NCBI GenBank assembly: GCA_015655015.1
Contig: JAATFV010000178.1
Location: 1 to 64,000 of the forward strand
Direction: 5' to 3'
Length of the DNA: 64,000 bases
Source: Chitinophagales bacterium
GTDB taxonomy: Bacteria; Bacteroidota; Bacteroidia; Chitinophagales; Chitinophagaceae
In this document: piece after piece, positions 1 through 64,000 of the stretch
Position numbering within the stretch: the first letter of the stretch is position 1
Layout of the letters: the number at the start of each line of letters is the position of its first letter
Made by a program: the position numbers and the translations under genes
Notes under the pieces: generated by a model
The model's database searches: none
Told to the model about the DNA's origin: nothing
What the model saw: the letters and a program-made list of their open reading frames with translations, nothing else

Positions 1-740
1 GATCGCCGAGTCCGCCGATCGTCGCCTCCACCCGAGCCCGCCAGGTGCCACCTCCACCATTGAAGCGTCGGCGGATGGATCCCTTCGCGCTTACAAAACC
101 GGCCTACATCCTCGCCGCTCGCCTCCAGCCTCGCCAGAACATCTTGCCACTCGCTCCTGCTCCGCCGCTGAACCCTCATTCGCCGATCCGCCATGGCACA
201 CCTCCTGGCGGATCAGATTGCCAAATCGGAGGTCGCCACGGAAGGTGCAGTTCGGCGAACGCTTACCTTCACCCGGATCTCGTCCGCCCGCCGCACCAGC
301 GCCCGCGCGCGGCGGATCTCCGCCTCACGGTGCAGGCGATGCCGGCCGCGGCGGGAGGCGAGATCCGAGGTCTTCATAAGGTCTTCATCGGCAGGCGGAG
401 GCGCGGCTTTCACCGGCACGCGGGGCGGCTGCAGCGCCAGCCGCAGGTCCAGCCTTGACGCCCCGATCGGTAACTACCCCTCGCTTCAAGTGCTGTTAGG
501 CCAGGCAACGCTCTAGCCGGCATCGCCCACGGAAGGTGACCACCTCGCCTGAGGCTCCCTTGGGCCGAGGTGGAACCTACCGCTTCCTCGCCCTCGGCTG
601 CCCCGAGACACCCGCAACCATCTGCGAATTTCCTCAAGCTCCGGTTTGACCGCGGCATCTGGCGCTAGGAGGTGCAGCGCGGCGGCGACCGAGGTCTGGC
701 GCGGTGCGCAGCGGTCGGCGGCGCCCGAGTCGCGGTCTCT
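1..740. other. GC-rich segment of atypical composition, no convincing CDS
   Basis: Rich in CGCC/GCCG words with short overlapping ORFs in many frames and no recognisable protein; contrasts with the rest of the window; ends next to the stop codon of the monooxygenase at 746. Confidence 0.5.
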
Positions 741-745
741 CCTGG

Positions 746-2290
746 CTATCGAGCAAACCAAAGAGCAGCAGCTTGCCTGATTGATTGTTCATTAGGTTCG
801 CGGTCAGACGCCCAGGCGATAAATCCATCAGGGCGTATGAGTGCGGAGCTCAAGCCTAATTGTTCCTTCGCCCGGCCAGATATATATTTAATTCGATCGC
901 CGTATTCACCGGCCAAGGTTTTCAGTGATGCGTGCATATCGAAGTCAAGCAGCATTCCTTTGCCATCGTGCATCAGCTCGCCAATCCCTGCGCCGTCTTC
1001 CAGCTCAAAGTTGGGAATGCTGTGACCTACCAAGGGGTGGTCGCCGCCGAGATTGTAGTGTGAGTGCACGCCCCACACCCGTCCTGCAATGTAGGTGGCG
1101 CCATCGCGCGTATCCATAAGGTCGCGGATAATCGCGTTCAGCGCGCGGGCATTGGGGCCTGGTCCCATGATTGCAGCCTGGGAGCGTGACCAATCCAAAA
1201 CCTGTGCCCCCAGTGGATGCCGCTCTGTATGATAGGTGTCCAGCAAGTCTTCCGGAGCTTTCTCCTGGATGGTTGCGGCAAGCTTCCAGCCCAGGTTCAT
1301 GGCGTCGCCCAGCCCAAGGTTGAGCCCCTGGCCTCCCAGCGGTGCGTGAATGTGCGCCGCGTCGCCGGCTAGAAATACTCGTCCGTTGCGATAGGTTGTG
1401 GCCTGCCGCGCTCGGTCAGTCCACGTGGTTGCGATATGCAGGGCGCTGATAGTAACATCGGTGTTCGAGACGCGGCGCAGCACCTCCTGCACGTGTTCAA
1501 GCGTGACTGGCTTTTCTGAATGATGAAATGCTCCTCCGTCAAAATCCTGTATTATCACGTAACCTGGCTGGGATTGCAAATACATACCTGTTGGTGTCAC
1601 GTTTCGGCCAGGGCTGAGCTTCTCCGGGTCCGTTATGTCAACCTGGGTAGAGTAGCCGGTAAATTCCGGCTCCGTACCGGCGAATTCAAAACCGCCCGCC
1701 TTGCGTACTACACTACGGCTTCCATCGCAGCCTACGAGCCATTTACCTTTAAAAGATCGGTCGCCGGACTGAACAGTTACTCCGTCCCCGGTTTGATGAA
1801 AGTCAGTAATGGCAAGTCCTCGCTTGATTTCTACGCCCAGGGCTTCTGCGCGGCGGGCCAGCACCGTTTCTAGCTCCTCCATTTCAGAAATTAAGCTGGT
1901 GTCGGTAGAGCGTGGCAGGCGATACTTCCACTGAGAAGTGTCAATATTGCCGTCATGGAATGGAATGCCGGCAAAGTGCCCTCCCTGACGTTGGGCCCCT
2001 TGTTGGGCATTTTGGTGAGGGTTTTTAAGGCGTTTATGTATCTCCAGTTCTTTTAGCAGCCCACGGCGGTACAGCGCTTCAATAGTCGGCGCCGAGAGTC
2101 CCCGTATCCCGAAAGGAAGCTGCTTCAATGGCGAGTGCGGATTCTCCGCTTTTTCCAGTATCAGGACTGAACATTTGGCTAAGGCCAGTTCACAGGCAAG
2201 GAATAAACCTACAGGCCCTGCGCCGGAAATGATTACATCGTGAATAGAATGATTTTGTGCTGATTTCCTGCTTTCAAGTGTCTCTTTCAT
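746..2290 (-). CDS. FAD-dependent aromatic-ring monooxygenase (class A flavoprotein, PHBH/Rox-like)
   Basis: Translation has VIISGAGPVGLFLACELA (Rossmann GxGxxG) and GRVFLAGDAAHIHAPLGGQGLNLGLGDAMNLGWKL (GD motif). Start placed at MKETLESRK (2290), because the longer ORF overlaps the AraC gene. Confidence 0.85.
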   Translation of the reverse strand: MKETLESRKSAQNHSIHDVIISGAGPVGLFLACELALAKCSVLILEKAENPHSPLKQLPFGIRGLSAPTIEALYRRGLLKELEIHKRLKNPHQNAQQGAQRQGGHFAGIPFHDGNIDTSQWKYRLPRSTDTSLISEMEELETVLARRAEALGVEIKRGLAITDFHQTGDGVTVQSGDRSFKGKWLVGCDGSRSVVRKAGGFEFAGTEPEFTGYSTQVDITDPEKLSPGRNVTPTGMYLQSQPGYVIIQDFDGGAFHHSEKPVTLEHVQEVLRRVSNTDVTISALHIATTWTDRARQATTYRNGRVFLAGDAAHIHAPLGGQGLNLGLGDAMNLGWKLAATIQEKAPEDLLDTYHTERHPLGAQVLDWSRSQAAIMGPGPNARALNAIIRDLMDTRDGATYIAGRVWGVHSHYNLGGDHPLVGHSIPNFELEDGAGIGELMHDGKGMLLDFDMHASLKTLAGEYGDRIKYISGRAKEQLGLSSALIRPDGFIAWASDREPNEQSIRQAAALWFAR

Positions 2291-2330
2291 GTAGAATGAT
2301 TGAAACACAAAGTTCCGGAATGCTCCTGCG

Positions 2331-3158
2331 TCAGGCTTGTACAAACGCGACAAAATCGGTGCTTATAGCCTGCTTCTTTGCTTTTCGCGCGAATGCGGCC
2401 GGCGTAGTGCCGCTGTAGCGCTTGAATTCCCTGCTGAGGTGGGATTGATCCGTATAACCCAGCTCATGAGCTAAGCCGGCAATGTTGGAATTTGGATAAA
2501 GCCATAATTGGTTTCGTACCTGCTCAAAGCGCATCAGACCGGACACGTCTTTAACCGTATAACCGGAAGATTGCTTGAAGCTCCTTTCCAATGTACGAAC
2601 CGTCGCATGAGCCGCCGCCGCTACCTGGCTTACCGGCATGGTGCCTTTTGCTTTACTCATAGCAACTCCCGCTTTGAATAACATGCTGCTGGTAGCAATT
2701 CGTGACCGGGCATCCAGGAAATACTGTTTTACCGCAGCCACCGCTTCATCAATCCTGCCAGCTTCAATCCACTTATTCAACGTGGGTTGGAGCCGGGCTA
2801 TAGGATGCTCAAATATGCGAACTCCGTCTTTACCGGACGGCAATCCGAGCAAATCGAACACGGTCCAGGGAAAACACCTGATACCAATGATCTCTAAACG
2901 GTTTTGCGAGTAAAAAAGAACAGGCTGATTGAGCAGCCCCATCATGAACGGTGATGGCAACGGCTGCAAGTTTCCATTGGTAGAAATGCTGCAGGCGCTG
3001 CCGAAATGAAAAATAATTTCAGCGTAGCCATCAGGTACTACCTCAAAGCTCGTTTGCAGCTCTCCGGAGTCCCTTCTGTTGTGCCAAAAGCACTTTATGG
3101 TATCCCGTAGCTCTTCGGGAGGTTCAAATTCCTGGTGCCGCATTTTGAAAGGTAACAT
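2331..3158 (-). CDS. AraC family transcriptional regulator
   Basis: C-terminal AraC HTH: VRTLERSFKQSSGYTVKDVSGLMRFEQVR...LAHELGYTDQSHLSREFKRYSGTTPAAF. Confidence 0.9.
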   Translation of the reverse strand: MLPFKMRHQEFEPPEELRDTIKCFWHNRRDSGELQTSFEVVPDGYAEIIFHFGSACSISTNGNLQPLPSPFMMGLLNQPVLFYSQNRLEIIGIRCFPWTVFDLLGLPSGKDGVRIFEHPIARLQPTLNKWIEAGRIDEAVAAVKQYFLDARSRIATSSMLFKAGVAMSKAKGTMPVSQVAAAAHATVRTLERSFKQSSGYTVKDVSGLMRFEQVRNQLWLYPNSNIAGLAHELGYTDQSHLSREFKRYSGTTPAAFARKAKKQAISTDFVAFVQA

Positions 3159-3543
3159 ATTCTGAAATGATTTTTCTGCCCGCAGGTCTAAAATACCACG
3201 ATACGACAGTCAGGATCAGAAGTAACAACGAGGGAAATATTTCATTCACTGAACTCCCCGATGCGATATGTGAAAATATGGCTCCCGACATGGCAAAGAA
3301 AAAACCTGCATAAGCCCATTCCTTTAATAATGGGAAATTAGGAATTAGTACTGTTATAGTTCCCAAAATTTTCCAAATAGCCAATATGGTTAGAAAATAA
3401 ACCGGGTAGCCTAAATGTGTAACACTATCTACTCCTCCCGCTCCTGTTTTCTCTTTGTATAACTGTACTATTCCGGTTGATAACATTCCTAATGCAAGCC
3501 AGATAGTAGAAATCCAATATATAATTTTATTTCTCTTTGTCAT
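3124..3543 (-). CDS. DoxX-like family membrane protein
   Basis: Small four-helix membrane protein with GTITVLIPNFPLLKEWAYAGFFFAMSGAIFSH, next to SRPBCC and ArsR genes. Confidence 0.75.
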   Translation of the reverse strand: MTKRNKIIYWISTIWLALGMLSTGIVQLYKEKTGAGGVDSVTHLGYPVYFLTILAIWKILGTITVLIPNFPLLKEWAYAGFFFAMSGAIFSHIASGSSVNEIFPSLLLLILTVVSWYFRPAGRKIISEYVTFQNAAPGI

Positions 3544-3549
3544 GGTATG

Positions 3550-4017
3550 TTATTTTAATTTATTTAGAATGCCTTGCAAACGGTTATGCGCCATGTTGAT
3601 GCCCTGAGCAAAGGGGAGCTGCAGTATCTGGTCTCTGAGCGCGGCCGATTTATAAACTGTCTGCATAATGAGCCTGCTGGTGTCGTCGGTAAGCTTTTCA
3701 AATTCCAGGAACTCAAGCTGGACGGAAAAAGGCGTATTCTCCATTTCAAATGTCCGTGTAATCTTCCGGTTCGGAACGAACTCATGGGTTACCCCATTGG
3801 CCCGGAATACCACGTTCCCTTTAGGATCGGTGGTTTCAAATTGGTAACTGCCGTGTTTTTTACTTTCAAGCTTCAACACTTTCGTTCCCATCCATTGCTC
3901 AACAATTTCGGGCTCTGCATACGCTCTAAAAAGTAATTCCAGCGGCAAATCAAACTCCCTTGTAATCACTATTTCCTGTTTGCCGTCTTCGGCATGGATC
4001 TTTGTTTTTTGTTCCAT
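3550..4017 (-). CDS. SRPBCC/AHSA1 (activator of Hsp90 ATPase-like) family protein
   Basis: ITREFDLPLELLFRAYAEPEIVEQWMGTK...YQFETTDPKGNVVFRANGVTHEF. Confidence 0.85.
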   Translation of the reverse strand: MEQKTKIHAEDGKQEIVITREFDLPLELLFRAYAEPEIVEQWMGTKVLKLESKKHGSYQFETTDPKGNVVFRANGVTHEFVPNRKITRTFEMENTPFSVQLEFLEFEKLTDDTSRLIMQTVYKSAALRDQILQLPFAQGINMAHNRLQGILNKLK

Positions 4018-4023
4018 GTTATT

Positions 4024-4347
4024 CTATTTATTTGTTTTGTATTTTTTCATTACGTTTTCCAATTTATCAAACCTGTCATCCCACATTTTGCGGAATGGTT
4101 CAATAAAGTCGGCTACATCTTTCATTTTTTTTGCATTGATGTGATAGTAGATTTCCCTGCCGTTTTGTGTTTGTTCAAGTAAATCGCACTCGGTGAGAAT
4201 TTGCAAGTGTTTGGAAACAGTCGGTCTTGCTGTGTCGAAGTTTGAGGCTATGGCGCCTGCTGTCATGGATTGAGAGGCTACCAACAGAAGTATCGCCCTT
4301 CTTGTCGGATCTGCTATGGCTTGAAATACATCTCGTCTTAAATTCAT
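4024..4347 (-). CDS. ArsR family winged-helix transcriptional regulator
   Basis: [50 protein letters not shown]. Confidence 0.9.
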
Positions 4348-4429
4348 TGTGTAGCTATTAGGCTACAAATATAAATGTAGTTATTTAGCTACGCAAATTT
4401 TTTCGGGAAAATTTTCCGGGAAAGCAAAT

Positions 4430-4529
4430 TGATGCTGATTAGAGCTGCATGACGCTGATCAGCGCGAAGTGATGCTGATCAAGATCTGTTGAAGTTGATC
4501 AGACCAAATTGACGCTGATCAGCGGGTTG
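4430..4529. repeat. 20-bp-period degenerate tandem repeat, 5 units, palindromic core GCTGATCAGC
   Basis: Units at 4430, 4450, 4470, 4490 and 4510: TGATGCTGATTAGAGCTGCA / TGACGCTGATCAGCGCGAAG / TGATGCTGATCAAGATCTGT / TGAAGTTGATCAGACCAAAT / TGACGCTGATCAGCGGGTTG. The last unit contains the cupin stop codon. Confidence 0.9.
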
Positions 4530-4935
4530 TCGGTGAGGCGTTGGCTGTATACTGCTTCTCTGTTACCTGTTCCATCCAATCGACAGGGGACCCGTTCAAC
4601 TTTTCCTGGATCGCTATGTGGCTCATTGCTGTGGTAGCCGTTGCCCCATGCCAATGCTTTTCGCCCGGCGTGAAGTACACGACATCTCCCTGATGGATGT
4701 CTTCTCTTGGTCCACCTTCGCGCCGCACCCAGCCAGAACCTGCGGTAATGATCAAGGTCTGACCAAATGGATGGGTATGCCATGCCGTCCGGGCGCCTGG
4801 CTCAAAGGTGACCAAAGCCATCGAGACGCGTGCCGGTTCCGGCGGGTTAATAAGCGGATCGATCCTCACTGATCCGGTAAAGTATTCTGCGGGACCCTTA
4901 CCCGAAGGCTGCGAACCGCTGCGTTTAATTTCCAT
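4519..4935 (-). CDS. cupin domain protein
   Basis: [74 protein letters not shown]. Confidence 0.9.
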
Positions 4936-5109
4936 CTTATTTTCTTTTAAAGATATTCTACATTATTGATACAGCCCCTGGTAACGTTGAATAAACAAAA
5001 ATCATTATAAAAGGAACGCCCGGCTTCAGCATTACCAAACCAGGAAGGTATTAAAAGGCTGAAATGCCGTTTTCATCGATTGTCGGGGACCTTTGGCTGG
5101 TTATATTTT

Positions 5110-5136
5110 TTGCATACGAAGGAAGGCCTAACTTTG
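5110..5136 (+). promoter_or_regulatory. Possible Bacteroidetes-type promoter for the lytS-like gene
   Basis: TTG at 5110-5112 and TAACTTTG (TAnnTTTG) at 5129-5136, about 20 bp before the ATG at 5157; spacer slightly short. Confidence 0.4.
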
Positions 5137-5156
5137 GTCCCGAAGTACAATGACCT

Positions 5157-6215
5157 ATGTTTCTAAGAAAAAAATATATCACAATACTTGCGCACATTCT
5201 TCTCTGGGCGTCCCTGGGTTTTATTTTCATAGCCAATACGCCGCTAATGCTCGGGATCATCTTTCCCAAAGAATATTGGATAAAGCAATCCGTCATGTTC
5301 CTCCTGCTCATAGGATTGTATTATCTGAATAGCGGGATCCTGGTGCCGGGCCTGCTGTACAGGCAAAAACCCGTAAAATTCATCGTGCTGCATATAATCA
5401 TCATCACGCTGCTGCTTTTAGGGGGCCTCATTTACGATAACTGGACGCATTTATCGGAGGGTATTGCACAATCGATCAATGACAAGTTTGAAGGGAAACT
5501 GCTTATTAAGCTGCGTGGCCTGAAGATCGACACCACCCTGCTGCTCACCTCCTGCCTGCTGGTCGGCCTTAGCACCAGCATATCCATCACCCGTCTATGG
5601 CAGAGAGACCTGCTGAAGAGCCAGCAGCTGGTGCAGAAGCAGCTTGACTCTGAATTATCCTTTCTCAAAGCACAGATACACCCCCATTTCTTTTTCAATA
5701 CCCTTAACAATATTTATGCCCTTACCTTCATCGACATAGAAAGCTCCCGGGCATCGTTGCACAAACTATCCCGTATGATGCGCTACCTGTTATATGAGAC
5801 GCAGAGCAACCGGACCTCCCTTCAAAAGGAAATTGATTTTGTAAAAGATTATATCGAGCTGATGCAGCTGCGGGTGAACAGACATACCCTCATAAAATTC
5901 GAAGAGCCCGGGATTATAGCTGAAAAATCTATTGCGCCGATGATCCTTTTGCCTTTTGTGGAAAATGCGTTCAAGCATGGCATACACTCGGTGAATGAAA
6001 GCAGCATCCTGATAAAGATCCGCCAGGATAAAGATCTGCTGATCTTAGAGGTGGAGAATACTCTCTTTGCCCGCCGGGAGCAGGATATCGACGATGGAGG
6101 CATAGGACTTTCCAATACCAGGCGCAGGCTCGACCTGATCTATGCAGAACAATACCGGCTGGTTTGCGGGCCGGACGAGGACAAATATTCCGTACGTTTA
6201 GAGCTGGAACTATGA
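5157..6215 (+). CDS. LytS-type sensor histidine kinase
   Basis: ELSFLKAQIHPHFFFNTLNNIYALTF (His_kinase motif), GGIGLSNTRRRLDLIYAEQY (ATP-binding), multiple N-terminal TM segments. Confidence 0.92.
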   Translation: MFLRKKYITILAHILLWASLGFIFIANTPLMLGIIFPKEYWIKQSVMFLLLIGLYYLNSGILVPGLLYRQKPVKFIVLHIIIITLLLLGGLIYDNWTHLSEGIAQSINDKFEGKLLIKLRGLKIDTTLLLTSCLLVGLSTSISITRLWQRDLLKSQQLVQKQLDSELSFLKAQIHPHFFFNTLNNIYALTFIDIESSRASLHKLSRMMRYLLYETQSNRTSLQKEIDFVKDYIELMQLRVNRHTLIKFEEPGIIAEKSIAPMILLPFVENAFKHGIHSVNESSILIKIRQDKDLLILEVENTLFARREQDIDDGGIGLSNTRRRLDLIYAEQYRLVCGPDEDKYSVRLELEL

Positions 6216-6937
6216 CGAAATTACAATGTATAGCAGTTGATGATGAGCCGCTCGCCCTTGCGCTGGTGTGCAATTTTATTGCCCAGACCCCTTTCCTGGA
6301 GCTGGCAGGCCGCTATTCCAGCGCTATCCAGGCATTAAAAAGCATTCATTCCATGGAGATCCACCTGATCTTTATGGACATACAGATGCCGGATCTCAAC
6401 GGCATAGAGCTGGCCAGGGTCCTGATCCAGCATAAATCGGAATCGGCTCCCAAGATCATCTTTACCACGGCCTACAATCACTTTGCGCTGGAAAGCTATA
6501 GGGTAGACGCGCTGGACTATCTCTTAAAGCCTTTCAACTATGAAGAATTCTTACAGGCGGCCAATAAGGCTAAAGATTACGCGGAACGTTCGATCAGCAA
6601 TGCTGCCGATATCGAAAATGAGGCTGTATTTATAAAGGTCGAATACAAATGGGTGAAAGTGCTGCTGGACGAAATCCTGTATATAGAGGGCGTGAAAGAT
6701 TATATTAAAGTCCATCTATCAACACAGCACAGCATTTTGTCGCTCAACTCCCTGAAGAATATGGAGGAGAAATTACCGGCCAGGCAATTCATGCGGTTAA
6801 ACCGGTCCTGCATCGTCTCTCTGTCTAAAATTACAGCCGTCACCAAAACGGCCGTACAGATCAATGATATCGTCATTCCTGTAGGAGAGAGCTACAGAGA
6901 GGTTTTCAGCCAGTTCTTCCGGAACTGGATCGTCTAA
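6212..6937 (+). CDS. LytTR family response regulator
   Basis: CIAVDDEPLALALV...IHLIFMDIQMPDLNGIELAR...LKPFNYEEF, then a LytTR domain; ATGA overlap with the kinase gene. Confidence 0.93.
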   Translation: MTKLQCIAVDDEPLALALVCNFIAQTPFLELAGRYSSAIQALKSIHSMEIHLIFMDIQMPDLNGIELARVLIQHKSESAPKIIFTTAYNHFALESYRVDALDYLLKPFNYEEFLQAANKAKDYAERSISNAADIENEAVFIKVEYKWVKVLLDEILYIEGVKDYIKVHLSTQHSILSLNSLKNMEEKLPARQFMRLNRSCIVSLSKITAVTKTAVQINDIVIPVGESYREVFSQFFRNWIV

Positions 6938-7022
6938 CTAACAAAAGGGCTGCCATCAAATTTTTTTCCATGCTGAATGGAGACTGATATTCTATTGTCC
7001 TTACTTTTTTAAAATTGTTCTT

Positions 7023-8024
7023 ATGTTCCAAAGATCGTCCCTTATGTTATCCCTTTTTGCCCTGCTCCTTTTTTGCCGGCCTGCGGCGGCGCAGCAGTCA
7101 AAAGATGATTCGCTCCGGCTGATGCGTGATTATATGACCCAGCAGGCGGCGCTGCGTTACCCGGCGCTGAGAATGGCCATGGTACAGGTGGAGTCGGCAG
7201 GCAGCATGCATTATACTTCCAGGGCTTATGGAAAAGACTTTCTGAAAGGAACCGCCCAGCCAAAGAGCGCCGTGCTGGCTGCTTTTAATCTTCCTGTTTA
7301 TACCTCCGGAAGCCAGGAAATATCGGTCTTCGCCGCCTATCATTCACAGCAGACAGCCCTGACAAATACCATCAACCAGGCTCCGCAGTCCATAATCGGC
7401 AACGGATCATATACCCTGCAGAACCTTTCGCTGGCGCTGAATTATAAAAGGACGGATACACTCTTTCATAAACCCGTCTTATGGGGCGGCACCCTGCTGA
7501 CGAGATTTTCGCTCCAGTCGTCCTTTACCCGGGCGACCGGTCTGATATATGGTGTTATTCCTTTGAAAACGACCCGAACGACCCGTATCTATGCCGGACT
7601 GCTCATATCTATCGATCCTACCAGCCTTTCCCCCGTAATACCGACCTTCTCCTACTGGCATAAATTCGCCGGCTCCCCCTGGGAGATCAGCCTCGATCTG
7701 CCCACCCGTATCCTCCTGAGGAGGCCGGCCTTTAAGAAAGGGCTCTTATCCTTCGGTACGGAACTGGTTGAAAATATGCTGTTACGGAAAGTAGAGGAGC
7801 CCCCGTTCCGGGGAGGAATCGCATTCAGTGACCTGGACCTGAAGAGCGGATTCACGCTGGAATATCCAGTCTTCAGGAAAGTGCTGATCGGATGCAGCGG
7901 CGGCCTCCTCTCCACGTTGCAATACAGAGCGCTTGATCCGGGCAAGAGCATTAATGATTATACCGTCGGGATCAAAAGGAATCCCGGTCCCTATTTGAAC
8001 ATAAGCCTTTCCCTTCTTCGCTGA
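7023..8024 (+). CDS. Hypothetical secreted/outer-membrane protein
   Basis: Signal peptide MFQRSSLMLSLFALLLFCRPAAAQ and alternating amphipathic strands; no family recognised. Confidence 0.75.
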   Translation: MFQRSSLMLSLFALLLFCRPAAAQQSKDDSLRLMRDYMTQQAALRYPALRMAMVQVESAGSMHYTSRAYGKDFLKGTAQPKSAVLAAFNLPVYTSGSQEISVFAAYHSQQTALTNTINQAPQSIIGNGSYTLQNLSLALNYKRTDTLFHKPVLWGGTLLTRFSLQSSFTRATGLIYGVIPLKTTRTTRIYAGLLISIDPTSLSPVIPTFSYWHKFAGSPWEISLDLPTRILLRRPAFKKGLLSFGTELVENMLLRKVEEPPFRGGIAFSDLDLKSGFTLEYPVFRKVLIGCSGGLLSTLQYRALDPGKSINDYTVGIKRNPGPYLNISLSLLR

Positions 8025-8095
8025 CCGGAAGAAATAATACGACCACCGTTGAGCGGTGACTCATCCGAAGAAATAACCGAATAAAATCTATCGAT

Positions 8096-8320
8096 ATGAA
8101 AATTGTGCAAGTCTTCAAGACCGATGTACAGGATCAGCTGGTTGCCAGGCGTATCATTCTTTTCCTGCAACAAACCCTTTCCCATTGCAGGATCAATTTC
8201 GATCTGGACGACTGCGACAGGATCCTGCGTATAGAAAATCAGCAGGAATCGATCGCAGAGACCCGGATCCAGCTGTTCATTGCGAGCTACGGGCATCATT
8301 GCGAACCATTGCAGGATTAA
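8096..8320 (+). CDS. Small (74 aa) hypothetical protein
   Basis: MKIVQVFKTDVQDQLVARRIILFLQQTLSHCRINFDLDDCDRILRIENQ...; plausible alpha/beta ACT-like or ferredoxin-like small domain; no competing ORF. Confidence 0.6.
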   Translation: MKIVQVFKTDVQDQLVARRIILFLQQTLSHCRINFDLDDCDRILRIENQQESIAETRIQLFIASYGHHCEPLQD

Positions 8321-8551
8321 ATTTTTATAAAATAATTTTATTCCCGGCTAAGGGTACAGACTGATTTATGGGTACTTGACAGGAAAGAGCCGTATATTTG
8401 ATATGACCTCCGGTAATGGCTGTTTCCGGCGATTACCAACGGAATAATCCCTTATACTGTTGTTGAAAAGGCGCCCCAATCTTTATCTAACTGCTTGTTC
8501 CTGTGATAATTCAATAGAGATTAGACTCATAATGAGTGTGGGAATATAATT

Positions 8552-9112
8552 ATGACTGCTGCTTCTAACTTTACAGATCAACACCTGCTGGCGTTCCTGA
8601 AGGAGGGCCGGGAAGAGGCATTTACTGAAATTTACCGCCGGTATTGGGAAAAGCTGCTGGCGATAGGTTACCACTATACACAGAATAAAGAATTCGCGGA
8701 AGAGGTAGTCCACGATGTATTCCTTCGCTTGTGGATGCAAAGGGGCGAAGTGGAAATAGGCTCCCTTCCCGCCTACCTGGGCACGGCTGTCAAGTTCTCC
8801 GTTTTCAAGGCGATGTTGAAGGAGAAGCGCCGCTCACAGATCCGCGCCCGTTTACCGCAATCAGAAATTATCTCCAGCGACAACGAAAAGATCGAGGCAA
8901 GGTTCCTCCGGGATTACCTTCAGGGCATCGTCGAAAACTTGCCGGAAAAATGCAGGCTCGTCTTTCAGTACAGCCGCGAAGAGAGCCTTTCCCTTGCCGA
9001 AATTGCTGCACGCATGAATATCTCCCAGAAGACAGTCGAGTCACATATGACAAAGGCATTAAAGACCCTGCGGCATGGATTGCACAAGCTGCAATCGTTC
9101 ATAATGCTGTAA
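8552..9112 (+). CDS. ECF RNA polymerase sigma-70 factor
   Basis: FTEIYRRYWEKLLAIGYHYTQNKEFAEEVVHDVFLRLWMQR and SLAEIAARMNISQKTVESHMTKALKTLR. Confidence 0.93.
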   Translation: MTAASNFTDQHLLAFLKEGREEAFTEIYRRYWEKLLAIGYHYTQNKEFAEEVVHDVFLRLWMQRGEVEIGSLPAYLGTAVKFSVFKAMLKEKRRSQIRARLPQSEIISSDNEKIEARFLRDYLQGIVENLPEKCRLVFQYSREESLSLAEIAARMNISQKTVESHMTKALKTLRHGLHKLQSFIML

Positions 9113-9236
9113 CCCGGGCATCCCTGATGTTACCGCTCCCATGAAGTGATCGCTTCGGTATTCATGAATTCATCTCTCTGAAATTTTTTTTCTCTCTGAC
9201 TAAGGGTTGTCATTCGTTCAAGGGTTCTTATTATAT

Positions 9237-10436
9237 ATGGATTTCGATCAGCTTACGATACTGGTGGAAAAATACCTGGATGGGACGATCAATCCTTCCG
9301 AAGAACAGGTGTTGCAGGAGTGGTACCGCAATACTCCTGAACAGGATATCGTATGGCCCGCTGATCGTCCCGGGGAAAGGGCAAGGCTGGAAACCCGTCT
9401 GCTGGACCGGCTTCATAAGGATATCCGTATGATGGATCCGGACAAACACATCGTCCCTTTGCGCCGGAACCGGGTCTGGATGGCTGCTGCGACGATTGGC
9501 TTGCTCCTGTTATCCGGAGCCGTTTATCTTTGGTCCGCCAGATCTGTTGGGCATACTGCCGTTCCTGCTACCGCAGTGAAGGCCCCTGTGAATGACCTGC
9601 TGCCCGGCGGCAATAAGGCCAGGTTGATGCTGTCCGACGGCAGCACGATTGCGCTCGACAGCGCCGGGGATGGATTACTGGCCGAACAGGGGAACACCCG
9701 GGTAAAAAAGACGGCCCAGGGGCAGCTGACCTACCAGGTCGCGGCTGCCTCCGGACCGGGGGGCGTCACATCCGCCAGGACTACGATCCCTGCCCATGGA
9801 GACATAACATATAATACCATTTTTACGCCCCAGGGAGGCACCTATGCGGTGACCCTGTCCGACGGGACCCGGGTTTGGCTGAATACAGGCACTTCTTTAA
9901 GATACCCCACGGCATTTACGGGTGCGTCCCGGACAGTCGAACTGAAAGGAGAAGCCTATTTTGAAGTGGCTTCCGATGCCGCCAGACCTTTCAGCGTCGT
10001 TGGCGGCGGACAGACCATCCGTGTACTGGGCACCCATTTTAATATCAATGCCTATGACAATGAGCCCGCTATCAGGACCACTTTGCTGCAAGGCAGCGTA
10101 AAAGTCGTACAGGGCGACAGGGAGCTGCTCCTCCGGCCTGGGGAACAATCCTTGTCGACCAGCGCCGGAGCGCTGAGGGTTAAAAAAGACATCGATACCG
10201 CAGCCGTCATGGCCTGGAAGAACGGGATGTTCCAGTTCGACGAAGCAGATATCGGTACGGTGATGCGGCAGATCGCGCGCTGGTATAATGTGGAAGTGGT
10301 CTTCAATGGCAAGCTGCCGGACGACCATTTCAGGGGAAAGATCCCCCGTAACGTCAATGCTTCAGAAGCCCTTCAGATCCTGACCCTGAGCGGCATCCAA
10401 TTCAAAATAGACGGCCATAAGATTATCCTGAATTAG
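9237..10436 (+). CDS. FecR family anti-sigma factor (DUF4974 C-terminus)
   Basis: FTPQGGTYAVTLSDGTRVWLNTGTSLRYPTAFTGASRTVELKGEAYFEV and C-terminal LTLSGIQFKIDGHKIIL; single TM. Confidence 0.93.
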   Translation: MDFDQLTILVEKYLDGTINPSEEQVLQEWYRNTPEQDIVWPADRPGERARLETRLLDRLHKDIRMMDPDKHIVPLRRNRVWMAAATIGLLLLSGAVYLWSARSVGHTAVPATAVKAPVNDLLPGGNKARLMLSDGSTIALDSAGDGLLAEQGNTRVKKTAQGQLTYQVAAASGPGGVTSARTTIPAHGDITYNTIFTPQGGTYAVTLSDGTRVWLNTGTSLRYPTAFTGASRTVELKGEAYFEVASDAARPFSVVGGGQTIRVLGTHFNINAYDNEPAIRTTLLQGSVKVVQGDRELLLRPGEQSLSTSAGALRVKKDIDTAAVMAWKNGMFQFDEADIGTVMRQIARWYNVEVVFNGKLPDDHFRGKIPRNVNASEALQILTLSGIQFKIDGHKIILN

Positions 10437-10503
10437 CCCAATCTGCTGTAGGTATCCGTATCCCGTTATCCCCATTTTTTATTCAACCAAATTTAACTGA
10501 CGT

Positions 10504-13500
10504 ATGAGAATTTCAGCGTTCCTGCTTTTCATGTGCCTCTGCGTAAGCGCAGCGGTTTCCGGCCAGGAGATCAATATCTCCGCAAAGAATCTCAGCCTTG
10601 AAAAGGTGTTCAGCCAGATGGAAAAGCAAAGTGGCTACACCTTCTTTTACAAGATCGAGCTGATCAGGAGCCTTCCTAAAGTATCGGTAGACATCAGGCA
10701 CGCCTCCCTGATAAGCGCATTGGAGACCGTGCTGAAAGACCAGCCTTCGCTCACCTGGGCAGTCGTAAAGAAAACCGTCGTTATAAAACCCAAAGCCGAG
10801 ACGACGATCGTTCTTCCCCGGGATCAAAAGAACGGTACGTTCCTGGTAACGGGCAGGGCAGTGGACAGGGACGGCCAGGGTATTCCCAATGTCAGCATCT
10901 CGCTCAAAGGCACGCCATATGCCTGGAGGACCGCGCCGGACGGAGCTTTTACGAGCGCAGTGATGCAAGACGCAGCCGGCCAGGGCAAAACCCCGGTGCT
11001 TGTTTTTTCCAGCATTGGCTACGCAACAAAAGAAGTGATCCTCAAAGGTGCAGAACAAAGGCTTACTCTCACCTTGCGCGAACAGGTCAATACCCTCGAC
11101 GAAGTCCAGATGACGGCCTATTCCAGGACCTCCAAACGATACAATGTCGGTGATATCACGACCATCGACGCCGAAGAGATAGCCCGCAACCCCGTGCCCA
11201 ATGTGCTGCAGGCCCTGGAAGGCAGGGTACCGGGTATGCAGATACAGACACAGACAGGGCAGCCCAACGGCTCCTTCCACGTGCAGGTAAGGAGCGTAAA
11301 TACGCTCTCTGCACAGCCTCCATCCAGCCCCATCTCTCTTCCTGTCGGCGGCCAGCCTATGTATATCGTCGATGGGGTGGAATACCCTGCAGATGGTTCC
11401 CTTCCCCTGGCCCCGGGATTTAACGGACCCCAATTCCAGCTTTACGGCAATGCCCTCAACTTCCTGGACCCTTCCCAGATCGAGTCCATCAGTATTTTGA
11501 AAGGCCCCGACGCAACCTCCCTCTACGGTTCCCGCGGCGCTTTTGGAGTTATCCTGATCACCACCAAAAAAGCCAGATCGGGTAAGCCTTCCTTTAACCT
11601 CAATGTCCTGCATGGCTTCTCCGATCTGTCCTCTCATCCTAAGCTGATGAATACCCGGCAGTACCTGGCCATGCGCCGCGAAGCCTTTGCCAACGCCAAT
11701 GCTACCCCCACTTCCACCGATTACGATCTCAACGGGACCTGGGATACGACCAAATACACCAATTGGGAACATTATTTTCTGGGAGGACATGCGCCTACTA
11801 CCCGGGCCAATGCCAGCTATTCCGGCGGCACAGCCAACAGCAGTTATCTCATCGGCGCCAATTACAGTTCCATCGGTAATGTCGAGTTCAGTAAAGGCGC
11901 GGTAAAAGCAGGCGGCATGAACTTCAGCATGAATACGAGCACCACGGACAGGAAATTCACGATGGGCCTCTCCGGCAGCTATTCGACCAATGTAGATAAT
12001 ATGGTGCCTACCGATTATTCAGGCAGCAGTGGTGTATTGCAGGCGCCTAATGCGCCGGACTTTGTCCTGCCCAATGGCAAGCTCAACTGGGATCTCCCTG
12101 GCGGCACCAATCCACTGAGCGCGCTCTATCAGCTACACAACAATACGACCAATACGCTCTTTGCCAATACAACCCTTACCTGGATGCCGGTCAGTGGATT
12201 GAGCTTTATTGTCAGCGGCGGTTATAGCCTGATCTCATCCAAGGAATTTGATGCCACTCCTTCCGCTTCTTTCAATCCCGCCACCTTCAGTACCAGCAAG
12301 ACCCAAAGCCTCCTCGAATGGTATACCATCCGGACCTTTAGTGTCGATCCGCGTATTCAATATCAAAGGCCCCTCTTTGGGAAAGGACGGCTGGAGGTCA
12401 TCGTAGGAACGACCCTGAGGGATAAGCTCACCGAGAATCCTGCTATTCAGGGTAATGGCATTGCCAATGATGAGCTGCTGCGTGATCCCGCCAATGCCAT
12501 ACAGGCGAACAGGACCGATAAATATATCACCTTGCCTCAACGTTATACAGGCCCCTTTGCTGCGATCAACTTCCGCTGGGCGGATAAATATATCCTGGAG
12601 CTCAATGGCCGTCGTGATGGTGACTCCCGTTTTGGCCCTGGCAGCCAGTTCGGCAATTTTGGTTCCATCGCCGGCGGCTGGATCGTCAGTGAAGAGCCCT
12701 GGTTCAAGCCGGTCACCGGTGTCGTCGACTTTCTGAAGATCAAGGGTAGTTATGGTTTGACAGGCGCCAATTCCCTTTCGCCTTACCAGTATATCAGCAC
12801 CTATTCGATCAATTCCTCTTCCTACCAGGGAGGCATTGGGCTAACCCCGGCCAACCTGGCTAACCCTTACCTGCATTGGGAAACGGATAAGAACGCGGAA
12901 ATTGGGATGAATATCGGGTTCCTGAAAGAGGCGATCAATATCGAAGCCATCTATTATTTCAACCACATGGGCGATCAGCTGACCAACCAGAGCCTTGCCA
13001 GCATTACAGGTTTTTCCAGCTTCACTTACAATACGCCGGCAAAGATCTATACACATGGCCTGGAGCTCAACATCGTCACCCATAATATCCGTAAGAAGAA
13101 CTTTACCTGGGACACCAAGATCAATTTAACTACTCCCCGGAGCAAATTGACAGCCTACCCTGGTGTCAACAACCTGGTAAGCAATGTCAATTACGCCATC
13201 GGGAAACCGATCTCAGGCATCAAACTGTATAAATATGCGGGCGTCGATCCGGAAACAGGCGTATATAATTTTATCAATGCAGCCGGCGTGAAAGGAGAGT
13301 TCACCCAGATCTTCAGCCCTACACAGCTGGATCCTGTCAAGGACAGGACCCAGTTCGTGGACCTGGCGCCAAAATATTACGGCGGCATCCTTAACTCTTT
13401 CACTTACGGTAATTTCAGCATGGACTTCCTCGTGAGCATCACCAATAAAATGGGGGCCAATTTTGAGGCACAGCAAACCTATCCCATGGGTATTGAATTG

Positions 13501-13851
13501 CAGAACGCTCCTTTGGATTATGCCAATAAAAGATGGAGAAAAAAAGGAGATATTACTACCGTGCCGAAGGCAACCACCAATATCTTAGCTTATTTCGACC
13601 AGGGTAATTTCGAGAGCAGCACCGGCGCTTACACCAATGCCACCTATGCAAGGCTGCAGAATCTTAGCCTGAGCTATCGGTTCGCACATAGCCTTATTCA
13701 AAAATGGCGCCTTTCCGGTCTGTCCATCTACGTTGCCGGACAGAACCTGCTGACGGTCTCTAAATACGGAGATCTTGATCCGGAGAATATGAGCGCCGGC
13801 CGTATGCCACCCCTGCGTGTCTTTACAGGCGGTATCAATGTAAACTTTTAA
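10504..13851 (+). CDS. SusC/RagA family TonB-linked outer membrane protein with STN signalling domain
   Basis: STN domain (LSLEKVFSQMEKQSGYTFFYK), carboxypeptidase-like domain, plug GRVPGMQIQT...MYIVDGVEYP...SISILKGPDATSLYGSRGAFGVILITTK, long beta-barrel. Confidence 0.95.
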   Translation: MRISAFLLFMCLCVSAAVSGQEINISAKNLSLEKVFSQMEKQSGYTFFYKIELIRSLPKVSVDIRHASLISALETVLKDQPSLTWAVVKKTVVIKPKAETTIVLPRDQKNGTFLVTGRAVDRDGQGIPNVSISLKGTPYAWRTAPDGAFTSAVMQDAAGQGKTPVLVFSSIGYATKEVILKGAEQRLTLTLREQVNTLDEVQMTAYSRTSKRYNVGDITTIDAEEIARNPVPNVLQALEGRVPGMQIQTQTGQPNGSFHVQVRSVNTLSAQPPSSPISLPVGGQPMYIVDGVEYPADGSLPLAPGFNGPQFQLYGNALNFLDPSQIESISILKGPDATSLYGSRGAFGVILITTKKARSGKPSFNLNVLHGFSDLSSHPKLMNTRQYLAMRREAFANANATPTSTDYDLNGTWDTTKYTNWEHYFLGGHAPTTRANASYSGGTANSSYLIGANYSSIGNVEFSKGAVKAGGMNFSMNTSTTDRKFTMGLSGSYSTNVDNMVPTDYSGSSGVLQAPNAPDFVLPNGKLNWDLPGGTNPLSALYQLHNNTTNTLFANTTLTWMPVSGLSFIVSGGYSLISSKEFDATPSASFNPATFSTSKTQSLLEWYTIRTFSVDPRIQYQRPLFGKGRLEVIVGTTLRDKLTENPAIQGNGIANDELLRDPANAIQANRTDKYITLPQRYTGPFAAINFRWADKYILELNGRRDGDSRFGPGSQFGNFGSIAGGWIVSEEPWFKPVTGVVDFLKIKGSYGLTGANSLSPYQYISTYSINSSSYQGGIGLTPANLANPYLHWETDKNAEIGMNIGFLKEAINIEAIYYFNHMGDQLTNQSLASITGFSSFTYNTPAKIYTHGLELNIVTHNIRKKNFTWDTKINLTTPRSKLTAYPGVNNLVSNVNYAIGKPISGIKLYKYAGVDPETGVYNFINAAGVKGEFTQIFSPTQLDPVKDRTQFVDLAPKYYGGILNSFTYGNFSMDFLVSITNKMGANFEAQQTYPMGIELQNAPLDYANKRWRKKGDITTVPKATTNILAYFDQGNFESSTGAYTNATYARLQNLSLSYRFAHSLIQKWRLSGLSIYVAGQNLLTVSKYGDLDPENMSAGRMPPLRVFTGGINVNF

Positions 13852-13862
13852 ACTGACTCAAC

Positions 13863-15347
13863 ATGAGCTTAATATTCCAATCTATTCATACGATCTTACG
13901 TCAGGCCCGGATATTTTCAATATGCCTGCTTTTATTAGTCATCACGTTGGGAGGCTGCAAAAAATACCTGGATGTTCCGCTGCCGGCCGGCTCCATTGCT
14001 TCCGAAAGCGTTTTTAGCAATGACCAGACCTCGGCAGGGGCGCTTAACAGCATATATGCATCCCTGGTGAACCTGGGTTACCTGGATGGTAACAGCAGCA
14101 CGACCTATACACTTGGACTCTATGGGGACGAACTGGTCAACTACGGCGTCATCGCCAGTTCCATCGCCTTATACAAAGACGCGGTTGGCTCTTCCATCGG
14201 GACGGTCACCGGTTTCTGGCCCTATTGCTACGGACACCTCTATTCCATCAACCAGGCCATTCAGGGGATCCAGGCGAATAACGCAATGACCTATCAGAGC
14301 CAATGGCTCGGAGAAGCCTATTTTATGAGAGGGCTGCTCTATTTCTACCTGACTAATTTATATGGCGATGCACCGTTGGTGCTGACACCGGATTATCTTC
14401 ACAATAATGGACTGGCGCGCAATGCTCAGGCTGATGTATACAAGCAGATCATCGCTGACCTGAAACAGGCACAAAGCCTGCTCGATGTCCAATACCATGA
14501 CGCTAACGGAGCCGTGACCACCGACAGAGGCCGTCCCAACCGGATGGCTGCCACAGCCCTGCTGGCAAGAACCTATCTCTATACAAAGGACTGGGCCAAT
14601 GCTGAGATCCAGTCCGATAGTATCATCGCCAATAGCGCCGTCTACCATCTGCCTTCGCCTGATATGACCTTCCTGCTGAACAGCCCCGAGATCATATGGG
14701 GCCTCCAGCCGACAGGCAGCTCGCTCTACCCTTACGAGGTTAAGGATGCTGTCATTTACACAATGCCTGATGGCACTGTTCCGGGACCTGGCGTTTACAC
14801 TACGACTATCAGCGATTCGCTGAAAAATGCCTTTGAGGCAGGCGATCTCCGTTATGCCATTTGGGTGGGAAAAGATACTGTACCCGCCAACGGATCGACT
14901 CCGCAGGCCATCTACTATTATCCTTATAAATACAAGGTGAAAGGCACTATCACTACGGCCCAGGAATCCCTCGTACTGTTCCGGCTGGCGGAACAATACC
15001 TGATCCGCGCCGAAGCCCGCGCTCAGTTGAATAAATTATCCGGCAGCGATGGCGCCGTCGGCGACCTGAACACCATCCGGGCAAGAGCAGGTCTCGCGCC
15101 CACTACCGCCGCTTCCCAGGCAGATGTGCTCAATGCTGTCCGGCAGGAGCGTCGTGTCGAGCTCTTCTGCGAGCAGGGCCATCGTTTCTTTGATCTGCGC
15201 CGGACGGGTAACCTGGATGCGCTCATGACGAAGCTGGTTCCGTTAAAAGGAGGGGTTGCATGGGTTCCCACCATGGCCTGGTGGCCGATACCCGTCACGG
15301 ATATTCAAAACGACCCTGCATTGACCCAAACACCCGGTTATAATTAG
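13863..15347 (+). CDS. RagB/SusD family nutrient uptake outer membrane lipoprotein
   Basis: Lipobox ITLGGCKKYLD; WLGEAYFMRGLLYFYLTNLYGDAPLV; NTIRARAGL...VRQERRVELFCEQGHRFFDLRRTG. Confidence 0.95.
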   Translation: MSLIFQSIHTILRQARIFSICLLLLVITLGGCKKYLDVPLPAGSIASESVFSNDQTSAGALNSIYASLVNLGYLDGNSSTTYTLGLYGDELVNYGVIASSIALYKDAVGSSIGTVTGFWPYCYGHLYSINQAIQGIQANNAMTYQSQWLGEAYFMRGLLYFYLTNLYGDAPLVLTPDYLHNNGLARNAQADVYKQIIADLKQAQSLLDVQYHDANGAVTTDRGRPNRMAATALLARTYLYTKDWANAEIQSDSIIANSAVYHLPSPDMTFLLNSPEIIWGLQPTGSSLYPYEVKDAVIYTMPDGTVPGPGVYTTTISDSLKNAFEAGDLRYAIWVGKDTVPANGSTPQAIYYYPYKYKVKGTITTAQESLVLFRLAEQYLIRAEARAQLNKLSGSDGAVGDLNTIRARAGLAPTTAASQADVLNAVRQERRVELFCEQGHRFFDLRRTGNLDALMTKLVPLKGGVAWVPTMAWWPIPVTDIQNDPALTQTPGYN

Positions 15348-15350
15348 ATC

Positions 15351-16235
15351 ATGAATAAATTATTTTCCTTCCTCCTTCTCATCACGGGAAATCTCATAGG
15401 AAGCCTGCGTCTGTCAGCGCAGGTTTCCCCTGCTTCCGCAACTTCCATTCCTTCGGGTCCTGCCTCCGGACTCTACGATACGCTGCGATCCGCCGTCGGA
15501 TCCTCAGTCCCCGACGCCGCCTTACAACAGGAATGCCGCGACTATATACAATATGTTCATCCCGATGGGAATGCCGCCTCCTCATCTGGCAGCACCAGTA
15601 CTGCATCCGCCATCACGCCCATATTGTCCGCGCAGAAGAAATCCTTTATCCTCATCCACCCGGACTACTACCTGAGCCTCCTGCTCTTCAAACAGCTGGT
15701 GGAGACAGGGGAGATCACCAGGCCGCAACGACGTTTCGAAGAATTCTCCGGGGCGCTGCAGCGCTCCGCCCTGGGACAGGCCGCACAGGAGGCTATCCAT
15801 CGGGACGAGCAGCAGGTATCAGCCGGCAAAATGGCGCCCGACTTCACCGCACGGACACCCGACGGGAAGGAGTTCCGACTCTCATCACTCAGAGGGAAGT
15901 ATGTCCTGCTGGATTTCTGGGCCAGCTGGTGCGGTCCCTGCCGCCTGGAAAATCCCAACATCGTGGAGAATTACCGCCGTTATAAAGAGAAGAACTTCAC
16001 CGTGGTCAGCTTTTCCCTTGACGGTAATGCCAAAGCCTGGCAGGACGCCATCGAAGCCGATCATCTGGACTGGTATCATGTCAGCGACCTCAAAGACTGG
16101 CACAGCGATATCGTAAAAGCCTATATGGTGCCCCATGTCCCGCAAAATTTTTTACTGGACCCGGAAGGGAAGATCATCGCCGTCGAACTGCGCGGAGATG
16201 CCCTGGGACAGGAATTGGAAAAAATACTTAAATAA
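15351..16235 (+). CDS. TlpA family disulfide reductase
   Basis: GKYVLLDFWASWCGPCRLENPNIVENYRRY, intact WCGPC motif. Confidence 0.9.
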   Translation: MNKLFSFLLLITGNLIGSLRLSAQVSPASATSIPSGPASGLYDTLRSAVGSSVPDAALQQECRDYIQYVHPDGNAASSSGSTSTASAITPILSAQKKSFILIHPDYYLSLLLFKQLVETGEITRPQRRFEEFSGALQRSALGQAAQEAIHRDEQQVSAGKMAPDFTARTPDGKEFRLSSLRGKYVLLDFWASWCGPCRLENPNIVENYRRYKEKNFTVVSFSLDGNAKAWQDAIEADHLDWYHVSDLKDWHSDIVKAYMVPHVPQNFLLDPEGKIIAVELRGDALGQELEKILK

Positions 16236-16241
16236 CATCAA

Positions 16242-17126
16242 ATGAAAGCTGAACAACGACACGGTCTTTATTTTTTCTTTCTCCTGCTGGTCTGCCTGCT
16301 GTCTGCAGGTCTCTACGCACAACAGGGCAAAAAGGATTTTGCGCCCGGCTCACCCGAAGAAAAGGATTTTCATATGGCTGCCCGGCGGCAGGACCTGATG
16401 ATGGATTCCTTAAAAGACCTGATAGCCATGGGGCAGGAGAGCATGAATGATGTCATGACACAGACCGCCATGGGCATGGCATTCCAGAATATAGAGCCGG
16501 TCATAAAAGCCGATTATCCGGCCTATGTCCGTAGTAATCCCGCTTCCGGAGCCAACCTGCGCCTGATCAGCGACCTGATGAATTGTAAACCCGTCGCCGG
16601 CTGGATGGACAGTTTGGATGCCCTCTACCGGTTGCTGCCAGCAACGACGATGAACAGTCCGGAGGGGAAGGCCCTCGGAGACCGGCTGACGATTGAACTG
16701 AAGACAGCCATTGGCCATAAGGCGATGGACTTTACACAATATGACACACAGGGCCACCCGGTCAGCCTTTCTTCTTTGCGGGGAAAATATGTACTGCTGG
16801 ATTTCTGGGCCAGCTACGACAAAAATTGCGACCGCGCCCTTCCCGTCCTGAACAAATTCCATGAGGCCTACGGCAGCAAGGGGCTGGTGATCCTGGGTGT
16901 GTCGCTGGACTCCAGCAAGACTGCCTGGCTGGACATGATCCGCGGGACCAACAGTATCATGACGACCCAGGTATCGGACCTGAAAGGAAAGGAAAATGCC
17001 GCCGCCCTGCTCTACAGTGTCAGTGACCTTCCAAAGAATTTCCTGATCGACCCCAACGGGATCATCATTGCCAAAGGACTCAACGCCATGACCCTGGATC
17101 AGACCCTTTCAGCCATTTTTGAATAA
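16242..17126 (+). CDS. TlpA-like thioredoxin-fold protein with degenerate active site
   Basis: GKYVLLDFWASYDKNCDRALPVLNKF: YDKNC replaces WCGPC; otherwise the same fold and C-terminal PKNFLIDPNG. Confidence 0.85.
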   Translation: MKAEQRHGLYFFFLLLVCLLSAGLYAQQGKKDFAPGSPEEKDFHMAARRQDLMMDSLKDLIAMGQESMNDVMTQTAMGMAFQNIEPVIKADYPAYVRSNPASGANLRLISDLMNCKPVAGWMDSLDALYRLLPATTMNSPEGKALGDRLTIELKTAIGHKAMDFTQYDTQGHPVSLSSLRGKYVLLDFWASYDKNCDRALPVLNKFHEAYGSKGLVILGVSLDSSKTAWLDMIRGTNSIMTTQVSDLKGKENAAALLYSVSDLPKNFLIDPNGIIIAKGLNAMTLDQTLSAIFE

Positions 17127-17152
17127 GACAGTTAAACCAGCAATTAAAAATT

Positions 17153-18319
17153 ATGAAAAAAATATTTCTCGGATGGTTATCGGCAGCCATACCTTTCCTG
17201 TCCTTCGGCCAGTCTGCCAATAATTTTTCCATCACCGGCTCCGTAAAAGTTCCCGGCGTACAACAGGTATACCTCACGTACTACAATAGTGGTAAAATGA
17301 TCACCGACAGTGTCGGTGTCGTCAACGATCACTATACCCTTAACGGTCACCTGGAAATTGGTGCGGTGGCTATGCTCACTTCTGCCGTAAAGGGATCGAT
17401 CCCCGCCAGGACAAATACCCTGTCCATTTATATCAGCCCGATGGATGCGCTGACGATCATCCATACCGGATCATTCTCCCATGCCGAAGTCAAAGGCTCC
17501 GCCGCCAACAAGGAATATGAGAAGCTGATACAGATGGACAGGCCGTACGGTCAAAAGAAAAAAGTCCTGCTGGCCGCCATCAGCGATGCCGTAAAAGCGA
17601 ATGACACCGCAAAGAGCCGCAGCCTGCAGGCAGCGCTCGGGAAGATCGGCCGCGACGAAAAGGACGGGGTCTTCGGGAAATATATGCACGACAATCCTAA
17701 CTCCCCCTTGCTGGTCTTTGTATTTAATAAATACATCGGCGACCTGCGGTCCCTGAAGCCCGAAGATGTGCCGGCCGCAAGATCTTTTTTCGCCCTGCTG
17801 CCCGACTCCATCCGCAACAAAGCCAATGCGAAAGCCTTTGCGCAGCAATTGGACAATATGGTTACCTTTGAGCAGGGAGTAGCGGTCGGCAAACAAGCGC
17901 CGGACTTCACACAGAACGATACGGCAGGGAATCCCGTCTCCCTCTCCTCCTTCCGCGGTAAATATGTGCTGCTCGATTTCTGGGCCAGCTGGTGCGGACC
18001 TTGCCGGCAGGAGAATCCCGCTGTAGTAGCAGCCTATCATAAGTACCATGATAAGGGGTTTGAGATCCTGGGCGTATCGCTGGATCAAAAAGAAAAGCCC
18101 TGGAAAGACGCTATCTACCAGGATCACCTCACGTGGACTCATGTATCCGACCTCAAATACTGGGACAACGCCCTGGTAAAGGTCTATGGCGTCCGGGGGG
18201 TACCACAAAATTTTCTGATCGACCCCAGCGGCAAGATCGTCGCCCGCGGATTAAGAGGGGAGGACCTGGATAGAACATTGGGAGCTACGCTGGGACAGGC
18301 GGGTGCTACCGGGAAATAG
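17153..18319 (+). CDS. TlpA family disulfide reductase with N-terminal DUF4369-like domain
   Basis: N-terminal FSITGSVKVPGVQQVYLTYYNSGKMITDSV; C-terminal GKYVLLDFWASWCGPCRQENPAVVAAYHKY. Confidence 0.9.
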   Translation: MKKIFLGWLSAAIPFLSFGQSANNFSITGSVKVPGVQQVYLTYYNSGKMITDSVGVVNDHYTLNGHLEIGAVAMLTSAVKGSIPARTNTLSIYISPMDALTIIHTGSFSHAEVKGSAANKEYEKLIQMDRPYGQKKKVLLAAISDAVKANDTAKSRSLQAALGKIGRDEKDGVFGKYMHDNPNSPLLVFVFNKYIGDLRSLKPEDVPAARSFFALLPDSIRNKANAKAFAQQLDNMVTFEQGVAVGKQAPDFTQNDTAGNPVSLSSFRGKYVLLDFWASWCGPCRQENPAVVAAYHKYHDKGFEILGVSLDQKEKPWKDAIYQDHLTWTHVSDLKYWDNALVKVYGVRGVPQNFLIDPSGKIVARGLRGEDLDRTLGATLGQAGATGK

Positions 18320-18437
18320 GGGTGTTTGGCTATGCTATTTTTTTATTAATGCTTGTCAGGCAACATTTTCAATGCTGTGTATATCTATATTTAGTATCCC
18401 TGCACAGAGGGGCTTAAAGCATTAATAATTAATTAAC

Positions 18438-19292
18438 ATGAATACTAAGTATACCTTTCTCCTGGTTAGCCTTTTCTTTTTTTCAATGAGCTGCAGAAAG
18501 GCAATGCCCCCGGCTCCGGCGGGCGTTGCGCAGAATCCTACTTCCTATGAGCTGATCTCGGAGGTCTGGTCCGGGCCGGTTACGAATGGTCAATCTTACC
18601 TGTTCGCCTATGACAGCACTCATTTACTTACCAGCTACAAACGCATTCAATGGGGACAGGGAGGTTATAATATTACCGACAGCGGGAATTTTCCTTTACC
18701 CGGATTCGCCGATACTTCTTATTTCCACGTTGAGTACAGCAATGGCCGGGTATCGGGACTGTATTCCGTTGATGGTGGCGCCAGAGGTTATGCTGCCTAT
18801 GAATACGACAGCGCGGGCAGGCTTGTTAAAGTGATCAGCCAGCCGGGGGATTATATTTACTTATACAGCTATAATGACAAAGGCCAGGTGACGGACAGGA
18901 AGGAAATGAATACGACCGCCATTAATTTCCATTATACCTATGTTTATGATAATAACGGCAACCTGGTAAAGGAAGTGGATTCGACCTTGTACACGAATCC
19001 CCCGCTGATATATATGACCGAATATTCGGACTACGATAGTAAGGTCAATCCCCTCCGGGCGCTCAACGGGTATGGTATAAGTTCCGGTGCGGATGTTAAT
19101 TTTGGATCGGGAGCCTCTGTTTCCCCGAACAACGCCGGGACTTCCCGCTATTCCACCAATACCAACGGCGGTCCGGATTTCGGTCCGCCTTCAACGGCGT
19201 CATACAATTATCAGTATAACGACGAAGGGCTTCCCGTACAAATCCAGTCTGGTCCATGGATCATCACACTTCAATATAAAAAGTACCAATGA
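18438..19292 (+). CDS. Hypothetical lipoprotein with YD/RHS-like repeats
   Basis: Lipobox FFFSMSCRK; YEYDSAGRLVKVIS, YSYNDKGQVTDRKE, YVYDNNGNLVKEVDS. Confidence 0.75.
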   Translation: MNTKYTFLLVSLFFFSMSCRKAMPPAPAGVAQNPTSYELISEVWSGPVTNGQSYLFAYDSTHLLTSYKRIQWGQGGYNITDSGNFPLPGFADTSYFHVEYSNGRVSGLYSVDGGARGYAAYEYDSAGRLVKVISQPGDYIYLYSYNDKGQVTDRKEMNTTAINFHYTYVYDNNGNLVKEVDSTLYTNPPLIYMTEYSDYDSKVNPLRALNGYGISSGADVNFGSGASVSPNNAGTSRYSTNTNGGPDFGPPSTASYNYQYNDEGLPVQIQSGPWIITLQYKKYQ

Positions 19293-19320
19293 CTTTCACG
19301 CCGGAGGATTAAGACATTGA

Positions 19321-19408
19321 AGGAGCAGCGCAATCAATCGATAGGAACAGCGCATTCAATCGATAGGAGCAGCGCATTCAATTGATAGGGGCAGCGCATT
19401 CATTATAA
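19321..19408. repeat. 22-bp tandem repeat, 4 units
   Basis: AGGAGCAGCGCAATCAATCGAT / AGGAACAGCGCATTCAATCGAT / AGGAGCAGCGCATTCAATTGAT / AGGGGCAGCGCATTCATTATAA. Confidence 0.95.
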
Positions 19409-19438
19409 AGGGCTATTTTTGATTTTTAAAAGCAAATT

Positions 19439-20251
19439 ATGATGCGCCCTCTCTCTTTTACTTTCATCCTCTTCCTCCTGTCAGGATGCTCGGTCAACCC
19501 CTATAAGACCACTAATAAAGTATATAGGAAGCAGGCCAGAGCGTACGCCCATGTTATCAGCCAGGCCCCTCTGACCACCGGGGCTGACTCGGTTCCGGCA
19601 GCGCCTTACTGGGTGGGTACCGTTAATTTCAACCTGCGCAAACCGAATTTTGTCATCATCCACCATACCGCTCAGAACAGCTGTCCCCAGACATTGCAAA
19701 CCTTTACCGTAACCCCTACCCAGGTCAGCGCCCATTACGTGATCTGTAAAGATGGCACCGTGCATCATATGCTGAATGACTACTTAAGGGCCTGGCAGGC
19801 CGGTGTCAGCAAATGGGGAAATATAACGGACGTCAATTCCATCTCGGTCGGGATTGAGCTGGACAATAATGGATTTGAACCATTTCCCGATCTCCAGATC
19901 AATAGTCTCCTGCATTTGCTGGCCCGGCTAAAGGCTGCCTATAATATACCTGCAGCCAACTTCATTGCGCATGGCGATATAGCGCCTACCCGCAGGAACG
20001 ATCCCAATTCAAGGTTCCCCTGGAAAGAGCTGGCGGATAAAGGGTTCGGCTTGTGGTATACAGATACTACCGGTATATCCGTTCCTGACGGCTTTAGCAG
20101 CCTGACGGCCCTTCGGCTGATCGGATATGATATAAGGGACAGCAGCGCTGCAGCCCAGGCTTTCAAACGTCATTTTGAACAGGATACCATCCGTAGCTGG
20201 GGAAAGCCGGAGGAAAAGATCCTCTATTCACTATACCGGGAGTATGAGTAG
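19439..20251 (+). CDS. N-acetylmuramoyl-L-alanine amidase (Amidase_2/PGRP fold), lipoprotein
   Basis: LLSGCSVNPYK lipobox; FVIIHHTAQNSCPQTLQTF...VSAHYVICKDGTVHHMLNDYLRAWQAG...IAHGDIAPTRRNDPNSRFPWKELA. Confidence 0.88.
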   Translation: MMRPLSFTFILFLLSGCSVNPYKTTNKVYRKQARAYAHVISQAPLTTGADSVPAAPYWVGTVNFNLRKPNFVIIHHTAQNSCPQTLQTFTVTPTQVSAHYVICKDGTVHHMLNDYLRAWQAGVSKWGNITDVNSISVGIELDNNGFEPFPDLQINSLLHLLARLKAAYNIPAANFIAHGDIAPTRRNDPNSRFPWKELADKGFGLWYTDTTGISVPDGFSSLTALRLIGYDIRDSSAAAQAFKRHFEQDTIRSWGKPEEKILYSLYREYE

Positions 20252-20281
20252 TAAGATCCGAAGGAATGAAGCAGCGAATGA

Positions 20282-20755
20282 TCAGCGAAATAATCCCTGG
20301 AATATTTTTTTCAGGCTTGGCTGTCTTCTATGTTGATGAAGAGTATCATACGAAGTGTAAGTCTGGCCATCCTTCATGCCCGGATCGAAAAGAACGACAA
20401 TATCCGTTCTTCCATGAGAGGCATTGACAAATTCGTTCTGTTTGGCGATGGTATTCGTTCTCTTATTTTGTACGATCAGCAGAAAAGTATCGCTTTGAAG
20501 ATTCTCCAGCTTAAATTTAAATCGTCCCCGGGAATCGGTTTCAGTTTGAGCCTGGATGGGACTGCTGATCCTTACAACAGCATCTACCGGTTTCGTAAAA
20601 TCCCTATCGACAGAGACTACCCCTGATATTTCCGTTGCCTTGTTGCTTTTAAACTGATTGTAGAGAGTAATGGAAAAGGTTATTACAGCAGCAACGCTTG
20701 CAAAGATAACCTTACCCTTGCTAAAAAAGTCAGTCAATGTCGCTTTGGTGATCAT
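20282..20755 (-). CDS. Hypothetical single-TM protein with carboxypeptidase-regulatory-like beta domain
   Basis: VIFASVAAVITFSITLYNQF TM then ISGVVSVDRDFTKPVDAVVRISSPIQAQTETDSRGRFKFKL. Confidence 0.6.
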   Translation of the reverse strand: MITKATLTDFFSKGKVIFASVAAVITFSITLYNQFKSNKATEISGVVSVDRDFTKPVDAVVRISSPIQAQTETDSRGRFKFKLENLQSDTFLLIVQNKRTNTIAKQNEFVNASHGRTDIVVLFDPGMKDGQTYTSYDTLHQHRRQPSLKKIFQGLFR

Positions 20756-20914
20756 ACTACATGTCTACAGGAGTGAAAAAGATCATCACGTTATCCGCAA
20801 ATTTCCCGCATACCTCCATCCCTGACAATACCTAGTCCTAACTATTTTACCTCCATTAAACAAACTATGGTAAATTTGTCGTTTGGTAATAGAAAGTAGT
20901 AATAGAAAGCCCAT

Positions 20915-21514
20915 TTGTTGACGGAATACGCATATAGTGAAGACAATGCCCTCTTTTTGCAGATTGCGGGCGGAGATGAAGCATCCTACACCCAGGTATT
21001 TCACCTGTACACGCCCCGTTTACTACCCTTCATTTATAAAATTACCAGGGATGAGCACCTCGCCAGGGAGATGCTCCAGGAGACCTTCCTGCGACTCTGG
21101 ATCAAAAGGGAGGACCTGCTTAAAGTGGAACGGCCCGGGTCCTGGCTCTTCCGGATCGCTGCCAATATCTGCCTTACCTACCTCCGCACACAGGCTACTC
21201 ATCACCGCCTGCAAAACAAGGTAGAGGAAAAGCAGGCCGCCAATAAATATAGTTCGGCCGTGGAAGTGTTGGAAAGCAAGGAAATGGACCGGCTTATTCA
21301 AAAGGCGGTAGCCGCCCTGCCGGCCCGGCGGCAGGAGATCTATCGGCTCAGCCGCGAACAGGGCCTCAGCCACCAGCAAATTGCCGATCAGCTGGACCTT
21401 TCCCTTTCTACCGTAAAAAACCAGCTGGGGTTCTCGATAAAGTTTATCCAGGAATACCTGCATAATGCAACCGGTCTTTCCCTGGCCATCCTGTCCGCCT
21501 TATTCCTGCGCTGA
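20915..21514 (+). CDS. ECF RNA polymerase sigma-70 factor (TTG start)
   Basis: YTQVFHLYTPRLLPFIYKITRDEHLAREMLQETFLRLWIKR; LSHQQIADQLDLSLSTVKNQLGFSIKFIQEYL. Confidence 0.9.
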   Translation: MLTEYAYSEDNALFLQIAGGDEASYTQVFHLYTPRLLPFIYKITRDEHLAREMLQETFLRLWIKREDLLKVERPGSWLFRIAANICLTYLRTQATHHRLQNKVEEKQAANKYSSAVEVLESKEMDRLIQKAVAALPARRQEIYRLSREQGLSHQQIADQLDLSLSTVKNQLGFSIKFIQEYLHNATGLSLAILSALFLR

Positions 21515-21640
21515 AAAAATATTTTGGAACCGGATGGTACTATTCGTCTTTTCGATCATCTTATCCTCGTTAAAGAGTAAAAAATAATGTTTAATTAACA
21601 ACAAGCCGGCGACAGGAGAACAAACGAAAAACTGCTGATA

Positions 21641-22840
21641 ATGACCAGGGAAACCAAAGAACGCATTCAGTTTTTATTGATCCAGTACCTGGACGGAAAG
21701 GCTACTCCCGATGAGCTGGAGCGTCTGTCGGAATATTTGACCGCCGCCCCTGAAGAAGAGGTCTGGATGGAGCTGATGGAGGAGCTGATGACTACGGAAT
21801 CGGCCCTTTCGGGGTATGATCCGGCAGCCTGGTTGCCGTTTGTCGAAGAATTGAAAAGGAAAAATGCCGGGGAAGGCCCTTCACGGGGTATTGCTGTTCA
21901 CCGGGTGCACTTTCTCAAACGTTCCCGCTGGTGGGCCGCCGCCGCTCTCTTGTTTCTGATCGGCGGGTTCTGGTTGTGGACGAGAGTTAACTCACCGTCT
22001 TCGCAGGAGCTCAGCAGGCAGGAGACTTCGCAGAAAGACTTGCTGCCGGGGGGGGACCGGGCCATATTGACGCTGGCAGGAGGCAAACAGATCATTCTCG
22101 ACAGTGCCGCCGATGGACTATTGACGGAACAAGGGAATGCCCGGGTCCAAAAATTGGCCAATGGCCAGCTGGCCTATCAACGCATACATGAAAAATCAAC
22201 AGAGGTCCTCTTCAACACCTTATCCACTCCAAGAGGAGGCCAGTATCAATTGACACTCCCCGATGGGAGCCGGGTCTGGCTGAATGCAGCTTCCTCTGTT
22301 ACCTATCCGACTGCTTTCACCGGCAAAGAGCGCACCGTAAAAATTACGGGAGAGGCCTATTTTGAGGTGGTCCATAATGACCACCAGCCTTTCCGGGTAC
22401 AAGCCGGCGACCAGCTGATCGAAGACATCGGCACGGCTTTCAATGTCAATGCCTATTCCGATGAGCCGGGAGTGCGAACGACCCTGGTAGCGGGCAAGGT
22501 AAAGGTCAGCAAAGGCGCTGTCGTCCGTTTACTCTCTCCGGGCCAGCAGGCGCAAAGCCATGGGGGAGACATCGGACTGATCCCACATGCCGATGTCGAA
22601 CAGGCCCTTGCCTGGAAAAATGGGGCATTTGCCTTCCGTGATGCGGATCTGCCTGCGGTCATGCGCCAATTGGCCCGCTGGTATGATATCGAGGTGGAAT
22701 ATGACGGCCCGGTTCCAACCGGCTCTTTTGACGGAGAGATCGGCCGCAGCCTGACACTCAAACAAGTCTTACAAGGCCTTGCCAATACACGTATTAACTA
22801 TACCATCATTAATAACCATAAAATTATCATCCGACCGTAA
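21641..22840 (+). CDS. FecR family anti-sigma factor (DUF4974 C-terminus)
   Basis: STPRGGQYQLTLPDGSRVWLNAASSVTYPTAFTGKERTVKITGEAYFEV; ends NYTIINNHKIIIRP. Confidence 0.93.
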   Translation: MTRETKERIQFLLIQYLDGKATPDELERLSEYLTAAPEEEVWMELMEELMTTESALSGYDPAAWLPFVEELKRKNAGEGPSRGIAVHRVHFLKRSRWWAAAALLFLIGGFWLWTRVNSPSSQELSRQETSQKDLLPGGDRAILTLAGGKQIILDSAADGLLTEQGNARVQKLANGQLAYQRIHEKSTEVLFNTLSTPRGGQYQLTLPDGSRVWLNAASSVTYPTAFTGKERTVKITGEAYFEVVHNDHQPFRVQAGDQLIEDIGTAFNVNAYSDEPGVRTTLVAGKVKVSKGAVVRLLSPGQQAQSHGGDIGLIPHADVEQALAWKNGAFAFRDADLPAVMRQLARWYDIEVEYDGPVPTGSFDGEIGRSLTLKQVLQGLANTRINYTIINNHKIIIRP

Positions 22841-22924
22841 AAAAGGCCGCAAAGTAAAAAGGGCCGCAAAGCAAAAAGGGCAAAAGGCGAAAAAGGCCCC
22901 AAAAATAAAGCCAGCCCCAAAAAG
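22839..22924. repeat. 17-bp-period degenerate tandem repeat beginning at the fecR stop codon
   Basis: AAAAAAGGCCGCAAAGT / AAAAAGGGCCGCAAAGC / AAAAAGGGCAAAAGGCG / AAAAAGGCCCCAAAAAT / AAAGCCAGCCCCAAAAAG, followed by a ~100 bp purine-rich tract. Confidence 0.85.
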
Positions 22925-23179
22925 ATCAAAGAAGAAGAGCCTTCCTGTAAAATCGAGGGAAGAGAGAAAAAAGGGAAGAGAAAAAAATTGACTAAAGAGA
23001 AATACAGAAAAGAAAAATAGAAAAGACCGCTCCTTCTTTACAGAAGGAGTCCGAAAGAGATGACTTAAAATGAAAAACCGGGAGATAGATTGGACGTCCT
23101 TCCCCGGCTTTCGTTGAGGTCAATCAAGTAAACAAGTTCGTTACGACTGCTTATTATTTAACCCAAACAATGCAAAAGT

Positions 23180-26100
23180 ATGCAAATTAAGGCTCTTTGC
23201 AATCCCCCTTCGTATGTTTCCATGCGAGGAAAGGATTGCCTTACCAAAACACTGTTAGTCATGAAACTGACTGTTTTCCTCTTACTGGGCGTTCTATTAC
23301 AGGTCAGCGCCCGCACCCATGCACAGACGGTCACCTACACCGGGAAAGCCGTTCCGCTTACCACCGTATTTTCAGCTATTAAAGAACAGACCGGTTATTT
23401 GTTCTTTTACCGGAAGGAAGATCTTGCCGGCGCCGGCAAGGTGACCCTACAGCTCCGGAATGTCTCGCTGCAGGCGGCTTTGGAACAAACGCTGGAGGGA
23501 CAGCCGTTGAATTTCGCTATTCAGGGTAATACGGTCTTCATTACTCTAAAACCCCCGCCGCCCCCGGCCCAGGCGCCTTCCTCAACTGAATCCGCGCCCC
23601 CGGTCCAGGGCATCCGGGGTCGGGTCACAGACAGTCTCGGTACCCCCTTATCGGGCGCCTCCGTCACCATCAAGGGAAGAAAAGGAGGGACAACGACCGA
23701 CGCCAGAGGTGATTTTGAGCTAAAAGGCGTCGAAGGAGGAGTGACCCTGGTCCTTTCCTATACCGGCTATCTTAATAAGGAATATAAAGTGAATGACAAT
23801 ACTAATAAGATTTTTCTTGTTATGGCCAGGTCGAACAGCCCCCTGGATGAAGTGCAGGTGGTGGCTTATGGCACCAACACAAGGCGATACAGTGTGGGCT
23901 CCGTCTCTACCGTCACCTCGGAGGATATAGAGAAACAGCCGGTTTCCAACGTCCTGCTGGCATTGGAAGGGCGCGTGCCGGGACTGCTCATTACTCCCAG
24001 CAGCGGCGCACCTGGGGCTTCCGTGTCGACACAGATCAGGGGGCAAAATACCCTCACCAGTATCATTAATAACGGCAGCACCTATGATCAGCCCTTGTTT
24101 ATCGTGGATGGAGTGCCGTTTGCCCCTCAGAATGGGAATATCAGCACTTTCCTGAATACTTTCGGCGGGTCTAACGATTATGTCCCGAACAGCGGGATCA
24201 GTCCGCTCAATAACCTGAATCCCTCCGACATTGAAAGCATCAGTGTGCTGAAAGATGCAGACGCCACCTCCATTTATGGCTCCCAGGGAGCCAACGGTGT
24301 GATCGTGATCACAACCAAGAAAGGAAAAGCAGGCCCCACCGCTCTTCATCTGAAAGTAGGGACAGGCCCCAACAGGATCACCCGTAATCTGGGGATGATG
24401 AACACGGAGCAATATCTCCGGTTACGCCGCCAGGCTGTGCAAAATGACGGACTGACCTTGGATCCTTCCAACGACCAGGACATCAGAGACTTCCCGGATC
24501 TGCTGGTGTTCGACAGCACTAAATACACTGATTGGACAAAAAAATTCTTCGGAGGCGCTACCAATAGTACGGATGTCTATGGCAGCCTGTCGGGAGGAGC
24601 CCAGAATAATACTTTTATGGTTTCCGGTGGTTATACCCGGAATACCTATAATTTCCCCGGAAATTTTGCGGACAACCGGTGGTCCTTGCATACCGGATTA
24701 CATCATAATTCACAGGACCATCGCCTGACGATCGATTTCGGCAGCGATCTTTCCTATGACAGGAACAATTCTTCCGGTAGTTCTTCCCTGGGCCAGGCCC
24801 GGTTATTAGCCCCCAACGTGCCTGATCTTATCGATCCCGGAGGCAAGCTGGTGTGGGCTTATAAGGGTGTCGACCTCTCTCAGGACCAGCTATTGGGTGC
24901 TCTGAAGACCCCATACCTGATCCAATCGTATACATTGAATAATTCCATGCGTATCGGTTATCAGCTGGCCCGTGGGCTGACCTTCAGCACATCCCTGGGC
25001 TATAGCCTGGTATATGCCAAACAGTACTCCGCTAACCCCCTTGGAAGCCAGGCGCCGTCGCAATACCCCTATACCTCGGCCGATTTTGGCACAGCCGACT
25101 ATCAGACAATCAATATCGAACCGCAGATGGATTATAAAAGGAACATCGGAAAGGGTGTATTGACCGTCCTGGCAGGAGCCACGTATAAGCAGAATAAAAG
25201 CAGCAGCAATCAGCAAACTGGCACCGGATATACGGATGATGCCTTATTGGGAACGATCGGCGCCGCAGCCACCGTCACTGATCAGGATGCTTCTTCGATC
25301 TATAAATATGCCGGCGCTTTCGGAAGAATAGGATATGTGTATGACAAGGAATATATCCTCAGCCTGACCGGCAGAAGGGATGGCTCCAGCAATTTTGGTC
25401 CGGACCACCTGTTCGGTAATTTCGGATCGGTAGGTCTGGGCTGGATCTTTTCGGAGGAGCAGGCTTTCCAGAAGGCGCTGCCTTTCATCAGTTATGCCAA
25501 GATTGCCGGCAACTATGGTTCTACCGGCTCGGATGGCGTCGCCCCTTACCAATTCCAGCCATTCTGGAAATTAGCTAACTCATATAGCTATCCGCTGTTT
25601 CAGGGCATACGCGCTTATCAGCCGGCCAACCTGTCCAATCCCGACTACGGCTGGGCCAGTAAGACTGCGCTTAACCTGTCTCTTGACCTTGGCTTCTTCC
25701 ATGACCGGCTCCTGGTGAATGGCGGCTGGTATGTTGACCGCACAGGCAACCAGCTGACCAGCTATCCCTTAGCTTCCCAGGCCGGCTTTGGCTCCGTTGT
25801 GCAAAATTTCAATGCCGTGCTGCAGGATAAGGGATGGGAAGTGACCATCACTTCCTCTAATATCAAAACGAAGGATTTCAGATGGTCCACCACCTTCAAC
25901 ATATCCGCCAACCGCAATAAGCTGCTGAAATTCCCGAACCTGGATAGGAGTCCTTATACCTATATCTATGAAATAGGTAAATCGACCAACGTACAATACG
26001 GCTTTAAATTCAAGGATGTCAATGACACCACCGGCGCCTTCGAGTTTTATACAGGGAAAGGGGTAACTACTTATACTCCGACATATTCCAATGTAAAACA

Positions 26101-26644
26101 AGGAGGGGACCAGGTTGCTCTCGGTAACACTGAACCGAAGTATTTCGGCGGTCTGGGCAATACCTTCAGCTATAAAGGGTGGAGCCTGACCCTTTTCTTT
26201 CATTTTTCCGATGCTTTTGCAAAGAACTGGCTTTCCGGTGTATATAGCGGCTCGATACCGGGCAGCATGAGCAACCTGCCTGCTAAATTGGGCGGCTTCT
26301 GGCAGAAGCCGGGGGATAAGACTGTCCTGGAAAGGCTGACTACTAACTCTTACAACGCGAATGCCGATGGAATAAGAGCCCAGCAGTCGGCTTCGTATTT
26401 CTCCGGTTCTTCCGCTGCTTTCGGGAATGATTTCTACGTCAGGTTGAAGACCGTATCCCTGGCTTATAACCTGCCGGCTTCCGCTCTTAAAAAAGTAGGC
26501 GTTAAGAATTGCAGCATTTACGTGAATGCACAGAACCTGCTCACGTTCACGAATTACAAATTCGGTGATCCGGAAACACCAGGATCCTTCTACGGAGTTC
26601 CCATGCAACGCATTGTCACAGGGGGCCTATCCCTTGACTTTTGA
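23180..26644 (+). CDS. SusC/RagA family TonB-linked outer membrane protein with STN domain
   Basis: STN (PLTTVFSAIKEQTGYLFFYRKED), plug LEGRVPGLLITPSSGAPGASVSTQIRGQNTL...ISVLKDADATSIYGSQGANGVIVITTKKGKAG. Confidence 0.95.
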   Translation: MQIKALCNPPSYVSMRGKDCLTKTLLVMKLTVFLLLGVLLQVSARTHAQTVTYTGKAVPLTTVFSAIKEQTGYLFFYRKEDLAGAGKVTLQLRNVSLQAALEQTLEGQPLNFAIQGNTVFITLKPPPPPAQAPSSTESAPPVQGIRGRVTDSLGTPLSGASVTIKGRKGGTTTDARGDFELKGVEGGVTLVLSYTGYLNKEYKVNDNTNKIFLVMARSNSPLDEVQVVAYGTNTRRYSVGSVSTVTSEDIEKQPVSNVLLALEGRVPGLLITPSSGAPGASVSTQIRGQNTLTSIINNGSTYDQPLFIVDGVPFAPQNGNISTFLNTFGGSNDYVPNSGISPLNNLNPSDIESISVLKDADATSIYGSQGANGVIVITTKKGKAGPTALHLKVGTGPNRITRNLGMMNTEQYLRLRRQAVQNDGLTLDPSNDQDIRDFPDLLVFDSTKYTDWTKKFFGGATNSTDVYGSLSGGAQNNTFMVSGGYTRNTYNFPGNFADNRWSLHTGLHHNSQDHRLTIDFGSDLSYDRNNSSGSSSLGQARLLAPNVPDLIDPGGKLVWAYKGVDLSQDQLLGALKTPYLIQSYTLNNSMRIGYQLARGLTFSTSLGYSLVYAKQYSANPLGSQAPSQYPYTSADFGTADYQTINIEPQMDYKRNIGKGVLTVLAGATYKQNKSSSNQQTGTGYTDDALLGTIGAAATVTDQDASSIYKYAGAFGRIGYVYDKEYILSLTGRRDGSSNFGPDHLFGNFGSVGLGWIFSEEQAFQKALPFISYAKIAGNYGSTGSDGVAPYQFQPFWKLANSYSYPLFQGIRAYQPANLSNPDYGWASKTALNLSLDLGFFHDRLLVNGGWYVDRTGNQLTSYPLASQAGFGSVVQNFNAVLQDKGWEVTITSSNIKTKDFRWSTTFNISANRNKLLKFPNLDRSPYTYIYEIGKSTNVQYGFKFKDVNDTTGAFEFYTGKGVTTYTPTYSNVKQGGDQVALGNTEPKYFGGLGNTFSYKGWSLTLFFHFSDAFAKNWLSGVYSGSIPGSMSNLPAKLGGFWQKPGDKTVLERLTTNSYNANADGIRAQQSASYFSGSSAAFGNDFYVRLKTVSLAYNLPASALKKVGVKNCSIYVNAQNLLTFTNYKFGDPETPGSFYGVPMQRIVTGGLSLDF

Positions 26645-26683
26645 TGCGGGGGTAAAAAAATTAATTGGTAAAAACTCATTATA

Positions 26684-28081
26684 ATGAAAAAGCAACTTTA
26701 TAAACATAAAAGAATCCTGACCTTCCTGTTATTCTTTTCCCTGCTGTCAGCCTCCTGCCGGAAACTGATCTCCATACCTGCGAATCCCCCCGATCAGATA
26801 CCCCAGGCGCGGGTATTTTCCGACAGCGGAGATATCCAGGCTGCTGTAGCAGGCATCTATGCTAACTTTAAGATTTCGGCAGGATCCGTCTCCTGGATCA
26901 ATGGCGCCATTACCGCCAGCGCGGGCATGTCTGCCGATGAGCTGCAAGGGACTTCCTCGTATGACGCCGCCGGAGCTCAATTCTACCAGGATGCCGTCCA
27001 TGTCGATAGCTCGACCACAGCCAGCATGTGGAAGCAGGCTTATTCAGACCTTTATCAGATGAATGTCTGCCTGGAAGGCATCAGGAGCACCACGGTGATC
27101 AGCGACTCCCTGAAACGTTTGCTGACAGGACAGATTAAAGTGGTCAGGGCCCTCTATTATTTCAATATGGTGAATTTATGGGGAGGCGTGCCCGTGGTGA
27201 CGAGCAGTGACTATGCGGCAAATGCCATTCTTCCTCGGGCGTCGGCGGACAGCGTTTATTCGTTGATCCAGGCAGACCTGGCGGATGCCAGATCATCCCT
27301 GACCGCCAGCTATCCTTCCGATGGCCGCGCGCGCCCCAATCTCTATACGGCAGAAGCCTTGTCTGCCAGGGTATATCTCTATCGGCAGGACTGGGACAAC
27401 GCCGCCGCTATGGCCGGCCAGGTGATCAATTCAGGCCTTTACAGCCTCGAAACAGATCCGAATAATGTTTTTTTAGACGGCAGCAATGAGGCTATCTGGC
27501 AGCTACCCGCCAATGGCCCCAGCCAGCAGACCGCAGAAGGAGCTACTTTTAATATTTCCTACACGCCAACTCCCAGTTACACGATATCGAAATATCTGCT
27601 GAACGCCTTCGAAGCAGGAGACCTGCGCCGGACAGACTGGATAAATTCCAGCAATGTCAATGGCACGATCTATCTTTATCCCTATAAATACAAGAATCAA
27701 AAGGCAACCACCACCACCACCGAAGACTACATGATCCTGCGGCTGAGCGAGCAATATCTGATCCTTGCTGAGGCTTTGGCTCATAAAAACCAGTTGGGGG
27801 ACGCTGTGACCAGCCTGAACCTGGTGCGTAGCCGGGCTACCCTCGCCGGTAGCAGCGCCGCTTCACAGGCAGATGTGTTGACAGCGGTCATGCACGAACG
27901 GCAGACAGAACTCTTTTGCGAATGGGGCAACCGCTGGTATGACCTTAAAAGGACCGGCGCCGTCGATGCCGTGCTGGGGGCAGAAAAACCCGGTATCTGG
28001 CAGCCATATGCGGCCTTGTATCCCATCCCCCAGCCAGAACGGCAGAACAATCCTTTTCTAACCCAGAACCCTAACTACTGA
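26684..28081 (+). CDS. RagB/SusD family nutrient uptake outer membrane lipoprotein
   Basis: Lipobox LLSASCRKL; VVRALYYFNMVNLWGGVPVV; HERQTELFCEWGNRWYDLKRTG. Confidence 0.95.
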   Translation: MKKQLYKHKRILTFLLFFSLLSASCRKLISIPANPPDQIPQARVFSDSGDIQAAVAGIYANFKISAGSVSWINGAITASAGMSADELQGTSSYDAAGAQFYQDAVHVDSSTTASMWKQAYSDLYQMNVCLEGIRSTTVISDSLKRLLTGQIKVVRALYYFNMVNLWGGVPVVTSSDYAANAILPRASADSVYSLIQADLADARSSLTASYPSDGRARPNLYTAEALSARVYLYRQDWDNAAAMAGQVINSGLYSLETDPNNVFLDGSNEAIWQLPANGPSQQTAEGATFNISYTPTPSYTISKYLLNAFEAGDLRRTDWINSSNVNGTIYLYPYKYKNQKATTTTTEDYMILRLSEQYLILAEALAHKNQLGDAVTSLNLVRSRATLAGSSAASQADVLTAVMHERQTELFCEWGNRWYDLKRTGAVDAVLGAEKPGIWQPYAALYPIPQPERQNNPFLTQNPNY

Positions 28082-28107
28082 GTTACGCTATTTTCAAACA
28101 ATAATAC

Positions 28108-29058
28108 ATGCAAGAACAGACCGTTCAGGAACCAATCGTAAGAATTGAGCACTTGTCCCATAGATACAGTAACAACTGGGCCATACGCGACATCAACATG
28201 GTGATTAATCAGACAGGCATCGTCGGATTGCTGGGCTCCAACGGAGCCGGTAAATCGACGACGATGAATATCCTCTGCGGGGTGCTGAACCAGACAGAAG
28301 GATCCGTCTACATCGACGGCATCGACCTGCGGAAAGAGCCGGAGCGGGCCAAACAGCAGATCGGATTTCTGCCGCAGACGCCGCCCCTGTATATGGACTT
28401 TACGGTGGACGAATATCTGACGAACTGCGCCTACCTCCGATCGATGGAAAAGCCGGACGTGCCTGCCGCCCTGGAAGAGGCAAAGGAACGCTGCGGCATA
28501 ACGCATTTCAGCAAACGGCTGATCCGGAATCTATCCGGCGGCTACCGCCAGCGCGTAGGCATCGCGCAGGCCATCATCCATCATCCGAAACTGGTGGTGC
28601 TGGACGAGCCCACCAACGGCCTCGACCCCAACCAGATCATCGAGGTGAGGAGCCTGATAAAGGAAATAGCGACGGCCCATGCCGTGATCTTCTCCACGCA
28701 TATCCTGTCCGAAGTACAGGTGTTGTGCAGAGACATCCAGATGATAGAAGGAGGAAGGATCGTATTCTCCGATACGATGGACGCCTTTAATAACTACGTG
28801 GCGCCGCACACCGTCCTGGCTTTCATGGAAGAACCTCCGGCTGTGGAGGAACTGTTGAAGATAGAGGGAGTGGTCAACGCGGATTTCCTCACAGAACGCC
28901 AGGTGCGTCTTTATTTCAGCGGCGAAAGGACCGTCGCGGAAAAGATCATAGCGGCCAGCATACAAGGTGGCTGGCGCCTGCAGGAGATCAACCTGGAAAA
29001 AAGCTCGCTCGACGAAATATTTGCGGAATTATCCAATAAAAAAGGAAGTAAAAAATAA
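28108..29058 (+). CDS. ABC transporter ATP-binding protein, GldA-like
   Basis: GLLGSNGAGKSTTMNILCG (Walker A), NLSGGYRQRVGIAQAIIHHPKLVVLDEPTNGLDPNQ (signature/Walker B). Confidence 0.93.
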   Translation: MQEQTVQEPIVRIEHLSHRYSNNWAIRDINMVINQTGIVGLLGSNGAGKSTTMNILCGVLNQTEGSVYIDGIDLRKEPERAKQQIGFLPQTPPLYMDFTVDEYLTNCAYLRSMEKPDVPAALEEAKERCGITHFSKRLIRNLSGGYRQRVGIAQAIIHHPKLVVLDEPTNGLDPNQIIEVRSLIKEIATAHAVIFSTHILSEVQVLCRDIQMIEGGRIVFSDTMDAFNNYVAPHTVLAFMEEPPAVEELLKIEGVVNADFLTERQVRLYFSGERTVAEKIIAASIQGGWRLQEINLEKSSLDEIFAELSNKKGSKK

Positions 29059-29061
29059 TTT

Positions 29062-31365
29062 TTGATGAAAAAGACTTTACGGATCGCGCGGATCGAGCTC
29101 AGTACCCTGTTCTTTTCCCCTATTGCCTGGTTTTTATTGATCGTGCTGATGGTCCAGGTGGCCCTGAGCTATACCACCATGATGGAATGGATGGAAGAAT
29201 CCAAACAGCTGAATGGCAGCTTCGGAGCCCTGACCGCCACGATCTTCGCAGGTTCTTTCGGATCAGGCGTATTTTCAGGGATCCTCAGCAAGTTATACCT
29301 GTATATTCCATTGATCACTATGGGCCTGATGAGCCGGGAGATCAGCAGCGGAACGATCAAGCTCTTGTATTCCTCCCCGATAAAAGTGCGTGAGATCATT
29401 TATGGCAAATTCGTCGCCATGATGGTGTACAACTTATTGCTGATAGGAGTATTGTTATTGTTCGTAATCGCAGGCATCATCACGGTGCCGCACCTGGATT
29501 ATGGCCTGACCTTATCCGGCCTCCTGGGGATCTACCTGCTGTTATGCGCCTATTCAGCCATCGGACTGTTTATGTCCTGCCTGACGGCTTACCAGGTAGT
29601 GGCTGCCATCAGCACATTCGTTATTTTCGCGTTCCTGAGCTATATCGGGACGATGTGGCAGGAGATCGATTTCGTAAGGGACCTTACCTATTCCCTTGCT
29701 ATGACAGGCCGTGCCGAAAAAATGATCGGCGGACTTATTACGACAAAGGATCTGGCCTATTTCGGAGTGATCATCTATATTTTCCTGGGACTTTCCATTC
29801 TTAAATTAAGATCGACGAGAGAGTCCCGCCCTATCCTTATCCGCATAGGACAATATACTTTTGTCGTCGTTTCCGCTATAATGATCGGTTATCTCACCTC
29901 CCGGCCGGGTTTCATCGGTTACTGTGACGCTACTGCCACGAAATCAAATACCCTGAGCGAAAATACCCAGCAAATAATAAAAGGGATGGGTTATGATCCT
30001 ATAGAAGTGACCACTTATATCAATTTCCTGGACAGGACTTACGGATACGATCAGCCGAGTCAGCGAAATGCGGATATGGACCGGTGGGAGGCTTATGTAC
30101 GGTTCAAATCCAATATCAAATTCAAGTATGTCTATTATTATGACAGCGTCCTGTCCGAATCCAATTTCTATAAATGGACCAAGGGCAAGACCAATAAAGA
30201 GATCGTCGAAATGCGGACGAAGGCCTATAAAATGGATATACATACCCTGATGACACCGGAGGAGATCAGGCCGCTCATCGATCTGCGGCCGGAGGATAAC
30301 AGGCTGGTGATGAAATTAAAATACAAGGACAGGTCCACTTTCCTGCGCGTCTTTAATGACATGGAATTCTGGCCCGGAGAAACGGAAGTGGATGCGGCCT
30401 TCAAACGCATGACCGTTAAGCTGCCGAAGATCGCCTTCCTCGACGGAGGGTTCGAACGCAGCATCTATAAGGCAGGCGACAGGGATTATAAGACCCTTAC
30501 CAACCAGAAGTCTTTCCGGTATGCCCTGATCAACCAGGGTTTTGATGTGGATACGGTGAATGCAGAGAACAGGGATATCCCTACCGATATCGCAGCGCTG
30601 GTGATCGGTGATCCCAAAACAAATTTCAGCCCCCAGGCCCTGGCCAGGATCCAGCAATACATAGACGGGGGCGGTAACCTGCTGATTGCCGGCGAGCCGG
30701 GCAAACAGTCGGTCCTCAACCCGTTGTTAAAGGGCCTTGGCGTACAATTGATGGATGGCGCCATCGTACAGCGCAGCAGGGATTATTCTCCCAACCTGGT
30801 ATTACCCTACCTCACCAGCACGGGTGCGGGTCTGTCTAAAAGAATGGACTTTGATTTCCAGGACAGCGTCCGGATGTCCATGCCATCCGTTGCAGGATTG
30901 ACCTATGACAGCAGTGCACCCTATTCGATCAGGCCCCTGCTGGTGACTGATGAAAAGGTGAGCTGGAATAAAAAAGGCGCGTTTGCGCTGGATTCTGCTG
31001 AAGTGGCCTATTCTCCCGCAGAAGGTGACGAGAAAAGGGCCATTCCTACCGCACTGGCTTTGACGCGGAAAGTGGGCGGCAGAGAGCAGCGCATCGTCGT
31101 GATGGGGGATGCCGACATCTTGAGCAATTCGGAGCTGGGAAGGAACAATGTGAGAAACGACAACTTCCATTTTAATACGGCCTTATTCGGATGGTTTGCC
31201 AATGGGGAGTTCCCGATAGAAACGACCCGGCCAAGGTCGAAGGACAATCATTTGATCCTGAATGCCCTGGGCGTAAATATTCTAAAAGCGCTGTTCTTAT
31301 GGATCCTGCCCGGCCTGATACTGATAGGCGGGGCCATCTTTCTGATCAGACGTAAAAGAAAATAA
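29062..31365 (+). CDS. ABC-2 type permease fused to Gldg-family (GldG-like) domain
   Basis: Six N-terminal TM helices (GldF-like), then a soluble region with GYDPIEVTTYINFLDRTYGYD...LIAGEPGKQSVLNPLLKGLGVQL, and a C-terminal TM. Confidence 0.88.
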   Translation: MMKKTLRIARIELSTLFFSPIAWFLLIVLMVQVALSYTTMMEWMEESKQLNGSFGALTATIFAGSFGSGVFSGILSKLYLYIPLITMGLMSREISSGTIKLLYSSPIKVREIIYGKFVAMMVYNLLLIGVLLLFVIAGIITVPHLDYGLTLSGLLGIYLLLCAYSAIGLFMSCLTAYQVVAAISTFVIFAFLSYIGTMWQEIDFVRDLTYSLAMTGRAEKMIGGLITTKDLAYFGVIIYIFLGLSILKLRSTRESRPILIRIGQYTFVVVSAIMIGYLTSRPGFIGYCDATATKSNTLSENTQQIIKGMGYDPIEVTTYINFLDRTYGYDQPSQRNADMDRWEAYVRFKSNIKFKYVYYYDSVLSESNFYKWTKGKTNKEIVEMRTKAYKMDIHTLMTPEEIRPLIDLRPEDNRLVMKLKYKDRSTFLRVFNDMEFWPGETEVDAAFKRMTVKLPKIAFLDGGFERSIYKAGDRDYKTLTNQKSFRYALINQGFDVDTVNAENRDIPTDIAALVIGDPKTNFSPQALARIQQYIDGGGNLLIAGEPGKQSVLNPLLKGLGVQLMDGAIVQRSRDYSPNLVLPYLTSTGAGLSKRMDFDFQDSVRMSMPSVAGLTYDSSAPYSIRPLLVTDEKVSWNKKGAFALDSAEVAYSPAEGDEKRAIPTALALTRKVGGREQRIVVMGDADILSNSELGRNNVRNDNFHFNTALFGWFANGEFPIETTRPRSKDNHLILNALGVNILKALFLWILPGLILIGGAIFLIRRKRK

Positions 31366-31395
31366 TAATAATCTGTACCCTTATCTTAACCCATT

Positions 31396-31430
31396 AGCCT
31401 GATTTTGCCAATACCTGGTAAAATCAGGCT
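31396..31430. terminator. Bidirectional intrinsic terminator between convergent genes
   Basis: AGCCTGATTTTGCC-aatacct-GGTAAAATCAGGCT hairpin at the 3' ends of the Gldg-like (+) and NUC1 (-) genes. Confidence 0.75.
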
Positions 31431-32328
31431 ATTTTCCCGCATCCTTTTTGTTCTCCAGCACACTCCGGACCGTGTTCGGAATATTCGACAGCAAAGTATA
31501 GCCCGTGGCATTCTCGATGTCCTTCACAGCGCAGATATACAAGGTCCAGTCCGAACTGATCGTATTGATATTGGGCGTATTAACGGCGATGACCCTCGTG
31601 CTGGTATCGATCCTGCTGAGATCATTATTGCCATTGGGGAGGACTACAATGACCTTCCAGATATTGGAGGGCACGATGACCTTGCCGGCATCTACGGAGC
31701 TGGCAGTCCCGTTGGAGCCTGTTCCTCCGGCACCGTAACTGCCCATAATGACGTAGATCTCGTCTCCGGCCTTCACGAGAGAACGGCCATATGCTTCCAG
31801 GTTACCCCATGTCTGCTGATTGTTATGCGGGGCCTGAGGGATCATATTGTCCATGAGGAAAGTAGCCTGGTTAGCAGCCGTACTGCTGGTCCTGTCTCCG
31901 GAGGGACAGTTATGCCCCCGATCGAATCCCGAACCTGAATAGCCATTGGCAGGAACTTCATACCATCCTGCGGGAAGATTGCTATCGGGCCTGAAGTCAT
32001 TGGAGCGGTCTATGGAACCGAGCGAAGTATCGCCTACATACCAGCTCACCCAGTTTGGTTCGTTCCTGTCCCGGTTATAAGATTCAATATAATATCCCTG
32101 ATTGTAAAGATAGTTGTCGGCATTGGAGGTATCGGCGGTAGCCCCGCTGGGATTGCCCAGGAGAAGATTGGAATTGTCAGCGAACAACGTGCTGTCGGTC
32201 CTGGCTGTCCCCGGTGCGGCAGGAACTTTTCCTGTCGATGGTTTGCCTGGCGCAATCACCTTTCTGGCGCAGGAGCCAAAGATTAGCAGGATGATCATGG
32301 GGGCGAGGAACAGACGTTGGTTTCGCAT
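31429..32328 (-). CDS. DNA/RNA non-specific endonuclease (NUC1), lipoprotein
   Basis: Lipobox LLIFGSCARK; YSGSGFDRGHNCPSGDRTSSTAANQATFLMDNMIPQAPHNNQQTWGNLE (DRGH active site). Confidence 0.92.
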   Translation of the reverse strand: MRNQRLFLAPMIILLIFGSCARKVIAPGKPSTGKVPAAPGTARTDSTLFADNSNLLLGNPSGATADTSNADNYLYNQGYYIESYNRDRNEPNWVSWYVGDTSLGSIDRSNDFRPDSNLPAGWYEVPANGYSGSGFDRGHNCPSGDRTSSTAANQATFLMDNMIPQAPHNNQQTWGNLEAYGRSLVKAGDEIYVIMGSYGAGGTGSNGTASSVDAGKVIVPSNIWKVIVVLPNGNNDLSRIDTSTRVIAVNTPNINTISSDWTLYICAVKDIENATGYTLLSNIPNTVRSVLENKKDAGK

Positions 32329-32341
32329 GGTCTAAATTTAA

Positions 32342-32379
32342 CGTAAAGTCCGCAGGCATTTTTGTCTGCGGACTTTACG
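32342..32379 (-). terminator. Perfect hairpin, probable terminator of the GlxA-like regulator gene
   Basis: CGTAAAGTCCGCAG-gcatttttgt-CTGCGGACTTTACG, 14-bp perfect stem between two minus-strand genes. Confidence 0.7.
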
Positions 32380-32435
32380 ATTTTATTACTTTTTCACGCT
32401 GACTTCGCCGGCGTCGCGCTTAACGTCGGCATCGA

Positions 32436-33425
32436 TTACGCTTTCCCGGCCCGGTAAGCCCCATGAAATTTTTCCCGGTAGCTGGTAGGCGTCATGCCTA
32501 CCGTCTTCCGGAAGACTTTCCGGAAAGCCTTCGGATCGTTATACCCGGAATTCAGCATGACTTCCGTCATTTGCTGATTGGTCTGCTCCAGCAGTTTTTT
32601 CGCTGCCTCTACCCTTGTTTTTTGCAGGTATTCTATCGGCGTAATACCGATCACCTGTTTGAACCTTCTCACGATATTTCTGCGGCTGGCAGGAACGTCT
32701 TTGATCATCTCTTCGATCGTTTCCGCTTCGTGATAGGCTGCCGCTATTTTCTGCTGCGCCATGGCTACCAGCTCATCCCGGTGGTTTTGTGTTGGAACAA
32801 AAGTGGCGAAATAGGATTGCTGCTCCCTGTCCATGTCGATGGCAAATATTTTGGCGGTCCTTACCGCAATCTCCTTGCCACACCGCTGTTCTATCAGGTG
32901 CAGCATCAAGTGAAATCCGGAAGTAGCTCCTCCACTCGTATAAAGCCCGCTCTCGCCCGTAACGATCCGGTCAGGCTGTAGCTTAACAGCAGGGAAGGCG
33001 GAAGCAAAGGCAGGACAGGCATCGATATGGGTAGTGGCTGTTTTGCCATCCAGCAGACCGGTAGCGCCCAATAAAAAGGCCCCGGTGCAATAACTGGCGA
33101 TTTCGGACCCGGCCCGGAACTGCTGTTGCAGCCAGGGAATATATTCCCGGTTTTCGGCCAGGGTCTTTTGCATGTCATTGGTCGTGAAGGCGGGAATGAA
33201 GATCAGGTCCTGCCTGGGCTGATCCCGGATAAGCTGTGGTTTATATCCGGGAAATCCATTCGACTCTTCCTGTTTCATTCCGCTGGTACACAAGATCTTG
33301 ATAGAGAAGGGGGCTTCCTGTTCCTGCTCCGTATAAAATCTGTTCACCGTTTCGAAAACATCCAGAATGGCCGCTACGCTTAATAAGCGGTATTTCCGGG
33401 TCAGCAAAATACCTAATTGTATCAT
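32436..33425 (-). CDS. GlxA/DJ-1-type AraC family transcriptional regulator
   Basis: N-terminal amidotransferase-like domain (EIASYCTGAFLLGATGLLDGKTATTH) and AraC HTH. Confidence 0.9.
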   Translation of the reverse strand: MIQLGILLTRKYRLLSVAAILDVFETVNRFYTEQEQEAPFSIKILCTSGMKQEESNGFPGYKPQLIRDQPRQDLIFIPAFTTNDMQKTLAENREYIPWLQQQFRAGSEIASYCTGAFLLGATGLLDGKTATTHIDACPAFASAFPAVKLQPDRIVTGESGLYTSGGATSGFHLMLHLIEQRCGKEIAVRTAKIFAIDMDREQQSYFATFVPTQNHRDELVAMAQQKIAAAYHEAETIEEMIKDVPASRRNIVRRFKQVIGITPIEYLQKTRVEAAKKLLEQTNQQMTEVMLNSGYNDPKAFRKVFRKTVGMTPTSYREKFHGAYRAGKA

Positions 33426-33619
33426 TCGCAGTGTTTTTCAGTATATAAGGTTAAACTGATCTAAAGGTATAAATTTTGTCCTGAATACCCCTCAGGATTG
33501 ACGTTAATTGCCGCTCAGTTGTATAGGTATGGCCGGTATCTTAGTAGCAGGAAAGGCAGGTACAGCGCTAACACAGTTTCAATCTCAACCAATAAAAATA
33601 AAAAAAAAACCTCGAATCA

Positions 33620-33721
33620 ATGGGGCAATCCCTGACACCCGGCAACAATATCAGCCTGGCCGTCAGCCCCGACAGCGAAGCCGAAGCCGCCAGGATATTC
33701 AATGGCCTTTCACTTGGATAA
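33620..33721 (+). pseudogene. Fragment of a VOC/PhnB-like gene (33 codons)
   Basis: ATG...TAA encodes MGQSLTPGNNISLAVSPDSEAEAARIFNGLSLG, resembling the central PhnB/VOC segment (TPGNNISLxVxxDSExEAxxxFNxLSxGG); flanking domain absent. Confidence 0.5.
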
Positions 33722-33728
33722 GGCGGAA

Positions 33729-34046
33729 TTATTTAAATACCTTGTTCAGGATTTGATTGGTCTGCTTCATGGTGGCCGTCAATTCGCCGAAATCTTCCGG
33801 GCCGGCAGGCTCTCTGGCAGGTTTCGGCGTTTTTTCTTCCTGCCGGAGTGCATTCTCCTGCCGGAGTGCAGGATCCCTGCGCCATTCCAACAGTCCGTAG
33901 ATACAAAAGATCCCCGTCTCCGTTAACAATCCGGCCGTCAGGGCTGTATCCCCAAAATCTTTATGTTCCAGTTTGCCCCAGGCTCCGAATACTACGATCG
34001 CAGCCCCGAATGAATACGCGGTGTTGATGATTTTTTGCAGGCGCAT
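33729..34046 (-). CDS. Hypothetical small membrane protein
   Basis: TM-like YSFGAAIVVFGAWGKL and FGDTALTAGLLTETGIFCIYGLLEWRR. Confidence 0.65.
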   Translation of the reverse strand: MRLQKIINTAYSFGAAIVVFGAWGKLEHKDFGDTALTAGLLTETGIFCIYGLLEWRRDPALRQENALRQEEKTPKPAREPAGPEDFGELTATMKQTNQILNKVFK

Positions 34047-34083
34047 ATGTTGAAGTTTAGTGTAGTACAGGGTCGATAAGCGA

Positions 34084-34908
34084 TTAATTTATTCGTTTTG
34101 CCAGGAACCTGTCTCCCGGAGTAGCCCTGTCTGCCGGAACGGCAGACGGGCGTTCAAGCGTGACAGGATGTTTCTCCGATCGCAGCGGCCTCAGGTTGGT
34201 GAACGTAAATTGGATACCGATAAAAGCAACCAGAAAAATGGAAATAACGATCGTATTCGTTTTTGTTTCCGGCTTGCGGATTCCCGAGAAAAAATAGGCG
34301 GGAATGAAAATAAAAAGCGCAATGGCGAGACCCGTAAGCCAGAGGCCGAGCCAGATAATATCCATATGAGGCCAGGGGGAACCCAGAAATTTTGGCCAGC
34401 CGGGGCTCAGCCACTTCAGGAGCATGCAAAAGAAATACAATAACCCGGCGATGACGCCGCTTACCAGGATCAGCCTGTCCCGGCTGGCAATTTTTTCTTT
34501 GATCTTTACAAATACGATCAGAGGAATAAACAAGAAGACAAAAGACACAAAAGCCAGAAATAACAGAAAATCAGTAAGATGAGATTCCATGACTTTACAG
34601 AAAGAGCCGCCCGCAAAGGCTGCGATGGAGAATGTTCCGCTGATGATCATTGCTTTTTTCATGGGATGATTGTTTGTAAGCGTTAAAAGATATAAGGTTT
34701 CCTCTTCTATTTCACGTAACTCGTTTTTATAAAAATCTTTGATAACAGAGGAATAGAAATTTTCGAAATCCCCGTCTTCTTCCAGGTTGTGCTCGATAAG
34801 GATGCATATGTGATCCAGGAGATTTTGCTGCAGGCTCTCCAGCTTAATGCCGCGACTGCGGATGTCATTAAGGATAAAATCCATCTCTTGCTCATTGATA
34901 ATGTACAT
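34084..34908 (-). CDS. Multi-TM protein partner of PadR, N-terminal HAAS-like helical domain
   Basis: N-terminal soluble helices (LQQNLLDHICILIEHNLEEDGDFENFYSSVIKDF) then about 6 TM helices; start codon abuts the PadR stop (TGAATG). Confidence 0.7.
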   Translation of the reverse strand: MYIINEQEMDFILNDIRSRGIKLESLQQNLLDHICILIEHNLEEDGDFENFYSSVIKDFYKNELREIEEETLYLLTLTNNHPMKKAMIISGTFSIAAFAGGSFCKVMESHLTDFLLFLAFVSFVFLFIPLIVFVKIKEKIASRDRLILVSGVIAGLLYFFCMLLKWLSPGWPKFLGSPWPHMDIIWLGLWLTGLAIALFIFIPAYFFSGIRKPETKTNTIVISIFLVAFIGIQFTFTNLRPLRSEKHPVTLERPSAVPADRATPGDRFLAKRIN

Positions 34909-35250
34909 TCACACCGTTTTTGGTTTTATACCTAACAAAAAGACCATCGTATCCATAAAATCGGCCAGCTCCTTCACCTTTTCTTTCGTCTTTGCCTTCC
35001 CGGCCGGACTTAAACTATAATACTTCCGTATCCGTTTCCCTATATATTCGATTTCCGTGGTGACCAATCCATCATGTTCCAGCGCATGGAGGGTAGGATA
35101 TAGGGACCCTTCTGTGATCTGGATTTTGTCAAGCGTTAATTCCTTTACTTTCTGAGTAATCTCATAACCATACATTTTCTTATTATCGGCTAATAACTTT
35201 AATACAATGGTCTTAAGGGTCCCCTTTACTAATTCGGAAGAATAATTCAT
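34909..35250 (-). CDS. PadR family transcriptional regulator
   Basis: MNYSSELVKGTLKTIVLKLLADNKKMYGYEITQKVKELTLDKIQITEGSLYPTLHALEHDGLVTTE. Confidence 0.93.
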   Translation of the reverse strand: MNYSSELVKGTLKTIVLKLLADNKKMYGYEITQKVKELTLDKIQITEGSLYPTLHALEHDGLVTTEIEYIGKRIRKYYSLSPAGKAKTKEKVKELADFMDTMVFLLGIKPKTV

Positions 35251-35326
35251 AATGGTAAAATTAATGCATTGGTCAAATATACATAGTATTCCAATGTATT
35301 GCAAAGTTATATGTGATTTTTTTTTG

Positions 35327-35977
35327 CTAATAATGCGGAAGGATCTCCCGGAAGATCCGGTTGATCTCGGCTGCGTGGCTGATGATCAGCATATGGCTGG
35401 CTTTTGGAATAATGTGGCTGGGCCGGGTAAGCCGCATCGGGAATATTTCATCCCGGGAGCCATGTATGTGCCAGAGAGGATGGGGAATATCCTCATTCCG
35501 CCAATCCAGGACAGCGTCGAGGGCCCATTTGATAAACCAGGGGTCTCCATCCCGGATGATCTGCCGGAGCAATTTTTTATCCTCCTCTTTCTCGCGGGTG
35601 AAATATCTTTTAAGGACGGAAGCGCCTTTGAAAAAAGAGGCCGGCAGCATGGTGGAGATCCTCAAAAAGCGGGCAACCGCGTAATACCGGGGTATTTGAG
35701 CCGATACAGGAACCGAGCTGATAAGGATGGTGGCGACCGGAGGGAAATGTTTGGCGATCTCTACGGCTATGATACCGCCCATGGATACGCCTGCCAGGAT
35801 AAAAGGCTGTGCTGTATCAATTTGTTCCGTCAATCGCAGCGCATACTCCGGAAGGGTCTCATTTTTTTTAGGATTGATCCAATCCACGTACCGGATCTGG
35901 AAGTCCGCCGGCAGCCGGACATGTTTAAATAACCTTCTGTCGCCCCCGATGCCGCTGATAAAATATACGTTAATCAT
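35327..35977 (-). CDS. Alpha/beta hydrolase
   Basis: AQPFILAGVSMGGIIAVEIAKHF (GxSxG) and C-terminal HIHGSRDEIFP...ASHMLIISHAAEI. Confidence 0.85.
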   Translation of the reverse strand: MINVYFISGIGGDRRLFKHVRLPADFQIRYVDWINPKKNETLPEYALRLTEQIDTAQPFILAGVSMGGIIAVEIAKHFPPVATILISSVPVSAQIPRYYAVARFLRISTMLPASFFKGASVLKRYFTREKEEDKKLLRQIIRDGDPWFIKWALDAVLDWRNEDIPHPLWHIHGSRDEIFPMRLTRPSHIIPKASHMLIISHAAEINRIFREILPHY

Positions 35978-36070
35978 TCCGTAGGGTCAATGTATTATAT
36001 AAAAGATACTGACAATTTCCCATATCCGGGAGCAAAGTAAATTATCTTTAGTTTAATTTATCTTTGAGCT

Positions 36071-36571
36071 ATGAAAATTTATGAGTCTCTTCGCGACCGG
36101 TTGAGAACCCAACATCAGGCTATCGAAAGTATCCTTTCCCCTCTAGACAGAACACGTTTGCTGGTTCACCCTCAACCGGGCAAATGGAATATCCTGGAGA
36201 ATGTCGCGCATTTGGGAAGATACCAGCTCGTCTTTATTGACAGGGTTACGCAAATCCTGCATAGCGTAGAAGAGCCGCTATTCGAACGATATGTAGCGGA
36301 AGAGGACCCGGAATTTGAAAGTTGGAGGAATTTGTCCATCGAAGCTTTAATGAGTCAAATTGAAAGCGACCGGAAATATATTTATGTTTTGATCACTAAT
36401 CTGACGGAGGCTGCGCAAAGCAGGGCCGGCACTCATAAAAAATATGGAAAGTTAACGATCGTGCAGTGGACGGAGTTCTTTGTCTTGCACGAGGCCCATC
36501 ATATTTATACCATTTTTCAATTGGCAAATGACACAGCGCTCCCTTCGGCAGGAGAGAAATTACTTATCTGA
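36071..36571 (+). CDS. DinB family protein
   Basis: LLVHPQPGKWNILENVAHLGRYQ...VQWTEFFVLHEAHHIYTIFQL. Confidence 0.88.
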   Translation: MKIYESLRDRLRTQHQAIESILSPLDRTRLLVHPQPGKWNILENVAHLGRYQLVFIDRVTQILHSVEEPLFERYVAEEDPEFESWRNLSIEALMSQIESDRKYIYVLITNLTEAAQSRAGTHKKYGKLTIVQWTEFFVLHEAHHIYTIFQLANDTALPSAGEKLLI

Positions 36572-36610
36572 TATTATGAAAAGGCCCTTTCTCATTAAAT
36601 CTTCCTGTGA

Positions 36611-38389
36611 ATGGCAAATCCCTATATCTCGCTGCTTCAGACGGCCTGGCGTTACGCTCGCCGGGAAAGGAAAAAATATGTGCTGGTATATGCGATGTTC
36701 CTGGCAGCCACTCTTATATACTCCCTGAACCCTATTCTCTTCGGGTGGTTTATCGGGAAAGTCCAGCGGGACAGCGGACAGGTACTCCACTATACGCTTA
36801 TATATGTCGGTTGTTATATCGGCCTGAAATTCGCACAATGGTGCTTCCATGGTCCCGGCCGTATTATGGAACGCACCCTTGCCTTTCACCTCAGCCGGAA
36901 TTTCCTGCAGGAGAAATATCACCAGGTGTTGCACCTGCCGGTGAAATGGCACCAGGACCATCATAGCGGCGCTACCATCAATCGTGTCCGAAAAGCCTAC
37001 GAGGCCCTTCGGGAATTTTTCGACAAGGGCTTTATCTATATCTATGCGATCGCGAAATTTTTTTTCTCCGTCATTGCCATGTTCTATTTTTCTCCGCTTT
37101 TCGGCAGCATCGCTATTGGGTTGGGAGTGCTCACCATTTTTATTATCCGCACCTTTGACCGGCCCTTTGTCCTGGCGCTGGAAGAAGTGAATGAAAAAGA
37201 GCACATCGTATCTTCTACGCTTTTTGACAGCCTGTCCAATATCATGACCGTCATCACGCTGCGGCTGGAAAGCAGCATGGAAAAAGGACTTCTGCTCAAA
37301 GTGCAGCAGATTTTACGGCCTTTCCGTAAGAGCTCCCTCACCAATGAATGGAAATGGTTCTGCGCAGAAATGATGATCGTGCTCATTTATGGGGTCATCG
37401 CCTTCGGGTATATTTTCCAGCATTGGGCGCCCGGCAAGACCTTCTATGTGGGAGGGCTGGTCACCTTGCTGGCCTATGTGAATCAGTTTACCAGCGTTTT
37501 CCAGGACATAGCCTGGCAGTACACGGAAGTGGTGCAGTTCAATACCTATGTACAGACGGCCGCCGGTATCAGCACAGCATATGCGGAGCAGCATCGTGCC
37601 GACCAGCCGGGCGGGCTCCCGGAGAGCTGGCGTTTCCTGCAGGTCAGCCGGCTGAACTTTTCCCACCGGGAATCTTATGATATGGGACAACACGCGCAAA
37701 GCCTGCACAACCTGCACCTGGATATACAAAGAGGGAAAAAGATAGCCCTGATAGGAGAGAGCGGCAGCGGGAAGAGCACTCTCCTCTCTTTATTACGGGG
37801 CCTGTACCTGCCTGAGCCGGGTATTGAAATAAAAGTGGATGGGCATCGGTGTGATCTTGACAAGCTCAATGAAGCCGTCACCCTTTTTCCACAGGAGCCG
37901 GAGATCTTTGAAAATACACTGGCGTATAACATAACACTAGGCCTGCCTTTTACGGAGGAAGAAATTCTGCAGGTATGTGAAAGGGCCCATTTTGTCGAAG
38001 TGATCCGGCAATTGCCTCTCGGGTTGAACTCGGATATCCGGGAGAAAGGAGTTAATTTATCAGGCGGCCAGCGGCAGCGGCTGGCCCTGGCCCGGGGAAT
38101 ACTGGCTGCCCGGGACAGCGACCTGCTCCTTCTGGACGAACCTACCAGCAGCGTTGATCCCCGTACGGAATCTCTGATCTATGAAGGGCTGTTCAGCGCC
38201 TTTGCCGACAAGGCCCTTATTTCATCGATGCACCGCCTGCATTTACTGGGTCGTTTTGACTATATCTACATCCTTCACCAGGGAAGGATCGTCGATGAAG
38301 GAACATTCGTACAGCTGCGGGACAATAGCCCTGTCTTCCAGGAACTATGGCGTCATCAGAAAGACAGCTCCCGGCCGGATATTCCATAG
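36611..38389 (+). CDS. ABC transporter ATP-binding protein/permease (exporter half-transporter)
   Basis: TM domain, then IALIGESGSGKSTLLSLLRGLY, NLSGGQRQRLALARGILAARDSDLLLLDEPTSSVDP. Confidence 0.93.
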   Translation: MANPYISLLQTAWRYARRERKKYVLVYAMFLAATLIYSLNPILFGWFIGKVQRDSGQVLHYTLIYVGCYIGLKFAQWCFHGPGRIMERTLAFHLSRNFLQEKYHQVLHLPVKWHQDHHSGATINRVRKAYEALREFFDKGFIYIYAIAKFFFSVIAMFYFSPLFGSIAIGLGVLTIFIIRTFDRPFVLALEEVNEKEHIVSSTLFDSLSNIMTVITLRLESSMEKGLLLKVQQILRPFRKSSLTNEWKWFCAEMMIVLIYGVIAFGYIFQHWAPGKTFYVGGLVTLLAYVNQFTSVFQDIAWQYTEVVQFNTYVQTAAGISTAYAEQHRADQPGGLPESWRFLQVSRLNFSHRESYDMGQHAQSLHNLHLDIQRGKKIALIGESGSGKSTLLSLLRGLYLPEPGIEIKVDGHRCDLDKLNEAVTLFPQEPEIFENTLAYNITLGLPFTEEEILQVCERAHFVEVIRQLPLGLNSDIREKGVNLSGGQRQRLALARGILAARDSDLLLLDEPTSSVDPRTESLIYEGLFSAFADKALISSMHRLHLLGRFDYIYILHQGRIVDEGTFVQLRDNSPVFQELWRHQKDSSRPDIP

Positions 38390-38470
38390 TTGCCGTGACG
38401 GGATATCCCATAGTTGTCATGACCGGATATCCCATGCATGGTTGCCGTGGCCGGACATTTCATAATCGCC
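38375..38470. repeat. 24-bp-period tandem repeat including the ABC gene stop codon, 4 units
   Basis: CCGGATATTCCATAGTTGCCGTGA / CGGGATATCCCATAGTTGTCATGA / CCGGATATCCCATGCATGGTTGCCGTGG / CCGGACATTTCATAATCGCC. Confidence 0.9.
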
Positions 38471-39086
38471 GTCTCAGACTGTCCCGGGTGCAGCTATATA
38501 GATTCGCAGTCTTATAAGGAATATTGATTTTCTTGTGGAAGCGGAATCCGGCCATTTTGAACAGCGTATTGGTCCACTCATTTTTCGTTTCGATATCCGC
38601 AACGATCCTGCTTACTTCAGGGAAAGTAAAAAAATAGTCCAGGAACGCTCTCAGCACAACAGCCATATTATCCTGTATCGCCAGAGGGGTCGCCACCAGC
38701 TGCAGACCATAATCACCCGGGCGGGCATCATAGTAAAGACTGATCGCATCCTGTAAGGTCTTGTAGATATTTACCTGGCAGACAGGAGCTTCGTTGATAA
38801 GGCCCATAAAGGGATGAGAAAAATCTGACTCGATCATGCTGGCATAGGAATCCTCCAATTCCCCTGGCGGGGCATCCCTGCTCAGAAAAGCACCCGCATA
38901 CTGGGCGCACATCCACTTATAAACGATAGGCACATCGGCAGCAGGGGATAATCCCCTTACAGAAATAGAAAGATTACGATCGGGCAGATCCTTGAAGATT
39001 GCTCCATTCTCAGTTTTAGAGGTCAATGTTCCCCGGATATTCCGGATTTCAGGGGCTGAGAATAATACAGCAGAATTGGTAGACAT
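38460..39086 (-). CDS. GNAT family N-acetyltransferase (IucB/siderophore acyltransferase-like)
   Basis: SISVRGLSPAADVPIVYKWMCAQYAGAFL...FMGLINEAPVCQVNIYKTLQDAISLYYDARPGDYGLQLVATPLAIQ. Confidence 0.7.
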   Translation of the reverse strand: MSTNSAVLFSAPEIRNIRGTLTSKTENGAIFKDLPDRNLSISVRGLSPAADVPIVYKWMCAQYAGAFLSRDAPPGELEDSYASMIESDFSHPFMGLINEAPVCQVNIYKTLQDAISLYYDARPGDYGLQLVATPLAIQDNMAVVLRAFLDYFFTFPEVSRIVADIETKNEWTNTLFKMAGFRFHKKINIPYKTANLYSCTRDSLRRRL

Positions 39087-39166
39087 GAACTTGACAATTT
39101 GATGATTTAAGGATCATTCCATTGCTATACATGTTCCAACCAGAGCTTGTTAACGAAAAGAACAAT

Positions 39167-39189
39167 AACCCGGCCGGTCCGGCCGGGTT
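39167..39189 (-). terminator. Strong GC hairpin downstream of the methionine operon
   Basis: AACCCGGCCGG-t-CCGGCCGGGTT perfect inverted repeat; U-rich tail on minus strand (attgttctttt). Confidence 0.55.
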
Positions 39190-39354
39190 GAAAAATCAGG
39201 GCAATATTGGTGAAAATAATGCAGTGTGGCTGCATTATTCCGCGAAAGCTTGTTAATCTATACTAATTCCCTATATCTTATTACATGTAAGCACTTACTT
39301 CGGCTACTCTCATCTGGCATCCCTTCATTCAAAACTCATCATTCAGAATAATGA

Positions 39355-40611
39355 TCACACGATCCCTGCCAGCTCCAGGCTTTTTTTCTTTAGTTTCCGG
39401 ATCTCGACATCCTCGATGATGGGCTCCGGCGTTAGTACCAGCGACGTGTTATTTTGTTTCCACCAGTCATTAAACCTGATCTCCCGGAAATGCAGCACTC
39501 CTATCAGGTATTTACGGTCAGTCTCTGCGTGCCACTCTTCGATCCATTCGAACTTGTCCCTGGGAATGTATTTCCAGTCATCAAAGCTGATATAAGCCCG
39601 CACAAAGAAATCGTCCGTCAGCTCATGCGGAGTATGGTGATAAAGTTTCTTGTATTCATATTTATATTGATAGCGAAGGGCAGAGAGATCACTCAGCACG
39701 GCTGAGGCGGTAGGGAAGGAGCCGGCGCCTTTGCCATAAAAGAATTGCTTGTCTGCAAATCCGCTCTCGATCACTACCCCATTGTACTCATTCTTTACAA
39801 AAGAGAGGGGATCGTCATTTTTGACGAACTGGGGCAGTACAAAAGCCGCTACTTTCCCGGTCTGCAGCTTTTTGGCCTGGGCTACCAGCTTGATATCGTA
39901 ATGTTTTTCCTTGGCTACCGACGCATCGCCGGCCTGAATGTTCTGAATACCATTGAATACCAGGTTGCGGGTTTCTTCTACAATGCCGTAGGCATGCGTA
40001 AGCAAAAAGGTCCATTTATTGGCGGCATCAAAACCTTCTACGTCCAGGGATGGGTCACTCTCTGCAAAACCCAGCTGCTGCGCCAGCAGCAGGGCTTCCT
40101 GGAAATCCAGCTTATCCTCGAACATCTTCGTGAGAATAAAGTTTGTGCTGCCGTTTACTATGGCTTTGATGGAATGCAACAGATCATTATCGTAATACTC
40201 TTCCAGGTTGCGGATGACGGGGATCGAGGCACAGGCAGCGGCTTCATACAGGAAAGGCGATCCTGTATCCTGCTGCAGCTGCAATAATTCAGGGAGATGC
40301 TCGGCAATCATCTTCTTACTGGCGCTCACTACTGCTTTGCCGCTTTTCAGGGCGGTAGACACGATCTCAAAAGCCGGCCCCGATTCATTGATCACTTCCA
40401 CGATCACATTGATGGACGGATCATTCAGGATGGAATCCCGGTCCGTAGTGAATAATTCGGCCGGCGCCTCCCTTTTTTTCCCGGGATTTTTGATACAGAC
40501 CTTTTTAATAGAAGCTTTCAAAGAAGGAGTCTGCTGTAATACCTTATATAGACCTTCACCTACTACGCCAAATCCAAATAGCCCGATGGTGAGCTGCTTA
40601 TGTGTTTCCAT
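39355..40611 (-). CDS. hom: Homoserine dehydrogenase
   Basis: TIGLFGFGVVGEGLYKVLQQ; SASKKMIAEHLPELLQ; VNGSTNFILTKMFEDKLDFQEALLLAQQLGFAESDPSLDVEGFDAANK. Confidence 0.95.
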   Translation of the reverse strand: METHKQLTIGLFGFGVVGEGLYKVLQQTPSLKASIKKVCIKNPGKKREAPAELFTTDRDSILNDPSINVIVEVINESGPAFEIVSTALKSGKAVVSASKKMIAEHLPELLQLQQDTGSPFLYEAAACASIPVIRNLEEYYDNDLLHSIKAIVNGSTNFILTKMFEDKLDFQEALLLAQQLGFAESDPSLDVEGFDAANKWTFLLTHAYGIVEETRNLVFNGIQNIQAGDASVAKEKHYDIKLVAQAKKLQTGKVAAFVLPQFVKNDDPLSFVKNEYNGVVIESGFADKQFFYGKGAGSFPTASAVLSDLSALRYQYKYEYKKLYHHTPHELTDDFFVRAYISFDDWKYIPRDKFEWIEEWHAETDRKYLIGVLHFREIRFNDWWKQNNTSLVLTPEPIIEDVEIRKLKKKSLELAGIV

Positions 40612-40769
40612 TGATTTTTTTTATTGTTTCTTTTCTCTGTTTCTGTTGCTTGTATGCCCTTCCCGCTGATTGATCGGGTTGCCGGTTTCTTGCCCGCCTG
40701 GTTTCCGGCTCTCTGAGCAGGTGTGCAAATTTCCGAAATTTACCGCAAACGGGAGGCCTGTTTTTTTGG

Positions 40770-40978
40770 CGGTCCACATTGTCACATCCCATTCATCCTC
40801 AATGCGTTGCCTTTCGGGTTCATATACCTCCTGCAGATCATCGTAAATGATATTGATCTGCCGTAAATTCCGGGATCTTGGTCTTGATCTCGTAAGCCTG
40901 GTCAGATGGGTACGGAATGGCTTGCAAAATGGTCCGGTCGATGTCTTTGAATGTTCGTACTGCTGTAGTCGCTTCCAT
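40770..40978 (-). pseudogene. Frameshifted, internally deleted queF-like remnant
   Basis: Frame 1: MEATTAVRTFKDIDRTILQAIPYPSDQAYEIKTKIPEFTADQYHLR* (stop at 40838). Shifted frame: RQINIIYDDLQEVYEPERQRIEDEWDVTMW. The pieces resemble the N- and C-terminal parts of QueF (Y.V....PEFT; N.I.DDL......R). Confidence 0.5.
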
Positions 40979-40983
40979 AATAT

Positions 40984-42225
40984 TCAGGGGTGATTGATTA
41001 ATGTTGTCAGACAGGATGGATCTTTTCTATGAGAGCCGCCGCCATGGGCCCCGGTTTCCTCCTGCATAAACTCCCTTATCAGCGCCTCTATCTGCGCAAA
41101 CTCCAGGAGAAATCCGTCATGGCCATACAGGGAGTCGATAAGCCGGAATCCGGCTCCCGGAATGGATGATGCCAGTAATTGCTGTTCAGGTTTTGGAAAA
41201 AGAATGTCTGTTTCGATGCCGATCACAAGCGCTCTGGCCCGCACCTTTTCCAGCGCCTCCACAAGTCCGCCTCTTCCCCTTCCCACATCATGGGCGTCCA
41301 TGCTGAGGCTGAGCGTATAATAGCTAAAGGCATTGAAACGGCGGACCAGCTTTTCTCCCTGGTAACGCTGGTAAGAGGCTGCCCCATTGCGAACGCCTGT
41401 TTCCGTTTCCGCCGCTGTCTCCGCCTCCTTCTCCGCCGCTTTTCCCTTCTCCGCCGCTGTGCCCGCATCATCCGCTGTTCCCGCATCATCTGCTGTGCCT
41501 GCATCATCTGCTTGCTTGCCGGATCGTTCTTCCCCGGAAAGTCCCGGCCTTCTTTCCGACAGATAGTCGTCCTGCCGGGGCTGCAATATCTCATACGCTT
41601 CATAATGCCGGTAGCTCAACAGCGCGGCAGCCCTGGCCGCGGCCATGCCGGCCAGTCCTGCATCTGCGCGGCGTTCTCGCCAGGTGCCATCTGCCTCGAT
41701 GGCCATCCTTTGCGCGGTATTGAAGGCGATCCCCCAGGGCGAATGCCGTGCATTGGTGGCGATAGGGACGATACAATAGAACAATTCCGGCTCTTCGATC
41801 GCCCACTCCAGCAATTGCTGTCCCCCCATGCTGCCTCCGATACCGATATGGATCCTGCGGATACCCAGGAATTCCCGGAGAGGCTGGTAAGTCCGTATCA
41901 TATCGCGGGGCGTAAAAAAAGGAAAGTCATGGTAATAGGGTTCGTTCCTGCCCGGATCCACATCGAGGGGACCTATACTGCCATAACAGCTGCCCGGCAT
42001 ATTTACACAGACGATAAAATGAACGGAAGGGTCGAACAACCTGCCCTCTCCCACCAGCCCGGGCCACCATTCAGCGGGATCGCTGTTGGCCGTCAGGGCA
42101 TGGAAGATCCATATGACGTTATCCCCCGTCCTGTTCAGCTTTCCATACGTGGTATACTCCAGGTGGTAACCTGGCAGCACGGTTCCGGATTCCAGCGCGA
42201 ATGGTTGTAAATAATTAAATCTCAT
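40984..42225 (-). CDS. metX: Homoserine O-acetyltransferase with low-complexity insertion
   Basis: VIWIFHALTANSDPAEWWPGLVG; HIGIGGSMGGQQLLEWAIEEPE (nucleophile Ser); VIGIETDILFPKPEQ; SLYGHDGFLLE. Confidence 0.95.
   Translation of the reverse strand: MRFNYLQPFALESGTVLPGYHLEYTTYGKLNRTGDNVIWIFHALTANSDPAEWWPGLVGEGRLFDPSVHFIVCVNMPGSCYGSIGPLDVDPGRNEPYYHDFPFFTPRDMIRTYQPLREFLGIRRIHIGIGGSMGGQQLLEWAIEEPELFYCIVPIATNARHSPWGIAFNTAQRMAIEADGTWRERRADAGLAGMAAARAAALLSYRHYEAYEILQPRQDDYLSERRPGLSGEERSGKQADDAGTADDAGTADDAGTAAEKGKAAEKEAETAAETETGVRNGAASYQRYQGEKLVRRFNAFSYYTLSLSMDAHDVGRGRGGLVEALEKVRARALVIGIETDILFPKPEQQLLASSIPGAGFRLIDSLYGHDGFLLEFAQIEALIREFMQEETGAHGGGSHRKDPSCLTTLINHP
41395..41515 (-). repeat. In-frame 18-bp repeat within metX (ADDAGT hexapeptide x3 plus AAEK/AETE tract)
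   Basis: Protein GKQADDAGTADDAGTADDAGTAAEKGKAAEKEAETAAETETGVRNG; DNA repeat gcatcatctgctgtgcct-like on the + strand. Confidence 0.9.
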
Positions 42226-42263
42226 GGTCTTAATACCGCTTTAACGGAAGGCGCTTCACTGCC

Positions 42264-44862
<2,599 letters not shown>

Positions 44863-44981
44863 GATCAAACAATTTTTAATGTTGAATAAAGATTGTTCAG
44901 CGACACCACTTACCAAGTTGAGATCTTATCAGGAGAGTCTTTTGCCTTTCCGGCTCCCCCTTCAGGGGGATGGGGAGTGGA

Positions 44982-45013
44982 CAAAAAAAAACTCTTCTGA
45001 TAGTCAGAAGAGC
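44982..45013 (-). terminator. Riboswitch expression-platform terminator
   Basis: Minus strand GCTCTTCTGA-cta-TCAGAAGAG followed by TTTTTTTTT. Confidence 0.9.
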
Positions 45014-45054
45014 TTTGAATATAGTTGTAATGCAATATTATCAAGCCGGATCTG

Positions 45055-45180
45055 ACTTATCTGTCCCGATATTCCATCGGGATGGAGTTGGCACCTTACT
45101 TTCAGCTTGTTATTCACAAACATCAGCAGGTTGTCAAGGCTTCTTTGGGCCATTTCCCTCAGCCTTTCTTGATAAGAGAT
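45055..45180 (-). ncRNA. SAM-I (S-box) riboswitch aptamer
   Basis: Minus strand: ctcttatcaagaaaggctgagggaaatggcccaaagaagccttgacaacctgctg...aaggtgccaactccatcccgatggaatatcgggacagataagt; S-box landmarks CTTATCAAGA...GAGGGA..TGGCCC..GAAGCC..G.CAACC....GGTGCCAA.TCC...GATAAG. Confidence 0.93.
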
Positions 45181-45196
45181 GTTCTAAGAACTGGTG

Positions 45197-45229
45197 CAAA
45201 GATATAGACGCTTGTTCCATATTTCCAAA
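45197..45229 (-). promoter_or_regulatory. Bacteroidetes-type promoter for the riboswitch/met operon
   Basis: Minus strand TTTGG (45229-45225), 20-nt spacer, TATCTTTG (45204-45197), matching -33 TTTG / -7 TAnnTTTG just upstream of the aptamer. Confidence 0.7.
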
Positions 45230-45496
45230 TTCCCGGGTAGTTTTTTTTACCCTATCAAAAAAGTAGACTTATCCGGATGGGTTCCCCGGGTGAGATCCCT
45301 CCGTTACGGTTCTTGCCATGTCTTTTCCACAGTCTGATCTACTTAAATATTGGTTTACAATGAAATGTGAAATTTTAAGTAAGGCGCCCGAACCTGATTA
45401 ACGGACGAATAACGGGTATTGGAACGATTTTGGCTTTTAAACAATACAATGGACTAAGCAATACGATGGACCATCTCTACCTAAAACATCTCAAAC

Positions 45497-46384
45497 ATGA
45501 AAACGGTAACTAAATGGCTCGCTGCCGGCAGTGGCTTTACTGTCCTTCTTATTTTTCTCGCCTGTAACAAAAACAATTCTTCCGGTTCCAATCCGAACAT
45601 TCCTGCGGGTAAATCCCAGGTTTCCGTCTTTATGATGGATGACCCTATCCAGTTCACTAAAGTATTGATTGAAATTCGACAGGTCGTCGTCGAGGTAGAT
45701 ACTGCCGATAAGCAGACCGATCCGGACAGGGACGATCAGTGGGATGCTAATTACTGCGGCTGGCACCGCTCGGCGCAGAACAAATCCATTATCTGGGATA
45801 CCCTTGACATCACTCCGGGAGTGTATGACCTGCTGCAGCTTAGGAATGGCGCGGATACCCTGCTGGCATCCGGTCAGTTCCCCAGTGGCAAAATATTGAA
45901 ACTAAAGATCACCCTGGGATCCGATAACACGATCTATACCGATAGTACGACCCATTATCCCCTGGAAGTATTTGGTCCGACTCCTTATTTTACGGTTAAT
46001 GTAAGCAGGACAAATGTGGCAGTCGCCGGCAGCAATGATTTCAAAATATGGCTGGATTTCAACCTGTCAAGGTCCATTTTCTTCTGGAACGGCCAATTCC
46101 TGCTCAAGCCCTATGTCACCGTGTTCAACGATGTGGTGTCGGCTAAAGTACAGGGACGGGTACTGCCCGGGTTGGCTTCTCCCCTGATAACGGCCTACAA
46201 TGCAACGGACACCCTTTATGCTATTCCCAACTGGGACGGGAAATATCTCTTCCGGGGTGTACCTGCAGGCGCTTATTCCATCAAATTCAAAGGGTGGGGC
46301 GGATACCAGGACACTACGATCACTAATATCGTGGTAGATTCCATGAAATTGGTCCAGGTTCCGACGATCACCCTGCATAAATAA
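45497..46384 (+). CDS. DUF4382 domain-containing lipoprotein
   Basis: Lipobox LLIFLACNKN; SQVSVFMMDDPIQFTKVLIEIRQVVVEVD...WDTLDITPGVYDLLQLRNGADTLLASGQFPSGKILKLKITLG. Confidence 0.85.
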   Translation: MKTVTKWLAAGSGFTVLLIFLACNKNNSSGSNPNIPAGKSQVSVFMMDDPIQFTKVLIEIRQVVVEVDTADKQTDPDRDDQWDANYCGWHRSAQNKSIIWDTLDITPGVYDLLQLRNGADTLLASGQFPSGKILKLKITLGSDNTIYTDSTTHYPLEVFGPTPYFTVNVSRTNVAVAGSNDFKIWLDFNLSRSIFFWNGQFLLKPYVTVFNDVVSAKVQGRVLPGLASPLITAYNATDTLYAIPNWDGKYLFRGVPAGAYSIKFKGWGGYQDTTITNIVVDSMKLVQVPTITLHK

Positions 46385-46416
46385 TTCATCCATAATCATT
46401 TAACCATCCTGTGAGT

Positions 46417-46449
46417 AGGGGCTGACCAACAAGGCCGGCCCCTTTTTTT
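46417..46449 (+). terminator. Intrinsic terminator
   Basis: GGGGCtgaccaacaaggccGGCCCC followed by TTTTTTT, downstream of the DUF4382 gene. Confidence 0.75.
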
Positions 46450-46455
46450 GAGCCT

Positions 46456-47472
46456 CTAACGTTTTTCAAATTCATCTTCCAGATATTTTTCGTAAATGCG
46501 GTCTGCTACTTCTAAACATCTTGGATCGTTAGTTAGTAAAAGATCCGCATATATGAGTAACGGAGGTGCCAATTTTCTTTGATCCCATTCTGAGGCTTTC
46601 CAAAATTTATTGTAAATTTTTAAAGGACCGTTATTCTTTGGAAACAAGGTCCAGTCTTTAACGACCTTACTTCCATTTTCGGTATACAAGGTTAAGTATT
46701 CAGGACTAAGATAATCGGTAAGCAAATCTGCACCTGGTTCTCCTCCCCAAACGGTTTCTTCACGATCTTCCAGTAATGTTCGGTATCTTTCAAATTTGCT
46801 TTTATCCCCAAACACATAGCTGCCAACGTAAAGAGAAGGTTTCAATAGTTCCTGATAACCCGTAATCCATCGATCCAGAAGGTCTTTTTTATTCTTTAAA
46901 ATCTTTTTTCTATTGTTAACCTGTAAAATATATCCTGCTTCGTTCAAGCCTTCCAGTATATAATTGACATTGCCATGCGCTACTCCACTTAGCCGGGCCA
47001 ACTCCCGATGAGTAGAATTTAAATTACGCTCGTCAAGTAAAAGGTTAAATACTGCTTTAAGCCCTGTTTTGGTAAATGCCCGATTGGTGACCGGCTTTTC
47101 TTCCTGAACAAACTTTTGACCCTCAATTAAGAAAATGTAGCCGGCTTGTTTAAGAAAGATATTGCCTGCGCCATCCAGGAATCCTACATTTCTTTTCTTC
47201 AATTCCATTTTTGCGTCCGGGAAGATTTTATCCGCAATCACCATAAAAGGCGGATGCGTATCGGCATAGTTTATCGCCTGGTGTAAATTACGAGTTCTTA
47301 TTTCCTTCTTTATTTCTACATATAACCGCAAACTTCTATCCCCGAAATCAAATAGTACTTCCCCATCAATTTCGCTTGGGAAAGCATATTGAGTAAACAC
47401 TCCTTTAATTCCGATTAATTGTTCAAGTTGTAACAAGGCTCTGAATGCGATATCATTTTCAATGTTGTCCAT
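46456..47472 (-). CDS. AbiEi-like (COG4861-type) antitoxin/transcriptional regulator with PD-(D/E)xK-like N-terminus
   Basis: N-terminal IDGEVLFDFGDRSLRLYVEIKKEIR (ExK motif) and central winged helix NSTHRELARLSGVAHGNVNYILEGLNEAGYIL. Confidence 0.65.
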   Translation of the reverse strand: MDNIENDIAFRALLQLEQLIGIKGVFTQYAFPSEIDGEVLFDFGDRSLRLYVEIKKEIRTRNLHQAINYADTHPPFMVIADKIFPDAKMELKKRNVGFLDGAGNIFLKQAGYIFLIEGQKFVQEEKPVTNRAFTKTGLKAVFNLLLDERNLNSTHRELARLSGVAHGNVNYILEGLNEAGYILQVNNRKKILKNKKDLLDRWITGYQELLKPSLYVGSYVFGDKSKFERYRTLLEDREETVWGGEPGADLLTDYLSPEYLTLYTENGSKVVKDWTLFPKNNGPLKIYNKFWKASEWDQRKLAPPLLIYADLLLTNDPRCLEVADRIYEKYLEDEFEKR

Positions 47473-47577
47473 TTATTTGGCATGTCCATGGTCCGTGGAC
47501 AGGTAAATTTAGTATACAATTGTTGATTTTGCTATAAAAATGTTCATTTATTTGGCATGTCCATGGTCCGTGGACAG
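47466..47577. repeat. Two 37-bp direct repeats (1 mismatch), each with a 19-bp palindrome TGTCCATGGTCCGTGGACA
   Basis: Copy 1 47466-47502 (overlaps the start codon at 47472), copy 2 47541-47577; palindromes 47483-47501 and 47558-47576. Confidence 0.95.
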
Positions 47578-47817
47578 ATTCTTTCAATGGACAAATGGTA
47601 ATTTATCATTCATTAATAGTTGTGTTTTTTAAAAATAGCTTGTAAATCAATTGATTATAAGACCTTATAAAGGTCCAAAATCGTCCCGGACCGGTCAACC
47701 ATCGCAGCATTCCGATTGTTGTTCTTATCTTAGCTATCCCAAAGCGCCACGAGCGCTTAGACCGAAAGTCCATTATTAACCACACCGGAAATACGAAGGA
47801 AAAGGAATAATTGAACT

Positions 47818-50691
47818 ATGCCGATTTTAGAAAAAGACACAGATACGGGTATCGCACCCGGGGAAGAAGTTATTGAAGTATTTGGAGCGCGGGTGCATAA
47901 CCTGAAGAATATCGATATCAGGATCCCCAAGAACAAGCTGGTAGTGATAACCGGCATCAGCGGCAGCGGCAAATCCTCCCTGGCCTTCGACACCATTTAC
48001 GCGGAAGGACAACGGCGTTACATGGAAAGTTTCGGAGCCTATGCCCGGCAGTTCATCGGAGACATGGAAAGACCTGATGTGGACAAGATCACAGGCCTGA
48101 GCCCGGTGATCTCCATCGAGCAGAAAACTACCAACAAGAATCCCCGCAGCACCGTAGGCACCGTTACCGAGATCTATGATTTTCTCCGCCTCCTTTATGC
48201 CCGCATAGGGGAAGCGCATTCCTACAATACCGGTAAGAAAATGGTGAAATTCAGCGAGGAGGAGATCGTCGATAATGTCTATAAAAAGTATAAAAACAAA
48301 AAGATCTCCGTCCTGGCCCCCCTGGTCCGGGGCCGTAAAGGTCATTACCGGGAATTGTTCGAAGATGTTCGCAAAAAAGGCTACCTGAAGGTAAGGGTCG
48401 ACGGAGAGGTGAAAGACCTGGTCGCGAAAATGCAGGTCGATCGTTACAAGATCCACGATATCGAGGTGGTCATCGACCGCCTGGCAGCAACGGAGGATAT
48501 GAAGTCGCGGCTTGGCCAGAGTGTGCAAAAAGCGCTTCAGATGGGGAAAGACCTTCTATTCCTGCTCATCAATGACGATAATAAGATCGTTCAGTACAGC
48601 AAACAGCTCATGTGCGAGGATACCGGCATCAGTTATGAAGAGCCTTCTCCGAACAGTTTCTCTTTTAACTCCCCTTATGGGGCCTGTCCTACCTGTAAGG
48701 GCCTTGGCGCCGTTTACCAGGTCAGCATGGATGGGATCATTCCCGATCCGTCCAAAAGCATCAACGAAGGAGCTATCGCCCCCCTGGGAGAGGAGCGGGA
48801 TTCTTATGTCTTCAAACAGGTGCAGCAGCTGGCTAAAAAAAATAAATTCAGCCTGGACATACCCATAAAAGACATGCCTGAGAAGGCGTTGAACCTGGTG
48901 CTCTACGGAAATGAAAACGGCACGGGAGAGGTCGACCTGGATTTTGAAGAGGCTGCATCCAATGGACAGATCTATGCTACTGAGTACGAAGGATTGGTCA
49001 ATCAGCTCAAACGCTGGTTTGCCGGCGGCACTTCCGACGCTCTTCGCGAATGGGTGGAAAAATTCATGGAGCTCAAGACCTGCGATACCTGCCACGGGGC
49101 CCGTCTTAAAAAAGAAAGCCTGCACTTTAAAGTCGCGGAGAAGAATATCTCCGAGTTGAGCGACATGAACCTCAATAAATTGATCCAGTGGTTTGGTGGA
49201 ATTGAGAAGAAGCTGAATAACAAACAGAATACGATCGCGAAAGATATTCTGAAGGAGATCCGTGAACGGCTGCAATTTATGCTGGACGTAGGGCTCACTT
49301 ATCTTACCCTCAATCGCGCCTCCCGGACCCTTAGCGGGGGAGAATCCCAGCGTATCCGGCTGGCCACGCAAATAGGCTCGCAATTACAGGGAATTACCTA
49401 TGTGCTGGACGAGCCGAGCATCGGGCTGCATCAAAGGGACAATCAACGCCTGATAGAAGCCCTGAAGAACCTTCGGGACATCGGCAACAGCGTACTGGTG
49501 GTGGAACATGATAAGGACATCATGATGGCAGCCGATTACCTGGTGGATATCGGTCCGAAGGCAGGCTTTCACGGGGGGCGTATCGTTGCCCAGGGACGTC
49601 CGCCGGCCTTGCTGAAGCTCGATACCCTCACCTCCTCTTATCTCAACGGGCATCAAAGAATTGCCGTCCCTGCCGAAAGAAGGCAGGGAAACGGAAAATT
49701 TTTAGAGCTGAAAGGAGCCAAAGGCAATAATTTGAAGAATGTGGATGTGAAATTTCCCCTGGGGAAATTTATCGTAGTGACAGGAGTAAGCGGCAGCGGT
49801 AAATCCACGCTCATCAATGAAACATTATACCCCATCCTCAGTAAGCATGCTTACGGATCGAGAATGCCGATCCTGGAGTATAAAAGCATTAAGGGGTTGG
49901 AAAATATCGATAAGGTCATTGAAATAGATCAATCGCCGATCGGACGGACACCCCGGAGCAACCCGGCTACGTATTGCGGCTTCTTCACCGATATACGCAC
50001 GCTGTTCGCTTCGGTGCCGGAAGCGAAGATCCGGGGCTATAACGCAGGCCGGTTCTCCTTCAACGTGAAGAGCGGCCGCTGCGAGGTCTGTGAGGGCGGC
50101 GGCATGCGGGTGATCGAAATGAACTTTCTTCCGGACGTATATGTCCATTGCGAAAAATGTAATGGCAAACGGTACAACAGAGAGACCCTTGAGATCCGGT
50201 ATAAAGGAAAGTCGATCAGCGATGTCCTGGATATGACCGTCGAAGAGGCCGTGGAATTTTTTCAGAATATTCCGTACCTCTATCGTAAGATCAAAGTGTT
50301 GGAGGAGGTGGGGCTGGGTTATATTACCCTGGGGCAATCGGCTGTTACCCTGAGCGGCGGGGAAGCCCAAAGGGTGAAGCTGGGAACGGAATTAGGAAAA
50401 AGAGATACGGGGAAGACCTTTTATATATTGGACGAACCCACTACAGGGCTGCATTTCGAAGATATCCGGCACTTGCTGGATGTCCTGAATAAGCTGGTAG
50501 ACAGGGGAAACAGCGTACTGGTCATCGAACACAATATGGATGTGATCAAAGTGGCGGATCATGTTATAGACCTGGGACCCGAAGGGGGAGATGGAGGTGG
50601 AAGGATCCTGTTCGAGGGCGTTCCGGAAGAGCTGGCGAAAAATAAGGAAAGCTTTACCGCCGGATTTTTGAAAGACGAGCTGAAGGCCTGA
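47818..50691 (+). CDS. uvrA: Excinuclease ABC subunit A
   Basis: VITGISGSGKSSLAFDTIYAEGQRRYMESFGAYARQF; LSGGESQRIRLATQIGSQLQGITYVLDEPSIGLHQRDN; zinc-finger motif CEVCEGGGMRVIEMNFLPDVYVHCEKCNGKRYN. Confidence 0.98.
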   Translation: MPILEKDTDTGIAPGEEVIEVFGARVHNLKNIDIRIPKNKLVVITGISGSGKSSLAFDTIYAEGQRRYMESFGAYARQFIGDMERPDVDKITGLSPVISIEQKTTNKNPRSTVGTVTEIYDFLRLLYARIGEAHSYNTGKKMVKFSEEEIVDNVYKKYKNKKISVLAPLVRGRKGHYRELFEDVRKKGYLKVRVDGEVKDLVAKMQVDRYKIHDIEVVIDRLAATEDMKSRLGQSVQKALQMGKDLLFLLINDDNKIVQYSKQLMCEDTGISYEEPSPNSFSFNSPYGACPTCKGLGAVYQVSMDGIIPDPSKSINEGAIAPLGEERDSYVFKQVQQLAKKNKFSLDIPIKDMPEKALNLVLYGNENGTGEVDLDFEEAASNGQIYATEYEGLVNQLKRWFAGGTSDALREWVEKFMELKTCDTCHGARLKKESLHFKVAEKNISELSDMNLNKLIQWFGGIEKKLNNKQNTIAKDILKEIRERLQFMLDVGLTYLTLNRASRTLSGGESQRIRLATQIGSQLQGITYVLDEPSIGLHQRDNQRLIEALKNLRDIGNSVLVVEHDKDIMMAADYLVDIGPKAGFHGGRIVAQGRPPALLKLDTLTSSYLNGHQRIAVPAERRQGNGKFLELKGAKGNNLKNVDVKFPLGKFIVVTGVSGSGKSTLINETLYPILSKHAYGSRMPILEYKSIKGLENIDKVIEIDQSPIGRTPRSNPATYCGFFTDIRTLFASVPEAKIRGYNAGRFSFNVKSGRCEVCEGGGMRVIEMNFLPDVYVHCEKCNGKRYNRETLEIRYKGKSISDVLDMTVEEAVEFFQNIPYLYRKIKVLEEVGLGYITLGQSAVTLSGGEAQRVKLGTELGKRDTGKTFYILDEPTTGLHFEDIRHLLDVLNKLVDRGNSVLVIEHNMDVIKVADHVIDLGPEGGDGGGRILFEGVPEELAKNKESFTAGFLKDELKA

Positions 50692-50779
50692 CCCGGTATG
50701 CCTTTTCATCCGGAGTACTCAGGTACGTATTTTCGCCCGGAGCCGGAACTGACGCTTTAAAACATAAAGTATAACGATA

Positions 50780-51307
50780 ATGGAGAGAATAATTATAGAC
50801 ATGGACGAAGTGATCGCCGATCCGATGGGGGAGATGATCGAATGGTATCGAAAGGAATATGGAGGGGATGTGGACTGGGATAAAATGCTGGTAGGTTCCT
50901 GGGTTAAAGGATTTCCGGAAGAGCACCAGTCCCTGGTCATGGATAGGATCCATTCCCCCGGATTCTTCCGCAATCTGCCTGTCATGGAAGACAGCATAGA
51001 AGTATTGCGGGAAATGAATGACCGGTATGAAATATTCATCGTCTCGGCGGCTATGGAATTCCCCAATTCACTGAAAGATAAGTACGAATGGCTGATAGAG
51101 CATTTTCCCTTTTTCACCTGGAGGCAGCTGGCGCTTTGCGGTAGTAAGGACCTGGTATTCGGAGATTATATGATCGACGATCACCTCAAGAACCTGAAGG
51201 GATTCAAGGGCAAGCAATACCTGTTCACTGCCGCACACAACCTGGAAGTGACCGGTTATGACCGTATTAATAACTGGAAAGAGGCGGCAGGGATCTTTCT
51301 GAAATAA
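50780..51307 (+). CDS. 5'(3')-deoxyribonucleotidase (NT5C-like HAD)
   Basis: IIIDMDEVIADPMGEMIEWYRKEYGGDV; SPGFFRNLPVMEDSIEVLREMNDRYEIFIVSAAMEFPNSLKDKYEWLIEHFPF. Confidence 0.88.
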   Translation: MERIIIDMDEVIADPMGEMIEWYRKEYGGDVDWDKMLVGSWVKGFPEEHQSLVMDRIHSPGFFRNLPVMEDSIEVLREMNDRYEIFIVSAAMEFPNSLKDKYEWLIEHFPFFTWRQLALCGSKDLVFGDYMIDDHLKNLKGFKGKQYLFTAAHNLEVTGYDRINNWKEAAGIFLK

Positions 51308-51309
51308 AA

Positions 51310-51336
51310 AGGGCCTGACTATTTATCTCAGGCCTT
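51310..51336 (-). terminator. Probable terminator of the T9SS-tail gene
   Basis: GGCCTGA-ctatttatc-TCAGGCC; on the minus strand followed by CTTTTTATTTC. Confidence 0.6.
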
Positions 51337-51494
51337 GGATCCCAACAGGCGGCAGCAGGGAGTGATCAATAAAATCTTTGTTTATAAAGGGTAACTAAAA
51401 ATAGGGAACGGATCAGGTTTGTTCAACCTGCGGATATTCGGATTTTACCAATTTCCCTGCTTGCCTATTGGTTGTGCGTTGCAATTATTTTGTA

Positions 51495-51929
51495 TTACCG
51501 GACTGCCAGATGTCCATTCTCGATCCGCTCATCGTCGGTGAATACCTCGAACAGATAATTCCCTTCAGTAATATTGGCCAGTACGGTAGTTTCCCGGCTG
51601 CGGATGCTCGCCTGGTTTACCAGCCTGCCATCCATATCAAACAGGTATAATTGATAGACCTTACGCTCCTCTCCGCCGGCAGAAAAAAAGAGTACCTGCT
51701 GACGGGCATCAGGATATAATCTAATCTTGTTTTTTTTGCTGCTTTGCGACTTGCTCACCTGGATACTATGGATAGTATCGTGACAGGTGCTGATGGATGC
51801 TGGTTGCATCCCGGTAGGGGGGCCGGACGAATAAGCCGGATATTGAACAGCCAATGCAAGACTTAGGGTCATAAGACCGGTAAACACACTTCGAAAACGG
51901 CGTGTTTTCAGGGGTATAGTTTTCATCAT
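51495..51929 (-). CDS. Small secreted protein with T9SS type A-like C-terminal sorting domain
   Basis: Signal peptide (FTGLMTLSLALAVQYPAYSSG); C-terminal KIRLYPDARQQVLFFSAGGEERKVYQLYLFDMDGRLVNQASIRSRETTVLANITEGNYLFEVFTDDERIENGHLAVR. Confidence 0.7.
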   Translation of the reverse strand: MMKTIPLKTRRFRSVFTGLMTLSLALAVQYPAYSSGPPTGMQPASISTCHDTIHSIQVSKSQSSKKNKIRLYPDARQQVLFFSAGGEERKVYQLYLFDMDGRLVNQASIRSRETTVLANITEGNYLFEVFTDDERIENGHLAVR

Positions 51930-51987
51930 AAGTTACCTATTGATTATTTAAATCAATAAAAGAAATTAGGGTACGGATCAACAACAA

Positions 51988-52034
51988 CTAAAAACGATCA
52001 ATAACTAAAACAAATCAATAACTAAAACAAACTG
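51988..52034. repeat. Short A-rich 17-bp repeat (GATCAATAACTAAAACA / AATCAATAACTAAAACA)
   Basis: Two near-identical units within an A/C-rich intergenic tract. Confidence 0.7.
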
Positions 52035-52065
52035 ACAAACAGATAAATAAGAACTTTATTCAAAC

Positions 52066-53046
52066 TTAGAATCTTAACAACGGACAATGGGTCGAATTCC
52101 TCCAGCGCTGCTCACTACCTCCTCCGATGCGAAATCCGATCTTGAACCCGGCCGTGAAATAAGCATCTTTCTGAGAAGGATCTCCTCTTTTGTTGCCTTT
52201 CCTATAACCTGGTGTATTATATCCCAGGGCGCTCTTATTGGACACTGCCTGGGCGATCGCGGCCTGTGACGCACTAAGATGAGCGGCGAACAAGCTGGGA
52301 TCTACATATTTTGTACTTACATCATCGATATAATCCGTGAAAGTCTTGCGGTGAATGATCTCGAAAGAAACGTTCACGTTTTCACTAAAGAAATACTTGA
52401 TACCTACGCCCATCGGAATATTCAGCTGCGTAAGCGAGTAGTTCTTTCTGTCGGGGTATTCGGGAAATCCTTCTCCTTCCGTATGCAGCGGTTTCAGATC
52501 TACCCAGTAGGTGTCCCCGTTAGGAGATCTGTAGCTTCCCTGCGGATTGAAGTGGAAGAGACCCAGCCCGATCACGCCATAAGGCCGGAGCCGACCGGTT
52601 ACATCCTCTGCATCATCTTCCAGGAAGACGGTAGGGTATACTTCCGCCATCACCGTTCCTTCCAGTATTTTAGATCGGAAATCAAGGTTACGGGCCAGGC
52701 GCGTTTGCTCATCGCCGCTGCCGCCTTTCTGTTTGATCTCATTATCGGCGCCTTCGATGCTGCCATAATTGAGAGAGAACCGGAAGCCCAGCCATGGAGC
52801 CGGATATGCGGTAAAATAAGCTCCCACAGCTATTTTTGTGGTAGTCATATTGTAATCTTTGATAAAAGTGGTGCCTTTCCCGGCGTGACCTCCCAGATCG
52901 CCTAAGAAGACCATGGGTCCTACTGTAATCCCCGCTTCTGTAGTGTTTTTCAGCTCGTCCTGGCTAAAAGAGGAAAAATGCAGGGACAGCGTAACTACCA
53001 GCAAGAACGAACACTTCCGCAGCAAGGAGTGTAGACTCTGTTTCAT
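52066..53046 (-). CDS. Outer membrane beta-barrel protein (DUF6089-like)
   Basis: Signal peptide; TTEAGITVGPMVFLGDLGGHAGKGTTFIKDYNMTTTKIAVGAYFTAYPAPWLGFRFSLNYGSIEGAD; LNIPMGVGIKYFFSENVNVSFEIIHRKTFTDYIDDVSTKYVD. Confidence 0.85.
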   Translation of the reverse strand: MKQSLHSLLRKCSFLLVVTLSLHFSSFSQDELKNTTEAGITVGPMVFLGDLGGHAGKGTTFIKDYNMTTTKIAVGAYFTAYPAPWLGFRFSLNYGSIEGADNEIKQKGGSGDEQTRLARNLDFRSKILEGTVMAEVYPTVFLEDDAEDVTGRLRPYGVIGLGLFHFNPQGSYRSPNGDTYWVDLKPLHTEGEGFPEYPDRKNYSLTQLNIPMGVGIKYFFSENVNVSFEIIHRKTFTDYIDDVSTKYVDPSLFAAHLSASQAAIAQAVSNKSALGYNTPGYRKGNKRGDPSQKDAYFTAGFKIGFRIGGGSEQRWRNSTHCPLLRF

Positions 53047-53189
53047 GAATATTAGATTTAGTTTTCCGATGGTTTGGATTCCCGTTTCAAATAAATTGGA
53101 ACAGGGTATCTATACAAGAAACGAAAAAAGAGGGTTTAATTGTGTATGAAATCACAACTATTTTATCCACAGCGTTCCCAAATGAGGAA

Positions 53190-53298
53190 AGCTGCCTGAT
53201 TAAGCAGGAGTATTGCTTAGTCAAATAGGAAAACTACTTGATCGAGTAGGTGTTTACTTAGTAAATTAGGGGTATTACTTAGTAAAGTATGTGAGAAG
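53190..53298. repeat. About 20.5-bp-period degenerate tandem repeat, 5 units
   Basis: CTTAGT-like cores at 53196, 53216, 53237, 53257 and 53278; central unit CTACTTGATCGAGTAG is a near-perfect palindrome. Confidence 0.75.
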
Positions 53299-53301
53299 CA
53301 T

Positions 53302-53751
53302 CTAGTCCGCAGGTAATAACATCTCAATATGTTCAATTCCATCTTCGAGATAGAGGGGACCTGCTTGCTCAAAGCCAAAAGATTCGTAGAAATTTTTCAG
53401 ATAATATTGTGCGCCAATGCGTATGATCCGCTTGCCATGAAGGGCGTATGTCATCTGAATGCTTTGCCGCAACAGGTCTTTACCTATTCCGAGCCCTCTG
53501 GCATGAGGGGAAGTTACGATCCTTCCTATCGAAGATTCCACATAGGAAAAACCCGCAGGTACAATACGTGAATATCCCATTAGCTTATCTTGTCTCCATC
53601 CCATTAAGTGGTGGCAGGATTGATCCTTATTGTCTATATCCTGGAAAACACAGTTTTGCTCGACTACAAAGACTTCACTCCGCAATCTCAAAATAGCATA
53701 CAATTCTTCTGGTTTCAGCTCCATGAATTTTTTACAGATCCAATTGGTCAT
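53302..53751 (-). CDS. GNAT family acetyltransferase, ElaA-like
   Basis: LYAILRLRSEVFVVEQNCVFQDIDNKDQSCHHLMGW; IGRIVTSPHARGLGIGKDLLRQSI. Confidence 0.92.
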   Translation of the reverse strand: MTNWICKKFMELKPEELYAILRLRSEVFVVEQNCVFQDIDNKDQSCHHLMGWRQDKLMGYSRIVPAGFSYVESSIGRIVTSPHARGLGIGKDLLRQSIQMTYALHGKRIIRIGAQYYLKNFYESFGFEQAGPLYLEDGIEHIEMLLPAD

Positions 53752-53818
53752 TATGCTGGAATTCGGGTTTTCTGTTTTATGATTTCCGGGTGCCGGTTAC
53801 CTGGTCCGGGTTTTGAAA

Positions 53819-55114
53819 TTAGTAACCGTATTTATCTTTCCATAAATTTTTCAGGAATTTGCGCAGTTCCTCTTCCCGGGCGTTTTTTCCCGGATCATAG
53901 AATTTCGTTCCCGCAAGGGCGTCCGGAAGATATTCCTGTTGCGAAAAATTGTTTTCATAACTATGGCTGTACTGATAGCCTTTTCCATAATCCAGGTTTT
54001 TCATCAGCCGGGTAGGTGCATTGCGGATATGCAGGGGGACAGGAAGATCGCCTAATGAACGGACAGCAGCCTGTGCGGCGCCGATAGCGGTGGTAGCCGA
54101 ATTACTTTTGGGCGAAGAAGCCAGGTAAGTAGCGCATTGCGATAAAATAAGGTTCGACTCGGGATAACCGATCTTGTTCACGGCATCAAAACAGGCATTG
54201 GCCAGGAGCAGCGCATTTGGATTGGCATTGCCGATATCCTCACTGGCCAGGATCAACAGCCTTCTGGCAATGAACTTTACATCTTCCCCCCCTTCTATCA
54301 TCCTGGCAAGCCAGTATACGGCCGCATTGGGGTCGCTTCCCCGGATGCATTTGATAAAGGCGGAAATAACATCGTAATGCTGCTCTCCCTTCTTGTCATA
54401 GAGCGCTATGCGCTGCTGTGCTATTTCCATGACCAGCTCGTCCGTGATCACGGCCCCCTTGCCGGCAGCATTACAAACGACTTCCAGCAGGTTGAGCAGT
54501 TTACGGGCATCGCCTCCGGACATCGTGACGAGCGCTTCCGTCTCCTTCAGCTGGATATTTTCCCCGCGTAGGATCTTGTCATCCCGCAGCGCATGATGCA
54601 GCAATTGAATAAGATCCTGCTCATCCAGCGGCTTTAATACATATACCTGGCAGCGGCTGAGCAAGGCGCTGTTCACTTCGAAGGAAGGGTTTTCCGTGGT
54701 AGCCCCGATCAGGGTAACGATCCCCTTCTCCACGGCGCCTAACAGGGCATCCTGCTGTCCTTTATTGAAGCGATGAATCTCATCGATGAACAAAATGGCC
54801 CCGGATTTTTCCCGGGCGTCTGCGATCACTTCCCGCACCTCTTTTACTCCGGATGAAATAGCGCTTAACGTATAAAAAGGCACTTGCAGCGAATTAGCAA
54901 TGATCCCGGCGATCGTGGTCTTTCCCGTTCCCGGGGGACCCCATAGGATCATGGAAGGGGGTTTCCCGTTCTCGATAGCAGAACGTAAAACACTACCTTT
55001 GCCCGTCAGATGTTTTTGACCGACCAGCTGATCGAGTGTCGAGGGACGAAGCCGCTCTGCCAGCGGAGCTTGTGGAGACAACATAACAAAATTTAAACGA
55101 CAATAGTACAACAA
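53819..55114 (-). CDS. rarA: Replication-associated recombination protein A (AAA+)
   Basis: [28 protein letters not shown]...[20 protein letters not shown]...[19 protein letters not shown]. Confidence 0.96.
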
Positions 55115-55152
55115 GTTACCCTTTTTCCTGTTTTAATCCCAAAACGGCTAGT

Positions 55153-56547
55153 ATGGTGCCTTTCCGCCCGGATTTTCGCTTTTTTTTCGCCCTCGCCCTC
55201 ACTCTTCTTATGGTCGCTCATAGGTCGACGGGTTATGGCCAGCGTACGCCTGCATCCGGAGTGGAGAATTATACCCTTAACAGGCCGGGCGTAGTCATGG
55301 TCCGGACAGAATATTCCGCGAATGTATACGTCAACAGTATGAAAATGGATAACAAGGCCTTTAATGCCTTGCTGGACTCTATACAAAAACTGGACCATGG
55401 CGGGGGAGTATCTGCCGAGCAGAAGCTGGACATCGTATTACGGGAAATGAACCTCCGCCCGGGACGTTTTTTCCAAACGACTTTTGACTATATCAAACAG
55501 GCGGAACAGATCACAGCTACCGGCAGCGGCTTCTTTATTACAGACAATGGTTATGTAGCCACCAACTGCCATCTCATCGAAAGGGACGACGCATTTATCC
55601 GCCGCCAATTCATCCTTTCGGCATTTCAGCAAATAACGGACGCCAGCATTTCCGCCCTGGAGACCTCCTGGGCTACCCGCTTCACCGAACAGCAGCGCAG
55701 CTTGCTGTACAATACCTATGCTTCCGTCTATTCCCGCCTGTTTTCCATGATCCTGTACGATTTGAAGAAGAATATATATGTCGTCTACCGCAGCGATACG
55801 GAAGACAATGGGCCCGGAAGTGAGAAAAAACCAGCCAGGGTCATTGTCAAAGGACAACCAATGCCCGGTAAGGATATTGCTATCCTGAAGATCGAGACTA
55901 ACCGGGAAATGCCTGTCTTATCCATTGCCGATGCCCGGCTGCCAAAGGTAGGGGAGCCGCTATTCGTGTACGGATACCCGGGCCCCGTCACCAACAATGA
56001 TTTTCTATCCGTTGAATCGGCCATCGAGCCGACGCTGACCACCGGCATTGTCAGCGCCCTGAAAAAATCCGTAGGCGGCTGGCCCCTGATCCAGATGGAT
56101 GCCAACATCAATCATGGCAGCAGCGGCGGGCCTGTATGCAATGAAAAAGGGGATGTGATCGGTCTCACTACCTTCGGCAGCATTGAGAATACCGGAGGCC
56201 TGGCAGCAGGATTGAACTTTGCCGTACCCGTTGCCATCCTGAGCGAATACCTGGATACAGCAGGGATCACCCCCCGGCGGGGCCGGGCTACGGAAATGTT
56301 CGCCCGGGCCACTGCCTTTTATGACGGGCAGCACTACCGGGCAGCCCTGAAAGAATTCGAGGCGCTCCGGCAGTTAAATAATTCCTATCCGGGTCTGTAT
56401 ACCTATATCAGCGATTGCAGGGATAATATCAAAAAAGGAAAGGGCAAAGGCTCCGGCCCGGTGGAACATGTCCTGCTGATTGGCTGCCTCCTTCTGTTCC
56501 TGGCAGGCGGCATCACGCTACTTTATCTCGTTCTCCCGGGAAAATAG
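55153..56547 (+). CDS. Trypsin-like serine protease with C-terminal TM
   Basis: GSGFFITDNGYVATNCHLIE (His), GKDIAILKIETN (Asp), NINHGSSGGPVCNEKGDVIGLTTFG (Ser). Confidence 0.9.
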   Translation: MVPFRPDFRFFFALALTLLMVAHRSTGYGQRTPASGVENYTLNRPGVVMVRTEYSANVYVNSMKMDNKAFNALLDSIQKLDHGGGVSAEQKLDIVLREMNLRPGRFFQTTFDYIKQAEQITATGSGFFITDNGYVATNCHLIERDDAFIRRQFILSAFQQITDASISALETSWATRFTEQQRSLLYNTYASVYSRLFSMILYDLKKNIYVVYRSDTEDNGPGSEKKPARVIVKGQPMPGKDIAILKIETNREMPVLSIADARLPKVGEPLFVYGYPGPVTNNDFLSVESAIEPTLTTGIVSALKKSVGGWPLIQMDANINHGSSGGPVCNEKGDVIGLTTFGSIENTGGLAAGLNFAVPVAILSEYLDTAGITPRRGRATEMFARATAFYDGQHYRAALKEFEALRQLNNSYPGLYTYISDCRDNIKKGKGKGSGPVEHVLLIGCLLLFLAGGITLLYLVLPGK

Positions 56548-57009
56548 ATACCAGCTCAGCAGCCGGAAATTAAGGAATACATTCACGGCAATGCAGATAC
56601 CGGTCACTAAAGAGAAAATGCCCGTCGCACGCAGCAGCTTGTTAAGATCCAGGTCTTTGGCCTGAGGAGGCATTTGGGGCTGCATCAATTTGGCGATATC
56701 CTGGGTGCTTTGCAGGAGGCCGACCCCATCTCCGATATACAGAACGCCGAAGAACAGGGCGATAAATCCCATAAAGCGGATACCGACCGGTGTTTGATTG
56801 CCCAGCGGCACCGCCGGATCCTTAATGCTTTTATGCAGTTGAAGGGCCGCGTAGCTGTGTAATACGGTAACTCCCGTCAGGAACGTGATCACCAGGAAAG
56901 AAAGATTGCCGGCAAGCAGCGCCCCCAGTATTCCCATTACAGCCACCAGTCCCCATACGATCATATTAAACCACGATAAGATCGTGGACACCTTCAACAC
57001 CTTTTGCAT
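56518..57009 (-). CDS. Hypothetical four-TM membrane protein
   Basis: MQKVLKVSTILSWFNMIVWGLVAVMGILGALLAGNLSFLVITFLTGVTVLHSYAAL...; start placed at 57009 to avoid overlap with aspS. Confidence 0.7.
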   Translation of the reverse strand: MQKVLKVSTILSWFNMIVWGLVAVMGILGALLAGNLSFLVITFLTGVTVLHSYAALQLHKSIKDPAVPLGNQTPVGIRFMGFIALFFGVLYIGDGVGLLQSTQDIAKLMQPQMPPQAKDLDLNKLLRATGIFSLVTGICIAVNVFLNFRLLSWYLFSRENEIK

Positions 57010-57025
57010 TACTGTTTTTTTGTTT

Positions 57026-58876
57026 TTATTGTAAACCCAGCCGGAGCTCCAGCTCCTGCAATTGCTTATCATCGATCGTACCGGGCGCATCCAGCATTAC
57101 ATCCCGGCCGCTGTTGTTCTTCGGGAATGCGATAAAATCACGGATGCTCTCACTGCCGCCAAGAATAGCGCAAAGCCGGTCAAACCCAAAGGCAATACCT
57201 CCATGCGGCGGAGCTCCATATTCAAAAGCTCCCAGCAAAAAGCCGAACTTATGCTGCGCTTCCTCCGGGCTCATACCCAGGGCCGCAAACATCTTTTCCT
57301 GCAGCTCCCGCTGGTAGATCCGGATAGAACCGCCCCCGATCTCATTCCCGTTCAATACCATGTCATAGGCGTTCGCCTTGATACGGGCATAAGGATGTTC
57401 CAGGTATCTGGCCGGATCTTCAATGGCCGGATCGTTGCCGATCATTACTTCGATGTCGGAAGGCTTGGGTGAAGTAAAAGGATGGTGACGGGCTACCCAT
57501 CGGTTGTCCTCTTCCGCATATTCGAAAAGAGGGAAGTCCAGCACCCACAATAACCTGAATTCGGTCTCCTTGCGCAGCCCCAGGCGTTTTCCCATTTCCA
57601 GGCGGAGCTCGCTCATTGCCTTGCGGGTCCTCTCTTCATATCCGGCCAGGATAAATACCAGGTCTCCGGATACAGCGCCGGCGTGGTCGGCTATTTCCTT
57701 TAGTCCTTCATTGTCGTAGAACTTATCGAAAGAGCTCTTGCAGGTACCGTCGGCATTGCATTTAATATATGCAAGACCTTTCATGCCGATCTGAGGACGC
57801 TTGACCCATTCCGTCAGCTCATCCAATTGCTTGCGCGTGTATTCACCGCATCCCGGCACGGCGATCGCCAGCACCGTTTCCGCCTGGTCAAAGACGGGAA
57901 AGGGGGACACTTCCAGGAACTTTGATACGACCGGCTTCTTAAGGGACTGGCTTCTTAGTTCGGGATACACGGAAGAAGGCGTCTTCAGGTTGGCGATCTT
58001 CATGCCAAACCGGATGTCAGGCTTATCATTCCCATAATCCCACATCGCCTGCTCCCAGCTCATTCGTTCCACCTTCTCCGTATAATGAATGCCTTTTACA
58101 GTCTTAAAAATATACTTGATCATCCCTTCGAACATCTCCAGGATGTCTTCCTGCTCTACAAAGCTCATTTCACAATCGATCTGGGTGAACTCAGGCTGAC
58201 GGTCTGCCCGAAGGTCTTCATCACGAAAACATTTCACCACCTGGTAGTAGCGGTCATACCCGCTCACCATCAGCAATTGCTTGAAAGTCTGCGGCGACTG
58301 CGGCAATGCATAGAACTGCCCCGGATTCATGCGCGACGGCACCACGAAGTCCCGGGCCCCTTCCGGGGTGGACTTGATCAGGAAAGGTGTTTCCAGGTCC
58401 ATGAAATTATTTTCGTGCAGGAAATTACGGGCCGCCCGGTTCACGGCATAACGTAATTCCAGGTTCTTCTTTATGGCGCTCCGGCGAAGATCCAGGTACC
58501 GGTATCTCATCCGCAGATCATCCCCCCCATCGGTATCATCCTGGATGGTAAAAGGAGGCGTAATGGATTTATTCAGGATAGTAAAGGACTCCACTTTTAT
58601 CTCAATGTCCCCGGTAGGGATATGGACGTTCTTATTGCTCCGTTCAGCCACTATTCCTTTCACCTGCAATACAAATTCCCTTCCAGGGGGATTTTCAGCC
58701 AGCTCTTTCGCCAATTCCTCTCCGAACAGTAATTGTGTAATGCCGTAACGGTCACGCAGGTCGACAAAAGTCATACTGCTGCCGAATTTGCGAACGGTCT
58801 GCACCCATCCTGCCAGGGTGACAGTTTTGCCAATATGTGCTGCCCTTAATTCTCCACAAGTATGAGATCGATACAT
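57026..58876 (-). CDS. aspS: Aspartate--tRNA ligase
   Basis: [88 protein letters not shown]. Confidence 0.98.
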
Positions 58877-58973
58877 TCCTTTACAGTTTTGCGGGCAAAG
58901 GTAATTTAAAACGATTTACCGATCATATTAAGATGAGTTGTACAGGCCCGGGAATTTTGTATTTTGGGGGTTT

Positions 58974-59783
58974 ATGTCGAGTGATGCTGCCTTTATAATG
59001 GGTCTTGCCATCGCCGCCCTGATAGGGGGCCGGCTGGTTCATTTTATTTACATGTCGGGTAAAAAGAAGAAGCTGACCCGTGTCTACCAGGATAAGCACC
59101 AGGATTTCGACGGTATTCTAGCCCGGTACAACCCTTATTATAAGAGCCTGGACGGTGCAGGAAGAGATCGTTTCCTCAAGCGGGTGCTCATATTCATGGA
59201 GTTTAAGGATTTTAAATACATTGATATCGAGGCCGAGGAAAAAATGCCCCTGCTGATCAGCTCTGCCGCCATACAGCTTACATTTGGCCTGGAGAGCTTC
59301 CTGCTGGACTATTTCAAGACCATTTATATTTTAAAGGATAATTACAGGTATGGGTTATATAATGTGCCGTTTGAAGGCCATGTGGGCGATGACGGCATTT
59401 ATCTCTCCTGGAGTAATTTTATCCGGGAATTCGCGGATTATTCGGATGGGCAGAATCTGGGCCTTCATGAAATGGCTCATGCGCTTACTTATGTGAACTT
59501 CACGGTCCAGGATGGAAGAGATACCAGCTTCCATGATAAATTCACCGACTTCTCTGCCGTCGCCCGCCCTGTATTCGAGCGAATGCAGGCAGGAGAGACC
59601 ACCGTACTCGACACCTACGCCGCTACCAACTACCAGGAATTCTGGGCCGTCTGCGTGGATACTTTTTTCGAACGCCCTACTCCATTCAAACGACAGCTGC
59701 CTGAACTCTATCTTTCTCTCTGTACCCTCCTGAACCAGGATCCCCTCACCCCGGGTAAAGCCGGCCCTATTCCCGAAGGGTAA
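58974..59783 (+). CDS. MtfA-like (M90) zinc-dependent peptidase, paralogue 1
   Basis: QNLGLHEMAHALTYVNF (HExxH), TYAATNYQEFWAVCVDTFFERP; start at MSSDAAF. Confidence 0.85.
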   Translation: MSSDAAFIMGLAIAALIGGRLVHFIYMSGKKKKLTRVYQDKHQDFDGILARYNPYYKSLDGAGRDRFLKRVLIFMEFKDFKYIDIEAEEKMPLLISSAAIQLTFGLESFLLDYFKTIYILKDNYRYGLYNVPFEGHVGDDGIYLSWSNFIREFADYSDGQNLGLHEMAHALTYVNFTVQDGRDTSFHDKFTDFSAVARPVFERMQAGETTVLDTYAATNYQEFWAVCVDTFFERPTPFKRQLPELYLSLCTLLNQDPLTPGKAGPIPEG

Positions 59784-60074
59784 TGTTCCGGATATCATAT
59801 TTATGTTAAATTTCAGAATCAGCACAATATTTTTTAAAAACACAGTTGGTTAACTGTCAATCGATTATAAATGATAAGGGAAAACATTTCCCCAAGGCTT
59901 TTGATTTTTAAATATTATTTCTATCTTGTTCCCAATCCGTAATGATTCATTCCTCTTGATTAAACCCGCCTCTATCGGTTTTTCTCTCTAACCTGAAAAC
60001 CATAGTTCCGTATCCAAGTTCAATGTAAGACCCGATGATTGTAGCAAATCGTTGTTCTTGATTCAAAAAGAAAA

Positions 60075-60932
60075 ATGAACTCTATGGAACTAGTCGTCAT
60101 CTCTTCATTGGTCCTGGGCATCCTCTTACTCAACCGCCCGGTGACATTGCTTTTTCAGCGTCTTTATACAAGACATCAGTTTAAAAAATTCATCGCGAGA
60201 GAAACATTCTATCACTCTGTCGTTTCCCGTTATCTGAAATACTATAACCGGCTGAACCTGGAAGAACAACGGAAATTCCTTTTCCGCACCTGGCTATTCC
60301 AGCATTCCAGGAACTTTCATTACATAGAAGTGGAGGCGGCGGCAGAAATGCCCATCCTGGTGAGCGCCGTGGCAGTGCAGCTCACTTTCGGCCTGGAGAA
60401 GTTCAAGCTTAGCTATTTTGACGATATTTTTATCTTAAGGGATGATTACCATTATGGATTCTATTCCCGCCCCTTCATGGGACATGTGGACCAGACGGGG
60501 ATCTATTTATCCTGGGATAATTTCATCAAGGGCATTTCCGGTCAGACGCCCAATTGTAACGTCGGCCTGCATGAGATGGGACATGCCCTGACTTACGTAA
60601 ATTTCATCACCCATACGGAGGAAGACCGGCACTTTAAAAGCGAGTTCACCAATTTCTCCAAAGTAGCCCGCCCTATTTTTACTTCCATGCAGACCGGAGC
60701 TAAGAATTTACTGGGTGACTATGCCGCCACCAATTATCATGAATTCTGGGCGGTGTCGGTAGAATTATTCTTCGAGAACCCGGTTCAGTTCAGACATGAA
60801 TTGCCCGAATTATATGAAGCGATGGCCCGGGTGCTCAACCAGGACCCGCTGAACTTTACCACGGGCAGCACCACCATCATCCGCCGGATGGACTCGTCGC
60901 CATCGGCTACCAAAACATCTGCTGCGGGGTAA
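60075..60932 (+). CDS. MtfA-like (M90) zinc-dependent peptidase, paralogue 2
   Basis: CNVGLHEMGHALTYVNF (HExxH), DYAATNYHEFWAVSVELFFENP; collinear with the upstream paralogue. Confidence 0.85.
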   Translation: MNSMELVVISSLVLGILLLNRPVTLLFQRLYTRHQFKKFIARETFYHSVVSRYLKYYNRLNLEEQRKFLFRTWLFQHSRNFHYIEVEAAAEMPILVSAVAVQLTFGLEKFKLSYFDDIFILRDDYHYGFYSRPFMGHVDQTGIYLSWDNFIKGISGQTPNCNVGLHEMGHALTYVNFITHTEEDRHFKSEFTNFSKVARPIFTSMQTGAKNLLGDYAATNYHEFWAVSVELFFENPVQFRHELPELYEAMARVLNQDPLNFTTGSTTIIRRMDSSPSATKTSAAG

Positions 60933-60949
60933 ATCGGCTCAGCGCAACT

Positions 60950-60980
60950 GCTGACTATTTCTTACCAGCTGACTATTTCC
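60950..60980. repeat. 18-bp tandem duplication including the ORF6N gene stop codon
   Basis: Minus strand GAAATAGTCAGC occurs twice, 18 bp apart (TAG at 60975-60973 and 60957-60955). Confidence 0.85.
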
Positions 60981-61572
60981 TGAATCCAATCCTTTCTCTT
61001 TCCTGCCAGGTCTTTTGCTCTGTCTTTTCATCCAAAAGGCTTTCGATGGCGTCATAGATACTATTCAACTGGGTATCATGCTCTCCCAGGCGATCCCGGA
61101 TCTCCTGCAATTGCTCTGTTATGCCCTTTCGGTTGACCGCATATTGCTTTAATGCAATAAAGGCCCGGACTACGGCAATGCTCATATTGACCGCTCTTTC
61201 ACTTTTCAATACACTGGCCAGCATGGTGACTCCGTGTTCGGTAAAGGCATAGGGCAAATAACTCTTGCCCCTGTGCTTTTTTGAACTGGTCACATTTTGT
61301 GACCAGTTGTTTTCGACCTGATTATCAATGTCTTGTATTTCTCCTGGACTGACTTTCTCAGCGGCGGTCACAAATTGTGACCGGATACCTTCCTCCCATT
61401 CCTCCGGGGTAAGTCTGAACATGAAGTCTTCCGGGAAACGATTGATATTTCGTTTGACTGCCTGATTAAAAACCTTTGTTTCTACCCCATACAGCTCAGC
61501 CAGGTCAAAATCCAACATCACTTTCTGCCCTCTTATGTCGTATATCTTATTTTGAATAATAGGTAATTCCAT
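60973..61572 (-). CDS. ORF6N domain-containing protein
   Basis: IQNKIYDIRGQKVMLDFDLAELYGVETKVFNQAVKRNINRFPEDFMFRLTPEEW...LPYAFTEHGVTMLASVLKSERAV. Confidence 0.93.
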   Translation of the reverse strand: MELPIIQNKIYDIRGQKVMLDFDLAELYGVETKVFNQAVKRNINRFPEDFMFRLTPEEWEEGIRSQFVTAAEKVSPGEIQDIDNQVENNWSQNVTSSKKHRGKSYLPYAFTEHGVTMLASVLKSERAVNMSIAVVRAFIALKQYAVNRKGITEQLQEIRDRLGEHDTQLNSIYDAIESLLDEKTEQKTWQERERIGFRK

Positions 61573-61612
61573 AGTGTTACGGTTTGCGTAATAAATGTAG
61601 GAATATTCCTTT

Positions 61613-62725
61613 TTATTTCCGGCTCAAAATTCCGCTGAACCTATTTACATCGGCATCAGGCCGTATGGGAATTCCTTTCGTAATAAACTGCACCAGCTGA
61701 TAGGCAAAATAAGGTGCGAGAGAACAGCCCTTCGTCCCCATTCCGTTCAGTATGCCAACAGCAGGATACAAAGGATGAAAGCCGACAAATGGCCGGCGCT
61801 CCAGGGTTGCAGGCCGCACCGAGGCGATATGCTCCACTGTCTTAAACGGGACCTTCAGCCACTCGTGCAGAATAGCCTCCGTTTTTTCCCGGAAGGCCGC
61901 CGTAGGCTGCCCGTGATCGAACGCCCATTCATGGGAGGCTCCTACCCAATACAGATCCTCCTTCCAGGGCGCGATACTGATCCCCTTCTTAAAAACAGTC
62001 TGTATCTGTGGGAACTCCCTGCTGCCGGCCCCTTCCGCATGGGACAGCCCAGGCATCTCCACGATCAGGGCTTCTCCCTTGTTGGGGGCAAATGGCAGCC
62101 TGGAAAAATAGGGGTTGGTAAAACTTTCAATGCCATCGCAAAAGATCACTTGCCCGGCATGGATATCCCGGTAATGGATTTTTGATCCAGGCCGGTCCGG
62201 AAAGCCCTCCACGATCAGATCTTCCGGGTCAAATCTTTCTTCCAGCAATACTCCTTTCTCCGATATCCTTTTGCGGCTGCCGGCCAGCAGTCCCGGAAGG
62301 TCCACCAGGTAACAGGGGCTGATCGATCCATAGCCAAGCCCGTAACGGAAAAATTCATCATAGGCGTGCTCATCCGGGGGCAATTGTAAATAAGAAGGGT
62401 CCTCTTCAAACCGTTTTAAAAAAGCCAGGCGCATTTGTGCGGTAGGAAAAAAATCCACCAGCGTCGCTGGTTGCATGCAGGTGATGCGCAGGGCCTGCCC
62501 CATCTGCCGGTAAGCCTCTTCCGCAAAAGGCAGGAGCTCATCGATCATCCAGGTGGTAACGATCCGTCTCCCGGTGACGGGATTGATAAGGCCTGCCGCA
62601 GCCTTCGAAGCCGTATAAGGCCTCGCCTCGTCGATCACCACGAAAGACAGCCCCGCCTGCTCCAGCCACCAGCTTAAGAATGTCCCGCAAATGCCCTGAC
62701 CCACCATCAATACATCTGTTCTCAT
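61613..62725 (-). CDS. FAD-dependent oxidoreductase (DAO family)
   Basis: DVLMVGQGICGTFLSWWLEQAGLSFVVIDEA...ASKAAAGLINPVTGRRIVTTW. Confidence 0.9.
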   Translation of the reverse strand: MRTDVLMVGQGICGTFLSWWLEQAGLSFVVIDEARPYTASKAAAGLINPVTGRRIVTTWMIDELLPFAEEAYRQMGQALRITCMQPATLVDFFPTAQMRLAFLKRFEEDPSYLQLPPDEHAYDEFFRYGLGYGSISPCYLVDLPGLLAGSRKRISEKGVLLEERFDPEDLIVEGFPDRPGSKIHYRDIHAGQVIFCDGIESFTNPYFSRLPFAPNKGEALIVEMPGLSHAEGAGSREFPQIQTVFKKGISIAPWKEDLYWVGASHEWAFDHGQPTAAFREKTEAILHEWLKVPFKTVEHIASVRPATLERRPFVGFHPLYPAVGILNGMGTKGCSLAPYFAYQLVQFITKGIPIRPDADVNRFSGILSRK

Positions 62726-62761
62726 ATTCCTATTATATCAGCTATTCCTATTGTATCAGGG
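62726..62761. repeat. 18-bp tandem duplication immediately upstream of the FAD oxidoreductase start codon
   Basis: ATTCCTATTATATCAGCT / ATTCCTATTGTATCAGGG. Confidence 0.85.
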
Positions 62762-62772
62762 AGCTTCCCATA

Positions 62773-64000
62773 TTATTCATTATTACGCGCTTCCACACTC
62801 ACCCGGACCCCTTCGCTGTGGAAGGCGAACTCGGGCGCATACATACATTCAATACCTGTGATCCCATTGCTGAAATTCCCTATCTGGCTAACAAACAAAG
62901 GATATTCAAAGATATAAGTTCCCCGGGGCAGGCGCGAAAAAAAGAAATCCGTGCTCACATCTTTCGTGCTTTCATAATAACCTAACCCGCCCTGCCATTT
63001 GTACCCGCTTAACACGTTCACAGGTTCCATGCAGGCGGCGCGCGTATCCTTCATATGTACATATTCCAGGTCCCGGTCTGCCTGTAATTCGATCCTGATC
63101 TTTACCTTGTCTCCAACGTGCAGGGTCCCATTCTCTGCCACCGGCTCCAGCACGGGCCCCCGGTCTGTATTTCTTTCCACGAATATTTTTTTCATCAGCC
63201 TGAGCGCGGCTGTGGGGCCTCCCGGCGGTGTGATCCTGTCCAGGTTCTCAAAATACTGCCAGTACACAGCTCCCCAGGCGGGAGTGCCGGCGGCTCTAAT
63301 CCCTGTCCCTGCATCCCCTTTGCTTCCGGGCGTTTGGTCCCTTTCACTTCCGGATGCAGGCGTTTTCTCCGGCCGGGAAGACATCGTAACCGTAATATTG
63401 CCCATGGATGCATTTACAAAAGGTCCGTCAAATACTTTTTTGAAATAACCGGTGCCTGCTTCTCCTGCCGAAGTGACGGTCTTTTCACCCAGCCGGATTG
63501 TTACGTCTTTTTCGGTATGCAGCCAGTCCCCGCCTTCCAGCAGCAATGCATAACAGGCATCAGCAGTCGCCTTTGTCGTCGTCCAGCTATGGGTCTGTTT
63601 TTGCTTCAGCAGCCAGGTGCGAAGATCTCTGTCGATGGCAGCATTCCCGCTGATCTCATGGAAGGCCTCGATCAACAGGGATTGCATTTCAACAGGCGCC
63701 TGATACCAGTAATACCCGCCCTCCATTCCCTTCCAGTACATGCCTTTTTCGGCATCCCGGATGGCATTTTGCTGCAGAGAAGCCATTATATCCTTAGCAG
63801 TCCGTATATCTCCTGTTCTGTACAAGGCCAGTGCGATCATGCCCTGCATATATTTGCTGGTCTGAAGCCATACCTGCTGCGCCTGTTTCCGGTAGTAATT
63901 GACTGCCGGAAATACATCTCCCGGGATACCATTGTCGCTAAAAGAGCTCCGCATATACAGATATTGAACCGCCAGCTCTCCGATCCATCCGCCTCCTTTG
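62773..64000 (-). CDS. Alpha-2-macroglobulin family protein, C-terminal part (runs off window)
   Basis: Frame stays open to 64000 (KGGGWIGELAVQYLYMRSSFSDNG...); SWTTTKATADACYALLLEGGDWLH; VKIRIELQADRDLEYVHMKDTRAACMEPVNVLSGYKWQGGLGYYESTKDVSTDFFFSRLPRGTYIFEY. Confidence 0.9.
   Translation of the reverse strand, partial: KGGGWIGELAVQYLYMRSSFSDNGIPGDVFPAVNYYRKQAQQVWLQTSKYMQGMIALALYRTGDIRTAKDIMASLQQNAIRDAEKGMYWKGMEGGYYWYQAPVEMQSLLIEAFHEISGNAAIDRDLRTWLLKQKQTHSWTTTKATADACYALLLEGGDWLHTEKDVTIRLGEKTVTSAGEAGTGYFKKVFDGPFVNASMGNITVTMSSRPEKTPASGSERDQTPGSKGDAGTGIRAAGTPAWGAVYWQYFENLDRITPPGGPTAALRLMKKIFVERNTDRGPVLEPVAENGTLHVGDKVKIRIELQADRDLEYVHMKDTRAACMEPVNVLSGYKWQGGLGYYESTKDVSTDFFFSRLPRGTYIFEYPLFVSQIGNFSNGITGIECMYAPEFAFHSEGVRVSVEARNNE

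Follow-up and report, generated by a model that had tools for sequence, protein, structure and literature searches.

The gene at the centre of this report, one of those in the window (the whole stretch analysed, 64,000 nucleotides of contig JAATFV010000178.1 from a Chitinophagales bacterium), encodes an orphan antitoxin of the AbiEi_2 family. With good confidence, we regard it as what remains of an AbiE-type operon that was acquired horizontally and whose toxin gene has been lost: an antitoxin that very probably represses its own gene through two operators, O1 and O2, in front of the start codon (Table 1). This is an ordinary kind of gene, but one whose relatives share a DNA-recognition pattern that seems open to direct testing.

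Table 1. Coordinates of the gene, its predicted domains and its putative control elements (positions in the window)
Feature	Position	Strand	Remarks
Orphan AbiEi_2 antitoxin/autorepressor (putative) gene	46456..47472	-	338 aa, ATG start; intact frame, PF09952 match
C-terminal AbiEi_2 domain	46459..46896	-	residues 193-338; predicted nucleotidyltransferase-like fold
Winged helix-turn-helix	46897..47082	-	residues 131-192; predicted secondary structure
Predicted recognition helix	46939..46977	-	residues 166-178; first residue His166, codon 46975-46977
N-terminal domain	47125..47466	-	residues 3-116; predicted PD-(D/E)XK-like fold; D36, E53, K55 poorly conserved
O1 right outer half-site	47466..47471	-	TGGACA; overlaps ATG 47470-47472
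O1 core palindrome (predicted)	47483..47501	-	
Putative Bacteroidota -7 promoter box	47504..47511	-	TAAATTTA (consensus TAnnTTTG); position usual in relatives
O1 left outer half-site	47513..47518	-	degenerate, TGTATA; 11 nt off core
O2 right outer half-site	47541..47546	-	TGAACA, the letters usual in relatives
O2 core palindrome (predicted)	47558..47576	-	75 bp upstream of O1
O2 left outer half-site	47588..47593	-	TGTCCA

Family, domains and the missing toxin

An earlier note on this DNA had described the 338-aa protein and its neighbours, and had remarked that no toxin gene lies beside it; all of this is borne out, and the open reading frame is on the minus strand with an ATG start. On one side is a gene for a DUF4382 protein (PF14321 match), whose stop codon converges with that of the antitoxin gene across a gap of 71 bp containing a terminator-like hairpin, and on the other is a uvrA-like gene in divergent orientation. 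The HMM search that the note had proposed identifies the protein as a member of the AbiEi_2 (PF09952) antitoxin family, with residues 193-331 scoring 84.4 bits (86.6 bits in the genome search), far over the cut-off of 21. The note was thus right to call the protein an AbiEi-family antitoxin, but the branch is the AbiEi_2/COG4861 type rather than the classical COG5340 type, and the protein carries an extra N-terminal domain; the two branches have been reported to have zero sequence identity in common (PMC3985639). The Pfam match and the partner motif described below point indirectly to membership of COG4861. No other AbiEi Pfam model matched the protein at E<=1, and a PDB sequence search returned no match to AbiEi or Rv2827c.

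The protein retains nearly all of the family-invariant residues; its nearest relative is 47-48% identical, and no close orthologue was found. Scanning species genomes gave 546 confirmed stretches, and the 80 best of these, which were retrieved, fall nearly all in records named Bacteroidota. Occurrence is patchy: with the window genome counted, homologues were found in 20 of 150 relatives, in 40 out of 399 genomes from the order, and in 17 of 295 drawn from the class. Related pairs are also present in 30 plasmid records of PLSDB, where NCBI names the relatives "type IV toxin-antitoxin system AbiEi family antitoxin" and lists most of them with a nucleotidyltransferase toxin. A phage origin was considered and rejected, with 0 matches in 50,697 phage records and one relative in viral contigs.

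Structure prediction supports the central winged helix proposed earlier (pLDDT 92), whose fold resembles that of the MarR and CRP regulators; sequence models of the helix-turn-helix match it weakly, below their cut-offs. The C-terminal domain, modelled alone (pLDDT 94), matches mostly nucleotidyltransferase folds, including MenT1, and Rv2827c (1zel) is among its weak matches at an E of about 2. A nucleotidyltransferase-like prediction for AbiEi C-terminal domains is also reported in the study of Rv2827c (PMC7319586). For the N-terminal domain the top matches include EndoMS, a Pyrococcus repair endonuclease and FokI, all weak. Every one of these structure matches has an E of at least 0.001, and we treat them as leads.

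Among the 128 antitoxin loci of the comparison set, 98 have a full-length AbiEii-type toxin homologue downstream, typically overlapping the end of the antitoxin gene. When five of these homologues were scanned with PF08843 (AbiEii), two scored over the cut-off, two were weaker and one gave no match; the motif KLxAaxxR, defined as motif III of COG4849 (PMC3985639), is present in 68 of the 98. Downstream of the window gene there is neither a toxin nor a toxin remnant. Its sister copies, L257 and L072 (SH-aLRT 99 in a tree from which the columns of the recognition helix were left out), both keep the toxin, and so the window copy is an orphan antitoxin whose toxin loss is derived. Copies whose toxin is missing or broken recur within the family: 25 loci with at least 1 kb of downstream sequence have no full-length toxin frame, which corresponds to 21 parsimony changes of toxin state, and a recognisable core operator is retained in 23 of these 25 toxin-less or toxin-broken loci.

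The earlier note had also raised the possibility of action in trans, but no intact cognate toxin gene was found elsewhere in the draft genome, which is 97% complete with 5.9% contamination, so that an unassembled one is possible. The only toxin of the COG4861-COG4849 branch found there is frameshifted and belongs to a second, decayed copy of the pair on contig C175 (L055, 49291-50700), whose antitoxin is missing its N-terminal part and its operator. Directly upstream of this pair, on the opposite strand, is a 506-aa gene without a family assignment. Further AbiEii-type toxin genes scoring over the cut-off are found on C227, C196 and C248 (L298-L300), the one on C248 being frameshifted. A resident toxin acting in trans was rejected as an explanation, in that each of these three other regions has its own upstream antitoxin-like gene, as judged by eye from the translations. 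The idea that co-resident copies are insulated by differing operators was likewise set aside: two-copy Chitinophagales genomes do have differing operators, but random pairs differ in 84% of cases.

The gene is proposed to have been acquired horizontally by insertion into the spacer between the DUF4382 gene and uvrA. Of 19 other loci of the genus that were examined, 12 have these two genes side by side with a gap of 33-615 bp; in the remaining seven, uvrA was not found in the sequence examined, two of those sequences ending within about 130 bp. The insert has a GC content of 0.37, compared to 0.50 for the window, and lies below every one of 314 equal-sized stretches. We noticed no target-site duplication at the insert. 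At four loci (L281, L283, L288 and L293) there is no uvrA within 1.5 kb past the DUF4382 gene and other sequence is found in its place; the spacer may receive inserts repeatedly, or synteny may be broken, at these loci. Elsewhere in the window, a predicted 413-aa protein (40984-42225, minus strand) bears a repetitive low-complexity stretch (ADDAGTADDAGTADDAGTAAEKGKAAEKEAETAAETETG), and its translation alone suggests that it is possibly a homoserine O-acetyltransferase.

Probable operators and the predicted recognition helix

The 19-bp palindrome TGTCCATGGTCCGTGGACA occurs upstream of the gene in two exact copies, as first noticed, each within one of two 37-bp direct repeats (47466-47502 and 47541-47577) that differ by a single mismatch (47469 C / 47544 T). 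The proximal copy was said to overlap the start codon; this is true of the 37-bp repeat, by way of its outer half-site TGGACA, but not of the palindrome itself, which stops 10 nt before the ATG. A search of the window allowing up to three mismatches found no further copy of TGTCCATGGTCCGTGGACA (0.04 expected from shuffles). Nor is there another within two mismatches in the 8.1-Mb, 259-contig draft genome, where the next best sites have three.

We aligned 110 upstream regions on the core palindrome. The consensus, TGTTCA-N11-TGTTCAC...GTGAACA-N11-TGAACA (n=110), describes a conserved 53-bp operator of four half-sites (half-site-N11-half-site-N7-half-site-N11-half-site), which lies over a Bacteroidota-type promoter and whose last half-site overlaps the start codon. 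The 11-bp spacing is found to the left outer half-site at 101 of the 110 loci and to the right one at 89, and the start codon falls within the last half-site, as ATGRAC, at 53. In 81 operators 7 bp separate the two core half-sites; in the other 29, about a quarter, with L077, L094 and L101 among them, this central spacer measures 8 bp. A TAnnTTT-type box is present between the left outer half-site and the core in 65 of the 110 regions, compared to 17 in shuffles, and mostly begins 10 nt before the core; at this position the window has TAAATTTA, and the published consensus of the Bacteroidota -7 element is TAnnTTTG (PMC6847099). No recognisable promoter box accompanies O2. In the papers that we read on the COG4861-COG4849 branch, we found no earlier description of its operator architecture or recognition pattern.

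A second upstream core is found in 12 loci including the window, at a distance of 73-78 bp in nine and 83-86 bp in three, and the difference of about one helical turn between the two spacing classes is suggestive only. Since tandem operators occur at 11 other homologous loci, nine of them with a full-length toxin homologue, the arrangement is not peculiar to the window copy.

The letters of the half-sites vary jointly inside a locus and are mostly TGTTCA in the relatives. TGTCCA on both sides of the core is found in only two of 128 rows, the window and L109, a distant relative from Geofilum rhodophaeum, and the same two rows are the only ones with a histidine at residue 166, where the predicted recognition helix begins (94 rows have L, 24 have I and four have F). 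In a tree built without the recognition columns, TGTCCA and His166 each require two changes. His166 is, furthermore, the sole residue private to this pair, and only 13 of 6996 pairs less than 45% identical have any common private residue in columns 160-176. Other operator variants show a looser pattern: TGTTTA is accompanied by Phe166 in one clade, yet by Ile166 in L081, L110 and L111. In a clade with TGTTCG operators, the helix starts with L-D-T. Independent TGTCCA/His166 events number only two, too few for a paired phylogenetic specificity test to reach significance. At one further locus, L265, no toxin was detected, Leu166 is present and the two sides of the core operator differ, one reading CGTCCACG and the other TGAACG; this operator may be an intermediate or may be decaying.

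From the conserved architecture, together with the matching change of specificity in relatives, the palindromes are almost certainly the protein's own operator pair, as the earlier note had suspected. Autorepression through them is very likely because of the conserved operator and the joint change of His166 and TGTCCA.

Origin and role of the orphan antitoxin

The events that we propose begin with the horizontal acquisition of an AbiE-type operon (an AbiEi_2/COG4861 gene with a COG4849-like nucleotidyltransferase gene) into the DUF4382-uvrA spacer, and the toxin gene would have been lost after or with this acquisition. The winged helix of the protein would bind the half-sites of O1 and O2, and His166 would recognise the base that has changed in TGTCCA/TGGACA. 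O1 spans the putative -7 region as well as the start codon and the point where transcription is expected to begin, and binding there would therefore silence the promoter of the gene itself. O2 would serve as an auxiliary operator some seven helical turns further upstream and may cooperate with O1. With the toxin gone, the gene would still supply antitoxin in self-limited amounts, and it would persist either as recent debris or as a neutraliser of related toxins on incoming elements; some antitoxin activity may remain, and may benefit the host.

The second of these outcomes refines the favoured explanation. If the gene is maintained for anti-addiction, it would be under selection for neutralising related AbiE-type toxins that arrive on plasmids or other mobile elements. 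The intact protein with its conserved residues, the related pairs on plasmids, and the recurrence of toxin-less or broken copies that keep the core operator all fit this idea, and orphan antitoxins of Klebsiella pneumoniae include some with confirmed inhibitory activity (PMC7192599). However, an antitoxin that had recently lost its toxin and had not yet decayed would look identical, and some of the changes in toxin state could be detection failures rather than gene losses. We consider maintained anti-addiction a plausible minority reading, with a probability of roughly one third. A fuller version is more doubtful: that a maintained anti-addiction repressor was recoded from TGTTCA to TGTCCA together with the change of residue 166 to His, and that a simple residue-to-base pattern, built on the conserved 53-bp four-half-site operator, holds across Bacteroidota AbiEi_2 antitoxins.

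It is improbable that the protein has been repurposed as a solitary regulator of other genes, for instance the divergent uvrA, through its new TGTCCA specificity. The family-unusual specificity of a predicted DNA-binding protein, the upstream O2 and the divergent uvrA would suit such a role, but the genome search that had been suggested for finding a regulon located no further operator within two mismatches, and many relatives have uvrA and the DUF4382 gene close together with no antitoxin gene between them. Furthermore, the TGTCCA homologue L109 still bears its toxin and tandem operators are also found in toxin-bearing operons, arguing that neither feature signals a new role. Nor does the wider pattern TGTCCACN5GTGGACA support a regulon: it was found in one of 396 genomes of the phylum, with no homologue in the stretch examined, and of 90 viral stretches that contain the motif, not one codes for a homologue.

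It is very improbable that the protein is a single-gene defence nuclease, with a PD-(D/E)XK-like domain that cleaves invading nucleic acid and operators that control only its dose. The weakly predicted restriction-like fold around the ExK segment and the presence of D36, E53 and K55 in the window protein speak for it, but only 66 of the 128 loci have the full D36...E53xK55 set (the E position may also be T, L, V, K or A), so that catalytic defence is unlikely as a family function. PADLOC, apart from a weak helix-turn-helix similarity, matched the protein to no defence model, and most loci have the toxin homologue downstream.

If the fuller version of the anti-addiction reading is true, the operators of AbiEi_2 antitoxins and the cross-talk between them would be predictable from sequence. 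Orphan antitoxins are known already; here the sequence itself shows the cognate operator and the promoter, points to the likely specificity residue and reveals which sisters still have a toxin. Across Bacteroidota, the conserved operator would serve as a search key for an antitoxin branch that has been little studied, and it would allow specificity to be tested directly by changing one residue; the recurrent loss of toxin with retention of antitoxin and operator makes the persistence of orphan antitoxins testable within one family.

Comparison with known systems

Among the closest known systems is the COG4861-COG4849 branch of AbiE-type toxin-antitoxin pairs, described as an associated pair by Dy et al. 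2014 (PMC3985639), to which the Mycobacterium tuberculosis protein Rv0837c also belongs as a COG4861 protein (PMC7319586). The window protein shares its AbiEi_2 antitoxin domain, and relatives of the gene precede a DUF1814/COG4849-like nucleotidyltransferase gene, whereas the window copy has no toxin.

Among the classical COG5340 proteins, AbiEi of Streptococcus agalactiae represses its own operon through inverted repeats that cover the promoter (PMC3985639), and it likewise consists of a winged helix and a C-terminal antitoxin domain. Its operator has a 23-3-23 geometry, compared to 23-7-23 here (TGTTCA-N11-TGTTCA being 23 bp), a resemblance that falls short of proof of the same binding mode; the window protein differs in its extra N-terminal domain, the lack of a toxin and the letters of the repeats. 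Rv2827c of M. tuberculosis (COG5340; PDB 1zel; PMC7319586) has two sets of inverted repeats upstream, comparable to O1 and O2, and a C-terminal domain with weak similarity. It belongs to a different COG, however, its repeats form neighbouring pairs inside a 131-bp stretch, and a toxin gene follows. The orphan antitoxins of Klebsiella are mostly type II, short proteins from other families and hosts, but they resemble the window gene in being antitoxin genes that stand without a toxin.
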